From Betaproteobacteria bacterium (GTDB lineage: Bacteria > Pseudomonadota > Gammaproteobacteria > Burkholderiales > Rhodocyclaceae): a stretch of DNA of 64,000 nucleotides. The notes below the pieces were generated by a model. The model made no database searches. It was given only the letters and a program-made list of their open reading frames with translations, and had not been told where the DNA came from. Position numbers and translations under genes: made by a program. Location: NCBI GenBank assembly GCA_009779265.1, contig WREP01000009.1, positions 1 to 64,000 of the forward strand, read 5' to 3'. Positions 1 through 64,000 of the stretch are shown one piece after another. How positions within the stretch are numbered: the stretch's first letter is position 1; every line of letters starts with the position of its first letter.

Positions 1-23
1 CCCAACTGCAATTCGCCATCGTG

Positions 24-53
24 GAAAAAAGACGGGGACGTCAATGTCCCCGT
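24..53 (-). terminator. Rho-independent terminator
   Basis: A perfect 8-bp stem (ACGGGGAC/GTCCCCGT) with a 6-nt loop is followed on the minus strand by six T residues. It would end leftward transcripts arriving from the toxin-antitoxin pair. Confidence 0.6.
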
Positions 54-324
54 GTCGTCAAAGCCCGACCAAAACGCTACACCGTCCGCTCCATGACAAA
101 AGAGCCTTAACTGAACGGCATTGGTGTCTGGGGCTCCTGGTACCCCCATCATTTCCCAACGGGAGAGTCAGCGTCTGCTTTTGCCGCCTAATCCCACGCC
201 ATCCAACCTTGGTGAGTGTGGCGATGAATCGAACTGTACGTTGTATGTTCGGGTCGGGGGTAGATGTATTGGATTTGAAACGAAAGCGCTTGCTTCTGCC
301 TGAAGCAAGCACGACACGCACTGA
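54..324. other. No gene recognised
   Basis: This stretch lies between the terminator at the window edge and the toxin stop codon. Overlapping ORFs of 60 to 100 codons occur on both strands, but none resembles a known family and none has a clear ribosome binding site. It is probably untranslated 3' sequence or degraded accessory DNA. Confidence 0.4.
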
Positions 325-603
325 CTACCGTTTCAAATCCCGATAGAAGTTTTCATGCGAGCCCAAGGCTTCCAGATAAACCAGCCGCACGACATCGTCG
401 CGCGTGTAGCCAAGCAAATAAAGTTGGTTGTTGCAGCGAAATTTGTAGACCCAAAGTTGCGCCAGATCGCCTTTTTTCTTCTCGCCCACATCGGGGTTTT
501 GCGCAACGGCGGCCACGGCGGCGTTCACGTCGGCAATCATGGCGTTGTGCAATTTTTTGTAGGTGCGGGCAAAGCGCCGGGTCTGGCGGATTTCCCAACT
601 CAT
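325..603 (-). CDS. RelE/ParE-family toxin of a type II toxin-antitoxin pair
   Basis: This 92-residue basic protein has the RelE/ParE outline: an N-terminal helix with RRFARTYKKL, a central LWVYKFRCNNQLYLLGY strand pair and a C-terminal SHENFYRDLK helix. Family members are mRNA interferases (RelE) or gyrase inhibitors (ParE); the sequence alone does not decide which. The start overlaps the antitoxin stop by 4 bases, so the two are translationally coupled, with the antitoxin first. Length is normal for the family and no frame damage is visible. Expression should be governed by the palindrome upstream of the antitoxin. Family assignment is good; the exact subfamily is uncertain. Confidence 0.8.
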   Translation of the reverse strand: MSWEIRQTRRFARTYKKLHNAMIADVNAAVAAVAQNPDVGEKKKGDLAQLWVYKFRCNNQLYLLGYTRDDVVRLVYLEALGSHENFYRDLKR

Positions 604-842
604 GCTGGGCGTCCATCAACAGTGCTGCGTGGCACGAAAGGCGTCGCCTCCTCGCGCGGTTCGGCCAGACTCATCAGGCTTTCGGCAATAAAAGATGCCG
701 GCAAGTCGGGATTGTCCAATGCGGCACGTCCCACCTTGGCCCAGAACTCTACTTGCCCTTGCACAGTGCGGTACTCAGCCTTGGCCGCGGCGCGGGCTTC
801 GTTGACCAGCATTTCGTCGATGCGTACTGAAATGGTTGTCAT
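600..842 (-). CDS. ParD-like antitoxin
   Basis: An 80-residue protein starting MTTISVRIDEML, typical of a ribbon-helix-helix DNA-binding antitoxin (ParD-like type). The ORF track extends to 872, but the internal ATG at 842 is preferred: it has AAAGGAA about 5 bases upstream, and the family begins at MTTISVRI. The N-terminal half should bind DNA and the C-terminal half should wrap the toxin encoded directly downstream. The gene lies just below a perfect 16-bp palindrome, the expected autoregulatory operator. The functional call is inferred from family and pairing. Confidence 0.75.
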   Translation of the reverse strand: MTTISVRIDEMLVNEARAAAKAEYRTVQGQVEFWAKVGRAALDNPDLPASFIAESLMSLAEPREEATPFVPRSTVDGRPA

Positions 843-874
843 GACATTCCTTTCGGACAATCGCGTGTCCATTT

Positions 875-890
875 AACCACAATTGTGGTT
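875..890. promoter_or_regulatory. 16-bp palindrome, probable antitoxin operator
   Basis: The sequence AACCACAATTGTGGTT is a perfect palindrome about 33 bases upstream of the antitoxin start. Ribbon-helix-helix antitoxins usually repress their own operon from such a site. Binding is inferred from position and symmetry. Confidence 0.6.
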
Positions 891-961
891 GAGTCAGTCT
901 GTGTCCCTAACGGGCGCAAGGCAGTGGCATAAGAAGAAAAATGGACTTTGACAATCTCGCT

Positions 962-3709
962 CTACCCTTGGCTGTGCGGTGAAATTGCCTGGGAAATCTG
1001 CTCCGGCTCTGCGCCGCGCAGTTCGTCGAACCAGTCCAGCCGGCGCAGTACGGATTTTTCGATTTCCAGCAGGAACATCACCGCCGCGCCGAGGGCGGGG
1101 GCCAGCAGCAGGTCGGTGAGGGGTAGCGGGCGGGTGTTGAACAGGGCCTGCATCCACGGTGTGTAGGTGAAGGCCAGTTGCAGCACCAGCACAGTGAGGA
1201 TGGCGAGGAATACCGCCGGGGTGCCGCGCGCGCCACGCCAGGTGAGCGAGGTGGTGTGCAGGTAGCGCACCGAGAACAGATAGCCGATTTCGAGCGCGCA
1301 CAGGGTGTTGACCACCAGGGTGCGCGTGGCTTCCAGCCCCAGATCCCGCGCCTCACCCCAGAGCATGGTCAGGGCGATGGCGAGCGCGAACAGGGCGGAA
1401 ACAAGCGCCAGCCGCCATAGCATGAAGGGCGTGAGCAGCGGCGCGTGCGCCGGGCGCGGCGGGCGGCGCATGACGCCGTCCTCGGGCGGCTCGAAGGCCA
1501 GCACCAGGCCGAGGGTGATGGTCAGGGCCATGTTGATCCACAAAATCTGCGCCGTCGTCAGCGGCAGCGTCAGGCCCAGCATCAGGGCGCCGGCCACCGC
1601 CAGCACTTCGCCGCCATTGGTCGGCAGCGTCCACGCCAGCACCTTGCGGATGTTGTCATAGACCACGCGCCCTTCGCTGACGGCGGCGACGATGGAGGCG
1701 AAGTTGTCGTCGGCGAGCACGATCTGCGAGGCTTCCTTGGCCGCTTCGGTGCCCTTGTGGCCCATGGCGATGCCGACGTCGGCCTGCTTGAGCGAGGGGG
1801 CGTCGTTTACGCCGTCGCCCGTCATCGCCACCACCGCGCCCTGGCTTTGCAGGGCGCGCACCACGCGCAGCTTGTGTTCCGGGCTGGTGCGGGCGAACAC
1901 CTGGGCGCGCTGCGCCAGCGCCGGCAGCGCCGCGTCATCCACCGTGTCGAGCTGCGCGCCGGTGACGACTTCCGGCTGTTCCGCCAGGCCCAGTTGCGCG
2001 GCGATGGCCTGGGCGGTGGTGGCGTGGTCGCCGGTGATCATTTTCACCGCCACGCCGGCGCTGCGGCAGTCGGCCACGGCGGCAATGGCTTCCGGGCGCG
2101 GCGGGTCGATGAAGCCGATCAGCCCGGCCAGCGTCAGGCCGCTCAAGTGCGTGTCGTCGATCTGCGCGACCGGCTGCGGCAGATAGCGGAAGGCAAAGCC
2201 CAGCACGCGCTCGCCGTGGGCGGCGATCTGGTCGATGCGTGCGTGCCAGTCGGCTTCAAGCAGCGGCCCGCTAGCGCGGCCATCGCTGCCGAGCGCGTCG
2301 GCGCACATCGCCAGCACGCGCTCCGGCGCGCCCTTGACCAGCAGCAGCGCGCCGCCTTCCGGCAGGGCGTGTAGCGTCGCCATGTAGCGATGCGCGGCGT
2401 CGAAGGGCAGCACGTCAAGGCGCGGATGCGCGTCGTGCTCGGCCTGCGGGTTCAGGCCAGCCTTGATGGCGAGCGCCAGTAGCGCGCCTTCCATCGGGTC
2501 GCCGGTGACGTGCCACTGATCGGCGCTTTCGACCAGCGCGGCGTCGTTGCACAGCAGACCGACGCGCGCCAGTAGGCGCATGTCCTCGCCCGGATCGGGG
2601 TCTAGCGTGCCGACGGGCGCATAGCCCGCGCCGGTGGCCAGGCACTCGCCGCTGGCGGTGACGAGGCGGCGGCAGGTCATTTCGTTGCGCGTCAGCGTGC
2701 CGGTTTTGTCGGAGCAGATAACACTGGTCGCGCCCAGCGTTTCCACGGCGGGCAATTGCCGCACGATGGCGTGGCGCGCCGCCATGCGCTGCACGCCGAT
2801 GGCCAGCGTAATGGTGATGACCGCCGGCAGCCCTTCGGGTACGAAGCCCACAGCCAGCGCCACGACGGTCATGAAGGCGTCGAGCCAGGCGTAGCCGCGC
2901 ACCAGCACGGCGAAGGCGAACAGCGCCACCGCCGCGAGCAGCGCGAACACCGTCAACTGTCGCCCGAAGCGGTTGATCTGCCGCAGCAGCGGCGTGGTGA
3001 GCGGGTCGATCGCCCCCAGCAGGGCGCTGATTTTGCCGATTTCGGTGCGCAGGCCGGTGGCGACGACCACGCCGCGTCCCTGCCCAGCCGCCACCAGCGT
3101 GCCGGAATAGGCCATGCCCGCGCGGTCGCCCAGCGGCGCATCGGCGGCGACGGCGGCGTCGGATTTTTCGGCGGTGACCGATTCGCCCGTAAGCAGCGCC
3201 TCGTCGATGCGCAGCGAGCGCGCCTGCACCAGCCGCAGATCGGCCGGCACGCGGTCGCCGGCCTCGATGAGCACGACGTCGCCCGGCACCAGACCGGCCA
3301 CATCCGCCATGTGCTGTTCGCCATCGCGCAGCACGCGGGCGTGGGGCGTCAGCATGTTGTGCAGGGCGTCCATCGCCGCCTCGGCCTTGCCCTCTTGCAG
3401 CACGCCGACGATGGCGTTGACCAGCACCACGGTAACGATCACCGCCGCATCGACCCAGTGCCCGAGCGCGCCAGCGATGACGGCGGCGGCCAGCAGAAAG
3501 ACGATCAGCGCATTGGCGAATTGCGCGCCGAAGCGTTGCAGCCAGTTGCGCCGCGGCGGCGAGGGCAGGGCGTTGGGGCCGTGCGCCGCCAGCCGCTGGG
3601 CGGCTTCATCGGTGGTGAGGCCGCGGTGGATGTCGCTCTGTTGGGCTGCGGCCACTTGGGCGGACGGTAGCGCGTGGGGCGGCAAGGTCGGGGCGGCGGA
3701 ATGGGACAT
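962..3709 (-). CDS. P-type cation-transporting ATPase (P2 type)
   Basis: A 915-residue membrane pump of the calcium-ATPase-like P2 class. It has an N-terminal cation-ATPase domain, the actuator motif TGES near residue 173, the M4 motif VPEGLP, the phosphorylation site CSDKTGTLT with Asp near 334, KGAPE in the nucleotide domain near 462, and the hinge MTGDGVNDAP near 628. The M6 region (NMALTITLGLVLAFEP) differs from classical calcium sites, so the transported ion is uncertain. The start at 3709 is chosen over 3757 because AAGGAA sits 6 bases upstream. It stands alone, with no adjacent regulator. All catalytic motifs are intact. Confidence 0.9.
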   Translation of the reverse strand: MSHSAAPTLPPHALPSAQVAAAQQSDIHRGLTTDEAAQRLAAHGPNALPSPPRRNWLQRFGAQFANALIVFLLAAAVIAGALGHWVDAAVIVTVVLVNAIVGVLQEGKAEAAMDALHNMLTPHARVLRDGEQHMADVAGLVPGDVVLIEAGDRVPADLRLVQARSLRIDEALLTGESVTAEKSDAAVAADAPLGDRAGMAYSGTLVAAGQGRGVVVATGLRTEIGKISALLGAIDPLTTPLLRQINRFGRQLTVFALLAAVALFAFAVLVRGYAWLDAFMTVVALAVGFVPEGLPAVITITLAIGVQRMAARHAIVRQLPAVETLGATSVICSDKTGTLTRNEMTCRRLVTASGECLATGAGYAPVGTLDPDPGEDMRLLARVGLLCNDAALVESADQWHVTGDPMEGALLALAIKAGLNPQAEHDAHPRLDVLPFDAAHRYMATLHALPEGGALLLVKGAPERVLAMCADALGSDGRASGPLLEADWHARIDQIAAHGERVLGFAFRYLPQPVAQIDDTHLSGLTLAGLIGFIDPPRPEAIAAVADCRSAGVAVKMITGDHATTAQAIAAQLGLAEQPEVVTGAQLDTVDDAALPALAQRAQVFARTSPEHKLRVVRALQSQGAVVAMTGDGVNDAPSLKQADVGIAMGHKGTEAAKEASQIVLADDNFASIVAAVSEGRVVYDNIRKVLAWTLPTNGGEVLAVAGALMLGLTLPLTTAQILWINMALTITLGLVLAFEPPEDGVMRRPPRPAHAPLLTPFMLWRLALVSALFALAIALTMLWGEARDLGLEATRTLVVNTLCALEIGYLFSVRYLHTTSLTWRGARGTPAVFLAILTVLVLQLAFTYTPWMQALFNTRPLPLTDLLLAPALGAAVMFLLEIEKSVLRRLDWFDELRGAEPEQISQAISPHSQG

Positions 3710-3824
3710 GCGAGATTCCTTGAATGGGTTCAGGCCACGGAAGCGCTTTCCCGGCACGAACAGTTAAGTCGGTTGTGGATCATGCCATCGCATCGGCTGG
3801 AATAAAAGCCGACTGGCCGGCGCT

Positions 3825-4700
3825 TCAATGCAGCGCGTCGCGGGCGGCGAAGAGGGCGGCGATGTCGGTTGGGCTAAAGCGATATTCGCGGTTGCAGATG
3901 TCGTCGCGGATCACGATTTCGCCGTGTTCAGCGAGGAGGCTTTCGGCTTCCGGGCGGCCGAGGGCGCGGATCATGTCGCGGATCTTGTCCCAATCCTCCG
4001 GGCAGTGGTACTGCACCGGCCGCGCGTCGTAGAGACGCAGGCCGCGTGCCGCCATGTCCTCGTGGAAGAGCCGGGTGAGCAGGCTTTCGGCGTTGGCGGC
4101 GAGCAATTCGCCGGGTTTGACGGTGGCGGCCAGTTGGCTGATACGATTCCAGCCGTCCGGGTCGCGGGCGTCGGCCCCGGGCATTTTTTGCAGGAACAGG
4201 CAGGCGGCGACCTCCGGGCTGGCCGCGGCGAACAGGCGCGAGGGTTGCTGCTCGGATTGCTCCAGATAATGCTCGAATATGGCGGCGATGCTGTCACCGG
4301 CCAGCGGCACGAAACTCTGGTAGGGCTGACGGGCGCTCGGCAGATCGAGACTCATCAGCAGTTGGCCGCCTTGGCCGGCGCCGAGCAGTTCCGGCACCGG
4401 CGCTGGCGGCACGGCCGCGTCGCTGCGCGCCATGCCGCGCAGCCGCAAAGCTTCGTCGCAATCCAGCACCAGCAACTGGATCGGGCCGTTGCCGCGCAAT
4501 TGCAGCGTCAGCCGGCCGGGCTGCTTCAATTGGCCGGCGATGAGCGCGGTGACGGCGGCCGTTTCGCCGAGCAATTGAGCTACCGCCAGCGGATAGCCGC
4601 GGCCTTCCTGCATCTGCCGCCAGGCCGCGCCGAGATGGACGACGGCGCCGCGAATGTCGAGGCCCTCGAAGAAAAAACGGCGGACGAAACCCTCGCTCAT
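3825..4700 (-). CDS. hslO: Hsp33 redox-regulated chaperone
   Basis: A 291-residue cytoplasmic holdase chaperone activated by oxidation in characterised homologues. The N-terminal core (RFFFEGLDIRGAVVHL, LLGETAAVTALIAGQLK) is well conserved. The C-terminal redox switch normally carries CXC and CXXC zinc ligands. Here only YHCPEDW and DDICNREY are visible, leaving two of the four cysteines. The start at 4700 overlaps the upstream ArsC-like stop as ATGA; an alternative ATG lies at 4709. Pairing with a thiol-reductase-like gene fits oxidative-stress work. Zinc-dependent switching may be altered. Confidence 0.9.
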   Translation of the reverse strand: MSEGFVRRFFFEGLDIRGAVVHLGAAWRQMQEGRGYPLAVAQLLGETAAVTALIAGQLKQPGRLTLQLRGNGPIQLLVLDCDEALRLRGMARSDAAVPPAPVPELLGAGQGGQLLMSLDLPSARQPYQSFVPLAGDSIAAIFEHYLEQSEQQPSRLFAAASPEVAACLFLQKMPGADARDPDGWNRISQLAATVKPGELLAANAESLLTRLFHEDMAARGLRLYDARPVQYHCPEDWDKIRDMIRALGRPEAESLLAEHGEIVIRDDICNREYRFSPTDIAALFAARDALH

Positions 4701-5059
4701 TGGAAGCATTCCGCGTAACTTTCCGGCGTGAAGCCGACCAGCAATTCGTTGCCGACATCGAGTACCGGGCGCTTGATCAGCGCCGGGTACTGGGCCATCA
4801 GCGCCAGCGCCTTGGCGGCGTCGACATCGGCGCGCTCGGCCTCGGTGAGCTTCTTCCACATCAGGCCGCGCCGGTTGAGCAGCTTTTCCCATCCGGCCCG
4901 CGCTGACCAGTCGGGCAGATGCCCGGCGGCGACGCCCGCCTTCTTGTAATCGACGAATTCGTAGGCGACACCATGTTTGTCGAGCCAAGTCATGGCTTTT
5001 TTCATGGTGTCGCAGTTTCTGATGCCGTAGATGCGGCAAGGTGGTGGTGTGGTTTTCAT
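4697..5059 (-). CDS. ArsC/Spx-family reductase-like protein (YffB type)
   Basis: A 120-residue thioredoxin-fold protein beginning MKTTPPPCRIYGIRNCDTMK. GIRNCDTMKKA is the active-site signature of YffB-like members of the ArsC/Spx family, with one cysteine (C-D-T-M) instead of a CXXC pair. The IKRPVLD segment near residue 95 is the conserved cis-proline region. Homologues are proposed glutathione-dependent thiol reductases; the substrate is unknown. It overlaps hslO by ATGA, so the two are co-translated. Arsenate reduction is less likely because no ars genes are nearby. Confidence 0.8.
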   Translation of the reverse strand: MKTTPPPCRIYGIRNCDTMKKAMTWLDKHGVAYEFVDYKKAGVAAGHLPDWSARAGWEKLLNRRGLMWKKLTEAERADVDAAKALALMAQYPALIKRPVLDVGNELLVGFTPESYAECFQ

Positions 5060-5102
5060 GATCTTTATATGGCAGACGGTTTTTGAAAAGGCAGGCAGCG
5101 AT

Positions 5103-5498
5103 TCAGCGGATTTCTTCCAACAGCGCCGGGTGCTTGTCCAGCAACTTGAACAGGTTGACCACGGCTGGCATGGGCTGGGCCTGGCCGCGCTCGTAGCGGC
5201 TGAAAGCGTTGTGTCCGCCGCCGGTCAACTGGGCGGCCTGATGTTGGGTCAATTTCAGCTTCTTGCGCACGCGCAGCAGCAATTGCTGTTCCGCCGCGCG
5301 CCGTGCCAGCACCAGCGCATTGCCGGCTTGTGCATAACGATCTTGGCTGGCGTGGTCGAAATACACCTCGCCGCAACTGTCGCAACGCTCGCCAGAAAGT
5401 CCGCGCAGCGTCGTTTCGCCGCCGACGATGAAGGTTTCGTCAGCGAATGCCGTGAACCCTTTGCCGCCGCAGGCGCCGCAGATTTTGAGTTTTGTCAT
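5103..5498 (-). CDS. mqsA: MqsA antitoxin / transcriptional repressor
   Basis: A 131-residue two-domain antitoxin. The N-terminal zinc domain carries CGACGGKG and CDSCGEVYFD. The C-terminal helix-turn-helix (KLTQHQAAQLTGGGHNAFSR) is the DNA-binding part that recognises AACCT/AGGTT-like palindromes in E. coli. The antitoxin frame is intact. The toxin gene that should precede it is present only as an internally deleted remnant ending 3 bases upstream, so MqsA may persist as an orphan repressor. A matching operator lies just ahead of the remnant. Confidence 0.85.
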   Translation of the reverse strand: MTKLKICGACGGKGFTAFADETFIVGGETTLRGLSGERCDSCGEVYFDHASQDRYAQAGNALVLARRAAEQQLLLRVRKKLKLTQHQAAQLTGGGHNAFSRYERGQAQPMPAVVNLFKLLDKHPALLEEIR

Positions 5499-5501
5499 GG
5501 G

Positions 5502-5632
5502 TCACTTCTCCTTGAACTGAATGACGATGCACTCGGCCACTTCAGCGCCGTCTGCGTGAATGCGGCGCGACCCATTTCAGCGATCTTGGCCAGCATGACG
5601 GCAAGCGGGTAATGAGGCCGACTCTTTTCCAT
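5502..5632 (-). pseudogene. mqsR: mqsR toxin remnant with internal deletion
   Basis: The minus strand begins an MqsR-like N-terminus (MEKSRPHYPL...AFTQTAL) at 5632. The last codons before mqsA encode a typical MqsR C-terminus (ECIVIQFKEK, then stop) in a different frame. The whole remnant is 131 bases, not a multiple of three, against roughly 297 for an intact gene. About 55 codons are therefore missing and the halves are out of frame. The first frame runs into an unrelated tail and stops near mqsA. The interferase activity should be lost while mqsA survives. It is too short for the ORF track. Confidence 0.75.
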
Positions 5633-5643
5633 GTGTTATTATA

Positions 5644-5656
5644 ACCCTATTAGGGT
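5644..5656. promoter_or_regulatory. Probable MqsA operator
   Basis: ACCCTATTAGGGT is a perfect 13-bp palindrome with a central T, 12 bases upstream of the mqsR remnant start. It resembles the AACCT-spacer-AGGTT sites bound by E. coli MqsA. It suggests that self-repression still works although the toxin is broken. Confidence 0.6.
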
Positions 5657-5674
5657 AAATTTCAATGAGGGGGC

Positions 5675-5699
5675 GAGAAAAAGCCGCCCAGAGGCGGCT
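5675..5699 (-). terminator. Rho-independent terminator after higBA
   Basis: The stem AGCCGCC/GGCGGCT with a 4-nt loop is followed on the minus strand by TTTTTCTCG. It ends the higBA transcript before the mqsRA operator. Confidence 0.7.
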
Positions 5700-5742
5700 G
5701 TCAGGTCGTTACGGTCACCTTTGTCCAAGGGATAGGTTTTGC

Positions 5743-6051
5743 TCAGGCGTGAGCGATTTCTCCATGCCACGGCGTGATCTTCGCCAATTGCGCCGCCAGG
5801 GCGTCCTTGGCCGTTTCCGTGTCGAAACGCGCCTGCCCGCGCAGCCAATAGCCTTCGGAAAGGCCGAAGAAGCGGCACAGGCGCAGGTCGGTATCGGCGC
5901 TGATGGCGCGGCGGCCGGCCACGATTTCACCAATGCGCTGCGCCGGCACGCCGATTTCCTTGGCGAGCCGGTACTGGCTGATGCCAAGCGGCAGCAGGAA
6001 TTCTTCCCGGAGGATTTCGCCGGGATGAATGGGCTTGAGTTTTTCGGCCAT
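5743..6051 (-). CDS. higA: HigA antitoxin (XRE-type repressor)
   Basis: A 102-residue helix-turn-helix protein of the HigA/VapI family. The hallmark PIHPGEILREEFLLPLGIS opening is followed by an HTH (YRLAKEIGVPAQRIGEIVAG) and FFGLSEGYWLRGQ. It neutralises the toxin encoded 12 bases upstream and should repress the operon through the direct repeats ahead of higB. Toxin-first order is typical of higBA. Length and motifs are intact. Confidence 0.9.
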   Translation of the reverse strand: MAEKLKPIHPGEILREEFLLPLGISQYRLAKEIGVPAQRIGEIVAGRRAISADTDLRLCRFFGLSEGYWLRGQARFDTETAKDALAAQLAKITPWHGEIAHA

Positions 6052-6063
6052 GAATGTTCTCCG

Positions 6064-6345
6064 TCAGTGGTAATCCACGATTTCGACATCTTCCGCATCC
6101 GTTCCTGCCCAGACGAAGCACACGCGCCACTGATCGTTGATGCGGATGCTCCACTGGCCTTCCCGGTCGCCGATGAGCTTTTCCAGCCGGTTGCCGGGCG
6201 GAACGCGCAAATCGTCCAACCGCCCGGCCATGTGCAACTGTTCCAGCTTGCGCCGCGCCACGGCCTGAATATTGGCGAAGCGGATGACGCGCTGCCGCTC
6301 GAACAGAGCTTTTGTGTCAGAGCAGCGAAAGGACTGAATCGACAT
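6064..6345 (-). CDS. higB: HigB toxin (ribosome-dependent mRNA interferase family)
   Basis: A 93-residue RelE-superfamily toxin: MSIQSFRCSDTKALFE, then RKLEQLHMAGRLDDLRVPPGNRLE and the strongly conserved SIRINDQWRVCFVW...VEIVDYH end. Characterised HigB proteins cut mRNA on the ribosome. Both members of the pair look intact, unlike the neighbouring mqsRA. Two near-identical direct repeats lie directly upstream. Confidence 0.9.
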   Translation of the reverse strand: MSIQSFRCSDTKALFERQRVIRFANIQAVARRKLEQLHMAGRLDDLRVPPGNRLEKLIGDREGQWSIRINDQWRVCFVWAGTDAEDVEIVDYH

Positions 6346-6355
6346 GGCACGACAG

Positions 6356-6383
6356 TAACGTCATGCGTTATTAACGTCAAGCG
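6356..6383. promoter_or_regulatory. Direct repeats upstream of higB, likely operator
   Basis: TAACGTCATGCG (6356-6367) and TAACGTCAAGCG (6372-6383) repeat with one mismatch at a 16-base period, 11 bases upstream of higB. The arrangement fits two HigA dimers binding in tandem. Binding is inferred. Confidence 0.5.
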
Positions 6384-6410
6384 TGATGGTTGAGCGGCGA
6401 AATGATCCTG

Positions 6411-6436
6411 AAAAGAAGCCGCCCGAAGGCGGCTTC
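6411..6436 (-). terminator. Rho-independent terminator of the oxidoreductase operon
   Basis: The stem GAAGCCGCC/GGCGGCTTC with a CGAA loop is followed on the minus strand by TTTTC. It lies 30 bases past the stop of the flavoprotein gene. Confidence 0.65.
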
Positions 6437-6465
6437 AGCAGGCGTTTCAGGCAAACGCTCCGTAA

Positions 6466-9150
6466 TCAATACCCGTGCCTGGCCCGCGCCTCGGCTTCCT
6501 GCTCCTTGAACAGGTTGAATCTTGGCAGGAACTTGTCCCAGTCGATCAGGTGGGCGTCCAGTTCCGGGCCGTCGATGCAGGCGTGTTTGCGGACCATTTC
6601 ACCGTTTTCGTAATACGGCACCATGCAGGCGCCGCACATGCCGGTGGCGTCGACCATGATCGAGTTCAGCGACGCCTCGGTCGGCACGCCGTAGGGCTTG
6701 GTCAGGTCGGAGACCGAACGCATCATTAGCGGCGGGCCGATGGTGACGACCTTGGCGATTGGCGCTTTGTCTTCCAGCATCTTTTGCAGGGGCGCCGTGA
6801 CGAAGCCGGCGATGCCGTGAGAGCCGTCGTTGGTGGTGTAGACAATGTCAAGCAGGTCGCCGAATTCGGCTTTGATCTGGCCAACGTAATCGTCCTCGCC
6901 GGTCCAGAACATCAGCTCTTTGGAACGGAAGCCGGCGATCAGGGTGACGTGGTTGCCCAGCCGCAGATGCTCGCGCATGATCGGATAGACCGGCGGCAGG
7001 CCGAGGCCGCCAGCGGTGAATACGACCGTGCCGTCGACTTTTTCCAGATGCGAGGGACGGCCGAGAGGCCCGGCGATGCCCTGGAAGCGTTCGCCGACCT
7101 GCATCCGGTTCATTTCGATGGAGGCCACGCCCACGCCCTGAATGACGAGCGTGATCCAGCCTTCGTCGGCGTTCCAGTCGGCCAGCGTCAGCGGGATCAG
7201 TTCGCCCCGGTCGCGCGGATGGACGCGGACGAATTGCCCGGCCTTGGCGGCGGCGGCGATGGCCGGCGCCTTGACCCTGAATTCGACGATGCCGGGGCTG
7301 AGGTCGCGGCGAGCCAGAATGACCGGCGCGGTTTGGGCCTGCTCGGTGAAAGCCAGCGCCTTGGCGCGGTCGCCGCTGGCGCCGCTGGCCGTCATGATCT
7401 GCTTGGCGGCCGATTGCCCGTCGCCCGCCGCGAGGATGGCGGTAGAGCCGCCACGGGCGGCGTCGCCGCCGGTATAGACGCCGTCCAGGCTGGTTTCCTG
7501 GGAGCCTTCGCGCAACTGGATGATGCCCTTTTTATCCACGCTGAGGCGCGGCTCGGATTCGCGGATGATCGGGTTGGGGGCGTTGCCCAAGGCCATGATG
7601 ACGACGTCGGCGTCGATCAGCTCGGTCTTGCCCGTCGGCATGGGCCGGCGGCGGCCGGAGGAATCGGGCGCGCCCAGTTCCATCACGTCCAGTACCGCCT
7701 GCTTGACGAAGTGCTTGTCGTCGCCGAGAAATTCGATCGGCGAACGCAGCAGGCGCAGCTCGATGCCTTCTTCTTCGGCGTGTTCCAGTTCTTCCACGCG
7801 GGCCGGCATTTCGGATTTCGTCCGCCGGTAGACGATGGTCACCTTGCCGCGCAGGCGGCGGGCGGTGCGGGCGGCGTCCATGGCGGTGTTGCCGCCGCCG
7901 ATGATGATGACCTGGCGGCCATCGACATAGGGCATGGGCGTCTCGTGTTCCGGGGAATCGGCGTGCATGAGATTGACGCGGGTGAGGAACTCGTTGGCGC
8001 TCATCACATTCAACAGGTGCTCGCCCGGCACATTGAGGAATTGCGGCAGGCCGGCCCCGGAGCCGACGAAAATGTGGGCGAAGCCGGCGTCCTTCAGATC
8101 CTGCAAGGTGGCGGTTTTGCCGATGACGAAGTTGGTGACGAAGCGTCCGCCCAGGGTGCGGATTTTTTCCACCACGTCGTCGATCAGCGTGTTGGGCAGA
8201 CGGAATTCCGGGATGCCGTAGCGCAAGACTCCGCCCAATTCATGGAAAGCCTCGAAGATCGTCACCGGATGCCCGGCGTTGGCCAGCAGGAAGGCGTTGA
8301 TCAGCCCGGAGGGGCCGGAACCGACGATGGCCACCGGCGGCTTGGCGCTGGTCTGCCACGGATCGGGCCGGCCTTCCAGACGGCGCAGGGCCTCGCCGGG
8401 GTTGGCCGCCTTGTCCCATTCGGGCAGGAACCATTCGACCTGGCCGATGGACATGGGGTGCTTGTGCATGCAGACCCCCTGGCACTGGATTTCCTGCGGG
8501 CAGACCCGGCCGGTCACATTGGGCAGCGGGTTGCAGTCGTTGAGCATGGCGACGGCCTCGTCGAACTTGCCCATGCCGAGCAGCTTGAACATGGTCGGGA
8601 TGTGCACCTGCACCGGGCAGCCGCCCTCCCGCTTCTTCTTGCCGTCCTGTAGCCTGCCGATTTCGCAGGGCATCTCGGCGCATTGCTTGTCGCGCAGGGA
8701 TTCCAGCCAGACGAACAATTCCACCTCGCGCAGGCTGTAGCCCAGATCCATGTAGCCCATGTAGCCCTTGTTGACCAGCCCGAAATCCTCGCTGCGCTCC
8801 TCGGGCGGGCGGATGTACGGCCCCATGCCCGAATTGGCCGGCCATTCCTGGGACAGCCCCTGGAACATCGGATAGCGCTCCGAGAGATGCGCGTCGACCC
8901 CGCGCAACCACAGGCGCTGCTTGCCGATGGGCAGATACCACAGAAAGCGCATGAAGGCGGCGGCGGCATCGCCGCCGGCAAGCAGGACTTCCCAGGCGCT
9001 CTTGACGAATTCGCCGCTCAACTCCTCGCCTGACGCGAAGCACGCCGCCACGGCGGCGGCCCCGTCGGCGATGAGAAAGTCGCGAAAGCTCCGCGGGTCG
9101 GCCTGAAGGCGCCGGGCCAGCAGGGCCAGTTCTGAGTTCATGGTGTTCAT
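6466..9150 (-). CDS. GltD-like/FNR-like fusion flavoprotein (NfnB-NfnA-type)
   Basis: An 894-residue soluble electron-transfer protein. The N-terminal cysteine-rich part (CPVQVHIP, GRVCPQEIQCQGVC) should bind iron-sulfur clusters. It is followed by an FAD site (IVGSGPSG near residue 273) and an NAD(P)H site (IIIGGGNTAMDA near 415), together resembling the glutamate synthase small subunit. The C-terminal third resembles ferredoxin-NADP reductase/DHODB subunits, with a [2Fe-2S]-type CGACMV...HACIDGPE motif near 835. This is the NfnB and NfnA content in one chain. The start at 9150 is taken because ATGA overlaps the upstream gene; MNSEL at 9141 is an alternative. It probably passes oxoacid-derived electrons to NAD(P). 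Confidence 0.85.
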   Translation of the reverse strand: MNTMNSELALLARRLQADPRSFRDFLIADGAAAVAACFASGEELSGEFVKSAWEVLLAGGDAAAAFMRFLWYLPIGKQRLWLRGVDAHLSERYPMFQGLSQEWPANSGMGPYIRPPEERSEDFGLVNKGYMGYMDLGYSLREVELFVWLESLRDKQCAEMPCEIGRLQDGKKKREGGCPVQVHIPTMFKLLGMGKFDEAVAMLNDCNPLPNVTGRVCPQEIQCQGVCMHKHPMSIGQVEWFLPEWDKAANPGEALRRLEGRPDPWQTSAKPPVAIVGSGPSGLINAFLLANAGHPVTIFEAFHELGGVLRYGIPEFRLPNTLIDDVVEKIRTLGGRFVTNFVIGKTATLQDLKDAGFAHIFVGSGAGLPQFLNVPGEHLLNVMSANEFLTRVNLMHADSPEHETPMPYVDGRQVIIIGGGNTAMDAARTARRLRGKVTIVYRRTKSEMPARVEELEHAEEEGIELRLLRSPIEFLGDDKHFVKQAVLDVMELGAPDSSGRRRPMPTGKTELIDADVVIMALGNAPNPIIRESEPRLSVDKKGIIQLREGSQETSLDGVYTGGDAARGGSTAILAAGDGQSAAKQIMTASGASGDRAKALAFTEQAQTAPVILARRDLSPGIVEFRVKAPAIAAAAKAGQFVRVHPRDRGELIPLTLADWNADEGWITLVIQGVGVASIEMNRMQVGERFQGIAGPLGRPSHLEKVDGTVVFTAGGLGLPPVYPIMREHLRLGNHVTLIAGFRSKELMFWTGEDDYVGQIKAEFGDLLDIVYTTNDGSHGIAGFVTAPLQKMLEDKAPIAKVVTIGPPLMMRSVSDLTKPYGVPTEASLNSIMVDATGMCGACMVPYYENGEMVRKHACIDGPELDAHLIDWDKFLPRFNLFKEQEAEARARHGY

Positions 9151-12100
9151 TGCATGATCTCCGAATCGCACGTGTCGCGCACGCGCTCCATGGTGGCCGT
9201 CAGCGTCGGCGTAATTTCGAGGCCGTCCAGCGCGCCCGGCTTCATGTGGGCCACATCCTTGGCCTCGCCGTCGACCACGATGGTGGTTTGCTCAAAGATG
9301 GCCGGCAGTTCCTGATAACAAGTGGCGCAGTCGGAACACTTGGCGATGTCCTGTTCGGCCAGCCAGATCGGCGCTCCGGCCGGTTTCGAGCCTCGTCCCG
9401 ATGCCGCCGCGCTTGCCGCCGGGACGGCTGGCGCCGGAGTGGCAGCGGGCGCGGCGACAACGGGCACGCCCACGCCGAAGCCCGGAATCGTCACCGCGCC
9501 CGGATCGTTGCTCGTGGCCAGCGCCGCCAGCGCGTGGGCGATGTCGTCGATGCCCTTGTCGCGTTCCGCCCTGGCTTCGGCCAAGTCATCGCGCAGGGCT
9601 TGCAGCGCCTGCTGCGCGTCCCTGGCCGTCAGCGCCGCGTCGCGCCCGGCCAGCCAGCGCAGCAACTGCCAGTTGCGCTGCCGGTCTTCCACCAGGTCGA
9701 CGATGCCTTGCGAGACGGAAAGCTTGATCAGGCGGCCGGCGGCATTAGTCGTCAGGATGTAGGGCGTGCGTTCGGCGCGGGCTTCCTCGGGCAAGTCGAC
9801 ATAGGCGACCACCGGTGTCGGCGTCGGCGCGTCGTCGGCCAGCGCCTTGAAGTGCAGGGCGAAGCGGATCTCGCCATAGGCGAAATCCGCCGGCGTGAAG
9901 GGGAGGGTCATTACCTGCGTCGCGCCAGACTCGTCCACGTATTTCAGGTTCTGCGTTGCCCAGGGCTGGTCGAGATCCGGGTTGCCGTCCAGCGACAGCC
10001 GCTCGGTCAGGGTCTTGCCCGCCGCCGGGTCGTGCACGAAGAGCGGCGCCATGCGTGAACGCATGGCCAGATCGGCCCGCTGATTGGCCAGGTCGTCGGC
10101 GAAACCCTGCTCGAAGCCGCAGGGCGTGTAGGCCAGCAGCAGGCCGGAGCCGCTCGGATAGGCGATGAGCCGGGCGGCGGCGGCGAAGAAGTGGGCGTGC
10201 TGGGCGGTCGACACGCTGGCGACGAAGACATCGGGGTGCAGCATGGCCATCAGGGCCAGTTCCTTGCGCCGCTCCTTCTTCCCCTTGTGGGCCTTGCCGA
10301 AGCGGGCCAGATCGGCGTTCTGGCCGGTGAACGAGGCCATCGAAGCCTGGCCGCCGGTGTTGGAATAACCGCCGGTATCGAGGACGAGCATCTTGATCGG
10401 GGCCTGGCTGGCCAGCACCCGCGACAGGGCGCCGAAGCCGATGTCGAAGGCCGCGCCGTCGCCGGAAATGGTCAGCACCATGGGCAGGCCGTCCAGCTCC
10501 TCGTTGCTGAAATCGCGCCAGTCCAGAGTGGCGAGCGCCTTGTCGGCGGCTTCGTCATAGGCGTCGGCCAGTTCCAGCGCCGCCGTGCGGCGGGCCTTGA
10601 CCTCGGTTATGTAGAGCGTGACCAGACCCTCGAAGATGCCCACGGCGGATGCCTGCGCGTCCTGGAACAGGGAGTTGAGCCAGGGCTGGGTGAAGGGATT
10701 GGCCGGGAAGGTCGAGCTGTAAACCGAGGAGCAGCCCGTCGAGTTCACCACCACCAGCGATGACGGGCCGCGGCCGGTCGAGCCGGCCTCGCAAGTCCAC
10801 AAGCTGGCTTCCAATTGCGCGATGGTGGCGCGGATGCGCTCGGCGCGCTCGCCCTTGAGCGCACCGACCTTGCTGGTCAATTGGTAGATCAGGGATTCCA
10901 GTTCGCCGATGCGCCGCCGCTTTTTCTCGGCGCCGGCCGTCTCGGCCAGAGCCGTCAGCAGATGGGTGGCGGTGACCTCGCCGCAGCCCCGGCAGGCGCC
11001 GTGACCGCCCGTCAGCCCGTAATAGCTGTTGTGATCCATGAGGATGCGCTTGGCGTCGCCGCCGGGGCTGGCCGCTCCCGCCATGAAGCGGGACGGCGTA
11101 TTCGGCAATTGCGTGAGGCGGGCGAAAACGCCTTCCAGGGTTTCCAGCAGAGCCTCGTCCTGCGCCACGGCGGTGAGCGCGCCCGGCCCGCAGACCTCGA
11201 CGCATTGCAGACAGCCGGTGCACTTCCAGGGGTCGATGACGACGGAGTACATGCCGCCCGAGCCGGCTTCCTTCTTCTCCATCAGGTCGAAGATGGGCCT
11301 CGGCCGGCCGACGGGGAAGGCCGCGATCTCGGCGATGATGGCTTCCAGATGATCCGGGGCCACGCTCGGGATGACCCCGGCGGCGGCGCGCACGACGTCG
11401 GCGAATTTCTTGTCCTTGGCGTCGCCGGACAGCGCCGCGCGCGCCTTGTCGGCCCAGGCTGGTGCGAAGCCCAGCAGGTAGTTCTTGTGCTCGTCTTGCA
11501 GTTGGGCGGCGCGGATGGCGCGCTCCAGCAACACCGCGATCTCATGCGCCTGGTTGGGAATGGCCGAATCGGGGCAAGCCAGGGCGCATTCGAGGCAGGC
11601 GGTGCAGGCGTCGATGTCCACCACCGGCACATTGCGGCGGAAAAGCCCCTTGTTTTTGGCAGCGCCCGTGCCGCTGGGGATGAAGGTGCCCATGCCCGGC
11701 AGGGCGGGCGCCTGATTTGCCCAACCCTCGCGGAAGGGGCGGCCGGCCATGTCGTCGAAATAGGCCGGGTCGTGCAGCCCGCAGGGGGCGCAGCCGGCCG
11801 AGGGCATCAGGCGGGCGGAGAGAATCGGCGTTTTTATCGTGGCGGCGGCGTCGGCTTTGGCGTATTCCGGCTGGCTATAGTCGACCGCCTGGGTGTGCTC
11901 GATGGCGTCTTCGATGACGGCCATGTTGGCATCCACCACGGCGGAACCCTTGGCGCCGAATTTCTTTTGCATCTCCTTCCTGGCCAGTTTTTTCGCCGCC
12001 TCGTGGTCGGCGCCGCCGGTCACCCGATCAACATGGCCAATGATGGCGCCGATGAAGGCGATGCCCATCATGCGGGTTTCCAGGGAGGGATCGGGGGCGT

Positions 12101-14099
12101 TGGCCTTGGCGACGGCAAAGGCGTCGATGACGAAGAAGTGGATGTTCTTGTCGCGGATTTCCTGGCGCGCGTAGGGCGGCAGGGCCTTCCAGGCGGCTAG
12201 CGGCGACTGGTCGGTCTGCATGATGAAGGTGCCGCCGGGAACCAGACCACGCAGCGGGCGGTCGTGTTCGAAAACCTTGTGATCGGGCGAGATGACGACT
12301 TCGACATCCTCCAGGGCGTTATTGGTAAACAACACCGGCTCCGGGGAGAGGGTGATGTAGAAATTGGTGGCCGCGCCTGATTTTTCCGAACCGTACTTGG
12401 GGGCCGATTTCGAGTGCATCTTGAGCATCGACGCGAGCATGTCGGTCAACAGCTTGCCCGTCGCCACCGTGCCGTAGCCGCCGACCGAGTGGAAGCGGAT
12501 GCGCAGCGCCGCCGCCGGCAGCAGGCCGGGCGGGTTATCCCCGGTCGCCAGAGTCATCAGCTCGGTTTCCGGGTAGGCGGCGCGCAGGCGATCCTGCAAG
12601 GCGGCCAGCGCCGGGGTGGCCGGATTGTCGACGAAGAAGCGGGTGCCGACGTAGATCAACGGCGCTTTCGGCCCGTCGAGCATGTTCTGCACCACGGCCA
12701 CGATGTCGCGCGGCTGCACATCGTGCGAGCCGAGGCCGATGATCGCCGTCGTCAGCGTCACCTTGGCCGACGAGGCGCCGGACTCGAACAGCGCCCGCTT
12801 GACGGCGTAGGTCAGTTGGGTGTCCTCCGAGCGCTCCAGGATGGTGACTTGGCGGGCGTTACCGATGGCGGCGACCAGTTCCTCGGTGGGGAAGGGCGCG
12901 AGCAGCTTGACCGAGATAACCGCCACCTTGAGTCCCTGCTTCTCGAAATACGGCAGGAGAGCGCGGGCGTCATGGGTGATCGAGCCAAGGCCGATGAGCG
13001 CCACGTCGGCATTTTTGGCGCCGTACTTGTGCACGGGAGCATAGCTGCGGCCGGTCAGGCTGGAATATTCCTCCATCGCCTGACGCACCAATTGCGGCAC
13101 GGCAGAGGTGAAGTGGGTGCGGTGGTCGGCGGCGCCAGCCTGGAAATCGGGCTGGTTCTGCACCGTGCCGGTGAGGCCGGGGTTGTTGGGATCGACGATG
13201 GCTGGCACGCGCTGGCGGCTGCCCTTCTGCCACGCGCCTTTCCAGGCGCGCTTCCAGGCGGCGCGCTGGGCTTCGGGCAGCGCGGCCTTGGCCGCCAGGG
13301 CGGCCTCGTTGTCTGCCTCGATGGCGTCGGCGTTGGCGGCGAGGTAAGCCTTCACGGCGGCGACATTGTCGCCGCCAAGCGCATCGCGGCGGGCGTCCAC
13401 CCAGCGGCTCAGATAATCGACGCGGCCCTTGGCGCCGAAAAGCACCTCCTGGGCCACGGTCGGGCAGGGGATGCGGCCCAGGGGATCGCCGATGTAATTC
13501 TTGAGCAGTTCCGGTTCGGGCAGGAGCACTTCGCTCATGACGTGGCTGGTGGCGAAGCCGTCCATGGCATTGGCGATCGGCACCAGGGTCAGGGAGGTCG
13601 CGCGGTAGGCGATGGCCGCCAGATCGGCCGTCTCTTGCGGATCGGAGCCGAAAAGAACGGTATAGCCGGCGGGCAGCAGGGAATAAACGTCGTCATGGCC
13701 GGCCATGACGTTGAGCGAATGGCGGGTGACCACGCGCGCGGCCACATGCAGCACGAAACCGCCAATCGTCTTGTAGGCGGTGACATAGTGGGATTCCAGG
13801 GCGTACAGGATGCCCTGGGCGGAACTGGCGTTGGAGATGAAATTGCCGCCCAGCAAAGCCGCGCCCAGAGCGCCGGACTGGGCGGAATGCTCGCCCTCCG
13901 CCTCGACGAAGAAGGGATGCTTGCCCCAGACGTTGATCGCCCCCTCGGCGCGCGCCGCCTCGAAAATCTCCGATATCTCGGTGGATGGCGTGATGGGGAA
14001 ACCGATCACCCCGCCGCACACATGTCGCATCACATAGGCAACGGCGCCATTACCGTTGATTACATCCGGGATACCGGGATACGCGGGCTTTTGTTTCAT
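9147..14099 (-). CDS. Pyruvate:ferredoxin (2-oxoacid) oxidoreductase, extended single chain
   Basis: A 1650-residue thiamine-diphosphate enzyme of the NifJ type, oxidising pyruvate or a related 2-oxoacid with CoA to acyl-CoA, CO2 and electrons. Visible parts are the N-terminal alpha domain (GGVIGFPITPSTEISE), the gamma domain (RIRFHSVGGYGTVATGK), two 4Fe-4S motifs (CTACLECALACP near 828, CTGCLQCVEVCGPG near 956), and the TPP domain (CRGCGE; ISGDGAAFDIGFG near 1211). Common NifJ proteins are about 1200 residues. Here a C-terminal extension ends in a one-cluster ferredoxin-like segment (CSDCATCYQELP near 1586, then DTCDSEIM). GGAAAGG precedes the start. The substrate is not decided by sequence. 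Confidence 0.9.
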   Translation of the reverse strand: MKQKPAYPGIPDVINGNGAVAYVMRHVCGGVIGFPITPSTEISEIFEAARAEGAINVWGKHPFFVEAEGEHSAQSGALGAALLGGNFISNASSAQGILYALESHYVTAYKTIGGFVLHVAARVVTRHSLNVMAGHDDVYSLLPAGYTVLFGSDPQETADLAAIAYRATSLTLVPIANAMDGFATSHVMSEVLLPEPELLKNYIGDPLGRIPCPTVAQEVLFGAKGRVDYLSRWVDARRDALGGDNVAAVKAYLAANADAIEADNEAALAAKAALPEAQRAAWKRAWKGAWQKGSRQRVPAIVDPNNPGLTGTVQNQPDFQAGAADHRTHFTSAVPQLVRQAMEEYSSLTGRSYAPVHKYGAKNADVALIGLGSITHDARALLPYFEKQGLKVAVISVKLLAPFPTEELVAAIGNARQVTILERSEDTQLTYAVKRALFESGASSAKVTLTTAIIGLGSHDVQPRDIVAVVQNMLDGPKAPLIYVGTRFFVDNPATPALAALQDRLRAAYPETELMTLATGDNPPGLLPAAALRIRFHSVGGYGTVATGKLLTDMLASMLKMHSKSAPKYGSEKSGAATNFYITLSPEPVLFTNNALEDVEVVISPDHKVFEHDRPLRGLVPGGTFIMQTDQSPLAAWKALPPYARQEIRDKNIHFFVIDAFAVAKANAPDPSLETRMMGIAFIGAIIGHVDRVTGGADHEAAKKLARKEMQKKFGAKGSAVVDANMAVIEDAIEHTQAVDYSQPEYAKADAAATIKTPILSARLMPSAGCAPCGLHDPAYFDDMAGRPFREGWANQAPALPGMGTFIPSGTGAAKNKGLFRRNVPVVDIDACTACLECALACPDSAIPNQAHEIAVLLERAIRAAQLQDEHKNYLLGFAPAWADKARAALSGDAKDKKFADVVRAAAGVIPSVAPDHLEAIIAEIAAFPVGRPRPIFDLMEKKEAGSGGMYSVVIDPWKCTGCLQCVEVCGPGALTAVAQDEALLETLEGVFARLTQLPNTPSRFMAGAASPGGDAKRILMDHNSYYGLTGGHGACRGCGEVTATHLLTALAETAGAEKKRRRIGELESLIYQLTSKVGALKGERAERIRATIAQLEASLWTCEAGSTGRGPSSLVVVNSTGCSSVYSSTFPANPFTQPWLNSLFQDAQASAVGIFEGLVTLYITEVKARRTAALELADAYDEAADKALATLDWRDFSNEELDGLPMVLTISGDGAAFDIGFGALSRVLASQAPIKMLVLDTGGYSNTGGQASMASFTGQNADLARFGKAHKGKKERRKELALMAMLHPDVFVASVSTAQHAHFFAAAARLIAYPSGSGLLLAYTPCGFEQGFADDLANQRADLAMRSRMAPLFVHDPAAGKTLTERLSLDGNPDLDQPWATQNLKYVDESGATQVMTLPFTPADFAYGEIRFALHFKALADDAPTPTPVVAYVDLPEEARAERTPYILTTNAAGRLIKLSVSQGIVDLVEDRQRNWQLLRWLAGRDAALTARDAQQALQALRDDLAEARAERDKGIDDIAHALAALATSNDPGAVTIPGFGVGVPVVAAPAATPAPAVPAASAAASGRGSKPAGAPIWLAEQDIAKCSDCATCYQELPAIFEQTTIVVDGEAKDVAHMKPGALDGLEITPTLTATMERVRDTCDSEIMQ

Positions 14100-14173
14100 C
14101 TGGGCACCTTTCCTTTGCTGGCGGGTTTCGCCACTTGGTAAGCTGTGAATCGAAATATCTTAGCAGGTTGGAG

Positions 14174-14455
14174 CTATCTCTCTTTTTGGGGTATTGCCTG
14201 ATGCCAGCCGCGCTTGTTCTGGTAGGCGGCGATGGTTTTGTGGATCAGTTCGAGCCGTTGCTGCGAATCGGCCGAGACGCAGCTCAGATTCAGATTGAGC
14301 GCCGTGAAACCCATGGCCCCATTGCAGGTTTCATCGGGTTTTTCGTGGTTCGGCATGAATATGCCGAGCGCGACGAAAGCGATCGCCCCGATGAGTAACA
14401 GGGTGAGCTTGAGTCTTGAAGATCGGATGATGATGGGCGTCACGAAGGCGTACAT
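14174..14455 (-). CDS. Small membrane protein of unknown function
   Basis: A 93-residue ORF with one hydrophobic helix (LTLLLIGAIAFVALGIF, about residues 17-33), a short basic N-terminus and a polar C-terminal tail with two cysteines (ETCNGAMG, LSCVSADSQQRLE). I recognise no family. Its start overlaps the stop of a doubtful upstream ORF as TAATG. The single helix followed by a tail suggests an anchored periplasmic domain. Confidence 0.5.
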   Translation of the reverse strand: MYAFVTPIIIRSSRLKLTLLLIGAIAFVALGIFMPNHEKPDETCNGAMGFTALNLNLSCVSADSQQRLELIHKTIAAYQNKRGWHQAIPQKER

Positions 14456-14703
14456 TACCGCATTCGCCGGGGTGTCATCCAGCGCGCCGGCCGCGCCATG
14501 GCGATGGGCTTGTTCGGGGTCATGGCAAAATCATGGCGAAAAATTTCCGACTCTGGCCGCTGATCTCGCACCCATCCTGGGATGCTCTGCACCAGTTGAG
14601 CGGCAAGGGTGCGCAACTGCTTGTCCTTGTTTGACGATTGCTTATGTGAAATACGTTCATGCGATTGCCCACGGCAGTGGACAAAACGCGCCGTGAACAG
14701 CAT
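14455..14703 (-). CDS. Doubtful small ORF
   Basis: An 82-codon ORF from the ATG at 14703 (the track extends to 14796, into the divergent DHH gene). Its only support is the TAATG coupling to the next ORF and a plausible middle (KDKQLRTLAAQLVQSIPGWV). The C-terminus is rich in Met, Pro and Arg, which is typical of chance ORFs. It may instead be untranslated leader. Confidence 0.25.
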   Translation of the reverse strand: MLFTARFVHCRGQSHERISHKQSSNKDKQLRTLAAQLVQSIPGWVRDQRPESEIFRHDFAMTPNKPIAMARPARWMTPRRMR

Positions 14704-14755
14704 TCTAGCGGCTGTTTGCCGCTCCTCTCTGGCCGTTGAAAAATAGGTAAAAACC

Positions 14756-16753
14756 ATGAATCTTGCCGACTTGCTGCGATTCGGACACATTGCCATACAG
14801 TGTCATGACAACCCTGACGCCGACGCCATTGCCGCCGGTTTCGGGCTGTATTCCTATTTCACGGCCAGAGGGATCAAAGCCGTGCTTTTCCATGGCGGGC
14901 GCGCGCCGGTGACCAAGCCCAATCTGGTGAAAATGCTGGCCCTCTGCGATATTCCCCTGGAGCATTACCCGGAAAGCCGCGATTGGCCGGGCCTGCTCAT
15001 CACCGTGGATTGCCAGCACGGGGCGGGCAACGTGTCGCCCATGCGCGGCGCCGAGGTGGCTGTCATCGATCACCATATCCAGGAATGCCCGATGCCGGCC
15101 CTGTACGACATTCGCCCCTATCTTGGCGCTTGCTCGACCCTGGTTTGGCTCCTGATGCGGGAAGCGGGCTTTTGCCTTGAGGAAATCGGGCCGGAGCGGG
15201 GCGCGACCCTGCTGACCGCCTTGTACTATGGATTGCTTACCGACACCGGCGGTTTTGCCGAGGTCAGGCACCCGCTGGACCGCGATCTGCGTGATCAGGA
15301 TGGAATCGTCGAGCGGATCATCAAGACGCTCAGAAGCTCCAATTTGTCGCTGGAAGATTTGTCCATTGCCTCTTCCGCCCTGGTCGAATTGCGCTTCGAT
15401 CCCCAAGGCAGTTTCGTTCTGGTCGGCGCGCGGCCCTGCGATCCCAACATCCTGGGCTTCATCAGCGATCTCGTCCTGCAAGTGGATACCGTGGATATCG
15501 TCGTGGTTTACTGCGAAACGCCGGGAGGCATCAAATATTCCGTGCGTTCCATCGCCCGGGATTGCAAGGCTTCCGATCTGGCGGCCTGGATCGCCGCCGA
15601 TGGACTCGGTTCCGGCGGCGGTCACGCGGAAAAAGCCGGGGGTTGGATCAGCGGACGCAACTTCGCCGAGCGCATGCCGAACCTCGAACCCGTGGACTAT
15701 TTCGACCGTCGGCTGCGCGAATACCGGGCTGCCTATACCATCATCGACAGCACAGCCGCGCCTCGCGCGGAAGGCATGCTTTCCGAAGCGACTCGGGCGC
15801 GGCGCTATACGAAGCGTCCCCTGCGTCTGGCCTATGTGCCCGCCGAGGCGCTGCCGCGCGGCTCCTCGCTGCAAATCCGCATGCTCGAAGGCGACATCAG
15901 TCTTGCCGCCGGGCCGGACACCTACCTGATGATTGGACTGCTGGGCGAGGTCTATCCCATCTCCCGCGCTGTCTTCGATAGCGTCTACCGCCCTGTGGAC
16001 GCCCCTCTGCAACTGGCCCTGCCATACATGCCCACCGTTCTGGACAAAACGACGGGAATCCGCCTGCGCTTGGACAACATGGCCCGCTCTTGCCTCCGCC
16101 TGGGCGGCGGCGCCGTGCGCGCGGCGCCCCTGGAGCAGGGCGTCAAAGTTTTCACCCGCTGGGATCCGGACAATTATTTCAAGGGAGAAAAGGACGATTG
16201 GCTTGTCTGGTCGGAAGAAGATCCGACGGATATCTACATCGTCACGGCGGCGCTCTTTCCGCTGCTGTACGCTGAAGAAAACGCCGAAACGGACGATGGC
16301 GGCGAAGTGCGCAACTACGATGGCATCGACGTGGCCGCGCAACCCGGCGCCGTGCGGGCGCGGAAAAAACCGCTCACGGTGACCGTGCGTTTCGCGCGCC
16401 AAGCTGGCGTCGCCGCCACGCGCGAAGGTCCCGTGCCCTACGCCATCGGCGATGCTCTGATCACCGGCGTCAGCGGTGAAACATGGCCCGTGCGCCCGGA
16501 GCATTTCGCTGCCGCCTACGCGCCCCAGCCGCCAGTGCAAGCTGGAGAGGACGGCGTCTATCAGGTGCGCCCCATCGAAGTTGATGCCCTTTGCATGCCC
16601 GCCATCTTTTGTCTCAGCCTGAAAAACGGCGGCTTGCTCTGGGGGCATCGCGGCGACTGGCTGATGCAGTACGGCAAGGGTGATTACGGCATTGTCGACG
16701 CGGGGGTTTTTACCGCAACCTATGAAATTTCGCGCGGCCCGGAAAAGTCATGA
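14756..16753 (+). CDS. DHH-family phosphoesterase with four PGDYG-like repeats
   Basis: A 665-residue protein. The first half is a DHH/DHHA1 phosphoesterase with motif I HDNPDADAIA (residues 17-26), a motif II VDCQHG, DHH in VIDHHIQ (about 106-108), motif IV GLLTDTGGF and the DHHA1 GSGGGHAEKAGG (about 286-297). All metal-binding positions look intact. Relatives cut small RNAs or cyclic dinucleotides. The second half holds four degenerate repeats, each with a GD(W/Y)L-like turn, then G..G..(Y/W), then F...Y (ending near 411, 505, 588 and 656). The third and fourth match the PGDYG family pattern best. It overlaps the TIR gene by ATGA, so the two are made together. The substrate is unknown. Confidence 0.75.
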   Translation: MNLADLLRFGHIAIQCHDNPDADAIAAGFGLYSYFTARGIKAVLFHGGRAPVTKPNLVKMLALCDIPLEHYPESRDWPGLLITVDCQHGAGNVSPMRGAEVAVIDHHIQECPMPALYDIRPYLGACSTLVWLLMREAGFCLEEIGPERGATLLTALYYGLLTDTGGFAEVRHPLDRDLRDQDGIVERIIKTLRSSNLSLEDLSIASSALVELRFDPQGSFVLVGARPCDPNILGFISDLVLQVDTVDIVVVYCETPGGIKYSVRSIARDCKASDLAAWIAADGLGSGGGHAEKAGGWISGRNFAERMPNLEPVDYFDRRLREYRAAYTIIDSTAAPRAEGMLSEATRARRYTKRPLRLAYVPAEALPRGSSLQIRMLEGDISLAAGPDTYLMIGLLGEVYPISRAVFDSVYRPVDAPLQLALPYMPTVLDKTTGIRLRLDNMARSCLRLGGGAVRAAPLEQGVKVFTRWDPDNYFKGEKDDWLVWSEEDPTDIYIVTAALFPLLYAEENAETDDGGEVRNYDGIDVAAQPGAVRARKKPLTVTVRFARQAGVAATREGPVPYAIGDALITGVSGETWPVRPEHFAAAYAPQPPVQAGEDGVYQVRPIEVDALCMPAIFCLSLKNGGLLWGHRGDWLMQYGKGDYGIVDAGVFTATYEISRGPEKS

Positions 16754-17703
16754 CGCACGACATTTTTGTAAGCTATTCCACCCGGGACAAGCTGTTCGCC
16801 GACGCGCTCGTGCACCGGCTGGAAAAAGCCGGCTACCGCTGCTGGTATGCGCCGCGTGACATCGCGGCGGGCGTCGCTTGGCCCCAGGCCATCAGCCAGG
16901 CCATACGCGAGATTCCTCTCATGCTGCTGGTTTTTTCCGGCGCCTCCAACAGTTCGGACGAAATTTCCCGCGAATTGACCTTGGCTTCCAGCAATAAACG
17001 CATCGTGCTGCCGGTGCGCATCGAGAATGTCCTGCCTGGCGCTGGGCTGGAATATCACCTGGCCGATCGGCATTGGCTGGATGTTTTCGGTCTCGAAGAA
17101 GAAGCGGCCATCAATCGCGTGCTGGAAGGACTGGCGAGTTACGCCCCCATTTTCGCCGCCGCGCGTCCCGACGAGACGCCCGCGCCAGCCCCCGCCGCGC
17201 CATCTCCGGATTCGCCATCGCGGTCGCGCGGCCTGTGGATACTGTTGGCCTCTTTGCTGCTCATACTGCTCGTCGGCGCGCTCGCCTTTTGGTTTGAACG
17301 CGCGCCCGATGACACGGACGCCCTCAGCCTGCACGAACCGCCCTCCCTGGTTCACTACGTCAACGACAACCTGTCCATCGCCGCGCATACTCTGCGCCTG
17401 AACCCGTCGCCCGATTCACCGCTGCCGCAATATCTCGTCACGCTCACCGGCATCGGCGAGCCTTTTGATGGCCACATCTTTCTCTGCCAGCAGCGGGAGA
17501 AAAACAATACCTTGCGCTTTGACGCCACCATTGACGATCGGTCGTTTGTCCTGCTCATCGTGGATCACAGGGGGCGGGGCATGATCTACCAACCCGGTAG
17601 CGCGCGGGAATACCCCGTCCTGCTTTCGCCACGGGATAATAACGCCGCGAGCGCCCGGCATATGCTCAAGATGTACCGGCAAGGCAAACGGTGGACGGAA
17701 TGA
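16750..17703 (+). CDS. TIR-domain membrane protein
   Basis: A 317-residue protein. Residues 1-135 are a TIR domain (HDIFVSYSTRDKLFADALV, WYAPRDIAAG, SSDEISRELTLAS), with a glutamate in REL at the position used for NAD cleavage in active TIR enzymes. A Pro/Ala-rich linker leads to one transmembrane helix (about 162-183, GLWILLASLLLILLVGAL), then a C-terminal domain of about 130 residues of unknown fold. The TIR end should be cytoplasmic. Overlap with the DHH gene suggests joint function, perhaps making and degrading a nucleotide signal. Some bacterial TIR proteins only bind partners, so enzymatic activity is unproven. Confidence 0.8.
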   Translation: MTHDIFVSYSTRDKLFADALVHRLEKAGYRCWYAPRDIAAGVAWPQAISQAIREIPLMLLVFSGASNSSDEISRELTLASSNKRIVLPVRIENVLPGAGLEYHLADRHWLDVFGLEEEAAINRVLEGLASYAPIFAAARPDETPAPAPAAPSPDSPSRSRGLWILLASLLLILLVGALAFWFERAPDDTDALSLHEPPSLVHYVNDNLSIAAHTLRLNPSPDSPLPQYLVTLTGIGEPFDGHIFLCQQREKNNTLRFDATIDDRSFVLLIVDHRGRGMIYQPGSAREYPVLLSPRDNNAASARHMLKMYRQGKRWTE

Positions 17704-17724
17704 ACGAAATTTTGTGCGCTTTTC

Positions 17725-17760
17725 ATTCAAATGCCAAACAGGATAAAATCCGCGTGGCAT
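17725..17760 (+). promoter_or_regulatory. Possible promoter with inverted repeat before the second TIR gene
   Basis: A -10-like TAAAAT about 18 bases after TTTTCA is bracketed by the inverted repeat ATGCCA (17731-17736) and TGGCAT (17755-17760). The 150-base gap between the TIR genes also suggests separate control. Support is modest. Confidence 0.3.
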
Positions 17761-17854
17761 TCTTTTGGAGATAAGGTTTTCAACCCTGTTGGCAGGTTGA
17801 GAAAATGCCCCGGCTTCATTGAGCGCAAGAAAATCTGATGAAAGAGGTGCGTGT

Positions 17855-18871
17855 ATGTCGAGCAATGTGAATTATTCGAGAGCATACGATGTGTTCGTGT
17901 CTTACCGCAGGGACGGCGGCGAGACGATGGCGATCTTGATACGCGATCGCCTTGCGTCGAAAGGTTTCAATGTTTTTCTTGACGTCGAGAGTCTGAACTC
18001 GGGAAATTTCAACACGAAACTGCTCCAGGTAATCGAAAGTTGCAATGACTTTGTCGCGGTTCTCTCGCCGGGCGCCCTGGATCGCTGTGCCAACGAGGAT
18101 GATTGGGTGAGGGCCGAGATAGCGCACGCGATCAAACACAATAAAAATATAGTTCCCATCATGCTGCGCGGTTTCGAATGGCCAGAACATCTGCCGGAGG
18201 ATATCGCGGATCTGCCGATGAAAAACGGCGTTAACGCGAACAACAATGAATATTTCGACGCCGCCATTGACAGACTGACCGAAAAGTTTTTATTGTCAAA
18301 GCCGATGAAGCTTTTCGACAAGATAAGCCTCTTTGCGAAGAATGCGGTTGACAAGACAAGCGAGGTTATCGAATCCGCGAAGATAAACGAGAAGATCAGC
18401 GAGAGCAGAAGGAAATTTTCGGAAACAAAGACACAGTTCGGCGACATGGTGGATGTTTCGAAGTTAAATACGAGGATCAGCGATAGTAAATACAGAGTAA
18501 ACAATATCAAGCAAAAACTCGGTGATTATTACTGGGGAAAATACAAAGAAGGCGTCGCGCTTGATGCCGAGGCGGATAAACTTTGCGCCGCGATCAAGGA
18601 CGAAGTCGAATTGATCGACGAATGTAATCGCGAGATTCAAAAAATAAAAAAGATACCCGAAACAGGTAACGCGGCGAAACCGGCGGAAGATATAAAATGC
18701 GCGGAATGCAGCGCGATTCTGCCCTCGGATGCGAAATTCTGTCCCGAATGTGGTGCAGTGGCCGCAGTCAAAGCGCCTGAGCCAGCCCCGGAAGTTGTAC
18801 TTTGCAGCAACTGCGGCGCGCAAATTTCGAGTGACAGAAAATTTTGCCAGGAATGCGGAACCAGGCTGTGA
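17855..18871 (+). CDS. TIR-domain protein with helical middle and two zinc ribbons
   Basis: A 338-residue protein. The N-terminal TIR domain (YDVFVSYRRDGGETMAILIR, VFLDVESLNSG, DDWVRAEIAHAIKHNKNIVP) has a glutamate at the usual catalytic place. Residues about 150-265 are Lys/Glu-rich and probably helical or coiled coil. Two C-terminal zinc ribbons follow (CAECSAIL...FCPECG and CSNCGAQI...FCQECG). The start at 17855 follows AGAGGTG and replaces the ORF start at 17819. Base use is clearly more AT-rich than the neighbours, a sign of transfer. The zinc ribbons may bind nucleic acid or partners. Signalling or antiviral function is inferred from the TIR/DHH context only. Confidence 0.8.
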   Translation: MSSNVNYSRAYDVFVSYRRDGGETMAILIRDRLASKGFNVFLDVESLNSGNFNTKLLQVIESCNDFVAVLSPGALDRCANEDDWVRAEIAHAIKHNKNIVPIMLRGFEWPEHLPEDIADLPMKNGVNANNNEYFDAAIDRLTEKFLLSKPMKLFDKISLFAKNAVDKTSEVIESAKINEKISESRRKFSETKTQFGDMVDVSKLNTRISDSKYRVNNIKQKLGDYYWGKYKEGVALDAEADKLCAAIKDEVELIDECNREIQKIKKIPETGNAAKPAEDIKCAECSAILPSDAKFCPECGAVAAVKAPEPAPEVVLCSNCGAQISSDRKFCQECGTRL

Positions 18872-18898
18872 GCTTCAGAATCCGCTTCGCCAAGCGGC

Positions 18899-20848
18899 TC
18901 AGATATCCGCCTCGACCAGCCCGCCGTCCTTTTCCATCCACGCCCGCCGCCCGGCGGCTTCGCCTTTGCCCATGAGCAGGTTGAAGGTGGCGGTCATTTC
19001 GGCGATGGTCTGGCGGTTGGCGGTGAATGGCACCAGGCGGCGGGTGTCAGGGCAGAGGGTGGTTTCCCACAACTGGTCGGGATTCATCTCGCCCAAGCCC
19101 TTGAAGCGGGAGACGGTGAGTTTGTTTTCGGCGATGCCTTCGTCGCGTAGTTTTTGCAGGGTCTGTTCTTTTTCCGCTTCGTCGAGGCAGTAAATTTTGC
19201 GCGTGTGGCCGCGCGCTTCGACGTCGACGCGGAACAGCGGCGGCTGGGCGACGTGGATGTGGCCGCGCTCGATCAGGGCCGGAAAATGCTTGAGGAAGAG
19301 CGTGAATAGCAGCACCTGGATGTGGCTGCCGTCCACGTCGGCGTCGGACATGACGATGATGCGCCCGTAGCGCAGGCCGGAGAGGTCGACCGCGTCGATT
19401 TGCTCCAGGCCGTGCGGATCGACGCCGACGGCAACGGCGATGTCATGCACCTCGTTGTTCCTGAATAACTGGTCGCGCTCGACTTCCCAGGTATTCAGCA
19501 CCTTGCCGCGCAGCGGCAGCACCGCCTGGGTTTCCTTGTCGCGCCCCTGCTTGGCCGAGCCGCCGGCCGAATCGCCCTCGACGAGAAAAATTTCGTTGCG
19601 GGCGATGTCGTCCGATTCGCAATCGGTGAGTTTGCCGGGCAGGGTGGCGATGCCGGAGGATTTTTTCTTCTCGACCTTTTGCGTCGATTTCATGCGGTTT
19701 TGCGCCGCCTTGACGGCCAGTTCGGCGATTTTCCTGCCGTAGTCGGCGTGCCCGTTGAGCCACGACTCGAAGGGATCGCGCACCATTTGCGAAACCAGTT
19801 TGTAGGCGTCGCGGCTGGTCAGTTTTTCCTTGATCTGCCCCTGGAATTGCGGGTCGAGCACCTTGGCCGAGAGGAGAAAGGTCATCTTGCCGCAGACATC
19901 TTCCTGCGCCAGCTTGACCTTGGCCGGCAGGATGGCGTGGTGCTCGGCGAAGCTTTTCACCGCGTCGAAAACGCCGGCCTTCAGCCCGGCCTCGTGGGTG
20001 CCGCCGTCGAGCGTCGGGATCAGGTTGACATAGGATTCCGGCTTGCCGCCGCCTTCCTCGAACCAGGCCAGCGCCCAGGCAGCGCCTTCGCCGATGGCGA
20101 AGCCGTTGGCCGCGTCGATGGTCTTTTCGCCGACGAAAACCGGCGCCACCGGCTGGCCGGCCATCATTTCGTTCAAGTAGTCGGCCATGCCGTTCTGGTA
20201 GCGCCAAGTCTTCTTTTCCTGGCCCTCGATTTCCAGCTCGACGGTGACATTGGGCATGAGCACGGCCTTGGAGCGCAGCAGATGTTCCAGTTGGCCGAGA
20301 TTGACCTTGGCCGAGTCGAAATAGCGGGCATCGGGCCAGACGCGCACCGTCGTTCCGCTGGCGCGCGGGCCGCAATCGGCGAGACGGGCCAGGGGCTCGA
20401 CGACGCTGCCGGCGGCGAAGGCGATGCGATACAAGCCGCCGCCGCGCCGGATTTCGACTTCCAGCCGCGTCGACAGCGCATTGGTTACCGAAACGCCGAC
20501 GCCGTGCAGGCCGCCGGAAAAACGGTAGGCATTGCCCGCCGCGGTCTTGTTGAACTTGCCACCGGCGTGTAGCTTGCAGAACACCAGTTCAACCGCCGGC
20601 CGTCCTTCTTCCGGGTGCATCTCGACCGGGATGCCGCGGCCGTTGTCGGCCACCTCGATGCTGCCGTCGGCACGCAGCGTCACCGCAATCTTTTTGGCGA
20701 AACCGGCCAGCGCCTCATCGGCGGCATTGTCGATGACTTCCTGCACGATATGGGTCGGGCAGGCGGTCCGGGTGTACATCCCCGGCCGTTCCTTGACGGG
20801 TTCGAGATCCTTGAGGACGCGGATGGAGGCGGCGGAGTAATCGGTCAT
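18899..20848 (-). CDS. parE: DNA topoisomerase IV subunit B
   Basis: A 649-residue ATPase subunit of topoisomerase IV, which decatenates daughter chromosomes. It has the GHKL ATP site (EVIDNAADEAL, DNGRGIPV, GGLHGVGVSVTNALS), a transducer domain and the TOPRIM part (FLVEGDSAGGSAKQGRD, MSDADVDGSHI). The PLRGKVLN signature and the length favour ParE over GyrB. parC is not adjacent in this window. The 3' end converges with the TIR gene 27 bases away. Confidence 0.93.
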   Translation of the reverse strand: MTDYSAASIRVLKDLEPVKERPGMYTRTACPTHIVQEVIDNAADEALAGFAKKIAVTLRADGSIEVADNGRGIPVEMHPEEGRPAVELVFCKLHAGGKFNKTAAGNAYRFSGGLHGVGVSVTNALSTRLEVEIRRGGGLYRIAFAAGSVVEPLARLADCGPRASGTTVRVWPDARYFDSAKVNLGQLEHLLRSKAVLMPNVTVELEIEGQEKKTWRYQNGMADYLNEMMAGQPVAPVFVGEKTIDAANGFAIGEGAAWALAWFEEGGGKPESYVNLIPTLDGGTHEAGLKAGVFDAVKSFAEHHAILPAKVKLAQEDVCGKMTFLLSAKVLDPQFQGQIKEKLTSRDAYKLVSQMVRDPFESWLNGHADYGRKIAELAVKAAQNRMKSTQKVEKKKSSGIATLPGKLTDCESDDIARNEIFLVEGDSAGGSAKQGRDKETQAVLPLRGKVLNTWEVERDQLFRNNEVHDIAVAVGVDPHGLEQIDAVDLSGLRYGRIIVMSDADVDGSHIQVLLFTLFLKHFPALIERGHIHVAQPPLFRVDVEARGHTRKIYCLDEAEKEQTLQKLRDEGIAENKLTVSRFKGLGEMNPDQLWETTLCPDTRRLVPFTANRQTIAEMTATFNLLMGKGEAAGRRAWMEKDGGLVEADI

Positions 20849-20923
20849 GAGCGGTACGGGAGCGATGATTCGTGGAGCGGCGGGGATTTTACCGCTTTCC
20901 CCGGATCTCGCCGGGTTCAGGCT

Positions 20924-22135
20924 TCACTCACCCGCCTTGAAGTTGTAAACCGTGCGGATTCTTTCAATGACTTCCACCGTCGGCTGGATGTGCGAAAGAA
21001 TCTCGTCCATGTTCTTGTAGACCATCGGCGATTCATCCAGGGTATTGCGCTGGACCGAGGTCGAGAAAACGCCTTTCATCTCGGCGTGGAATTCATCCAG
21101 GGACAGGGTATTGAACGCCTTGGTGCGGCTCATCAAGCGGCCCGCCCCGTGCGGCGCGGAATAGTTCCACTCGGCGTTGCCCTTGCCGACGCAAAGCAGG
21201 CTGCCGTCGCGCATGTTGATCGGGATCAGCAGATGTTCCCCCGCCTTGGCGGAAACGGAGCCTTTGCGCAAGATCATCGCTGCCGTGTCGATGTAATTGT
21301 GGATGGTGGTGAAGCGGTCCGTTTCGGCCAGCCCCATGCCGTCCAGGATGACTTCCGTCATCGCCTGCCGGTTGAGAACCGCGAAACGCTGGACGATGCG
21401 CATGTCGTGCAGGTAATCGTCGAAAAGATCATCCGCGGCGTAGGTCAAATCCTTGGGAATATCCGTGCCGGGTTTCAGGCTTTGTAGCGTTGCCTCGATT
21501 TCCTGTTCGCGTCCTTCGGCTTTCAATGTGGCGATGGTTTCCTGCACCGCCTCTTTGGCCGGGCCGCTCAGGCGGTCGAAAGCCTGTTTCTGATACCAGG
21601 TGGCGACCTCCTGCCCAAGGTGGCGGCTGCCGGAATGCACGACCAAGTAGAGCGCCCCGTCATCGGCGCGGCCCAACTCGATGAAATGGTTGCCCCCGCC
21701 CAGCGTGCCGATGCTCAAGCGCGCGCGGCCCACATTGACGCGCTCGGCGCAGCGCAATTTATCCAGGTCGATGGCCGCGTTCAGGGCGTGATGGCTTTTG
21801 CGGATGCCGCGCCCGGACGGGATTTCCGCCCGGATCAGGCGGTCGAGTCTGGCGAAATCCAGGTCGCGCCCGGCCGGATTTTTCCAACTGATTCGCACGG
21901 TTTCCATGCCGCAGCCGATATCGACGCCGACCATGCCCGGCACGATCTTGTCGGTAATGGTCATGGTCGTGCCGATGGTGCAGCCTTTTCCGGCATGAAC
22001 GTCCGGCATGATACGAATCCGGCTGGCCGCGAATTCCGCGCGGTCGCAGACCGCCTTGATCTGCTTGAATGCCTCGGGTTCCAGTTCCCCGCAATAGCAG
22101 AGGGCGGTGTTGTGGGTGCCTTTTACTTCGATCAT
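20924..22135 (-). CDS. rtcB: RNA-splicing/repair ligase RtcB
   Basis: A 403-residue GTP- and manganese-dependent ligase that joins RNA 2',3'-cyclic phosphate or 3'-phosphate ends to 5'-OH ends. Metal and guanylate motifs are visible: MPDVHAGKGC, GVDIGCGM, GTLGGGNHFIEL, HSGSRHLGQ, HNYID, and the nucleophile histidine in APHGAGRLMSR near residue 330. The start at 22135 has GGAG 8 bases upstream; the ATG at 22141 overlaps the upstream stop but sits only 2 bases from GGAG. It is the last gene of the slipin/zinc-ribbon/rtcB operon. No rtcA cyclase is present. Confidence 0.95.
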   Translation of the reverse strand: MIEVKGTHNTALCYCGELEPEAFKQIKAVCDRAEFAASRIRIMPDVHAGKGCTIGTTMTITDKIVPGMVGVDIGCGMETVRISWKNPAGRDLDFARLDRLIRAEIPSGRGIRKSHHALNAAIDLDKLRCAERVNVGRARLSIGTLGGGNHFIELGRADDGALYLVVHSGSRHLGQEVATWYQKQAFDRLSGPAKEAVQETIATLKAEGREQEIEATLQSLKPGTDIPKDLTYAADDLFDDYLHDMRIVQRFAVLNRQAMTEVILDGMGLAETDRFTTIHNYIDTAAMILRKGSVSAKAGEHLLIPINMRDGSLLCVGKGNAEWNYSAPHGAGRLMSRTKAFNTLSLDEFHAEMKGVFSTSVQRNTLDESPMVYKNMDEILSHIQPTVEVIERIRTVYNFKAGE

Positions 22136-22140
22136 GGTCA

Positions 22141-22551
22141 TTACTCCGGAATGTTGTTTTTTAGAGCAGCCAGCCGTGCCAGCTTCCGTTGCTTTCCTTC
22201 CTCGCTGACGCGCCGCACTTCCACCTTGCGCCGGCGTTCCTTGACGCGGCAGGCAAGGCAGCGGACGGCGGTGGTATCCATGGATTTGCGCATGGTTTCA
22301 TACCACCATTTTTGATCCTTGGCTCGCCAAACGCAGGAAGCGCCGCAATCCTTGCAAATGAAAGGTTTGTCCTCATAGTAATACTTGCCTTTTTCATAGA
22401 CGACAGGCAGCAGTTTTGCGAACCATTCAAAATATTCCTCGACTAGATTCAAGCGGGAAGCATCAACCGGTACGTGGTCGAGAACCCCGGAATTGCGTCG
22501 CCTTTCCTGTTGGCGAATTTTTCGCGCCGAAACTTTATTACGCGATTTCAT
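22141..22551 (-). CDS. Zinc-ribbon protein of the RtcB operon
   Basis: A 136-residue very basic protein with a central treble-clef-like zinc site, FICKDCGASCVWRAKDQKWW then VRCLACR. It resembles the small zinc-ribbon family whose CxDC...QxWW...CxxCR pattern is common in uncharacterised proteins. Basic N- and C-terminal tails suggest RNA binding. Its stop overlaps the first rtcB ATG, so expression is tied to RtcB. A role as substrate adaptor for RNA repair is possible but inferred only from position. Confidence 0.75.
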   Translation of the reverse strand: MKSRNKVSARKIRQQERRRNSGVLDHVPVDASRLNLVEEYFEWFAKLLPVVYEKGKYYYEDKPFICKDCGASCVWRAKDQKWWYETMRKSMDTTAVRCLACRVKERRRKVEVRRVSEEGKQRKLARLAALKNNIPE

Positions 22552-22613
22552 AACTTTTCCTTTCGCCCCGGATGAGGCGGAGACAAAATTCCTTGTCCCC
22601 GCCGTTCCTTCAA

Positions 22614-23753
22614 TTACCCCGCCTTCAAAGTCACCAAACCGTTCAGCACCTGATCCAGGCCACCGAAGACCGAGATGCGGTCGATGCGTTCGGCCACCCG
22701 TTCCAGGGTTTCCAGTTCCTTCAGCCGCAAGGCCACCGGATTGTCTTCCATGACCTTGGCGGTGTTCAAGAGCGAGCGGGTCGCGGCGGTTTCCTCGCGG
22801 CGGCGGATGACGTTGGCTTCCGCCGACTTCGCCGCTTCCACCACGCGGGCGAGGATTTCCTTCATGTCGCCCGGCAGCACGATGTCACGCACGCCGAGGC
22901 TGCCGACCTCGATGCCGAAACCATTCATCTTCGTCCTGACATGCGCGGCAACCATCTCGTCGATATCCTGTTTGTTTTCCAGGATCGCGTCGATGCTGCG
23001 GGTGCCGACGGCGGCGCGCAGGCCGAACTGCAATTCCCGGTACAGGTAATCGGCGGGCTTGCCGACCTCGGCAAACGCCTTTTGCACGTCGGTGTAACGC
23101 CAGCTCGCCACGAGATTGATGCGCAGGCCCACACGATCCTTGCTCATGATCTCCTGGCCGCTCACTTCCATGACTTGCAAGCGCGTATCGACCAGTTCGA
23201 CCCGAACGTCGCGATTGAAGCGCCAGAAAGCCCTCAAGCCCGGTTCGAGCAAGGCCGCGATTTGCCCGTCGATGCTCAACACGCCGACATGGTAGGCCGG
23301 AACTTGAACGAACAAAACGCCATCCAGCCCCGTTACCGCGCGGCCTTTCGGCGTGGCCGGGTTGATCTGGGCCGCCAGCGCGCCGGGCAATTCCGCGCCC
23401 GCTTCGAGGTCGAAACGTTCCAGCCGGTGCGTTTTCATCCCTTTCCAGATGAAACGCCGCGCGCCGGGCGGCAAAACCTCGACCGGAACCTCGTTTTCAA
23501 AACGCAAACCGGCCTCGTTGCTGGCGAGCGTCATGACGACGAAGTGCTTTTCCGCTTGCGCCGGATCGTTTTGCAGCAGGTAGTCGACGAGCGGCTCGGC
23601 AGGCATCACCGAATCCTGCGCCCAAGCGTTGACTTCCGCCTTGCCGCCGAAGGGCCAGAAGCGGTAACGCCCCGGTTCCAGAATGGCGCGAAAATCGCCG
23701 TCCCGCGTCAGGATGCCTTTTTCATTCACCCGCACGATAAATTTTTGCAACAT
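22614..23753 (-). CDS. Slipin (SPFH/Band 7 family protein)
   Basis: A 379-residue protein with an SPFH core (VDTRLQVMEVSGQEIMSKDRVGLRINLVASW, GRDL-type GTRSIDAILENKQDID) and a C-terminal helical part. The start at 23753 (MLQKFIVRVNEKG) is preferred over the ORF start at 23999, because the upstream codons are Arg/Pro/Ala-rich noise and GAGGAAGAAG precedes this ATG. Slipins form membrane-bound scaffolds; no hydrophobic anchor is obvious here. Slipin genes next to rtcB and rtcR are a recognised association in RNA-repair operons. It is the first protein gene after the sigma-54 promoter and tRNA-like leader. Confidence 0.85.
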   Translation of the reverse strand: MLQKFIVRVNEKGILTRDGDFRAILEPGRYRFWPFGGKAEVNAWAQDSVMPAEPLVDYLLQNDPAQAEKHFVVMTLASNEAGLRFENEVPVEVLPPGARRFIWKGMKTHRLERFDLEAGAELPGALAAQINPATPKGRAVTGLDGVLFVQVPAYHVGVLSIDGQIAALLEPGLRAFWRFNRDVRVELVDTRLQVMEVSGQEIMSKDRVGLRINLVASWRYTDVQKAFAEVGKPADYLYRELQFGLRAAVGTRSIDAILENKQDIDEMVAAHVRTKMNGFGIEVGSLGVRDIVLPGDMKEILARVVEAAKSAEANVIRRREETAATRSLLNTAKVMEDNPVALRLKELETLERVAERIDRISVFGGLDQVLNGLVTLKAG

Positions 23754-24015
23754 TTTCTTCTTCCTCTCATAAAGTGCCGGCCTTGCCGGCCCGGCGGACG
23801 CTTCTTTCGATGCGGCGGGGGCGGTTGATGGGGCGGCGGCGGAATCCGGCTTCCGCCGGATGGACGATGCCGCCATCCGGCAAAACCTTCTCCCGTCCCG
23901 CGCCAGCAACCGTGCCCGTCGCACGGGCCGAATGTCTGGCCGGGCCGGCGGCGAAGGTTTTCGCAAACCCCCGCGGCCGGCGGGTACTACGACGTACAAA
24001 GCCGTTTCAGGGCTT
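23754..24015 (-). other. Leader between tRNA-like modules and slipin
   Basis: About 260 GC-rich bases without a believable gene. The slipin frame stays open through part of it, but codon use is poor. A weak AAGCC/GGCTT hairpin directly follows the tRNA-like module near 24001-24013. It is read here as a long 5' untranslated leader. Confidence 0.4.
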
Positions 24016-24087
24016 TTTTGGAGCGGGAGTCGAACCCGCGACAGATCGGTTATGCGCCGATTGCTCTACCCATTGAGCTATCCAAAT
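24016..24087 (-). ncRNA. tRNA-like module in the rtcB operon leader
   Basis: The minus strand folds as a full cloverleaf: acceptor ATTTGGA with TCCAAAA (6 of 7 pairs), D arm GCTC/GAGC with GG in the loop, anticodon arm ATCGG-CGCATAA-CCGAT, a 5-base variable loop, and T arm GCGGG-TTCGACT-CCCGC. Position 33 is G instead of the near-universal U, the first acceptor pair is A-A, and no CCA is encoded. A functional tRNA-Met is therefore unlikely. It lies between the sigma-54 promoter and the slipin gene. In enterobacteria, rtcBA-linked Y RNAs (YrlA) contain a tRNA-like domain, which is the closest precedent I know. Confidence 0.65.
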
Positions 24088-24133
24088 GGCGTGCAATCGG
24101 GAATCGAACCCAACGAAGCAACCATGCTTGCAC
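24087..24133 (-). ncRNA. Second, reduced tRNA-like module (minihelix)
   Basis: Immediately upstream of the cloverleaf, GTGCAA (24133-24128) pairs with TTGCAC (24096-24091). They enclose a small GCA/TGC hairpin and a canonical T arm TTGGG-TTCGATT-CCCGA, and the module ends in GCCA. It looks like a tRNA reduced to acceptor, T arm and one stub. It would be on the same transcript as the cloverleaf. Function is unknown; mimicry of a damaged tRNA is a guess. Confidence 0.5.
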
Positions 24134-24265
24134 CTGGTGGTCACATTGCCCTGAGCGGGCGGCATACGCGAAGGCGACGTTGCAAGCGGCTCTCGCGCAC
24201 CGGTGGGGCTGTGGAACCCCTGACCTGTCATCCCTGCTCAAAACTGTTGTGTCCGCTGTCTCTAC

Positions 24266-24281
24266 AGCAGGGGGCGTGCCA
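24266..24281 (-). promoter_or_regulatory. Sigma-54 promoter for the tRNA-like RNA/slipin/rtcB operon
   Basis: TGGCACGCCCCCTGCT on the minus strand matches the -24/-12 consensus, with GG and GC exactly ten bases apart. RtcR, a sigma-54 activator, is encoded divergently 157 bases away. Transcription should begin near 24255 and read through both tRNA-like modules. RtcR control of rtc operons is established in E. coli; here it is inferred from arrangement and promoter type. Confidence 0.8.
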
Positions 24282-24362
24282 GAGCGGGGGAGTGGTTCAT
24301 AACCTATTGATATTATTTATTAAACTCGCGTCTGGCGGGCTGTTTTGTGTTTCCCGTACCTT

Positions 24363-24402
24363 GATAAAATTATCTTGTGATATAAAAATGTATCTAAAGA
24401 TA
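24363..24402. promoter_or_regulatory. AT-rich inverted repeats, possible RtcR sites or rtcR promoter
   Basis: GATAAAATTATC (24363-24374) and TATCTAAAGATA (24391-24402) are short inverted repeats sharing GATA/TATC arms, in an AT-rich stretch between rtcR and the sigma-54 promoter. They sit where an upstream activator should bind. Confidence 0.4.
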
Positions 24403-24437
24403 TAATCGTTTGACGCGGGCAGAAGAGGTAAGGCGGC

Positions 24438-26081
24438 ATGAAAAAAACCGTGGTCTTTGGCTTTCTCGGCGTCAAGCTCGACGCCATGGGCGGCTTCAAC
24501 CTGCAAAAGCGCATGGGCCGATGGCGTCCCACCGTCGGCTTGTGCAGCCAGCCGGATTTCCCCGTGCATCGGCTGGAACTGCTGCACAACCCGCGCGACA
24601 AGGCGCTGGCCGGGCGCATTGTCGATGATATTGGCGCGATATCGCCGGCAACCGGCGTGCGGCCGTTTGAACTGGCGCTGACCAATCCCTGGGATTTCGA
24701 GGAGGTCTATACCAAGCTGCGCGATTTTTCGCTGGGATATGAATTCGATATCGACCGCGAAGACTATTTCGTGCACATCACCACCGGCACCCACGTGGTG
24801 CAAATCTGCTGCTTCCTGCTGACCGAGGCGCATCATTTTCCCGGCCGCCTCATCCAGACCATGCCGCGCCGCAACCGGGAAGAAGAGGAGGAAGCGGGCG
24901 GCAGGCCCGCCGGATTCGTCGATGTCATCGACCTCGACCTTTCCCGTTATGACCAGATCGCGCAGCGTTTCCGCCGCGAGCAGGCTGATGCGATCAGTCA
25001 TCTGAAATCCGGCATCACCACGAAAAACGCGGCTTTCAACGTCATGATCGAGCAGATCGAGCGCGTGGCCGGGCGCTCGCGCGCCCCCATGCTGCTGACC
25101 GGGCCGACCGGCGCGGGCAAGTCCTTTCTGGCGCGGCGCGTTTTCGAGTTGAAACAGGCGCGGCAGAAACTGAAAGGGCGCTTCGTCGAAGTCAATTGCG
25201 CGACCTTGCGCGGCGATTCCGCCATGTCCGCCCTGTTCGGCCACGTCAAGGGCGCATTCACTGGCGCGTTGAGCGAACGGGCGGGCCTGCTGCGCCAGGC
25301 GGATGGCGGCGTGCTCTTCCTCGATGAAATTGGCGAACTCGGGATGGACGAGCAGGCGATGCTGCTCAAGGCCATCGAGGACAAGCGTTTTCCGCCCTTC
25401 GGCAGCGACAGCGAAACAGAGAGCGATTTTCAACTCATCGCCGGAACCAACCGCGACCTGCGCGAACGCATCCGCGAAGGCCGCTTCCGGGCGGATTTAT
25501 ATGCCCGCATCAATCTTTGGACTTTCCGGCTGCCCGCGCTGGCGGAGCGCCCGGAAGACATCGAACCCAACCTGGACTACGAACTCGCCCGCTATGCCCG
25601 CGACTGCGGCGTGCAGGCGCGTTTCAACGTCGAGGCGCGCCGCCGTTATCTCGCTTTCGCCTGCGCGCCGGAAACGCGCTGGCCGGGCAATTTCCGCGAA
25701 CTTACCGCCAGCGTCACCCGCCTGGCGACGCTGGCGACCAATGGCCGCATCACCGAGGCCGATGTCGCCGAGGAAATCGGCCGCCTGCGCGCCGCCTGGA
25801 ACGACACATGGCAATCGCCCGATAGCGTGGAAAGCGCGTTGGGCAAGGAAGCCGCCGCCGAACTCGACCTCTTCGAGCGCGGCCAGCTGGAGGTTGTGCT
25901 GCAAACTTGCCAGCGGAGCAGGAGTCTTTCCGAGGCGGGACGGCTATTGTTCGCCCATTCGCGGCAACAGAAAAAACAGGCGAACGACGCCGACCGGCTA
26001 CGAAAATACCTGCTGCGCTTCGGGCTGGATTGGGAAACGGCGCGGGAGATGGAAAAGAGCCTTCCTGATGCGGTGGGCTGA
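24438..26081 (+). CDS. rtcR: Sigma-54-dependent transcriptional activator RtcR
   Basis: A 547-residue regulator. The N-terminal RtcR/CARF-like sensor (KKTVVFGFLGVKLDAMGG, NPWDFEEVYTKL, ITTGTHVVQICCFLL) leads into a AAA+ domain with Walker A LTGPTGAGKS (near 217), GAFTGA (near 276) and Walker B VLFLDEIGEL, then a C-terminal DNA-binding region (NDADRLRKYLLRFGL). GAFTGA contacts sigma-54. CARF-type sensors bind nucleotide-ended ligands, and RtcR of other bacteria responds to damaged tRNA. It is divergent from the slipin/rtcB operon, whose promoter is sigma-54 type. Confidence 0.95.
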   Translation: MKKTVVFGFLGVKLDAMGGFNLQKRMGRWRPTVGLCSQPDFPVHRLELLHNPRDKALAGRIVDDIGAISPATGVRPFELALTNPWDFEEVYTKLRDFSLGYEFDIDREDYFVHITTGTHVVQICCFLLTEAHHFPGRLIQTMPRRNREEEEEAGGRPAGFVDVIDLDLSRYDQIAQRFRREQADAISHLKSGITTKNAAFNVMIEQIERVAGRSRAPMLLTGPTGAGKSFLARRVFELKQARQKLKGRFVEVNCATLRGDSAMSALFGHVKGAFTGALSERAGLLRQADGGVLFLDEIGELGMDEQAMLLKAIEDKRFPPFGSDSETESDFQLIAGTNRDLRERIREGRFRADLYARINLWTFRLPALAERPEDIEPNLDYELARYARDCGVQARFNVEARRRYLAFACAPETRWPGNFRELTASVTRLATLATNGRITEADVAEEIGRLRAAWNDTWQSPDSVESALGKEAAAELDLFERGQLEVVLQTCQRSRSLSEAGRLLFAHSRQQKKQANDADRLRKYLLRFGLDWETAREMEKSLPDAVG

Positions 26082-26196
26082 TTCCGGGGCGGGTGAGGGG
26101 CTGCGGCGCGTAGGGATGAATAATTATTTGCCCCTACTTGATACCCGCGCCGTGGGCTATCATTGACTTCACCTTCCTTTTAAGGGTCACGCCATC

Positions 26197-26772
26197 ATGA
26201 AAACCGCCCTGATCGCCCTGACTACCCTGTGCGCCGTATTTTTCGCGGGCGCCGTCCATGCGCAACAGAAGCCCGGCCTGTGGGAAGCGCGCACCCTCAA
26301 GATGGCGGTCGACGGCAAGGACATGCTGCCGCAGATGCGGGCCGCGCAGGAGCAGATGCGCCAATCCCTGGCCCAGATGCCGCCCGAGCAGCGCAAACAG
26401 ATGGAAGCCATGATGCCTGCGCAGAGCGACCCTACGGTGCAGCGCTTGTGCGTCACCCCCGAAATGGCCAAGAGCGACCAGGGCGTTGTGCCGCGCCAGA
26501 GTGGCTGTAGCGAACCCAAGGTCAGCCGCAGTGGCAACCGCGCTACTTTTGAGGTGACATGCAAGCAGGGGGCGAACACCACGGTCAGCAAGGGCGAGAG
26601 CGTGACCACGGGCGATCAGGTCACGAGCAAGTTTGAAACCGTCAGCACCGGGGGCGGCAGAAAGCAGGTCATGATGACCGAGATGCAGATGAGCTTCCTT
26701 GGCAGCGACTGCGGTAGCGTCAAGCCCCTCGACCAGATGAGCAAGGATGCCGGAGCGGGCGCCAAAAAGTAG
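26197..26772 (+). CDS. DUF3617-family periplasmic protein
   Basis: A 191-residue exported protein with a clear signal peptide (KTALIALTTLCAVFFAGAVHAQ, cut near residue 22), then the DUF3617 opening KPGLWEARTLKM. The middle is Met/Gln-rich, with paired cysteines (RLCVTPEM, SGCSEPKV, EVTCKQG) that probably form disulfides. The function of the family is unknown. It precedes a secreted methionine sulfoxide reductase by 24 bases in the same direction, so the two may be co-transcribed. The many methionines make it a conceivable oxidation target, which is speculation. Confidence 0.75.
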   Translation: MKTALIALTTLCAVFFAGAVHAQQKPGLWEARTLKMAVDGKDMLPQMRAAQEQMRQSLAQMPPEQRKQMEAMMPAQSDPTVQRLCVTPEMAKSDQGVVPRQSGCSEPKVSRSGNRATFEVTCKQGANTTVSKGESVTTGDQVTSKFETVSTGGGRKQVMMTEMQMSFLGSDCGSVKPLDQMSKDAGAGAKK

Positions 26773-26796
26773 TCCCAACGCCGTTGATCCGCCCGG

Positions 26797-28092
26797 ATGC
26801 CTTTTCGCCGAATACTGCGCGGAGCGATCTTGACCGTTTCAGCCATGTTCGCCGCCGGCAACGGTAATGCCGCTCCGACGGTCGACAGCATCGTGCTCGG
26901 CATGGGGTGTTTCTGGGGCGCCGAAAAGCGCATGGAGGCCATTCCCGGCGTGCTCGATGTCGAAAGCGGCTACGCCAACGGCGAGGTGGCCGGCGACTAC
27001 GAAACGGTGCTGGCGCACGAGCGGCTGTTGCGGCAGGGCAAGAGCACGCGGCGCAATCATGCCGAGGTGGTGAAAGTCCGTTTCGATACGGGTCGGGTTA
27101 GTCTCGAACAGGTGCTGGCGCAATTCTGGGAAAACCACGACCCGACCCAGGGCGACCGCCAGGGCAACGACATCGGCAGCAATTACCGCAGCGCCATCTA
27201 TACCCATAGCGACGCCCAGCAGGCGATTGCTCTCCGCACGCGGGATGTTTACCAGCAAGCCCTGTCGGCGCGGAAACTTGGCCGGATCACCAGCGAAATC
27301 GCGCCCCTGAAGGTGTATTTCCGGGCCGAGGAATACCACCAGGATTATCTGGTCAAGCATCCCGCTGGCTATTGCGGCCTGGGCGGTACTGGCGTCAAGT
27401 ATCCGCTGGCCGCCGCCTCTGGCGATTCGCGGGCGGCGGTGAAAGTGCCGCGCCTTGACGGCAAGGCGCTCGATTTCCGGCGGCAACTGGTCGTTTTCGC
27501 GACCGAGGACTGCGCCTGGTGCAAGCAATTCCGGGCCGATGTGCTCGATCACTGGCAATCGCCGGTGGCCGTGGCCGTCACCCTGAGCATTGATCCGCCC
27601 GCCGGCTGGGTACTGGAAAAAGCCCTGCTCGCCACGCCGACCATCGTGTTGTTTGAAAAAGGCAGGGAAATCTCCCGTTACACCGGCTACAACGGCGAGG
27701 CGACCCACTTTTGGAAGTGGCTTGGCTTCCATCTGCTGACGCCGGAACAACGGAAAATCGCCTTCGAGCAGGGCACCGAGTATCCGGGCAGCGGCTCGCA
27801 TCTCGACGAAAAGCGCCCCGGCACCTTCGTCGATCCCATCACCGGCGCACCGCTGTTCCGCAGCGACGCCAAGTTCGACAGCGGCACCGGCTGGCCCAGC
27901 TTCTTCACTCCCTTGTCCGGCGCGCTGACGCTGCACGCGGACAACAGTCACGGCATGTGCCGCGTCGAAGTGCGCAGCGCCAGTTCCGGCATCCACCTCG
28001 GTCACGTCTTCGACGACGGCCCGCCGCCGAGCGGCAAACGTTACTGCATCAACGGCAATGTGCTGAAATTCGTGCCGGATAAAGGGGGGTAG
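26797..28092 (+). CDS. Exported MsrA-thioredoxin-MsrB fusion
   Basis: A 431-residue methionine sulfoxide reductase. The signal peptide (RILRGAILTVSAMFAAGNGNA) is followed by MsrA with catalytic GCFWGAEK (about 37-44) and EEYHQDYL, a thioredoxin-like domain with DCAWCKQF (CXXC near 239-242) and LATPTIVLF, and MsrB with SGTGWPSF and the catalytic RYCING near 417. It would repair both sulfoxide epimers in the periplasm. In PilB-type proteins the thioredoxin domain is N-terminal; here it lies between the two reductases. MsrB lacks the usual zinc CXXC pair (VDPITGAPLF in its place). Confidence 0.9.
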   Translation: MPFRRILRGAILTVSAMFAAGNGNAAPTVDSIVLGMGCFWGAEKRMEAIPGVLDVESGYANGEVAGDYETVLAHERLLRQGKSTRRNHAEVVKVRFDTGRVSLEQVLAQFWENHDPTQGDRQGNDIGSNYRSAIYTHSDAQQAIALRTRDVYQQALSARKLGRITSEIAPLKVYFRAEEYHQDYLVKHPAGYCGLGGTGVKYPLAAASGDSRAAVKVPRLDGKALDFRRQLVVFATEDCAWCKQFRADVLDHWQSPVAVAVTLSIDPPAGWVLEKALLATPTIVLFEKGREISRYTGYNGEATHFWKWLGFHLLTPEQRKIAFEQGTEYPGSGSHLDEKRPGTFVDPITGAPLFRSDAKFDSGTGWPSFFTPLSGALTLHADNSHGMCRVEVRSASSGIHLGHVFDDGPPPSGKRYCINGNVLKFVPDKGG

Positions 28093-28140
28093 AAGATTTT
28101 TCCCGCTTGCGGGGATAAGGCCGCAGGCAACCCAACCATC

Positions 28141-28216
28141 CGTCATTCCCGCGCAAGCGGGAATCCAGTTTCAGCCTCTCCGCACTTGCTGGATTCCCGC
28201 TTGCGCGGGAATGACG
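28141..28216. repeat. REP-like palindrome, 28-bp perfect inverted repeat
   Basis: A 28-base arm starting CGTCATTCCCGCGCAAGC (28141-28168) and its exact reverse complement (28189-28216) are separated by 20 bases. It belongs to the CGTCATTCCCGCG-type repeats common in proteobacteria. It overlaps the 3' end of hoxW and supplies its last codons. Confidence 0.8.
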
Positions 28217-28709
28217 AGGAAGGCTGGTTGGCAAGGGCGATCCAGGCTTCTGGCGTTGGGTTTTCCAGCAATTTTTTTGCAAAAGCCAAGGCTGATTCAA
28301 GGTGGTTTTGCGCCGCCGCGGAAAGACCTTCCTTGATACCAAAATCTTCGCCCCGCAAACATAAGGTGAAGGAAGGGCAGGGCGGTTTTTTAGAAAAATT
28401 CTCAAAAACCGCCAATACGGATTCCGGAGGCATGGCATGGGTGGTATGCCAGGGCTGTTTGAGGGGGAAAATTTGGGAGAAAGAAAAGGGCGCCAAGGTG
28501 TTTTGGCCGGCGTCGATATAAAGAGCCAAGCTTTTGCCCTCAAGGTCGAGGGCATGATCTATTTGTAATTGAAAATCTTCAATCCACTCGAAGCGCTCGG
28601 CTATTCCCAATGATGAGGCCCACGCCTCCAAGTGTTGCAGGAGGAGTGGGCCCAATGCGTCGTCACCGCGGCTGGTATTGCCCCAGGCAGTCAGTAGCGC
28701 CTCAGGCAT
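28143..28709 (-). CDS. hoxW: NiFe-hydrogenase maturation protease
   Basis: A 188-residue endopeptidase that trims the C-terminus of the hydrogenase large subunit after nickel insertion. It opens LLTAWGNTSRGDDALGPLL, with the metal-binding acid residue of the family. It overlaps the hoxH 3' end, fitting its target. The last 25 or so residues (SSFPRKRESSKCGEAETGF) are encoded by a REP-like palindrome and are unlike the family, so the original C-terminus appears to have been replaced. The core is complete, so activity is plausible. Confidence 0.8.
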   Translation of the reverse strand: MPEALLTAWGNTSRGDDALGPLLLQHLEAWASSLGIAERFEWIEDFQLQIDHALDLEGKSLALYIDAGQNTLAPFSFSQIFPLKQPWHTTHAMPPESVLAVFENFSKKPPCPSFTLCLRGEDFGIKEGLSAAAQNHLESALAFAKKLLENPTPEAWIALANQPSSSFPRKRESSKCGEAETGFPLARE

Positions 28710-30198
28710 ACATGTCCGAGTTATGGAAGTTGCCGGCGGCGTCGCGGCGCAGGAGGCTCAGACATTCGCCTGCCGCGTCGACAAGTTCCACTTGCAGGGG
28801 CATTTTCCCCATGGCGTGCGTGGCGCAGGACAGACAGGGGTCATAAGCGCGAATGGCGCACTCGATGTGATTGAGCAAGCCTTCGGTGATGACGCGGCGA
28901 TCCAGGTGCTGCGTGGCGACGGAGCGGATGGCGGTATTCATGGCCTGATTGTTGTGCGTCGTCGACACAATCAAATTGCACATGGTGACCTGGTCGTCCT
29001 CGTTGACCTTGTAATGGTGAATGAGCACGCCACGCGGCGCTTCAATGACGCCCACGCCTTCTTCCTGACGCTCGCCTTTGACCAGCAGGTCGTTGCCGAG
29101 CACGTCGGGGTCATTCAGCAAGTCTTGAATGACTTCGAGGCCGTGCAGGATTTCAATGACTCTTGCCCAGTGGTAACTCAGCGTGGAGTGCACGGGGCGA
29201 CCGTTGCCGATGGCCAGCATGGTTTTGCGCGCGGCTTCCGCCAGCGGAGAGGGGATGAAGTCGCAGGTTTGCAGGCGGGCCAGCGGGCCGACTTTATACC
29301 AGCCTTTTTCGGGCCCCAATTCTGCAATATAGGGAAACTTCATATAACTCCAGGATTTCACTTCTTCCCGGAGTATCTGCGTGTAATTGTCATAGCTGAA
29401 ACGGTCGAAAATGGGTTTGCCTTCGGCATCCGTGATGCGCAAATCACCATGATAGAGATCCAGGGCGCCATCCTCGCGCACCATGCCCATCATATTGGAT
29501 TCAAACAGGCCAAAGCTGTTGTAGAAGGCAGGATTTGCCTCATGGAAACGCTGCATCAACTCGACGCCGCCTTTGGCCCATTCGATGAGTTGCGGCAGGT
29601 CTTTTTTGAGTTTGTCGCGTTCGGCCACGGTCAGGGCTTTGTTGACGCCGCCGGGAATGGCGCCTGTGCCGTGGATGCGTTTGCCGGCCGTATAGTGGAT
29701 GACTTCCTGGCCATATTTGCGCAGGAGGATGCCTTGCTTGGCGATGTCGGGGTATTTCATGGCAACGCCGACAATGTTGCGTTGCGCTACTTCGCTGTCG
29801 AAACCCATCAACAGATCCGGCGAGGCCAGGTGATAGAAGTGCACGGCGTTGGACTGGACGATTTGCCCATAGTGCATGAGGCGGCGGAGTTTTTCCGCCG
29901 TCGGCGTCAATTGTTTGGCGCCAACGATGACGTCCATGGCCTTGCTGGCAGCCAGGTGGTGGCTGACCGGGCAAATGCCGCACAGGCGCTGCACCGTGAC
30001 GGGGACTTCCCAGTAGGGGCGGCCTTTGATGAAGACTTCGAAGCCGCGAAATTCGACGATGTGCAGGCGCACTTGGTGAATTTTGTTTTGCTCGTCGAGC
30101 AACAGGGTGACTTTGCCATGCCCCTCGACGCGGGAGACAGGGTCGATGGCGACACGGCGCAGCCCCTGGGTCGTCTTGGCGTTTTCAAGTTCGAACAT
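28702..30198 (-). CDS. hoxH: NAD-reducing hydrogenase large subunit HoxH
   Basis: A 498-residue subunit carrying the Ni-Fe site. The N-terminal L1 motif RLCGICPVSHH and C-terminal L2 motif DPCLSCATHAMG supply the four metal-binding cysteines. The protein extends well past the histidine of L2 (about 32 residues), consistent with cleavage by the HoxW protease encoded next. It works with HoxY as the hydrogenase module and with HoxFU as the diaphorase, coupling H2 to NAD+/NADH in the cytoplasm. Confidence 0.93.
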   Translation of the reverse strand: MFELENAKTTQGLRRVAIDPVSRVEGHGKVTLLLDEQNKIHQVRLHIVEFRGFEVFIKGRPYWEVPVTVQRLCGICPVSHHLAASKAMDVIVGAKQLTPTAEKLRRLMHYGQIVQSNAVHFYHLASPDLLMGFDSEVAQRNIVGVAMKYPDIAKQGILLRKYGQEVIHYTAGKRIHGTGAIPGGVNKALTVAERDKLKKDLPQLIEWAKGGVELMQRFHEANPAFYNSFGLFESNMMGMVREDGALDLYHGDLRITDAEGKPIFDRFSYDNYTQILREEVKSWSYMKFPYIAELGPEKGWYKVGPLARLQTCDFIPSPLAEAARKTMLAIGNGRPVHSTLSYHWARVIEILHGLEVIQDLLNDPDVLGNDLLVKGERQEEGVGVIEAPRGVLIHHYKVNEDDQVTMCNLIVSTTHNNQAMNTAIRSVATQHLDRRVITEGLLNHIECAIRAYDPCLSCATHAMGKMPLQVELVDAAGECLSLLRRDAAGNFHNSDMYA

Positions 30199-30210
30199 GT
30201 TTTCTCCAGG

Positions 30211-30771
30211 CTAGTCAAAGCGCATTTGCGGGTAGTCCAGGCGCGGGGTGCGGCCGGCGATGAGGTCTGTCAAAAACTTGAAAATGGCATCCCTCGAGGG
30301 CGGACAACCCGGAATGAAATAGTCCACGCGCACGACTTCGTTGATGGGGTGAACCTTGTCGAGCAGCAAAGGCAATTCAACGTCGTTCGGAATGGTGTTG
30401 CAAACGGCGCCGGGCTGCTCGAAATAGGCTTCGCGCAGGACTTCGCGAACGTCAAGCCCGTTGCGTAAAGTGGGCAGCCCACCATTGACGGCACAGGCGC
30501 CGAGCGCAATCAAGGTGCGGCAGTTTTCGCGAAACTCGCGCAAGACGTGGACGTTTTCGGAATTGCAGACGCCGCCTTCAATGATGCCAATATCGCACGG
30601 GCCGCAATGTTTGATGTCGGTAATGGGAGAGCGGTCAAACTCAACCAGATCAACCAGGGCGAGCAGGTTTTCATCCAAATCCAGAAGCGACATATGGCAA
30701 CCGAAGCAGCCCGACAAAGAAGTGGTAGCGACGCGCAACTTCCGCTTGGGAGGTTCTTGTGGACTGAGCAT
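30211..30771 (-). CDS. hoxY: NAD-reducing hydrogenase small subunit HoxY
   Basis: A 186-residue small subunit with the proximal-cluster cysteines in LSGCFGCHMSLLDLD, GGVCNSENV, GACAVNGG and PGCPPSRDA. As in other soluble Hox enzymes there is no Tat signal and only one cluster is expected. It lies 12 bases upstream of hoxH in the operon. Confidence 0.93.
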   Translation of the reverse strand: MLSPQEPPKRKLRVATTSLSGCFGCHMSLLDLDENLLALVDLVEFDRSPITDIKHCGPCDIGIIEGGVCNSENVHVLREFRENCRTLIALGACAVNGGLPTLRNGLDVREVLREAYFEQPGAVCNTIPNDVELPLLLDKVHPINEVVRVDYFIPGCPPSRDAIFKFLTDLIAGRTPRLDYPQMRFD

Positions 30772-30772
30772 G

Positions 30773-31492
30773 TTAAGCCTTCCTCGTTTTCAGAAACTCG
30801 GTTTGAGAACTGATGGGTACACCGTCATAGAGACGCTTACCGATGGGAACGGAATAACCACGGTGTTTGGGCAGAATGGCGCCGACCGGACAGACGCTGG
30901 CGGCTTTATCGCTCATGGAGAAATCGCTGTCCCCCAGATTGCCCGAGGGGGAGTTGATGACGACATGCGAGGCCATACCACGTCCGGAAAGGATGAAGAT
31001 ATTTTTCTTGTCGACATCGCGACTGGCCTGGACACACAAACCGCAGGTAATGCAGCGATTCATGTCGAGGAAAGCCTCGGGGTGAGAAGCGTCTACTTTG
31101 CGGTTTGGGAAGAAATGATTGAAGTGAGGCGTCATCATTTCCAACTCATAGGCCAAGGCCTGGAGTTGGCAGTTGCCGCTCTTTTCGCAACCGGGGCAAA
31201 AGTGGTTGCCTTCGACAAACAGCATTTGCAACATGAGCCGGCGTTTGTCGTTGAGCGCCGGCGTGTTGTTTTCGATTTCGCTGCCCGGACGCGCGAGGGT
31301 GGTGCAGGCGGAAGAGTGCTTGCCATTGATGCTGATGGTGCACAGCTTGCAATTGCCATTGGGCCGCAGGCCCGGAAAGTAGCAAAGATGCGGAATGAAA
31401 ACGTCCGCCTTGAGCGCCGCCTCGAGTACGGTTTGACCCGGCTCGAAGGGAATGGGCGAGCCGTCGATGATAAAGGTGTTTTCCGTATTCAT
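30773..31492 (-). CDS. hoxU: NAD-reducing hydrogenase diaphorase subunit HoxU
   Basis: A 239-residue iron-sulfur protein like the N-terminal part of NuoG. It has a [2Fe-2S] domain (CYFPGLRPNGNCKLC), a His-Cys cluster (HFCPGCEKSGNCQLQ) and a ferredoxin-like region (CITCGLCVQASRD, ASVCPVGAILP). It relays electrons between the HoxF flavin and HoxYH. The start overlaps the hoxF stop as ATGA. Confidence 0.92.
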   Translation of the reverse strand: MNTENTFIIDGSPIPFEPGQTVLEAALKADVFIPHLCYFPGLRPNGNCKLCTISINGKHSSACTTLARPGSEIENNTPALNDKRRLMLQMLFVEGNHFCPGCEKSGNCQLQALAYELEMMTPHFNHFFPNRKVDASHPEAFLDMNRCITCGLCVQASRDVDKKNIFILSGRGMASHVVINSPSGNLGDSDFSMSDKAASVCPVGAILPKHRGYSVPIGKRLYDGVPISSQTEFLKTRKA

Positions 31493-33288
31493 TGATCCGC
31501 TCCAAGGTGTGCGTCGATATCATCACGCGCCGTGATTTCACGCGCGGGAATCAGGGCGGCATCCAAATCAAAGGCGGGTTCAAAGTCCTTTTGTTTAAGC
31601 CGCCTGTCGTAAGAGGGGCGGAACTTTTGCAGGGTGTCATTGACCGGGCGCCCGGCGCTTTGTCCCAGACCGCAGTGGCTGGCGGATCTCAAAAGCTGAT
31701 GCAGGCGCGACAGTTCATTCATTTCATAAGCCGTGCCTTTGCCGTTGGCGATTTTGTCGAGGGTGTCGCATATCAAGGTGGTGCCGACGCGGCACGGTGT
31801 GCAGAAGCCGCAGCTTTCATGTTTGAAGAAGTGCATGAAGTTTCTCGCCACTTCAAACATGTCGCGGTTGTTGCCAAACACCATGAGCGCGCCCGAGGTG
31901 GAGACGTCTTCAAAGGCGATTTTGCGACCGAACTCATGTCGTGCGACGCAAGTTCCGGCGGCGCCGCCGACTTGCACCGCCATGGCGTTGCGCGCGCCGC
32001 AGTCTTCGAGAATCTGGGCAATGCGCACGCCAAAGGGATACTCATAAATGCCGGGATGATCGCAATCCCCGGAGATGGAGAGAAGTTTGGTTCCCGTGGA
32101 GAGTTTCGTGCCCAGACCGTGATACCAGGCGCCGCCGTTTTGGGCAATCAGCGTCGCCTTGGCCAGGGTTTCGACGTTGTTGACCACGGTGGGCTGATCC
32201 AGATAGCCGTGGGTGACGGGGAAGGGCGGGCGTATCCGGGGCTTGCCGGGTTTGCCTTCGAGCGACTCGATAAGCGCCGTTTCCTCGCCGCAGACATAGG
32301 AGCCCGCGCCCATGTGAATTTCAATGTCGAAGTCGAAACCCTTCTGGCCCAGAATGTCCTTGCCCAGAAGATTGGCTTTGCGCCGGGCTTCAAGCGTGGC
32401 CTGAAGTTTTTCCAGCATGTAACGATATTCGCCGCGCAGATAGACAAAGCCCTTGGCCGCGCCGATGGCATAGCCGGCGATGGTCATGCCCTCAAAAACG
32501 CGCTCCGAGAAGGAGGCCATCAACACTCTGTCCTTGAAAGTCCCCGGTTCGCCTTCGTCGGCATTGCAAACGACATAGCGCGTTGTGCCGGGCGCATTCC
32601 TGCATGCCTCCCACTTGACGGCCGTGGTGAAGCCGGCGCCGCCGCGGCCACGGAAATTGGAGGCTTTCATTTCCGCCAACATGCCTTTGGGGCCAAGCTC
32701 GATGGCGCGCTTGAGCGCCTGGCCGTTGACCATTTCCGTTGCCAGCAGCACATCTTTACGGCGAATGTTGTCTTCGACGCGGAAAAACTCCGCCGGCCAT
32801 TCCGCCAGCGGCTTCTTCTCTTTAATCAACTCGCAGATCTGGTCGATGCGCTGCGAAGACAGCCGTGTGATGGCATGGTTGTTGACCAGAAGGGCTGGCC
32901 CCTGGTCGCACATGCCGGTACAGGAGGTGGTGTTGATGCTGAGCAGTCCATCGCCCGACGCCTGTCCCTGGGTCAGACCGAACTTCGACAACATGCGTGA
33001 AAGCAAGGCCATGTTGCCTTGCATGCGATCGGTCACATTGTCGGAGAAAAGGATGCGGTACTTGCCGCGCGGGCTGTCATAGAAGAAGGCATAAAAGTCG
33101 ATGACAGACTGGATTTGCGTGCGGGGCAAAGCGAGGGCTTCGGCAAGGTAGTCGGTGGCCCACTGGGGAATGAAATCCAGATGCTCCTGGGTTTCTCGAA
33201 GAATTTGCATGAGGTGGTGCGGATTCCTGGAATAGCGCTCCAGAATGGGCTCCAGCACCCCCACGGCAGAAGAATTATCAAAGCTCAA
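31489..33288 (-). CDS. hoxF: NAD-reducing hydrogenase flavoprotein subunit HoxF
   Basis: A 599-residue subunit made of an N-terminal NuoE-like domain and a C-terminal NuoF-like domain. The latter has the FMN/NAD motifs (RGRGGAGFTTAVKW, CNADEGEPGTFKDR) and a 4Fe-4S motif (ESCGFCTPCRVGT). The NuoE part keeps only TTSCTGMCDQG; the first cysteine pair is absent (FSDNVTD), as in other HoxF, so its [2Fe-2S] cluster is probably missing. A TTG start at 33288 is chosen because AAGGAG sits 6 bases upstream; the track start at 33324 is also TTG but lacks such a site. It is the first gene of hoxFUYHW. Confidence 0.9.
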   Translation of the reverse strand: MSFDNSSAVGVLEPILERYSRNPHHLMQILRETQEHLDFIPQWATDYLAEALALPRTQIQSVIDFYAFFYDSPRGKYRILFSDNVTDRMQGNMALLSRMLSKFGLTQGQASGDGLLSINTTSCTGMCDQGPALLVNNHAITRLSSQRIDQICELIKEKKPLAEWPAEFFRVEDNIRRKDVLLATEMVNGQALKRAIELGPKGMLAEMKASNFRGRGGAGFTTAVKWEACRNAPGTTRYVVCNADEGEPGTFKDRVLMASFSERVFEGMTIAGYAIGAAKGFVYLRGEYRYMLEKLQATLEARRKANLLGKDILGQKGFDFDIEIHMGAGSYVCGEETALIESLEGKPGKPRIRPPFPVTHGYLDQPTVVNNVETLAKATLIAQNGGAWYHGLGTKLSTGTKLLSISGDCDHPGIYEYPFGVRIAQILEDCGARNAMAVQVGGAAGTCVARHEFGRKIAFEDVSTSGALMVFGNNRDMFEVARNFMHFFKHESCGFCTPCRVGTTLICDTLDKIANGKGTAYEMNELSRLHQLLRSASHCGLGQSAGRPVNDTLQKFRPSYDRRLKQKDFEPAFDLDAALIPAREITARDDIDAHLGADQ

Positions 33289-33419
33289 AGCACACTCCTT
33301 CTTTGAAAGTGACAGCTTCAGCAAACATATCCAGCGTAATGGAGCACCCGGATGGTACTGCCTTGGCGGCAGGGTAACTCCATGAATCGTTGAGATATTT
33401 ATTACACTCCCTGGCCCGC

Positions 33420-33436
33420 TGCGATGGCGTCGCCAA
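33420..33436 (-). promoter_or_regulatory. Weak sigma-54-like promoter candidate upstream of hoxF
   Basis: TTGGCGACGCCATCGCA keeps GG and GC ten bases apart but departs from consensus at the outer positions. Some hox operons are sigma-54 dependent. The site is about 130 bases upstream of hoxF. Treat as tentative. Confidence 0.25.
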
Positions 33437-33486
33437 GCGGGCGACTAACAATACCATAAAGTTGATGCGGTTCATTTGCCAGCCAT

Positions 33487-33663
33487 ATGATTACAAGATG
33501 TTTTTGTATCCTGCAATTCGCTGCCCAGGCTGATGAAATGGGCATCGACGTTGCCCGTGTTCGCGCTTTTTCCATGAAAGATCGTTTTGCCGCCAAGGCG
33601 GGCGTCGTCATCGATTCGGCGGTGCCGGATAGAAGTACAATGTACCCGAGGGGGAGCGCCTGA
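33487..33663 (+). CDS. Doubtful 58-residue ORF, possible gene fragment
   Basis: This ORF (below the track cutoff) reads MITRCFCILQFAAQADEMGI and ends in TMYPRGSA. Amino-acid use is more protein-like than its surroundings, suggesting the tail of a broken gene, but I recognise no family and see no ribosome site. Apart from this and the promoter candidate, the hoxF to DUF2937 gap (33289-33778) shows nothing identifiable. Confidence 0.2.
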   Translation: MITRCFCILQFAAQADEMGIDVARVRAFSMKDRFAAKAGVVIDSAVPDRSTMYPRGSA

Positions 33664-33778
33664 TTGCGCGCTCGGCCTGCCTTTCCAGCGGACGGAATGT
33701 CTTGTCGCATCGAAGCATGGGACCAGGCAATTTCATCGCCGACATGCGCGGCAATGGGTTTACAAAGGCGGTGTGTTG

Positions 33779-34321
33779 ATGGGTATTGGAAAAAAAGCGA
33801 TTTCCTCGGGCGAGGCGATTCTCGATCGCGCGTTGTGCGTGGGCGGCGCGGCGGTGTTTTCGCAGGCGCCGGAATTCATGCAGCAATACGCGCAGCGGCT
33901 CGGCGGGCACCTTGACGAGGCGCGTCTTCAGCTTGGCCGATATGAGGAACTGGCACATCAGGCCAACCTGCCGCTCGATGTCTACATCGCGCGCATCAGC
34001 GCCAATTCCGACGCAGTCATCGCAAAAGTCGGCGGCGTGGTGAGCGATCTGGTCGAGCGCGTGCAAACCTTGGCGGAAGCGCAGGCAGCGTTCCAAGGCG
34101 CGTCGGTGTTCACGAAGCCGCTGGCCTTTTTCTCGCATCTGGATACGTCGATCGCGCAAAACACCTGGGCCGCGTTCAAACCCGCCGTGCCGATGACTAT
34201 CGAAGGCTTGGTCTATGCCGCCGTGGGCATCGTGGCGACGCTACTGCTTTATCACGGCTGCATCCGTTTTCCGCTCGCGCGCGGCTGGCGCAAGCTCATG
34301 GGGCGCGAGGCGGCGACATAG
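33779..34321 (+). CDS. DUF2937-family membrane protein
   Basis: A 180-residue protein with the family opening (VGGAAVFSQAPEFMQQYAQRLGGHLDEA), a helical middle, and a hydrophobic segment near the C-terminus (GLVYAAVGIVATLLLYHGC) before a basic end. The start at 33779 is chosen because upstream codons in the ORF are Arg-rich noise and the family begins here. Function is unknown. It stands alone and converges on gcvP. Confidence 0.7.
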   Translation: MGIGKKAISSGEAILDRALCVGGAAVFSQAPEFMQQYAQRLGGHLDEARLQLGRYEELAHQANLPLDVYIARISANSDAVIAKVGGVVSDLVERVQTLAEAQAAFQGASVFTKPLAFFSHLDTSIAQNTWAAFKPAVPMTIEGLVYAAVGIVATLLLYHGCIRFPLARGWRKLMGREAAT

Positions 34322-34374
34322 AACAGGCCGGAACCTTCGGCCCCATTTGGCGATGGTGGAGAAGTCGACGGCCA

Positions 34375-37269
34375 TCAGCCGGCATCAGTCTCCGCTGGCG
34401 GACAAACGCAATTCAGGTTGCGGTCGCCGTACACATCATCTATCCGGTTGACGCTTGGCCAGAATTTGTTCGCCGCCACCCAGGGCAGCGGGAAAACGGC
34501 CTGTTGGCGGCTGTAGGGATGCGACCACGCGGCGTCCATGACGTCGGCCTGGGTGTGCGGGGCGTTTTTGAGCGGGTTGTCGTCGGCTGGCCAGGCGCCG
34601 TTTTCGATCTGGCGGATTTCTTCGCGGATGGCGATGAGGGCGGCGATGAAGCGATCCAGTTCGGTACTGGATTCCGATTCGGTCGGTTCGACCATGATCG
34701 TGCCGGCCACCGGGAAGGACACGGTCGGGGCGTGGAAGCCGTAGTCCATCAGGCGTTTGGCGATGTCGATTTCGCTGATGCCGGCGGCGGCCTTGAGCGG
34801 GCGGATGTCGAGAATGCACTCGTGCGCCACGCGGCCATTCTTGCCGGCGTAGAGCACCAGATAGTGCGCGCCGAGCTGGGCGGCGATGTAGTTGGCGTTG
34901 AGGATGGCGACCTGGGTGGCTTTCTTGACGCCTTTGCCGCCGAGCATGGCGAGGTACATCCAGGAAATGGGCAGGATCGAGGCGGAGCCGTAGGGGGCAG
35001 CCGAAACCGCGCCCTGGCCGGCGTGCGGGCCGTCGCCGGGGGCGACGGCATGGTTGGGCATGAAGGGCGCCAGATGCGCCTTGAGGCCGATCGGCCCCAT
35101 GCCAGGGCCGCCGCCGCCGTGCGGAATGGCGAAGGTCTTGTGCAGGTTCATGTGGCTGACGTCGGCGCCGATGAAGCCGGGCGAGGTCAGGCCGACCTGG
35201 GCGTTGAGATTGGCGCCGTCCATGTACACCTGACCGCCGTTGGCGTGCACGATGGCGCAGATGTCGCGCGCCGCTTCCTCGAACACGCCGTGCGTCGAGG
35301 GGTAGGTAATCATCAGGCAGGCCAGTTCGTCCTTGTGCGCCTCGGCCTTGGCCTTGAGATCGGCGACATCGACATTGCCGTTGTCGTCGCATTCGACCGT
35401 CACCACCCGCATATTGGCCATTTGCGCGGTGGCCGGGTTGGTGCCGTGCGCCGATTTGGGGATCAGGCAGACATTACGGCGCGTTTCGCCGCGGCTGGCG
35501 TGGTAGCGGGCGATAGTCACGAGGCCGGCGTATTCGCCCTGGGCGCCGGAGTTTGGCTGCATGCAGACAGCATCGAAGCCGGTGATAGTCTTCAGCCATT
35601 CGCCGAGGCCAGCGATCATTTCGTGATAGCCCGCTGTCTGCTCGCGCGGGGCGAAGGGGTGGATGTTGGCGAATTCCGGCCAGGTGATCGGGATCATGGC
35701 GCTGGTCGGGTTCAGCTTCATGGTGCAGGAGCCGAGCGGGATCATCGAGTGGTCGAGCGCCAGATCCCGGTTTTGCAGCGACTTCAGATAGCGCAGCATG
35801 GCGTGCTCGGTGTGATGGCTGTTGAATACCGGATGTTGCAGCACGGCATCGCGGCGGATCAGGGCGTTGGGCAGAATCGGGTCGGCGCCGGCAATGAGGG
35901 TGTCGATGGCCTCCAGATCCAGCGTGGCCTGGGCGATCAGCTTGAACAGCGTGGCCACGTCGCGGCGGGTCGTGGTTTCGTCGCAGGCAATGCCGAGCCG
36001 GTCGGGCGCAACGCGGCGCAGGTTGTAGCCGGCGGTCAGGGCGTCGCGATAAACCGTTTCGGCGCGGTCGCCGAGGTCAACTTGCACGGTATCGAAAAAA
36101 TGCCGGGTCAGTACTTTGATACCGGCCCGTTTCAGGCCCACGGCGAGGATGGCGGTGAGGCGGTGAATGCGCCCGGCGATGGCGCGCAGGCCGGCGGGGC
36201 CGTGATAGACGGCGTAGAGGCCGGCCATGTTGGCGAGCAGCACCTGCGAGGTGCAGATGTTGGAATTGGCCTTTTCGCGGCGGATGTGCTGTTCGCGCGT
36301 TTGCAGCGTCATGCGGTAGGCGGTTTTGCCGCGGGCATCCTTCGAGAGGCCGATGATGCGGCCCGGCATGGAACGGACGAAGGCGGTGCGGGTGGCGAAA
36401 AAAGCGGCGTGCGGGCCGCCGAAGCCGAGCGGAATACCGAAACGCTGGCTGGAACCCAGGGCGATGTCGGCCCCCATGGCGCCCGGCGACTTGAGCAGCA
36501 GCAGCGCCATCAGATCGCTGGCGACGGCGACGGTGGCGCCATTGGCCCTGAGGCTGGTGACGATCTGGCTCAGATCGCGCACCTCGCCGTCCTCGCCGGG
36601 GTATTGCAGCAGAGCGCCGAAAAATGCCTCGTCCTTGCGGCTAGCGGCGGCGGCGACGACGATCTCGAAGCCGAAATAAGCGGCGCGCGTGCGGATCACG
36701 TCGATGGTCTGCGGCAGGCAGGTGGCATCGATCAGGAAGCGGTTGGACGCCGATTTGGAAACGCGCCGCGCCATGGTCATCGCCTCGGCGGCGGCGGTGG
36801 CTTCGTCGAGCAGCGAGGCATTGGCGATTTCCAGGCCGGTCAGGTCGATGACCATCTGCTGGAAATTCATCAGCGCCTCCAGCCGGCCCTGGGCGATTTC
36901 CGCCTGATAGGGCGTATAAGCGGTATACCAGCCGGGATTTTCCAGGACGTTGCGCAGGATCACCGCTGGCGTCAGCGCGCCGTAATAACCCATGCCGATG
37001 CAGGATTTATTGCTGACATTCCTGCCGGCGATGGCCTTGAGATCGGCCAGCGCCTCGTGCTCGCGGCGCGGGGCCGGCAGCGGCAGATCGGCCGGCAGGC
37101 GGATGGCGGCCGGCACGGTCTGGTCTATCAGTTCTTCCAGACTGGCGACGCCGACGGCGGCCAGCATGGCGGACAGCTCGGCGGACAGCTCGGCGGCGCC
37201 AGGGCCGATGTGGCGGTCGATAAACTCATCGCGCCGTTCCAGCGCGTTCAGCGATTGGGCGAAAGGCAT
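34375..37269 (-). CDS. gcvP: Glycine dehydrogenase (decarboxylating), P-protein
   Basis: A 964-residue PLP enzyme that decarboxylates glycine and loads the aminomethyl group onto the lipoyl arm of GcvH. It opens [13 protein letters not shown], has the [20 protein letters not shown] segment and the PLP lysine in [16 protein letters not shown] near residue 705. The start at 37269 ([16 protein letters not shown]) has GGAA 8 bases upstream and matches the family; the track start at 37314 is not supported. It is the last gene of gcvT-gcvH-gcvP, separated from gcvH by a 423-base gap rich in inverted repeats. Confidence 0.95.
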
Positions 37270-37373
37270 GGCAGATATTCCGGGGTGGTCAGAAGTTGTC
37301 TTGGGAATTGCCACCCTCTCCTATCAAAGAGAGGGTGCGGCTTGGCGAAAATCCGTGGCCGGTTGCTCGTGCT

Positions 37374-37594
37374 CTCCCTCCCCCCTCGCGGGGGAGGGGC
37401 CGGGGAGAGGGGGAGGTTGAGGCGGTTTTCAAGCCTGTTCCCTGCAGAGGATACGCTGCGCTTCCTCCTCACTAACTCCTCTCGTTGGCGAACAGGGGGT
37501 AGCGTCGTATGTAAGCGCGACAGACGAAGCAGCCGTCGTCTCCCTTGTTGCCTCCCCCTCTCCCCCGGCCCCTCCCACGCGAGGGGGGAGGGGA
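37374..37594. repeat. GC-rich element with about 43-base terminal inverted repeats
   Basis: The arm CTCCCTCCCCCCTCGCGGGG... (37374-37416) recurs in reverse complement at 37551-37594 with few differences, bracketing about 135 unique bases. No ORF inside looks real. It resembles a MITE or paired REP element. A separate 9-bp hairpin (CACCCTCTC/GAGAGGGTG, about 37311-37337) lies between it and gcvP. This fills the gcvH-gcvP gap. Confidence 0.6.
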
Positions 37595-37692
37595 GTGTCG
37601 GGTTTTCGCGGCAGCCTCCGGTTTCAGGGCGCAAGTCGGCAGCTTGACGCTGCATCTGTCTTTCCCCGCAAGCGGGGCAATGGAGTGAAAAA

Positions 37693-38079
37693 TCAGGCGA
37701 CATCGGCGACGGCTTGATAAGCGGCGGCGTCGAGCAGTTGGTCGAGGTCGGCGGCGTTGTCCGGCTTGATCTTGAACAGCCAGGCGGCGTAGGCGTCCTG
37801 ATTGACCGATTCCGGCGCGTCGACGGCGGCCTGGTTGACCTCGGTGACGGCGCCGCTCACCGGCGCATAAACATCGGCGGCGGCCTTGACCGATTCGATC
37901 ACGGCGATTTCCTGCCCCGCCGCGAAATGCGCACCGGCTTCCGGCAGCTCGACGTAAACCAGATCGCCAAGGGCTTCCTGGGCGTGGTCGGTGATACCGA
38001 CCGTGACGCTGCCGTCGGCCTCGGGCCGCAGCCATTCGTGCGAGGCGGTGTACTTGAGATGGGCGGGGATGTTGGACAT
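37693..38079 (-). CDS. gcvH: Glycine cleavage system H protein
   Basis: A 128-residue lipoyl carrier. The lipoylation lysine lies in [13 protein letters not shown] near residue 64, and the ends match the family ([32 protein letters not shown]). It shuttles the aminomethyl group from GcvP to GcvT. It lies between gcvT and gcvP on the same strand. Confidence 0.95.
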
Positions 38080-38127
38080 GAGAGTCTCCTGGTGCCTGGG
38101 GCGCTATTGGTTAAAGACTATATGAAA

Positions 38128-38201
38128 CTGGATTGCTTCGTCGCTTCGCTCCTCGCAATGGCGATGCAATGGTTGGCTGCGAGCGCAGCGAAGCAATCCA
38201 G
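38128..38201. repeat. Intergenic palindromic repeat
   Basis: CTGGATTGCTTCG at 38128 is mirrored by CGAAGCAATCCAG ending at 38201, with GC-rich partly complementary sequence between. It is a REP-type palindrome in the gcvT-gcvH gap (38080-38220). Confidence 0.65.
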
Positions 38202-38220
38202 AATTTGAATCAAAAATACC

Positions 38221-39312
38221 TTAGACGACGGCCTTGCCGTGGCGGACGAATACGGGTTTGACCACTTCGGCCCTGAGCAGCTTGCCGCGGATATCGACCT
38301 CGACGCTGTCGCCGATTTGCGTGCCGAGCGGCAGGCGGGCCAGAGCGATGGATTGTTCCAGGGTCGGCGAAAAGCCGCCGGAAGTGATTTCTCCCTCGCC
38401 CAAGGCGGTGACGACCCGCTGGTGGCTGCGCAGCACGCCTTTGTCGCGCAGGATCAGGCCGAGAAATGCCTTCTGCTGGCCCTTGGCGGCAAGGGCGGCG
38501 CGGCCGGTGAAAGCGCGCCCGTCCTGCATGGCAACGGTCCAGGCCAGACCGGCATCGAGCGGCGAGACGCTTTCATCCATGTCCTGACCGTAGAGATTCA
38601 TGCCCGCCTCCAGGCGCAGGGTGTCGCGGGCGCCCAAACCGCAGGGCGCGACGCCGGCGGCCTTGAGGGCATTCCACAGAGTTTCGGCCTCATCGGCGGG
38701 GAGCATGATTTCGTAACCATCCTCGCCGGTGTAGCCGGTGCGGGCGATGAAACAGCGATCGACCTCGGCGGCGAAAAAGGGCTTCAGTTCGGCGATTGCC
38801 GCCTTGGCTTGTGGCAATGCCTGTTCCACCCTGGCGCGGGCATTCGGCCCCTGCACGGCGATCATGGCGAAGGCGCCGTCGCCCTCGCGGCGCGGCGCGA
38901 TGCTCACGTCGAGCTGCCATTCGGCGGGCCTGGCCCGCATCCAGGCCAGATCCTTGGCGGCGGTGCCGGCGTTGATGACGAGGCGGAAGCGCCGCTCGTC
39001 AAGAAAATAGACGATCAGATCGTCGATGACGCCGCCGGCCTCATTCAGCATCGCCGAATACAGCGCCTTGCCCGACACGGTCAGCTTGGCGACGTCGTTG
39101 GCGAGCAGGCGCGACAGGAAGGGGCGGCAATCGACTCCGGTGAGATCGACCGGACACATGTGCGACACGTCGAACATGCCGCAATCGTTACGCACCGCGT
39201 GATGCTCGGCGATCTGCGAACCGTAGTGGAGCGGCATCTCCCAGCCGCCAAAATCGACCATCCGGGCGCCAAGCGCGCAATGGGCAGCGTTGAGCGGGGT
39301 TTTCTTCAGCAT
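38221..39312 (-). CDS. gcvT: Glycine cleavage system T protein (aminomethyltransferase)
   Basis: A 363-residue folate enzyme that releases ammonia from the aminomethyl-GcvH and forms methylene-tetrahydrofolate. It opens [20 protein letters not shown] and carries [20 protein letters not shown] and the conserved aspartate region [14 protein letters not shown]. The start at 39312 has AAGG 6 bases upstream; the 449-codon track ORF runs through the promoter and is too long. It is first in gcvT-gcvH-gcvP. Confidence 0.95.
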
Positions 39313-39396
39313 AGCCATCCTTGGTAAGCTCGTTCTGGAAGCGACGGTGAAACAGGACATTTCTCGCGCTTCACCCGCCGCCATGCGGAACTCAAC

Positions 39397-39425
39397 ACTA
39401 TAACGAGGCGGTCCGGCGGTGGCAA
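39397..39425 (-). promoter_or_regulatory. Sigma-70 promoter of gcvTHP
   Basis: On the minus strand TTGCCA is followed after exactly 17 bases by TATAGT, 85 bases upstream of gcvT. Both hexamers are close to consensus. No glycine riboswitch core was found in the leader. Confidence 0.65.
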
Positions 39426-39537
39426 CCACCGCGCCGGGCAGGCGCAGCTTGCATGCGATTGCCCGCCCCGCCGCGCCAAAATCAGCCGTAAACCCCCTTC
39501 GTGATAAACTCTTTGGCTTTTGCAGACCTTGCCCTTC

Positions 39538-40377
39538 GTGTCGCCCGCCAACTTCGATTTCCATTGTCATTCAATCGTTTCCGACGGCCTTCTGCCGCCC
39601 GAGGCGTTGGCGTTGCGGGCGGCGGCGAATGGGGTCGATTTGTGGGCGCTGACCGATCACGACGATCTCGGCGGCTTGGCCGCCGCCCGCGCGGCGGCCG
39701 AGGCGGCGGGCATGGGCTTCGTCGATGGCGTCGAGATTTCGATCGAATGGCAGGAGATGCCGATCCATATCGTCGGCCTGGGTTTTGCCGCCGCCGATCC
39801 GGTTCTGGCCGTCGGCCTCGATGCAATACGCACCGGCCGCATCGAGCGCGCCCGGCGGATGGGGGCGGCGCTGGCCGCCATCGGCATTCCCGACGTGTAC
39901 GAAGGGGCTTTGTGCTTTGTCACCAATCCGAGCCTGGTTTCGCGCGCCCATTTCGCCCGCTATCTCGTGTCTATCGGCATCGCCCGCGACGTGCCGGGCG
40001 TTTTTCAGCACTACTTGTCACCGGGCAAGCCGGGTTACGTCGATCACCGCTGGGCGACGCTGGCCGAGGCGGTCGGCTGGATTCACGGCGCTGGCGGCGT
40101 TGCCGTGGTCGCTCATCCGGGGCGCTACAAGATGTCCGGCAAGGAGATGGGCAAGTTTCTCGACGATTTCAAGGATCTGGGCGGGCAGGGCATCGAGGTC
40201 GCCAGCGGCAGCCATTCGCCTGACCATATGGCGCATTTCGCCCGGCTGGCCCGGCGCTACGCCTTTCACGCTTCGCGCGGCTCGGATTTTCATGGCCCGC
40301 TGGAAAGTTATGCCGATCTCGGCCGCTTGCCGCCCTTGCCCGACGATCTGAAGCCGGTCTGGCGCCTGTTCCGCTAA
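39538..40377 (+). CDS. PHP-domain phosphoesterase (RNase AM/TrpH family)
   Basis: A 279-residue metal-dependent phosphoesterase. PHP motifs are [31 protein letters not shown] and the C-terminal GSDFHG. Characterised relatives (E. coli YciV) remove 5' nucleotides from RNA or hydrolyse nucleoside 3',5'-bisphosphates. The start is uncertain: GTG at 39538 places the metal motif at the N-terminus as in relatives, while the track uses TTG at 39520. It begins a rightward run reaching rluB, 3 bases before the yciO-like gene. Confidence 0.85.
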
Positions 40378-40379
40378 TC

Positions 40380-41006
40380 ATGGCCCGCGTCGTCAATATT
40401 CACCCGGATTCGCCGCAGCCCCGGCTGCTGGCGCAGGCCGCCGACTTCATCCGCAACGGCGATCTGGTCGCGCTGCCGACCGATTCCTGCTACGCCCTCG
40501 GCTGCCATCTCGGCGACAAGGATGCGATGGACCGCATCCGCCTGATCCGCCAGATGGACGCCCGCCATCATTTGACCCTGATGGTGCGCGACCTCTCGCA
40601 AATCGCCCATTTTGCCCGTGTCGACAATGTTCAGTACCGCCTGCTCAAGGCCACCACGCCGGGCAGCTACACCTTCATTCTCGAAGGCACCAAGGAACTG
40701 CCGCGCCGCGTGCTGCATCCGAAGCGCAAGACCATCGGCGTGCGCGTACCCGATCATCCGGTGGCGCTGGCCCTGCTCGCCGAACTGGGCGAGCCGCTCT
40801 TGACGACGACCCTGCAACTGCCGGGTGACGAGGCGCCACTGACCGAGGGCTGGGAAATCGCCGAGCGCCTCGACGAGCAGGTGGAATTGATCCTCGACTG
40901 CGGTCACTGCGGCAACGAGTCGACCACGGTCATCGACCTGACCGGCCGCGTGCCGGAATTGATCCGCGCCGGCCGCGGCTCGCTGGCCCCCTTTGGACTC
41001 GATTGA
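40380..41006 (+). CDS. YciO/TsaC/Sua5-family protein
   Basis: A 208-residue member of the YrdC-like fold: DLVALPTDSCYALGCHLGD, ARHHLTLMVRDLSQIA, PGSYTFILEGTKELP and GVRVPDHPVALALL. TsaC proteins make threonylcarbamoyl-adenylate for tRNA t6A. The pattern here is closer to the YciO branch, whose role is less certain. Position after the PHP gene matches many betaproteobacteria. Confidence 0.85.
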   Translation: MARVVNIHPDSPQPRLLAQAADFIRNGDLVALPTDSCYALGCHLGDKDAMDRIRLIRQMDARHHLTLMVRDLSQIAHFARVDNVQYRLLKATTPGSYTFILEGTKELPRRVLHPKRKTIGVRVPDHPVALALLAELGEPLLTTTLQLPGDEAPLTEGWEIAERLDEQVELILDCGHCGNESTTVIDLTGRVPELIRAGRGSLAPFGLD

Positions 41007-41008
41007 GC

Positions 41009-41662
41009 ATGCTTGATCCCAACACCCTGATCCAGACCATCGCTGTCGCCGCGTTGCCGGTGATTTTCGCCATCACCCTGCACGAGGCAGCGCATGGCTA
41101 CGCGGCCCGTCATTTCGGCGATCCGACGGCCTGGCAGATGGGGCGCATCAGCCTCAACCCGCTGCGCCACATCGACCCGATCGGCACCATTTTGATTCCG
41201 CTGCTGATCCTGTTGTTTTCCGGCGGCAAGTTCCTGTTCGGCTACGCCAAGCCGGTGCCGGTCGATTTCGGCCGCTTGCGCAACCCCAAGCGCGACATGT
41301 TGTGGGTGGCCCTGGCCGGTCCGGCGGCCAACCTGTTCATGGCCTGCTGCTGGGCCTTGTTGTTGAAGTGGACCAGTGACCCGGCGACGGGCAGCAATTT
41401 CCTGTCGGAGATGAGTGGGATCGGCCTCATCGTCAATTGCGTGCTGATGGTGCTCAACCTGCTGCCACTGCCGCCGCTCGACGGCGGGCGCATCGCCGTC
41501 AGCCTGCTGCCGCATCGTCTGGCCTGGCGTTTCGCCCGGATCGAGCCGTGGGGTTTTCCCATTCTGCTGCTGCTCTTGTTTACCGGTATCCTCGGCGCGC
41601 TCATGGAGCCGGTGGTTGATTTCTCGATATCCCTTATCGCATCCTTTTTCGGACTTTACTGA
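41009..41662 (+). CDS. Site-2 protease-type M50 family membrane peptidase
   Basis: A 217-residue membrane protein with the zinc motif ITLHEAAHGYAA in the first helix and the NLLPLPPLDGGRI motif in a later helix, with about five hydrophobic segments. Such peptidases cut within membranes; the target here is unknown. The ATG at 41009 is used; a TTG at 41003 overlaps the preceding stop. It lies directly before trpS. Confidence 0.85.
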   Translation: MLDPNTLIQTIAVAALPVIFAITLHEAAHGYAARHFGDPTAWQMGRISLNPLRHIDPIGTILIPLLILLFSGGKFLFGYAKPVPVDFGRLRNPKRDMLWVALAGPAANLFMACCWALLLKWTSDPATGSNFLSEMSGIGLIVNCVLMVLNLLPLPPLDGGRIAVSLLPHRLAWRFARIEPWGFPILLLLLFTGILGALMEPVVDFSISLIASFFGLY

Positions 41663-41668
41663 TCGACC

Positions 41669-42871
41669 ATGTACGCAGAACGTGTCCTTTCCGGCATGCG
41701 CCCGACCGGCGCTCTCCACCTCGGCCATTATCACGGCGTGTTGAAGAACTGGGTCAGGCTCCAGCATGACTATCCCTGTCTCTTCTTCGTCGCCGACTGG
41801 CACGCGCTGACCACGCAATACGACGATCCGCGCGGCATCGAGCAGGCATCCTGGGATATGCTGATCGACTGGTTGGCGGCGGGCGTCGATCCGGAAAAGG
41901 CGACCCTCTTCATCCAGTCGCAGGTGATCGAACACGCCGAACTGCATCTCTTGCTGTCCATGATGACGCCGCTCGGCTGGCTCGAACGGGTGCCGACCTA
42001 CAAGGACCAGCAGGAAAAGCTGGCCGGCAAGGATCTGACCACCTACGGCTTTCTCGGCTATCCGCTCCTGATGAGCGCCGATATCCTGATCTACCGCGCC
42101 GACAAGGTGCCGGTCGGCGAGGATCAGATTCCGCACGTCGAATTCACCCGCGAGCTGGCGCGGCGCTTCAATCATCTGTATGGCCGCGAGCCGGGTTTCG
42201 AGGAAAAGGTCGAGGCGGCGCTGGCGGCGCTCAATAGCAAGAATCGCCGCGCCTACAAGGAAGCGCGCACCCGCTTCCAGCAGAATGGCGACCGCGAGGC
42301 GCTGGCGCGCGGCAAGGCGTTGCTCCAGGAAATCGCCGGCCTGCCGGCCGTCGACCGCGAGCGTCTGGCCGGTTCCCTCGAAGGCAGCGGCAAGATGATC
42401 CTGGTCGAGCCGGGCTACCTGCTGACCGAGGAAGCGAAAATGCCCGGCCTCGACGGCCAGAAAATGTCCAAGTCCTACGGCAACACCATTACCCTGCGCG
42501 AGCCGGAAGAATCGGTGGCGCGCAAGGTGCGCGCCATGCCGACCGACACCCAGCGCGTGCGCCGCAACGATCCCGGCGACCCGGAACGCTGCCCGGTGTG
42601 GCAACTGCATCAGGTTTATACCGATGCGGCGACGCGCGAACAACTCGGCCAGGGTTGCCGGACGGCCGGCATCGGTTGCCTCGACTGCAAGCAGCCGGTG
42701 ATCGACGGCATCCTGCGCGAACAGGCGCCGATGCGCGAACGTGCCCAGATCTATCTCGATCAGCCGGCGCTGCTGCGCGACATCGCCGCCGCCGGTTGCG
42801 ACAAAGCGCGCGAACTGGCGCGCGAAACCCTGCGCGACGTGCGCGCCGCGATGGGTCTGGCCGCCTGCTGA
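41669..42871 (+). CDS. trpS: Tryptophanyl-tRNA synthetase
   Basis: A 400-residue class I synthetase charging tRNA-Trp. The HIGH-type motif is GALHLGHYHG (residues 15-24) and the KMSKS motif is GQKMSKSYGN near 268. At 400 residues it is longer than the roughly 330 of E. coli, with an extra segment before KMSKS (NKN-like RRAYKEARTRFQQNGD); longer forms are common in betaproteobacteria. It follows the M50 gene by 6 bases. Confidence 0.95.
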   Translation: MYAERVLSGMRPTGALHLGHYHGVLKNWVRLQHDYPCLFFVADWHALTTQYDDPRGIEQASWDMLIDWLAAGVDPEKATLFIQSQVIEHAELHLLLSMMTPLGWLERVPTYKDQQEKLAGKDLTTYGFLGYPLLMSADILIYRADKVPVGEDQIPHVEFTRELARRFNHLYGREPGFEEKVEAALAALNSKNRRAYKEARTRFQQNGDREALARGKALLQEIAGLPAVDRERLAGSLEGSGKMILVEPGYLLTEEAKMPGLDGQKMSKSYGNTITLREPEESVARKVRAMPTDTQRVRRNDPGDPERCPVWQLHQVYTDAATREQLGQGCRTAGIGCLDCKQPVIDGILREQAPMRERAQIYLDQPALLRDIAAAGCDKARELARETLRDVRAAMGLAAC

Positions 42872-42908
42872 TGCAGGGTAATCGCATGAATGCCATTGTC
42901 GTGGCAGG

Positions 42909-43029
42909 CAACCCCTCCCCGACCCTCCCCTACGCTGCGCGCAAGGGAGGGAGAAAACCCGTGGCGCGCGCAGGCTGCGGCTCCCTCCCTTTCGGGCGAA
43001 GCCCGAAGGGGAGGGGTGGGGAGGGGTGG
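42909..43029. repeat. GC-rich intergenic repeat with inverted arms
   Basis: ACCCCTCCCCGACCCTCCCC (42911-42930) pairs with GGGGAGGGGTGGGGAGGGGT (43010-43029) in 18 of 20 positions. An inner hairpin TTCGGGC-GAA-GCCCGAA lies near 42991-43007. The same TTCGGGC core recurs after rluB. Confidence 0.6.
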
Positions 43030-43079
43030 TTTCTAATGGCATTGGCATTCGCGCGATCGCCCCGCCTGCGGATGCCGGG

Positions 43080-43919
43080 ATGAACACCGCCGTCGACATC
43101 CGGGAGGCGGCGTCGGCCGATCCGGTGGCGCTGATTTATGGTCAGCCGCTGGAACAGTTGCCGCTCGATCTCTACATCCCGCCGGATGCACTGGCGGTGA
43201 TGCTCGACGCCTTCGAGGGGCCGCTCGACCTTCTGCTTTATCTGATCCGCAAGGCCAATGTCGACATCCTCGACATTCCGATGGCGCCGCTGACCCGCCA
43301 GTATTTCGACTACATCGAGAACCTGCGCGCCCGCAATCTCGAACTGGCGGCGGATTATCTGGTGATGGCGGCGATGCTCATCGAGATCAAGTCGCGCACC
43401 TTGCTGCCGCGCCCGAAACTGCCCGGCGGCGAGGAGCCGGAAGACCCGCGCGCCGAACTGGTGCGCCGGCTGATGGAATACGAGCAGATGAAAATCGCCG
43501 GCCACAAGCTGGACGAGCAGCCGCAGGCCGGACGCGAATTCTTCTGGGTCGAAACCCTGGTCGAAAAGTCGCTGCATGTGCGCCAGCCGGAAGTCTCGGT
43601 CGCCGATCTCAAGGAAGCCTGGCTGGCGATCATCCGCCAGGCCGGCCTGAAAAAGCACCACAAGATCGCCCGCGAGGAACTGTCGGTGCGCGAGCACATG
43701 GCCATCATCCTGCGCGCCTTGCGCGAGCGCGGCGATTTCGTCCGCTTCGAGAGCCTGTTCGCGGCGGAAATGGGCGTGCCCGGGCTGGTCGTGCATTTTC
43801 TGGCGCTGCTCGAACTGGCCCGCGAAAAAATGGTCGAGATGACCCAGAGCGAAGCCTTTCAACCCATTTACGTGCGAGTATTCGACGGTGGAACCGAGCC
43901 AGGTCAAGAAAATTCTTGA
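43080..43919 (+). CDS. scpA: Segregation and condensation protein A
   Basis: A 279-residue kleisin that bridges SMC heads with ScpB in chromosome condensation. Typical parts are [45 protein letters not shown] and a C-terminal winged helix. The start at 43080 ([10 protein letters not shown]) is preferred over GTG at 43026, which lies inside the repeat. It overlaps scpB by 32 bases. Its partner smc is 16 kb downstream in this window. Confidence 0.92.
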
Positions 43920-44436
43920 AGCGGCGCTGCTCGCCGCGCGCGAGCCGATGACGCCGCACGATATGCGCAAGATGTTCGCCGACGAACTGTCCGCCGACAC
44001 CCTGCGCAAGCTGCTCGACGAATTGCGCGAGGAATGGGCCGAACGCCCGGCGGAACTGATCCAGTTGGCCTCCGGCTGGCGCTTTCGCACGCGGGCCGAG
44101 TACATGCCCTATCTGGAGCGCCTGAATCCGGAAAAACCGCCAAAATATTCCCGCGCCCTCTTGGAAACCCTGGCCATCATCGCCTACCGCCAGCCCGTCA
44201 CGCGCGGCGACATCGAGGAAATACGCGGCGTCGCGGTCAATGCCAATGTGATTCGCACGCTGGAAGAACGCGGCTGGATCGACGTTGTCGGCCACCGCGA
44301 AACGCCGGGCCGGCCGGCGCTCTTGGCCACCACCAAACAATTCCTCGACGACCTCGGCCTCTGCGCCTTGAGCGAATTGCCGCCGCTGGAACAAATCGGA
44401 CAGACTTTGGAGTTGCATCATGAAAACCCCCAATAA
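43888..44436 (+). CDS. scpB: Segregation and condensation protein B
   Basis: A 182-residue winged-helix protein that dimerises on ScpA. Conserved segments are [43 protein letters not shown] and [24 protein letters not shown]. It starts with GTG inside scpA and overlaps rluB by 17 bases. Confidence 0.93.
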
Positions 44437-45376
44437 ACCCACATCCCCCCGCCCGTCGCAAAAGAACGGCGCGGAAACCTCCGCCGCCGGCCGCCGTGGC
44501 CGGCAGGAAGAACGTTTGGAAAAAGCGCCAGCCAAAGCGCCAAGCCCACGCCGTCAGGGCGTCGTTCCGGGCGGCCGCGCCAATCGCGGCGCCATCGGTC
44601 GCAACGGCAAACCGCTGGTCGAAGCCAAGCCGGAGCGTCTGCAAAAGGTGCTGGCCCAGGCCGGCGTCGGCTCGCGGCGCGAAATGGAAGAATGGATCAT
44701 CGCCGGCAAGGTCAGCGTCAATGGCGAAACCGCCACCATCGGCCAGTCGGTGGTGCCGACCGACAAGGTGAAAATTGGCGGTCGCCTCATCAACATCCGC
44801 TTCACCGGCAGCGCCCGGCCGCCGCGCGTGCTGCTCTACCACAAGCCGGAAGGCGAAATCGTCTCGCGCGACGACCCGGATGGCCGCCCCTCGGTATTCG
44901 CCGCCCTGCCGCGCCTGCGCGGCGGCCGCTGGATCGCCGTCGGCCGCCTCGATTTCAATACCTCCGGCCTCTTGCTCTTCACCACCTCCGGCGATCTAGC
45001 CAATCGCCTGATGCACCCGAGCGCGGAACTGGTTCGCGAATACGCCGTGCGCGTCCTCGGCGAACTGACGCCGGAAGCGCAGCGCCAACTGTGCGAGGGC
45101 ATTGAGCTGGAAGACGGCCCGGCGGCCTTCACCCGGCTGGTCGACGCCGGCGGCGAAGGCGCCAACCGCTGGTATCGCGTCAGCCTCTTCGAGGGGCGCA
45201 ACCGCGAAGTGCGCCGCATGTTCGAAGCCGTCGGCTGCACCGTCAGCCGCCTCATGCGCGTCCGCTACGGCCCCTTCGCCCTGCCGCCGCAACTGAAGCG
45301 CGGGCGGGCGCGGGAATTGGCGGAGGACGAAGTCAAGGCGCTGCTGCGCGAATTGGGGAAAAAGCCGGAAGCGTGA
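44420..45376 (+). CDS. rluB: 23S rRNA pseudouridine synthase B
   Basis: A 318-residue enzyme of the RsuA/RluB family modifying 23S rRNA (U2605 in E. coli). A long basic Pro/Lys/Arg-rich N-terminus (about 70 residues) precedes an S4 domain ([20 protein letters not shown]) and the catalytic [12 protein letters not shown] with Asp near 176. The C-terminal [14 protein letters not shown] is diagnostic. It ends the run begun by the PHP gene. Confidence 0.92.
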
Positions 45377-45391
45377 CGCGACGGCGCCTTA

Positions 45392-45439
45392 CTCCCTTAC
45401 TTTCGGGCAAAGCCCGAGGGGGAGGGGCGGGGAGGGGTA
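45392..45439. repeat. GC-rich intergenic repeat, short copy
   Basis: TTCGGGCAAAGCCCGA followed by GGGGAGGGGCGGGGAGGGG repeats the right half of the element upstream of scpA. It may act as the rluB terminator hairpin but lacks a T run. Nothing else is recognised between it and the rimP promoter. Confidence 0.55.
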
Positions 45440-45562
45440 ACGGCGGTTAATCCCGGCCATCGCGCCCGGATGTGGCGCGGCTTGTCCAACCTACGATCCT
45501 TGCGCGAGGTGGGGAGATCACGGGCGTGACGCCCGGCGAGGGCAGATAGTCCGCCGGATTCA

Positions 45563-45591
45563 TTTACCTGAAGGCGCAAACCCTTTATAAT
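45563..45591 (+). promoter_or_regulatory. Sigma-70 promoter of the rimP-nusA-infB operon
   Basis: TTTACC and a perfect TATAAT are separated by 17 bases, about 80 bases ahead of rimP. Two terminator-like hairpins lie between it and the gene. Confidence 0.7.
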
Positions 45592-45607
45592 CCGCGGGTT
45601 TTTCCTT

Positions 45608-45634
45608 CCGCCGTCTCTGGCGGGCATCTTTTTT
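45608..45634 (+). terminator. First terminator-like hairpin in the rimP leader
   Basis: CCGCC/GGCGG with a 6-base loop is followed by GCATCTTTTTT. It lies downstream of the promoter, so it could attenuate the operon or be overcome by NusA-dependent control. Confidence 0.4.
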
Positions 45635-45640
45635 CACGAG

Positions 45641-45665
45641 ATGGGCGTTGCGCCCATTTTTTATT
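45641..45665 (+). terminator. Second terminator-like hairpin in the rimP leader
   Basis: ATGGGCG-TTG-CGCCCAT is followed by TTTTTTATTT and ends 8 bases before the rimP ATG. It is strong for a leader element. Its function as attenuator is inferred. Confidence 0.5.
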
Positions 45666-45672
45666 TGTGGTC

Positions 45673-46113
45673 ATGGATTTGAACGCGCTGATCGAAACGA
45701 CCGTAAGCGGTCTGGGCTATGAGCTGGTGGACATCGAGATGTCGCCGCGTGGCCGCCTTGTTCGCGTCTTTATCGACGCGCCGGGCAAGGAAAGTGGCGT
45801 CGACATCGAGGATTGCACCCGCGTCTCCAACCAGTTGACGCGCGTTTTCGAGGTCGAGGGCGTTGATTACGAGCGCCTCGAAGTCTCTTCGCCGGGACTC
45901 GATCGCGTGGTCAGGAAAGCCGAGGATTTTGAGCGTTTCGTTGGGCGGGACATTCAGATCAAGCTGCGCATTCCGCAGGGCAATCGCCGCAATTTTCAGG
46001 GCGAGCTGCTCGGCCTGAAGGATGGCAAGGTTGGCCTGCGCCTGGAAAAAGATGAAGTGGAACTGGAATTCGCCCATATCGAGAAGGCACGTCTGGTGCC
46101 GCGTTTCGACTGA
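45673..46113 (+). CDS. rimP: Ribosome maturation factor RimP
   Basis: A 146-residue 30S assembly factor. Conserved parts are GYELVDIEMSPRGRLVRVFID, VDIEDCTRVSNQL and YERLEVSSPGLDR. The start at 45673 (MDLNALIE) follows a GTG at 45667 used by the track; the ATG fits the family. First gene of the nusA operon. Confidence 0.93.
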   Translation: MDLNALIETTVSGLGYELVDIEMSPRGRLVRVFIDAPGKESGVDIEDCTRVSNQLTRVFEVEGVDYERLEVSSPGLDRVVRKAEDFERFVGRDIQIKLRIPQGNRRNFQGELLGLKDGKVGLRLEKDEVELEFAHIEKARLVPRFD

Positions 46114-46134
46114 AGAATCAGGAGGTTGTAGCCC

Positions 46135-47607
46135 ATGAGCCGTGAAATTTTGCTGTTGGTCGATGCCCTGGCCCGCGAGAAGAACGTCGGCAAGGAAATC
46201 GTTTTCGCCGCCCTGGAGATGGCGCTCGCCTCCGCGACCAAGAAGCGCATCCACGACGAGGCCGACGTGCGTGTGTCGATCGATCGCAATACCGGCAATT
46301 ACGATTCCTTCCGTTGTTGGCGGGTGGTGGCCGATAGCGAGTATGTCAATGAATTCATGGAAATTCCGCTGTCGGAGGCGCAGAAGGACGATCCCGAAAT
46401 CGAGGCCGGCGATGCGCTGGAGGAGCCGCTGGAACCGATCGACTTCGGCCGCATCGGCGCCCAGGCTGCCAAGCAGGTGATTCTGCAAAAAATCCGCGAC
46501 GCCGAGCGCGAGCAGATTTTGACCGATTTCCTGGAGCGCAAGGAGCACGTCGTTTCCGGCACCATCAAGCGCATGGAACGCGGCAACGCCATCGTCGAGG
46601 CTGGCAAGATCGAGGCCCTGCTGCCGCGCGACCAGATGATCCCGAAGGAAAACCTGCGCGTCGGCGACCGCATCCGCGCCTATCTGCTGCGCATTGACCG
46701 CGGCGCCCGCGGCCCGCAGATCATCCTGTCGCGCACGGCGCCGGAATTCGTCATCAAGCTGTTCGATCTGGAAGTGCCAGAAATCGACGACGGCCTGATG
46801 GAGCTCAAGGCTTGCGCCCGCGATCCCGGCCTGCGCGCCAAGATCGCCGTCAAATCGAACGATCCGCGAGTCGATCCGATCGGCACCTGCGTTGGTCTGC
46901 GCGGCTCGCGCGTTACCGCCGTGCGCAACGAGATTGGCGGCGAGAATATCGACATCGTGCTGTGGTCGGCCGATCCGGCGCAATTCGTGATCGGCGCGCT
47001 GTCGCCGGCCGAGGTTTCCTCCATCGTTGTCGATGAGGAAAAGCATGTCATGGATGTCGTCGTCGACGAGGACAATCTCGCCATCGCCATCGGCCGCAAC
47101 GGCCAGAATGTCCGCCTCGCTTCCGAATTGACCGGCTGGACCATCAACCTGATGACCCAAGACGAATCGGTCAAGCGTTCCGAGGCGGAGTGCGCGGTGA
47201 CCCGCCTCACGTTCATGGAAAAGCTCGACATTGACGAGGAACTGGCCGATCTCCTGATCGAGGAAGGCTTCGCGACGCTGGAGGAAGTGGCCTACGTGCC
47301 GCTGGCCGAAATGCTGGAAATCGAGGGGCTGGACGAGGATATCGTCAACGAATTGCGCAATCGCGCGCGCAATGTCCTGCTGACCGAGGCCATCGTCATC
47401 GAGGAGAAGCTGGATGGCGTCGCCGAGGATCTGATCGGCCTCGAGGGCATGACGCGGGAACTGGCCGCCACCCTGGCCGAACACGAAGTCAAGACGCGTG
47501 ACGACCTCGCCGAACTGGCGGTGGATGAACTCACGGAAATGACCGGCATCGACGAAGAGCGTGCCAAGGAACTTATTCTCAAGGCACGGGCTCACTGGTT
47601 CGAGTGA
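46135..47607 (+). CDS. nusA: Transcription termination/antitermination protein NusA
   Basis: A 490-residue RNA polymerase-associated factor: an N-terminal polymerase-binding domain ([18 protein letters not shown]), S1 domain ([19 protein letters not shown]), two KH domains ([35 protein letters not shown]) and two C-terminal acidic repeats. AGGAGG precedes the start. Length is normal. Confidence 0.95.
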
Positions 47608-47625
47608 GCGGGGAGGTAGCAACAT

Positions 47626-50370
47626 ATGTCCGCAACAACTGTTTCACAATTCGCCGTTGAACTGAAAATGCCCGTCGCGGCCCTGCTCGAACAACTGGGC
47701 AAGGCCGGCGTGGGCAAGCCCGGGGGCAACGATTCCTTGACCGACCAGGACAAGACGCGCCTGCTCGATTATCTGCGCCGCGCTCACGGCGACGATTCCA
47801 AGGCCAAGATCACCCTGACGCGCAAGCAGACCTCGGAGATCAAGACCACCGACGATCGCGGCCGCGCCCGCACGGTGCAGGTCGAAGTGAAGAAGAAGCG
47901 CGTCCTGGTCAAGCGCGATGTCGCCGACCAGCCGCTGGAAGCCGAGATCGCCGAGGTTGCCGAGGAGGAGGTCGTTGCCGAGCCGGTCGCTGAGGCGCCG
48001 GTCGAGACGCCCGTCGAGACGCCCGTCGAGGTATCCATCGAGGCGCCGGAGCCGGTCGTCGAGGCAGCGCCGGAGCCGGTCGTCGAAGCCGAACCGGAAC
48101 AGCAGGACGAACCCGCCGCCGAGCCGGAAGCGCCGAAATCGGCCAAGCCGGCCAAGCTGCCGGCGGTGGATCGCGCCGCCATCATCGGCGAGCGGGAATT
48201 GCGCCTGCGCGAGGATCAGGCTCGCCGTTCCAGCCGCCTGCGCGAGGTGCAGGAGCGCGAACTGCGCGATAAGCAGGCGCGCGAAGTCCAGTTGGCGCAG
48301 AAGCGCCAGGAGGCCGAAGCCGCTGCCGCCGCCGCCAAGCTCGCCGAGCAGGCCAAGCAGCAGGCAGCCGCCCAGGCCAAGGCGCAGGAAGCGCCGGCGG
48401 GCGACAAGGGAACCTTGCACAAGCGTGCCGACGCGCCGGCCAAGGATGCCAAGAAGGGCGGCAACGGCCGTGACGATGGCCGGAAGAAGCCGGGCATCAA
48501 GACCCGTTCGGCCGATACCGGCTCGTCGTGGAAGAGCGGCCGTGGCGGCCACAAGAAGCACGGCCACGGCGACGAAGGCCAAGGCAGCTTCCAGGCGCCG
48601 ACCGAAACCGTCGTCCGCGAAGTGCATGTGCCGGAAACCATCTCGGTTTCCGATCTGGCGCACAAGATGGCGATCAAGGCCATTGAGGTCATCAAGGTGA
48701 TGATGAAGATGGGTTCGATGGTCACCATCAACCAGGTGCTCGACCAGGAAACGGCCATGATCGTGGTCGAGGAAATGGGCCACAAGGCGTTCGCCGCCAA
48801 GCTCGACGATCCCGACGCCTTCCTCGCCGACAGCGCCGAGCAGAAGGACGCGCCGTTCGAGTCGCGGCCGCCGGTGGTCACCGTCATGGGTCACGTCGAT
48901 CACGGCAAGACATCGCTGCTCGACTACATCCGCCGCACCAAGGTGCAGGCCGGCGAATTCGGCGGCATCACCCAGCACATCGGCGCCTATCACGTCGAAA
49001 CCGGGCGCGGCATGATCACCTTCCTCGACACGCCGGGCCACGAGGCATTCACGGCCATGCGGGCGCGCGGCGCCAAGGCCACCGACATCGTCATTCTGGT
49101 CGTCGCCGCCGACGATGGCGTCATGCCGCAGACCAAGGAAGCCATTCACCATGCCAAGGCGGCCGGTGTGCCGGTGGTGGTGGCGGTCAACAAGATGGAC
49201 AAGCCGGAGGCCAATCCCGACCGCGTCAAGCAGGAACTGGTTGCCGAAGGTGTGATTCCCGAGGAATACGGCGGCGATTCGCCCTTCTGCCCGGTTTCGG
49301 CCAAGAAGGGCATGGGCATCGACGAATTGCTCGAACAGGTACTGTTACAGGCCGAAATTCTCGAATTGAAGGCGCAGAAGCAAACGCCGGCCAAAGGTCT
49401 GATTATCGAAGCCCGTCTCGACAAGGGACGTGGCGCCGTCGCCACCATGCTCGTCACTTCCGGCACCCTGCGCCGTGGCGACGTGGTGCTGGCCGGCCAG
49501 GTTTTCGGCAAGGTGCGCGCCATGCTCGACGAAAACGGCAAGCCCATCGCCGAGGCCGGGCCGTCGATTCCGGTCGAAATTCTCGGCCTCTCCGATGTGC
49601 CGGCCGCCGGCGAGGAAGCCATCGTTCTCACCGACGAGAAGAAGGCGCGCGAAATCGCGCTCTTCCGCCAAGGCAAGTTCCGCGACGTGAAACTCGCCAG
49701 ACAGCAGGCGGCCAAGCTGGAAAACATGTTCCAGCAGATGGAGGAGGGCGAGGTCAAGACCCTGCCGCTCATCGTCAAGGCCGACGTGCAAGGCTCGCAG
49801 GAGGCGCTGGTGCAGACCCTGGCCAAGCTCTCGAATACCGAGGTCCGCGTCCAGATCATCCACGGCGCGGTCGGCGCCATCAGCGAATCCGACGTCAACC
49901 TGGCCCAGGCTTCCGGTGCCGTCATCATTGGCTTCAACATCCGCGCCGATGCCGGCGCCCGCAAGCTGGCCGAGGGCTTTGGCGTCGATATTCGCTACTA
50001 CAACGTCATCTATGACGCTGTCGACGAAATCAAGGCCGCCTTGTCCGGCATGCTGGCGCCGGAGCGGCGCGAGCAGGTCACCGGCATGGTCGAGATTCGC
50101 CAGGTCTTCCACATTTCCAAGGTCGGCGCCATTGCCGGCTGTTATGTGCAGGAAGGCGTCATCAAGCGCGCCTCGCGCGTCCGCCTGCTGCGCAACCATG
50201 TGGTGCAGTGGGATGGCGAACTGGATTCGCTCAAGCGCTTCAAGGACGACGTCAAGGAAGTGCGTTCCAACTTCGAATGCGGCCTGTCGCTGCGCGGCAA
50301 TAACGACATCCAGGAAGGCGACCAGCTCGAAGCCTACGAAATCCAGGAAGTGGCGCGCACGCTGGCATGA
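47626..50370 (+). CDS. infB: Translation initiation factor IF-2
   Basis: A 914-residue GTPase that places initiator tRNA on the ribosome. An IF2-N domain is followed by a long charged variable region (ETPVETPVE repeats and Glu/Ala/Gln-rich helix, about 105-250). The G domain follows with [11 protein letters not shown] (near 424), [15 protein letters not shown] and NKMD near 521, then the C-terminal fMet-tRNA-binding domains. It overlaps rbfA by ATGA. Confidence 0.95.
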
Positions 50371-50738
50371 AGCAGAAGGCATTCCGGCGCGGCGACCGGG
50401 TCGCGGAGCAGGTGCGCCGCGATCTGGCCGACCTGATTCGCACTGACCTGAAAGACCCGCGGGTTGGCATGATCAGCCTGACGGCGGTCGAACTGACCCC
50501 GGACTACGCCCATGCCAAGGTTTATTTTTCCACCCTGGACACCGGGCATCTGGCCGAGATCGCGCAGGGCTTGCGGCGCGCCGCCGGTTTCCTGCGCCGC
50601 GAACTGGGGCGGCGCATCCACATCCACACCCTGCCCGAACTGCATTTCATCCACGACGACTCCATGGAACGCGGTGCCAGCCTGTCGGCGCTGATCGACG
50701 AGGCCAAGGCGCTTAGCGACCAGACGCCGGAAGATTAG
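50367..50738 (+). CDS. rbfA: Ribosome-binding factor A
   Basis: A 123-residue KH-fold factor for 16S rRNA maturation: [42 protein letters not shown] and [17 protein letters not shown]. It is translationally coupled to infB. truB normally follows closely, but here about 1.8 kb of AT-rich accessory DNA intervenes. Confidence 0.95.
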
Positions 50739-50811
50739 CGCAAAAACATAGGGCGGAAAAATAGATTGTCGGCGTTTTATTGTCTTTGTTTGGTGGAAGA
50801 GGCATAGAGAT

Positions 50812-50979
50812 ATGGCACACATTGAGACTCGTAGAACTTCTCTGCATCCCTACCTCACTGCTCTCTCCCTGGCGCTGTTCCTCTGCGTTCACCACGCCGC
50901 CGCCCAAATTTCCCGCATCTCTGTCCCCAATCTCACCTTCGGCGCCGAAATCACCGACCTCAGCGCCCACGGAGAATAG
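50812..50979 (+). CDS. Possible small exported protein
   Basis: A 55-codon ORF below the track cutoff. It has a signal-peptide-like N-terminus (basic RRTSLHPYLTA, then LSLALFLCVHHAAAQ with a plausible AAA-Q cut) and a short tail (FGAEITDLSAHGE). No ribosome site is clear, and it may be the head of a truncated exported protein. It lies at the left edge of the rbfA-truB insertion, in the otherwise empty gap 50739-51135. Confidence 0.35.
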   Translation: MAHIETRRTSLHPYLTALSLALFLCVHHAAAQISRISVPNLTFGAEITDLSAHGE

Positions 50980-50982
50980 AAT

Positions 50983-51006
50983 AATAGGGGGCAGGCCGCG
51001 ATTAAT
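50983..51006 (+). repeat. Repeat copy 1 (AATAGGGGGCAGGCCGCG type)
   Basis: About 24 bases nearly identical to two further copies after the lipoprotein gene (direct at 51566, inverted at 51622). The copies bracket that gene and may mark the ends of a mobile segment. Confidence 0.5.
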
Positions 51007-51135
51007 AAAATATGAGTGATAGCACAAATGTCTAGGAGCAAGAATGAAGTAGGGTGTCTGGGTTTGCAAGCTCACTCCGACCTATGTGGCAAAACCGTGT
51101 GTTCCCTATTTCCTTTAAAAAACGACCCCAAAAGA

Positions 51136-51558
51136 ATGGGATTTCACCAATTTGTGCTAATAGCCATACTCTTTAGTGCTTCGTGTCAAAGTGCTACAAA
51201 TGCTATTATGGTTAAGGAAATAGAAGTATACCCGTATATTGCCAATGCCAAACAAGTGGCAAAAGTCAAAGATGGCTATAGGCAAGTCACTATTGGGATG
51301 CATCCTGCAGAAGTCGTCGCAATTATGGGGGAGCCAGATGAAATTCGACCATTATATGAGCCAAACATCACAAGAGAGAAAGTAATTGGTTATACGCATT
51401 GGTATGTACTTCGCCGCCTTGTAAAAAGTGGCAGCTATAATAAAAGAAATGAATCGGTTGTGCGAATTTCGTATGATTTAAACAATCAGGTTATGGCGGT
51501 TGATCAGTGGGGCGTAGAACACAGTTCTGACGGATTGAGCGGAGGCGAAGAAGAATAA
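51136..51558 (+). CDS. Putative lipoprotein with BamE/OmlA-like domain
   Basis: A 140-residue protein. The start at 51136 gives a lipoprotein signal (HQFVLIAILFSASCQSA, lipid-bearing Cys near residue 16). The mature part has VTIGMHPAEVVAIMGEPDEI, typical of the BamE/SmpA/OmlA fold, then THWYVLRRLVKSG. It probably faces the periplasm. AT-rich base use contrasts sharply with infB and truB, and repeats lie on both sides, so transfer is likely. The upstream ORF extension to 51016 looks untranslated. Its function is not that of core BamE, which is usually elsewhere. Confidence 0.6.
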   Translation: MGFHQFVLIAILFSASCQSATNAIMVKEIEVYPYIANAKQVAKVKDGYRQVTIGMHPAEVVAIMGEPDEIRPLYEPNITREKVIGYTHWYVLRRLVKSGSYNKRNESVVRISYDLNNQVMAVDQWGVEHSSDGLSGGEEE

Positions 51559-51565
51559 TGCAACA

Positions 51566-51649
51566 AAGTAGGGGTGGGCCACGATTAATTATCTAGTATG
51601 GCAATGATAGATATCCGTTGCATTAAATCGTGGCCTGCCCCTATTTTTT
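51566..51649 (+). terminator. Inverted repeat copies 2 and 3 forming a terminator-like hairpin
   Basis: GTAGGGGTGGGCCACGATTAA (from 51568) is complementary to TTAAATCGTGGCCTGCCCCTA (51624-51644), and the stem is followed by TTTTTTG. It would end the lipoprotein transcript. Both arms match the repeat at 50983. Confidence 0.55.
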
Positions 51650-51673
51650 GTTGAACGAACAGAAGCAATTGTT

Positions 51674-52543
51674 GTGACAAACAAAATATCAATTCGATTT
51701 TTCGACGACAGCGAAGTGCGCGCCGTTTGGGATGATAAGGGCTCCAAGTGGTGGTTTTCGGTTGTCGATGTTGTCGGCGTGTTGAGCCAGAGCGCAGATT
51801 CGAGAAATTACTGGTATGTCCTAAAAAACCGTCTGAAAAAATCTGGAAGCGAAGTCCTTACAAATTGTAAGGGGTTCAAACTCATGGCGACAGACGGCAA
51901 GCGCAGATTGACAGATTGCCTGGACAATGATGGGGTTATTATTCTTGCCAAAGAATTCCCTTCCAAAAAAGCAAACCGCTTCATCGAATGGTTCACATAC
52001 AGCGACGAGACAATCGACGGCAAGAGCAAGTCGAAGGCTTACGCTCTTTTCGACAGCACCCTGCTCGACACGATAGAGGTTGGCACAGCCAAAGGGTTAC
52101 AGCAGATTCACGGCTACCTGTTCGGCGGGCTTTATGATTTTTCCGGTCAAATCAGGACGCTCAATATCGCAAAGGGTGGCTTTCAGTTCGCTATGGCGCT
52201 GCACCTGCCGGGAGCGCTGAAAACCATCGAGCAAATGCCGGAAAATACTTTTGAAGAAATCGCGGACAAGTATGTGGAGATGAACGTTGCCCATCCATTC
52301 ATGGAGGGTAACGGCAGAAGCATGCGCATCTGGCTTGACATGATGCTGAAAAGAAACCTGAAACGGTGCGTCGATTGGAGCAGGATCAACAAAAAAGACT
52401 ATCTGAACGCTATGGAAAAAAGCGTCGTAAACTCCACGCTGATAAAAACTCTGCTCTTATCCGCATTGACAGACAAGATAAATGACCGCGAAATGTTCAT
52501 GAAGGGCGTGGATTATTCCTATTACTACGAGCAGGAAGATTGA
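51674..52543 (+). CDS. BRO-N/Fic domain fusion protein
   Basis: A 289-residue protein. The N-terminal 110 residues resemble the BRO-N/antirepressor domain of phages ([45 protein letters not shown]). The rest is a Fic domain with the complete active motif [14 protein letters not shown] near 215, preceded by [17 protein letters not shown]. Fic enzymes transfer AMP or related groups to protein hydroxyls. No separate antitoxin is adjacent. It starts with GTG and its stop sits where truB should follow rbfA. AT-rich codon use marks it as acquired. Confidence 0.75.
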
Positions 52544-52575
52544 CCTTGATCCTGCGGCCTGCTTTGAAATCCCAA

Positions 52576-53478
52576 GTGAAACGCACCTGGCGACGGGTCG
52601 ATGGCGTATTGTTGCTCGACAAGCCGCTCGGCCTGACATCCAACGACGCATTACAAAAGGCGCGGCGGCTGTTTTCGGCGGCCAAGGGCGGCCATACCGG
52701 CACCCTCGATCCGGCGGCGAGCGGCCTTTTGCCTTTGTGTTTCGGCGAAGCGACGAAGTTTTCCGCCGATCTGCTCAACGCCGACAAAACCTACGAGGCC
52801 GTGCTGCAACTGGGCGTCACCACCGATTCCGGCGACGCCGAGGGGCAGGTTGTGGCGACGATGCCGGTGGCGGTCGATGAAGCGGCGGTTCGGCAAGCGT
52901 TGCCGCAATTCATGGGTGACATCCAACAGATTCCGCCCATGCACTCGGCGCTCAAGCGCCAGGGCCGGCCGCTTTACGAGTTGGCTCGGCAAGGCATCGA
53001 GGTCGAGCGCGCGCCACGGGCGGTCAGCATCCACGCGCTGGAATTGCTTGATCTGAGCGGCGACCGCCTGAGTTTGCGCGTGCGTTGCAGCAAGGGCACC
53101 TATATCCGCGCTCTGGCCGCCGACCTCGGCCGGGCGCTCGGCTGCGGCGCCCATTTGGCGGCCTTGCGGCGAACCGCCGTCGGCGATCTCGACCTTGCCG
53201 ATGCGATTCCCCTGGCCGAACTGACGGTGCTGGACGAGGCCGGGCGCGCCGCTTGCCTGCGGCCCGTCGATGCCCTGCTGCAATCCTTGCCGCGCCTCGA
53301 TCTCGCCGGGCAGGCGGCGCTACGCTTTGGTCACGGCAATCCGGTCGATCTGCCGTCCGGCCTGGCTGGCGCCATCCGCGTTTATGCCGATGGCCGCCTG
53401 ATCGGCGTTGGCGAGCCGGCGGCCGATGGTCGCCTGTGGCCGAAACGTCTGGTGCAACCGGCGGAATTAACGGTATAA
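52576..53478 (+). CDS. truB: tRNA pseudouridine-55 synthase
   Basis: A 300-residue enzyme making pseudouridine 55 in tRNA. Catalytic GHTGTLDPAASGLLP lies near residue 40; others are KTYEAVLQLGVTTDSGD, QIPPMHSALKRQGRPLYELAR and CSKGTYIRALAADLG. GTG at 52576 (VKRTWRRVDGVLLLDKP) is chosen because the extra N-terminal codons from 52540 overlap the fic stop and are unlike the family. Confidence 0.93.
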   Translation: MKRTWRRVDGVLLLDKPLGLTSNDALQKARRLFSAAKGGHTGTLDPAASGLLPLCFGEATKFSADLLNADKTYEAVLQLGVTTDSGDAEGQVVATMPVAVDEAAVRQALPQFMGDIQQIPPMHSALKRQGRPLYELARQGIEVERAPRAVSIHALELLDLSGDRLSLRVRCSKGTYIRALAADLGRALGCGAHLAALRRTAVGDLDLADAIPLAELTVLDEAGRAACLRPVDALLQSLPRLDLAGQAALRFGHGNPVDLPSGLAGAIRVYADGRLIGVGEPAADGRLWPKRLVQPAELTV

Positions 53479-53571
53479 TTTCAAGTTCCGTCGCCAACGG
53501 AAAAGACTTCAACCTTGGCGCTTGCTCTATCAAACCGGGGCGGCGTCGTAACCATGAAAGAGGGTTTTGAA

Positions 53572-53841
53572 ATGGCATTCACCACCGAAATGAAGGCCGG
53601 CATCGTTGCCGAATATCAACGCGCCAAGGGCGATACCGGTTCCCCGGAAGTGCAGATCGCGCTGCTGACCGCCCGCATCAACGATCTGACGCCGCACTTC
53701 AAGGAGCACAAGAAGGATCACCATTCCCGCCGCGGCCTGCTGCGCCTGGTCTCCCAGCGCCGCAAGTTGCAGGAATACCTGAAGCGCAAGGATGTCGATT
53801 CGTATCGCACCCTGATTGCCAAACTCGGCCTGCGCAAATAA
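53572..53841 (+). CDS. rpsO: Ribosomal protein S15
   Basis: An 89-residue 30S protein binding 16S rRNA helices: [24 protein letters not shown] and [22 protein letters not shown]. The start at 53572 has AGAGG upstream and gives the exact family length. Confidence 0.96.
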
Positions 53842-53863
53842 GCGAGGCTATCACCCCGAAATG

Positions 53864-53893
53864 AGCGGCCCGGAAACACCCCGGCCGCTTTTT
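53864..53893 (+). terminator. Terminator-like hairpin between rpsO and pnp
   Basis: AGCGGCC/GGCCGCT with a 12-base loop is followed by TTTTTCG. In E. coli the rpsO-pnp junction has a comparable partial terminator and RNase III region. Confidence 0.65.
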
Positions 53894-53948
53894 CGTTTTG
53901 GCACAATGTGCCGCCAAGTTGTTGTTGTGTTGAGAGAGAAAGGAAATC

Positions 53949-56075
<2,127 letters not shown>

Positions 56076-56092
56076 GCGTCGGCTATTCCGAA

Positions 56093-56126
56093 AAAACAAA
56101 GGGCGCCGCGAGGCGCCCTTTGTTTT
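56093..56126. terminator. Bidirectional terminator between pnp and dksA
   Basis: AAAACAAAGGGCGCC and GGCGCCCTTTGTTTT form a 15-bp stem with a 4-base loop and T runs on both strands. It separates convergent pnp (+) and dksA (-). Confidence 0.85.
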
Positions 56127-56147
56127 GGCTGACCGACTAAACGCGGC

Positions 56148-56573
56148 TTACTTGGCCATCTGCTTTTCCTTCATCTCGTCCAGCGTCTTGCAGTCGATGC
56201 ACAGGGTCGCCGTCGGCCGCGCCTCCAGGCGCTTGATGCCGATCTCGACGCCGCACTTGGTGCAGAAACCGTAATCGCCGCTCTCGATGCTGGCCAGGGT
56301 TTCGTCGATCTTCTTGATCAACTTGCGCTCGCGGTCGCGGTTGCGCAACTCGATGGCGATGTCCGTTTCCTGGCTGGCGCGGTCGTTCGGGTCGGCAAAG
56401 ACCGTTGCCTCATCCTGCATCGTGTGCACGGTGCGGTCGATGTCCTCGCTCAACTCCTTCTTGAGGGTTTCGAGGATCTTGCGGAAATGCGCGAGCTGCT
56501 TCGCACTCATGTAGCTCTCGCCCGGTTTGGTTTCATACGGTGCAAACTGTTTGTGGAGCAATTCTTCAGCCAT
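56148..56573 (-). CDS. dksA: RNA polymerase-binding transcription factor DksA
   Basis: A 141-residue coiled-coil factor that enters the polymerase secondary channel and works with ppGpp. The coil tip carries FADPNDRASQE with the DxxDxA-type acidic residues, and the zinc finger is CTKCGVEIG...CIDCK. Length and motifs are standard. Confidence 0.95.
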   Translation of the reverse strand: MAEELLHKQFAPYETKPGESYMSAKQLAHFRKILETLKKELSEDIDRTVHTMQDEATVFADPNDRASQETDIAIELRNRDRERKLIKKIDETLASIESGDYGFCTKCGVEIGIKRLEARPTATLCIDCKTLDEMKEKQMAK

Positions 56574-56713
56574 CTTCCTAGAGCATCCGGTAACGAGAAA
56601 AACGATTAAATATCAGAAAGGGGCAGGAGAGGCAAGGAATGTTTGTTTTTTGACCCGGAACCCCGATCTGGCCTGGCTTTCCACCAAGTGCTAGAATACG
56701 CACCTTCACGTGT

Positions 56714-56790
56714 CGGGGCGTAGCGCAGCCTGGTAGCGCATCTGCTTTGGGAGCAGAGGGTCGTGAGTTCGAATCCCACCGCCCCGACCA
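56714..56790 (+). tRNA. tRNA-Pro (anticodon TGG)
   Basis: A 77-base cloverleaf from CGGGGCG to CGCCCCGACCA, with D arm GCGC/GCGC, anticodon loop CTTTGGGA holding TGG, T arm GTGAGTTCGAATCCCAC and encoded CCA. A terminator follows directly. Confidence 0.95.
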
Positions 56791-56796
56791 ACAACC

Positions 56797-56818
56797 AAGC
56801 GCCTTTCGGCGCTTTTTT
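56797..56818 (+). terminator. Terminator of tRNA-Pro
   Basis: AAGCGCC-TTTC-GGCGCTT followed by TTTTG, 6 bases past the CCA end. Confidence 0.8.
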
Positions 56819-56865
56819 GTTTTCTGGTTTGCTCCGTAATTCGCTTGCTGCGTTGGTCCGGCGCT

Positions 56866-57756
56866 TCAGTCCGGCAGGTCGGCGGCGTGCAGCAGGAAGA
56901 CGTGCTCGTTGCCGGCGGCGGTGTCGGGCCAAGTGAAGGGTAGTTTGGGGAAGGCGTCTTCCAGCGCCGCCCGGTTGTGACCGATTTCGACTACCAGGAT
57001 GCCTTCCGGGTTGAGGTGGCGCTTGGCTTCGCGCAGGATGATGCGGGTGAAGTCGAGGCCGTCTTCGCCGGAGGCGAGCGCCATGTCCGGCTCGTGCAGG
57101 TATTCCGGCGGCAGGGCGGCGATGGACTCGGCATTGACGTAGGGCGGGTTGGAAATGATCAGGTCGTAGCGCTGGCCGGCGAGTTTGGCGAAGGCGTCGG
57201 AGGCGATCAGCCGGATGCGGTCGTCGAGGCCATAGTCGGCGACATTGCGCGCGGCGACGGCGAGCGCGTCGGGCGACAGGTCGACGGCGTCGACCTCGGC
57301 GTTGGGGAAGGCCAGCGCGGCGAGGATGGCGAGGCAGCCGGAGCCGGTGCACAGGTCGAGGGCGGAGACGACTTCGTCGGGCTGCTCGATCCACGGCGCC
57401 AACTGTTCGCCGAGCAGTTCGGCGATGAAGGAGCGCGGCACGATGACGCGCTCGTCGACATAAAAGCGGTGTTCGCCGAGCCAAGCCTCGCCGGTCAGAT
57501 AGGCGGCCGGCAGGCGTTCCTGGCAGCGCCGCTGGTAGATGTCGAGCAGGGCTTCGCGTTCATGCGCCAGGAGGCGGGCGTCGAGAAAGGGTTCGAGGCG
57601 GTCGAGCGGCAGGTTCAGGGTGTGCAGCGTCAGGTAGACCGCTTCGTCCCAGGCATTGTCGCTGCCGTGGCCGAAGAACAGGTCGGCGGCGCCGAAGCGG
57701 CTGACGGCGTAGCGGATGTAATCGCGGATGGTGTGCAGGTGGGCGGAGGCGGTCAT
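56866..57756 (-). CDS. prmB: Ribosomal protein L3 glutamine methyltransferase
   Basis: A 296-residue SAM-dependent enzyme methylating a glutamine of L3. The SAM motif is LDLCTGSGCLAILAA and the catalytic motif SNPPYVNAES. The N-terminal HGSDNAWDEAVYLTLHTLNL separates PrmB from PrmC, which methylates release factors. The 3' end lies near the tRNA-Pro terminator. Confidence 0.93.
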   Translation of the reverse strand: MTASAHLHTIRDYIRYAVSRFGAADLFFGHGSDNAWDEAVYLTLHTLNLPLDRLEPFLDARLLAHEREALLDIYQRRCQERLPAAYLTGEAWLGEHRFYVDERVIVPRSFIAELLGEQLAPWIEQPDEVVSALDLCTGSGCLAILAALAFPNAEVDAVDLSPDALAVAARNVADYGLDDRIRLIASDAFAKLAGQRYDLIISNPPYVNAESIAALPPEYLHEPDMALASGEDGLDFTRIILREAKRHLNPEGILVVEIGHNRAALEDAFPKLPFTWPDTAAGNEHVFLLHAADLPD

Positions 57757-57838
57757 GGGGGTTTGGGTTGATTCGTTATTGGAGGGCCGAAAGAGTACGG
57801 CTGCTCAAGGCGCGTAGCGGCACTGAGCGCCTTGCTCT

Positions 57839-58507
57839 CTAGTCCATACCAAGATCATCGACGAAATGACTGTCTGGCTGGATTTTTTCAATCGGAACGC
57901 CAAGCTGCATGGATGTTATCTGAATGACTTTCTGCAACACATAGTCGCGAGTCCACTCCTCTGGGTTCTTGACACGAGTGTATGGAACAAGCGAAGCAAT
58001 CGTAGTCAAGTTTTTGGGAATCAAATCGCTTAATTTTTCTATGGCAATCAAGGCGGCGAGAAAAAATAAAATGATCGCAGAAACCAGCCACCATCTGGAA
58101 GCGCCTGCTAAAACCGCCAGAGTCAAACCGCTCACCGGTATGCCAATCAGTAATGGGTAGGCGATGCTTTTCCTGCACTCAAGGCTGGGAAGCTGGCTGG
58201 CGTCGATGGCTTTCCCCAGTTCAAGCCATTGCCGTCTGATGTTGCGACCCAGAAAATTCCGGATCGGGGTATCCGGGCGCACGTCTTTGCGCAACGCACC
58301 GAACTGTCGAACAAGCGCCGACCGTATTCGATAGAAACCTGCTTGCGACAGGCAGTGCCCTCTTGCTCCGCTCACGTTTCCAAGGCGACCGATGACATAG
58401 TCCGCCACGGCCCGTGGGGTAACAAGCTCTGCGGCATCGGCATCGTCGATGCTTATCCCGAACTCGTCTTCGAACGCCAGCACAAGTTCAATACTGTCGA
58501 GGCCCAT
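57839..58507 (-). CDS. Membrane protein with ACP halves at both ends
   Basis: A 222-residue protein. The N-terminus starts inside an acyl carrier protein at the phosphopantetheine site (GLDSIELVLAFEDEFGI) and continues through ACP helices II-III (TPRAVADYVIGRLG). A basic middle leads to two hydrophobic helices (IAYPLLIGIPVSGLTLAVLAG, WWLVSAIILFFLAALIAI). The C-terminus resembles ACP helix I and its loop (VLQKVIQITSMQLGV, DSHFVDDLGMD), then stops where the modified Ser would be. An in-frame TGA lies 9 bases before the ATG, so no N-terminal helix I can be added. It may be a permuted ACP or a recombined remnant of a longer gene. Confidence 0.6.
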   Translation of the reverse strand: MGLDSIELVLAFEDEFGISIDDADAAELVTPRAVADYVIGRLGNVSGARGHCLSQAGFYRIRSALVRQFGALRKDVRPDTPIRNFLGRNIRRQWLELGKAIDASQLPSLECRKSIAYPLLIGIPVSGLTLAVLAGASRWWLVSAIILFFLAALIAIEKLSDLIPKNLTTIASLVPYTRVKNPEEWTRDYVLQKVIQITSMQLGVPIEKIQPDSHFVDDLGMD

Positions 58508-58530
58508 GGCGTGACTTCAAACCGTGGCTA

Positions 58531-59709
58531 TTACTCATCCTGATCCGGCAGACTGAGGCTGAGTTCCTTGAACGATATGCCGCCTGAGCTGGTGGCGTCG
58601 AAGTCGAGGATGGCGTCGGGCGCCTTTTCTTTCTTGCCGGTGCTGCCATCTGGCTCGGCGTTGTTGATGAGCCACGACAGGTTGGTCGGCGAATCGGCGT
58701 TGGCCAGCGCCTCGTCGAGGGTGATGACGTTTTCGCGGTAGAGCCTGAACAAATCCTGCTCGAAGGTTTGCGAGCCGGGGGCCAGGGATTGTTCCATCGC
58801 GTCCTTGATCGACTGGACTTCGCCGCGCTCGATCAAATCGCCGATGTGGCGGGTGTTGAGCATGATTTCGCAGGTTGGCGTGCGCGTGCCGTCCGGGGTT
58901 TTGACCAGGCGCTGCGAGATGATGGCGCGCAGCGCCACCGACAGGTCGAGGAAGAGCGCCGGCCGGTTCTCCGGCGGGAAGAAGCTGATGATGCGGTTGA
59001 GCGCGTGGTAGGAGTTGTTGGCGTGCAGCGTGGCCAGGCAAAGGTGGCCGGTTTGGGCGTAGGCGATGGTTGCCTGCATGGTTTCCTTGTCGCGGACTTC
59101 GCCGATCAGGATGCAGTCGGGCGCCTGGCGCATGGCGTTTTTCAGCGCCACCTGCCAGTTTTCGGTGTCCAGACCGATTTCGCGCTGGTTGACGATGGAC
59201 TTCTTGTGTTTGAAGAGGAATTCGATCGGATCCTCGACCGTCAGAATGTGGCCCGAGCGGAAGGTGTTGCGGTGATCGAGCATGGAGGCGATGGTCGTCG
59301 ATTTGCCCGAGCCGGTGGCGCCGACGATCAGGATCAGGCCGCGCTTTTCCATGATCAGTTCGGTGAGTATCGGCGGCAGGCCGAGTTCTTTCAATTGCGG
59401 GATATCGCGGTGGACGTAGCGGATCACGATGCCGGTCGAGCCGCGCTGGCGGAAGATGTTGACGCGGAAATTGCCGACCGAGGGGATGCCGAAGGAGAGA
59501 TTCATCTCCCAGGTCGTCTCGAAAATCTTGACCTGTTCCGGCGACATCAGCTCGTAGGCGATCTGGTTGATCATGTCGGGCATCATCACCTGCTGGTTCA
59601 CCGGCATGGCGTTGCCCTCGATCTTGATGTGGATCGGGGCGCCGGCGGTGATGAAAATGTCCGATGCCTGTTTTTCCGACATCAGTTGAAAGAGTTTGTC
59701 GAGGATCAT
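58531..59709 (-). CDS. pilU: Type IV pilus retraction ATPase PilU
   Basis: A 392-residue hexameric motor ATPase with Walker A VGATGSGKST near residue 130, the Asp box TVEDPIEFLFKHKKS, Walker B CILIGEVRD and the His box AQTGHLCLATLHANNS. The C-terminal tail and NRPALFLDLSVALRAI favour PilU over PilT. pilT is usually adjacent but is not in this window, although the deaminase gene lies at its 5' side. Confidence 0.88.
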   Translation of the reverse strand: MILDKLFQLMSEKQASDIFITAGAPIHIKIEGNAMPVNQQVMMPDMINQIAYELMSPEQVKIFETTWEMNLSFGIPSVGNFRVNIFRQRGSTGIVIRYVHRDIPQLKELGLPPILTELIMEKRGLILIVGATGSGKSTTIASMLDHRNTFRSGHILTVEDPIEFLFKHKKSIVNQREIGLDTENWQVALKNAMRQAPDCILIGEVRDKETMQATIAYAQTGHLCLATLHANNSYHALNRIISFFPPENRPALFLDLSVALRAIISQRLVKTPDGTRTPTCEIMLNTRHIGDLIERGEVQSIKDAMEQSLAPGSQTFEQDLFRLYRENVITLDEALANADSPTNLSWLINNAEPDGSTGKKEKAPDAILDFDATSSGGISFKELSLSLPDQDE

Positions 59710-59791
59710 GGCGCGACTTTCGTGGCGGCGGCGTGGATGAAAGGCGGATTATCGCCGAAAACGGGGCGTTTGCCCGGTGCGGGCAGTTTTC

Positions 59792-60265
59792 TCAGTAAGG
59801 CGTGCGGCACGGATTCTTGGCCCAGACGCGCATCGGCTCCAGCGCTCCGGGCAGCGGACGGTGTTCCATGACGATGCTGCGCTCGCCGCCGGCGCGGGCC
59901 AGTTCGTCGTAGAGCGTGTCGTCGGGGAAGCCGATGGCGGCGGCGTCGGCGCGGCTGTTGGCGAAAACGATGCGGGTGATGCGCGCCCAGTAGGCGGCCG
60001 AGAGGCACATTGGGCAGGGTTCGCTGGAAGCGTAGAGGACGGCGCCGGGCAGGTGGAAGGAACCGGCGGCGGTGCAAGCGGCGCGGATGGCGCCGATTTC
60101 GGCATGGGCGGTGGGATCTTGGCCGGCGACCACGCGATTCCAGGCTTCGCCGAGAATTTTCCCGTCGCGCACGATGACGGCGCCGAAGGGGCCGCCGTCG
60201 CCGTGACCGCTGCCGGTGCGCGCCAGTTCGACGGCGCGGGCGAGAAAGTGAGCATCCGGATCCAT
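59792..60265 (-). CDS. Nucleoside deaminase (CDA/guanine deaminase-like)
   Basis: A 157-residue zinc deaminase. The active site is PTAHAEIGAIRAA (HAE) and SSEPCPMCLSAAYWA (PCxxC). GPFGAVIVRDGKILGEAWN is shared by guanine deaminases and TadA. The C-terminal DDTLYDELARAGGERSI resembles the GuaD group more than tRNA deaminases, but the substrate is not certain. It is divergent from smc. Confidence 0.82.
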   Translation of the reverse strand: MDPDAHFLARAVELARTGSGHGDGGPFGAVIVRDGKILGEAWNRVVAGQDPTAHAEIGAIRAACTAAGSFHLPGAVLYASSEPCPMCLSAAYWARITRIVFANSRADAAAIGFPDDTLYDELARAGGERSIVMEHRPLPGALEPMRVWAKNPCRTPY

Positions 60266-60353
60266 GATCTGCCTGCCGCAAGGTCTGCCGATGTGTCGAT
60301 GCTATCATACGGCCCCCGACATGGCGGTCTTTCCCGACCCGCTGCAAGCAAGC

Positions 60354-63300
60354 ATGCGTCTGACCAAACTTAAACTCGCCGGCTTCAAGTCCTTTGTCGA
60401 TCCGACCGTCGTTGTCCTGCCCGGGCAACTGGTTGGCGTCGTCGGCCCCAACGGCTGCGGCAAATCCAACATCATGGACGCCGTGCGCTGGGTGTTGGGC
60501 GAGTCCAAGGCTTCGGAACTGCGCGGCGAGTCGATGCAGGATGTCATCTTCAACGGCTCGACCCAGCGCAAGCCGGTGTCGCGCGCCTCGGTCGAACTGA
60601 TTTTTGACAACACGCTCGGCCGCGCTCTCGGCCAGTGGTCGCAGTATGCCGAACTGTCGGTCAAGCGCGTGCTGACGCGGCAGGGCCAGTCGGACTACTT
60701 CATCAACAATCTGAAAGTCCGGCGCAAGGACATCACCGATCTGTTCCTCGGCACGGGTCTGGGGCCGCGCGCCTACGCCATCATCGGCCAGGGCATGATC
60801 TCGCGCATCATCGAGGCCCGCCCCGACGACCTGCGCGTCTTTCTCGAAGAAGCCGCCGGCGTCACCCGCTACAAGGAGCGGCGCAAGGAAACCCAGGGCC
60901 GGCTGGAGGACACCCGCGAGAACCTGTTGCGCGTCGAGGACATCCGCGAGGAACTGGCGCACCAGATGGCGCATCTGGAAGCGCAGGCCGAGGTGGCGCG
61001 CCGCTATCACGACCTGAACAAGCAACTGACGCAGCGCCAGCAATTGCTGTGGCTCCTGCGGCGGCGCGAGGCCGAGGGCGAGCGCCAGCGTCTGGCGCTC
61101 GATGTCGAGCGCGCCGCCACCGAACTGGAAGCGCAGAACGCCGCCCTGCGCGACACCGAGGCGCGCGCCGAGGAAAGTCGGGAGACGCATTTCGCCGCTG
61201 GCGACGCGCTGCATCAGGCGCAAAGCGAGATGTACGCGGCCAATAGCGAAGTCGCCCGGCTGGAAGCGGAAATCCGCCATCGCCGCGAATCGCGCAGCCA
61301 GCTCGAAGCGCGGCTGGTGCACCTGGAAGACGAACTGAAACACTGGACGCAAACCGCCGAAACGCTCGGCGAGGAACGCGAGGAGTGGGAGGAAACGCAG
61401 GAAAACACCCGCCTGCGCGTCGCCGAGGCCGATGAGCGCCTGCGCCAGCAGATGAATATCGCGCCGCAGGTCGAGGAAGATCACGCCCAGGCGCAGGAAG
61501 AATTGCAGCGCCTGCGGACGCGCACGGCCAACGGCGAACAGAAGCTGGAAGTTGAGTTGACGCACAAGGCCCATGCCCAGCGCGCCTTGCAGGCCATCGT
61601 TCTGCGCCGCGAGCGGCTGGCCGACGAAAGCCTGGGCGAAGCGCCGGACGGGGAGGCGCTGGCCGGCAAGGAAGAAGAACTGGAATTGCTGCGCGAGGAA
61701 CTGGCCGGCGACCAGGATCACCTGCGCCAGTTGCAGGAAGAATTGCCGCAACAAGAAGCGCGGCGCAAGGCCGCGCAGGGCGAGTTGCAGCGCCTCGAAC
61801 GCGAACTGGCCGCTGGCGAGGCGCGGCGGGCGGCGCTGGCGCAGATGCAGGCCAAGGCCGAGGGCAGCGGCAAGCTGCCGGAATGGCTGCGCCGTCACGA
61901 TCTGGAAAATGCGCCGCCGCTGTGGCGCAAAATCCATGTCGAGGCCGGCTGGGAGGACGCGGTCGAAGCGGTGCTGCGCGAGCGGCTGGCTGCCATTGCC
62001 GCCGCCGATCCGGCGCTGCTTGATGCCTGGCTGCACGACCGGCCAGAAGCGCGCCTGGCGGTGATGCTGGGCGGCTGCGAAATGCCTGAACCGGCGGCCA
62101 ATTCGCTGGCGGCGCGCGTGCGCAGCGACGATCCGGCGGCGCGGGCGGCGCTGGCCGACTGGCTGGGCGCCATCGCCACCGCCGAAACGCTGGCCGAGGG
62201 TCTGGCGCGGCGGGCCGGGCTGGCCCCGGGCGAGGTCATCGTCACGCGCGCTGGCGACCTGCTGACGTGCGCCAGCGTCACCTTCTTCGCGCCCGATCAG
62301 GGCGAGCACGGCCTGCTCGAACGCCAGCGCGAAATCGAGGCGCTGGACGCGGACATCGTCCTGGCCGGTGAACAGGCGGCCAGCCTGCGCGAGCAGCAGG
62401 CGCTGCTCGACGAGCAATGCGCCGACAAGCAGGAGGAAATGGACGAAATCCGCCAGTACGTCGCCGACCGCCAGCAGCGCGTGCATGCCGTGCAACTCGA
62501 GGTGGTCAAATTGACGCAGGCGATGGCTCGCCACGCCGAGCAGAAGGAGCGCCTCGCCGAGCAGTTGGCTGAACTGGCCGAGGAAGAAGAAAGCGAGCGC
62601 GAGCGCGAACTGGCGGCGGACGAGCGCATTGTGGAAATCCGCGACGGTCTGGCGCGCATCCGTGTGCTGGTGGCCGGCGCTCAGGCGCGGCTCGACGAAT
62701 GCGAGCGCGCCGTGCGCGCCGAGCGCGAGAAAAACGCCGATTTCGACCGCGCCTTGCGCGAGGCGCAATTTTCTGCCCGCGAGGCCGACGGCAAGTTGCA
62801 GGACATTTTCGCCCGCCAGGCGCTGGCCGAGCGTGAACTGGCGCGCATCGAGCGCGACCGTGCCGCCTGCGCCGAGCAGGTCGAGGCGGCGCCGGCCGAT
62901 GTCATGGAAGAACAGTTGCAGGCGGCGCTGGCGCTACGCCAGGCAGCGGAACAGAACCTGGCCGGCAAGCGCGACGCGCTGGAAGCGGCGACCCAGGCGC
63001 TGCGGATGCTGGAAGAACAGCGCCTGAAAATCGAACAAAGCCTGGAACCGCTGCGCGAACGCATCGGCGAAGTGAAATTGAAAGAGCAGGCGGCGGCGCT
63101 CAATGCCGAGCAGTTTGCCCAGCAACTGCTGGAAGCCGGCGCCGACGAGGCGGCGCTCGCAGCGGAAGCCGGAGCCGCCCGGCCAGCCGCGCTGCAAGGC
63201 GAAATCACGCGCCTCGGCAATGCCATCGCCGAACTCGGCGCGGTCAATATGGCGGCGCTGCAAGAACTGGAAACGGCCACCGAGCGCAAGGGCTATCTCG

Positions 63301-63851
63301 ACATGCAGGCCGCCGATTTGACCGAGGCCATGGCAACCCTGGAAAACGCCATCCGCCGCATCGACCGCGAAACGCGCGAATTGCTGCAATCGACCTTCGA
63401 CACGGTCAATGGCCATTTCGGCAGGCTGTTCCCGGAACTGTTCGGCGGCGGTCGCGCCGAACTGGTGATGACTGGCGAGGAAATTCTCGATGCCGGCGTG
63501 CAGGTCATCGCCCAGCCGCCGGGCAAGAAGAACACGACCATCCATCTGCTTTCCGGCGGCGAAAAGGCGCTGACCGCCATTGCCCTGGTGTTCTCGATGT
63601 TCCAGTTGAATCCGGCCCCGTTCTGCCTGCTCGACGAGGTCGACGCGCCGCTCGACGACAGCAATACCGGGCGTTTCTGCGGCATGGTGCGGAAAATGTC
63701 GGGCGCGACGCAGTTCCTGTTCATTTCCCATAATAAAATTGCCATGGAAATGGCCGAGCAACTGGTCGGCGTTACCATGCAGGAATCCGGCGTTTCGCGT
63801 GTCGTCGAAGTGGATATCGAAGAGGCTTTGCAAATGAGGGATGCAGCTTGA
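60354..63851 (+). CDS. smc: Chromosome segregation protein SMC
   Basis: A 1165-residue condensin ATPase. The N-terminal head has Walker A VVGPNGCGKSN near residue 32. Long coiled coils flank a hinge in the middle (about 520-670, shorter than usual and low in conservation). The C-terminal head has the signature LLSGGEKALTAIAL and Walker B FCLLDEVDAPLDD. The start at 60354 (MRLTKLKLAGFKSFVD) is the family start; the track ORF at 60264 is too long. It works with ScpA and ScpB, also encoded here, and shares TGATG with zipA. Confidence 0.95.
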   Translation: MRLTKLKLAGFKSFVDPTVVVLPGQLVGVVGPNGCGKSNIMDAVRWVLGESKASELRGESMQDVIFNGSTQRKPVSRASVELIFDNTLGRALGQWSQYAELSVKRVLTRQGQSDYFINNLKVRRKDITDLFLGTGLGPRAYAIIGQGMISRIIEARPDDLRVFLEEAAGVTRYKERRKETQGRLEDTRENLLRVEDIREELAHQMAHLEAQAEVARRYHDLNKQLTQRQQLLWLLRRREAEGERQRLALDVERAATELEAQNAALRDTEARAEESRETHFAAGDALHQAQSEMYAANSEVARLEAEIRHRRESRSQLEARLVHLEDELKHWTQTAETLGEEREEWEETQENTRLRVAEADERLRQQMNIAPQVEEDHAQAQEELQRLRTRTANGEQKLEVELTHKAHAQRALQAIVLRRERLADESLGEAPDGEALAGKEEELELLREELAGDQDHLRQLQEELPQQEARRKAAQGELQRLERELAAGEARRAALAQMQAKAEGSGKLPEWLRRHDLENAPPLWRKIHVEAGWEDAVEAVLRERLAAIAAADPALLDAWLHDRPEARLAVMLGGCEMPEPAANSLAARVRSDDPAARAALADWLGAIATAETLAEGLARRAGLAPGEVIVTRAGDLLTCASVTFFAPDQGEHGLLERQREIEALDADIVLAGEQAASLREQQALLDEQCADKQEEMDEIRQYVADRQQRVHAVQLEVVKLTQAMARHAEQKERLAEQLAELAEEEESERERELAADERIVEIRDGLARIRVLVAGAQARLDECERAVRAEREKNADFDRALREAQFSAREADGKLQDIFARQALAERELARIERDRAACAEQVEAAPADVMEEQLQAALALRQAAEQNLAGKRDALEAATQALRMLEEQRLKIEQSLEPLRERIGEVKLKEQAAALNAEQFAQQLLEAGADEAALAAEAGAARPAALQGEITRLGNAIAELGAVNMAALQELETATERKGYLDMQAADLTEAMATLENAIRRIDRETRELLQSTFDTVNGHFGRLFPELFGGGRAELVMTGEEILDAGVQVIAQPPGKKNTTIHLLSGGEKALTAIALVFSMFQLNPAPFCLLDEVDAPLDDSNTGRFCGMVRKMSGATQFLFISHNKIAMEMAEQLVGVTMQESGVSRVVEVDIEEALQMRDAA

Positions 63852-64000
63852 TGACCGAACTCCAGTGGGGATTGATCGGCCTGGGCGGAGCGGCTGTGCT
63901 CGGCGTTTTCGCCTACAACAAATGGCAGGAGCGGCGCCATCGCAAGCTGGCGGAAAAGGTGATGCGGCCGCAGCACGAGGATGTGCTGCTCGGCGGCGGA
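63851..64000 (+). CDS. zipA: Cell division protein ZipA, N-terminal part (cut by window end)
   Basis: The first 50 codons read MTELQWGLIGLGGAAVLGVF, a short N-terminal membrane helix, followed by a basic stretch (KWQERRHRKLAEKV). This fits ZipA, which tethers FtsZ to the membrane, and smc-zipA is the common order. The start codon overlaps the smc stop. The FtsZ-binding domain lies beyond the window. Confidence 0.8.
   Translation, partial: MTELQWGLIGLGGAAVLGVFAYNKWQERRHRKLAEKVMRPQHEDVLLGGG

What the first reader, a model, noticed from the sequence alone, without database searches (positions are those of the whole stretch)
24016..24281. tRNA-like RNAs under a sigma-54 promoter at the head of an RtcR-controlled RNA-repair operon
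Seen: a near-perfect -24/-12 promoter, then a reduced tRNA-like minihelix and a complete but abnormal cloverleaf (G at position 33, no CCA), then slipin, zinc-ribbon protein and rtcB; rtcR is divergent. Known: RtcR is a sigma-54 activator responding to RNA damage, and enterobacterial rtc loci carry Y RNAs with tRNA-like domains. Inference: the leader RNA may be a decoy, sensor or substrate in RNA repair, and two modules in series would be an unusual version.
Basis: partly seen in the sequence, partly recalled or inferred. Interest (0 to 1): 0.82.

Follow-up and report, generated by a model that had tools for sequence, protein, structure and literature searches.

The report
tRNA-mimicking leader RNA of RNA-repair operon
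Between a damage-activated switch gene and an RNA-repair operon lies a conserved structured RNA that imitates tRNAs without being able to decode, and in related bacteria it is found only directly in front of the gene for one scaffold protein, which suggests the RNA and that protein work together.

Summary
On the minus strand a -24/-12 promoter (24281-24267) precedes a T-arm minihelix (24133-24087) and a full cloverleaf with G33 and no CCA (24087-24015), then slipin, a zinc protein and rtcB, with rtcR divergent. Over 81 slipin loci the 5' domain and the cloverleaf show strong two-sided covariation, 64 of 65 RtcR-type loci have one -24/-12 site 5' of the RNA, and 48 of 81 have two T-arm modules, so tandem modules are usual. 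D and T arms are nearly invariant, but the anticodon loop is free and often replaced by UUCG or GNRA tetraloops. This argues against a spare tRNA and against a general anticodon-nuclease decoy. The RNA follows slipin, not RtcR or the promoter. It is not a Y RNA: the YrlA score is far below cut-off and no Ro protein was found. From memory, Burroughs & Aravind (2016) described a 'novel tRNA-like molecule' with SPFH/Band-7 repair modules, so this is a member of a known kind, with architecture I could not find described. Most likely it is an RtcR-induced elbow-mimic RNA partnering slipin; that function is inferred.

The parts
24267..24281 (-). sigma-54 (-24/-12) promoter TGGCACGCCCCCTGC
   Evidence: one equivalent site 5' of the RNA in 64 of 65 RtcR-type loci, 2% in shuffles; RpoN present
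24155..24238 (-). 5' structured domain (D5): hairpin P1 plus stem P2/P3 with conserved CCGGTGC ... TATGCCGC
   Evidence: alignment A3, 42 sequences: 94.8% of cells paired, 90 two-sided changes against 25 in shuffles, 11 of 17 pairs two-sided; CM R1 72.4 bits here
24087..24133 (-). TLS1: tRNA-like minihelix (acceptor-like stem, D-like remnant, T-arm) ending in G-CCA (24090-24087); no anticodon arm
   Evidence: second T-arm module in 48 of 81 loci; CCA within +4..+9 of the T-arm in 35 of 55 TLS1 against 5 of 55 TLS2
24015..24087 (-). TLS2: complete cloverleaf, loop CGCATAA (G33, 'CAU'), no CCA; shares its first base with TLS1's CCA
   Evidence: alignment A4, 39 sequences: 95% of cells paired, 127 two-sided changes against 38; all 5 anticodon-stem pairs covary; D stem invariant
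23998..24016 (-). short hairpin AAAGCC-CTGAAAC-GGCTTT directly after TLS2 (in relatives CTGTC..GACAG or similar)
   Evidence: sequence; no T-run after it, not an intrinsic terminator
23926..23989 (-). 3' domain (D3): conserved GTACCCGCCGG followed by a GC-rich hairpin
   Evidence: alignment A6, 13 sequences: 10 consensus pairs, 3 with two-sided changes; weaker support than D5 and TLS2
22614..23753 (-). slipin-type SPFH/Band_7 protein, 379 aa, no membrane segment, two extra N-terminal beta units
   Evidence: Pfam Band_7 110 bits; max 19-residue hydropathy 1.41; models and fold matches
22141..22551 (-). zf_Tbcl treble-clef zinc protein, 136 aa
   Evidence: Pfam 49.5 bits
20924..22141 (-). divergent RtcB-family RNA ligase, 405 aa
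   Evidence: Pfam RtcB 205 bits; a second, canonical RtcB lies on contig C4
24438..26081 (+). rtcR, divergent sigma-54 activator with CARF domain
   Evidence: NF038308 800 bits, cut-off 650; PADLOC RtcR 831 bits

Best explanation
This is the RtcR/sigma-54-induced RNA of a slipin-type RNA-repair operon. When tRNAs are cut, RtcR (known in Salmonella to be activated by 5' tRNA halves with cyclic phosphate) fires the -24/-12 promoter, and the first ~350 nt transcribed fold into D5 - TLS1 - TLS2 - D3. TLS1 and TLS2 copy the tRNA elbow (D-loop/T-loop) and part of the acceptor, but not a working anticodon. The RNA most likely binds the SPFH protein encoded right behind it, and through its tRNA-like elbows gives the slipin oligomer a tRNA-shaped docking or organising element for RtcB-mediated repair, much as Y RNA serves Ro/Rsr. 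SHOWN: promoter position, modules, covariation, invariant D/T arms with a free anticodon loop, constant position 5' of slipin. INFERRED: that transcripts exist and are induced here, that the RNA binds slipin, and that it acts as scaffold or adaptor rather than purely in cis.
For: Covariation of D5 and TLS2 far above shuffled and slid controls. D and T stems nearly invariant while the anticodon loop is free or capped by UUCG/GNRA: selection is on the elbow. Model R1 (D5) hits 8 of 200 order genomes, all 400-480 nt 5' of slipin on the same strand, none in the genomes without a close slipin homologue; 66 of 81 slipin leaders hit and no other E <= 0.01 hit inside those 81 loci in a 918-kb set (42 of these trained the model). 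The RNA follows slipin: in L044 and L045 the order is rtcR / rtcB - tRNA-like modules - slipin, and the tRNA-array loci keep it just 5' of slipin without an adjacent rtcR. E. coli rtcR-rtcB, with the same promoter but no slipin, has no tRNA-like motif in its 188-bp gap. RtcR ligand: PMC7790460. The slipin is a predicted soluble SPFH protein, suited to a cytosolic scaffold.
Against: No binding, transcript or phenotype data. Constant position directly 5' of slipin fits a cis-acting leader equally well. Some Enterobacterales have only one T-arm and a few Pseudomonas loci (L064, L108, L122) keep D5 but lose recognisable T-arms, so tRNA mimicry is not strictly required. No RNA-binding site is identified on slipin.
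Confidence: 0.45

Rival explanations
1. Cis-acting leader: tRNA-processing or tRNA-binding factors act on the leader (for example RNase P cutting 5' of TLS2, just after TLS1's CCA), so that slipin-rtcB expression or mRNA stability depends on tRNA-processing state.
For: Always immediately 5' of slipin, even inside the operon. TLS1 often carries CCA exactly where TLS2 begins (35 of 55, against 5 of 55 for TLS2), as in tandem tRNA precursors.
Against: CCA is absent in whole groups (many Pseudomonas). The acceptor stem of TLS2 is short or mismatched at the top (pair 3-74 forms in 20 of 39). D5 and D3 would have no obvious role.
Confidence: 0.27
2. Decoy or competitive inhibitor of tRNA-cleaving toxins, sparing real tRNAs (a suggestion made for YrlA in PMC7790460).
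For: tRNA-like, induced by tRNA damage, and 27 of 39 TLS2 keep a 7-nt loop.
Against: Loop replaced by UUCG/GNRA tetraloops in several genera, loop sequence unconserved, TLS1 without an anticodon arm. In Salmonella YrlA is not cut by the nuclease (PMC7790460).
Confidence: 0.12
3. Cleaved TLS2 is itself a source of the RtcR ligand, giving positive feedback on the operon.
For: RtcR binds 5' tRNA halves with cyclic phosphate (PMC7790460). This genome has no detectable RtcA, so ligands must come straight from nuclease products.
Against: Same tetraloop argument; the RNA is present beside slipin also where no rtcR is adjacent.
Confidence: 0.06
4. A spare, functional or decaying tRNA gene.
For: Good tRNA score, 55 bits.
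Against: G33, no CCA, three normal CAU tRNAs with CCA elsewhere in the genome and at most 66% identity to any of 33 tRNAs compared; stems maintained by covariation with random anticodons.
Confidence: 0.03

Closest known systems
tRNA-like RNA associated with SPFH/Band-7 RNA-repair modules (Burroughs & Aravind, NAR 2016; from memory, paper not held)
   Same: tRNA-like ncRNA beside a Band-7 protein and RtcB; probably the same family
   Different: The paper could not be read here. D5, D3, tandem TLS1-CCA/TLS2, tetraloop capping and the promoter census are documented here; I cannot say whether the paper has them.
YrlA / bacterial Y RNA (RF02553), rsr-yrlBA-rtcBA operon
   Same: RtcR-controlled repair operon; tRNA-like D and T arms; RNA beside a ring-forming protein
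   Different: No Ro/TROVE gene found; far below Rfam cut-off. The YrlA model runs T-arm - closed stem - D-arm, here two unpermuted modules; partner is SPFH.
E. coli RtcR-rtcBA operon
   Same: Divergent rtcR and matching -24/-12 site
   Different: No slipin and no tRNA-like RNA in the 188-bp gap; RtcA present there, not found here
Anabaena TrcR / trn tRNA operon and rtcB regulon (PMC10272220)
   Same: rtcB, a slipin and tRNA genes induced together by translational stress
   Different: Repressor TrcR, no RtcR or sigma-54; 26 house-type tRNAs rather than a non-decoding mimic
Vault particle (MVP, TROVE protein TEP1, vault RNA; general knowledge)
   Same: Soluble SPFH-fold protein with extra N-terminal beta units, next to a small structured RNA
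   Different: The similarity is mostly the general SPFH domain (MVP Z about 11-12, stomatin 16-17); no cage shown

Membership tests
RtcR/sigma-54-controlled RNA-repair operon | RtcR activator encoded divergently | tested here: met
   NF038308, 800 bits against cut-off 650
RtcR/sigma-54-controlled RNA-repair operon | -24/-12 promoter ahead of the repair genes, with RpoN in the genome | tested here: met
RtcR/sigma-54-controlled RNA-repair operon | RtcB ligase in the operon | tested here: met
   Pfam RtcB 205 bits
RtcR/sigma-54-controlled RNA-repair operon | RtcA cyclase (rtcBA type) | tested here: not met
   no PF01137 match in the held 94%-complete genome; E. coli control rings. So slipin type, not rtcBA type
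Band-7-associated tRNA-like RNA (Burroughs & Aravind 2016) | tRNA-like RNA encoded beside a Band-7/SPFH gene of an RtcB module | tested here: met
Band-7-associated tRNA-like RNA (Burroughs & Aravind 2016) | sequence and structure match to the RNA drawn in that paper | not testable with these tools
   paper not held
Y RNA / YrlA (RF02553) | Rfam gathering score | tested here: not met
   19.8 and 18.4 bits against 69
Y RNA / YrlA (RF02553) | cognate Ro60/Rsr (TROVE) protein | tested here: not met
   no PF05731 match in the held 94%-complete genome
Y RNA / YrlA (RF02553) | single permuted tRNA-like module (T-arm, closed stem, D-arm) on a Ro-binding stem | tested here: not met
   two unpermuted modules; cloverleaf pairs covary
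functional tRNA | U33 and a sensible anticodon | tested here: not met
   loop CGCATAA with G33; loop unconserved in relatives
functional tRNA | CCA end encoded, as in this genome's tRNA-Met genes | tested here: not met
   TLS2 followed by AAAAAGCCC; the three tRNA-Met genes have CCA
functional tRNA | cloverleaf at or above Rfam cut-off | tested here: met
   55 bits against 29
SPFH/stomatin (slipin) protein | Band_7 domain with SPFH fold | tested here: met
   Pfam 110 bits; stomatin SPFH Z 16.6, rmsd 1.5 over 109 residues

The most novel reading that the evidence does not exclude
A bacterial vault/Ro-like ribonucleoprotein: a soluble SPFH protein with extra N-terminal beta units assembles a ring or cage around its own multi-domain RNA, whose tandem tRNA elbows dock broken tRNAs or their processing enzymes. 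A tandem TLS1-TLS2 arrangement of this kind could also be the ancestor from which the circularly permuted tRNA-like module of YrlA arose, by loss of the outer halves.
Probability: 0.12. Interest if true: 0.85.

Novelty: new member of a known kind. Interest (0 to 1): 0.56.

Why it matters
It is still open what the RNAs in RtcR repair operons do. This family turns the question into concrete tests: an RNA under strong structural selection, with invariant elbows, a dispensable anticodon loop and one constant protein partner, in culturable hosts including Pseudomonas and Burkholderia. It would show whether RNA repair uses tRNA mimics as organisers, and why Ro/Y-RNA and slipin/tRNA-like-RNA pairs recur in similar operons.

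Tried and rejected
1) Plain folding of the 316-nt leader: z -0.54, uninformative; comparative analysis was needed. 2) Pseudogene or recent tRNA copy: rejected. 3) Y RNA membership: rejected on score and missing Ro; enterobacterial slipin loci L104 and L112 show no YrlA match either. 4) A known Rfam family for the 5' domain: none at cut-off. 5) Intrinsic terminator or attenuator after TLS2: no T-run, no site on the minus strand. 6) Class-wide search with R1 (369 genomes) found only the own locus, but only 12 candidates per genome were scored, so it says little beyond rarity. 7) N-terminal slipin domain alone: no Foldseek match with E <= 0.001, best Z 6.1 to SPFH proteins over about 45 residues; no RNA-binding fold recognised. 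9) Literature search found no paper describing this RNA in the held library; the key 2016 NAR paper and Chen et al. 2014 are not held. Supplementary files were not read.

Full report
WHAT IS THERE. On the minus strand, left of the divergent rtcR (24438-26081, +), lies TGGCACGCCCCCTGC (24281-24267), then about 500 nt before the slipin start at 23753, then slipin (Band_7), a zf_Tbcl protein and rtcB. ARAGORN and Rfam both call a tRNA at 24087-24015 (55 bits) with loop CGCATAA and no CCA. Immediately 5' is a minihelix (24133-24087) with T-arm TTGGG-TTCGATT-CCCGA and a G-CCA end whose A is the first base of the cloverleaf.

IT IS A CONSERVED RNA FAMILY. A slipin search in 200 genomes of the order and a scan of genome contigs (the best 80 of 559 relatives kept, mainly Beta- and Gammaproteobacteria) gave slipin loci in which ARAGORN mostly reports 'tRNAs' with scattered or impossible anticodons, typically 230-430 nt 5' of slipin. 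Perfect T-arm hairpins occur in 70 of 81 leaders and twice in 48, against 0.8% in shuffled leaders. So the second module is usual, not an oddity of this locus.

COVARIATION. Cloverleaf TLS2, 39 sequences: 95% of pair cells form, against 80% in shuffles and 32-45% when strands are slid; 127 two-sided changes against 38; all five anticodon-stem pairs covary; the D stem never varies. MAFFT was not fitted to the structure. The 3' hairpin D3 has weaker support (13 sequences, 3 of 10 pairs two-sided). The sequences are related, so shuffle counts are not probabilities; the slid controls keep relatedness.

WHAT IS AND IS NOT UNDER SELECTION. GCTCA...GG...GAGC and GGTTCRANTCC are nearly invariant. The anticodon loop is not: of 39 aligned, 27 have 7 nt with varied sequence and 12 do not; most of the latter end in UUCG or GNRA tetraloops, in Accumulibacter, Burkholderia and Pseudomonas. 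Acidovorax-type loci, left out of that alignment, show GAAA or GCAA. In the window position 33 is G. A decoding role is excluded in practice, and an anticodon-loop decoy cannot be the general role. The genome has three ordinary CAU tRNAs with CCA, and TLS2 is at most 66% identical to any of the 33 tRNAs compared. TLS1 carries CCA within +4..+9 of its T-arm in 35 of 55 cases, TLS2 in 5 of 55; CCA on TLS1 is common but not universal.

PROMOTER. Of 65 relatives with divergent rtcR, 64 have one TGGCAC-type -24/-12 site between rtcR and the RNA, on the 5' side of it; 2% of shuffled leaders match the pattern. RpoN is present. E. coli has the same site in a 188-bp gap with no tRNA-like motif. So the transcript very probably includes the RNA; no transcript data exist here.

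WHAT IT TRAVELS WITH. The D5 covariance model (R1) hits 8 of 200 genomes of the order, every hit 400-480 nt 5' of slipin on the same strand; none of the genomes without a close slipin homologue is hit. Among 87 loci (918 kb), 66 of the 81 slipin leaders are hit with E <= 0.01; outside that set only L041 passes, on the strand and at the place of its own slipin leader. Forty-two of the sequences trained the model, so only the others (24 leaders and the position specificity) are independent. In L044 and L045 rtcB stands next to the promoter and the tRNA-like modules lie between rtcB and slipin; in loci with tRNA arrays and no adjacent rtcR (L074, L084-L086, L098, L114, L116, L123) the RNA still sits just 5' of slipin. 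The RNA is therefore slipin's companion, not RtcR's or RtcB's.

PROTEINS. The slipin is predicted soluble (maximum 19-residue hydropathy 1.41): two extra N-terminal beta units, an SPFH domain and a long helix. The SPFH part matches stomatin and HflK/C, and more weakly the vault protein shoulder; the N-terminal part alone matches only single SPFH units with low Z. No RtcA and no TROVE gene were found in the 94%-complete genome; a second canonical RtcB exists on contig C4. RtcR in Salmonella is activated by 5' tRNA halves with cyclic phosphate (PMC7790460).

COMPARISON. From memory, the abstract of Burroughs & Aravind (NAR 2016) names SPFH/Band-7 modules with a cognate 'novel tRNA-like molecule'; the paper is not held, so priority is acknowledged without a residue-level comparison. 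YrlA is a tRNA-mimicking Y RNA made by Ro-type repair operons (PMC8394870, PMC7790460), but here its model scores far below cut-off and its module order is permuted: T-arm, closed stem, D-arm. The YrlA model does match the TLS1/TLS2 junction of L062 (34.9 bits, cut-off 69) and not the junctions of the tRNA array in L114. That is a lead for a tandem-to-permuted origin of YrlA, not evidence of homology.

VERDICT. Real, conserved and structurally well supported; function inferred. Best reading: an RtcR-induced tRNA-elbow-mimic RNA that partners the SPFH protein in RNA repair (0.45). Main rival: a cis-acting, possibly RNase P-processed leader (0.27).

Noticed in passing
L114 about 2919-4721; L041, L074, L084, L085, L098; L033, L043: Slipin loci without an adjacent rtcR often carry arrays of normal-looking tRNA genes (12 in L114 ahead of the tRNA-like pair, next to rtcB; 5-6 in others), in L074 also rtcA and an ORF that looks like an HNH nuclease. 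A proteobacterial parallel to the Anabaena trn operon.
   Followed up: partly
L062 4619-4670; window 24113-24063: The Rfam YrlA model (T-arm, closed stem, D-arm) matches the TLS1/TLS2 junction below cut-off (34.9 and 19.8 bits), hinting that YrlA's permuted module could derive from tandem tRNA-likes.
   Followed up: partly
window 22614-23753: The slipin has no membrane segment and two additional SPFH1-like beta units before the SPFH domain, an arrangement that recalls the vault protein.
   Followed up: partly
L064, L108, L122 (Pseudomonas); L104, L105, L112, L125 (Enterobacterales): Some relatives lost recognisable T-arms while keeping D5; others are reduced to a single T-arm with a divergent 5' part.
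   Followed up: no
window 16750-17703 and 17819-18871: Two neighbouring ORFs begin like TIR-domain proteins (VSYSTRDKLFADALVHRLEKAGYRCW..., VSYRRDGGETMAILIRDRLASKGFNVFLD...), the second with C-terminal zinc ribbons; read from translations only.
   Followed up: no
own genome C4:24859-25983 against window 20924-22141: Two RtcB paralogues: a canonical one (429 bits) and the divergent operon copy whose Pfam match is split at about profile positions 92-139.
   Followed up: no
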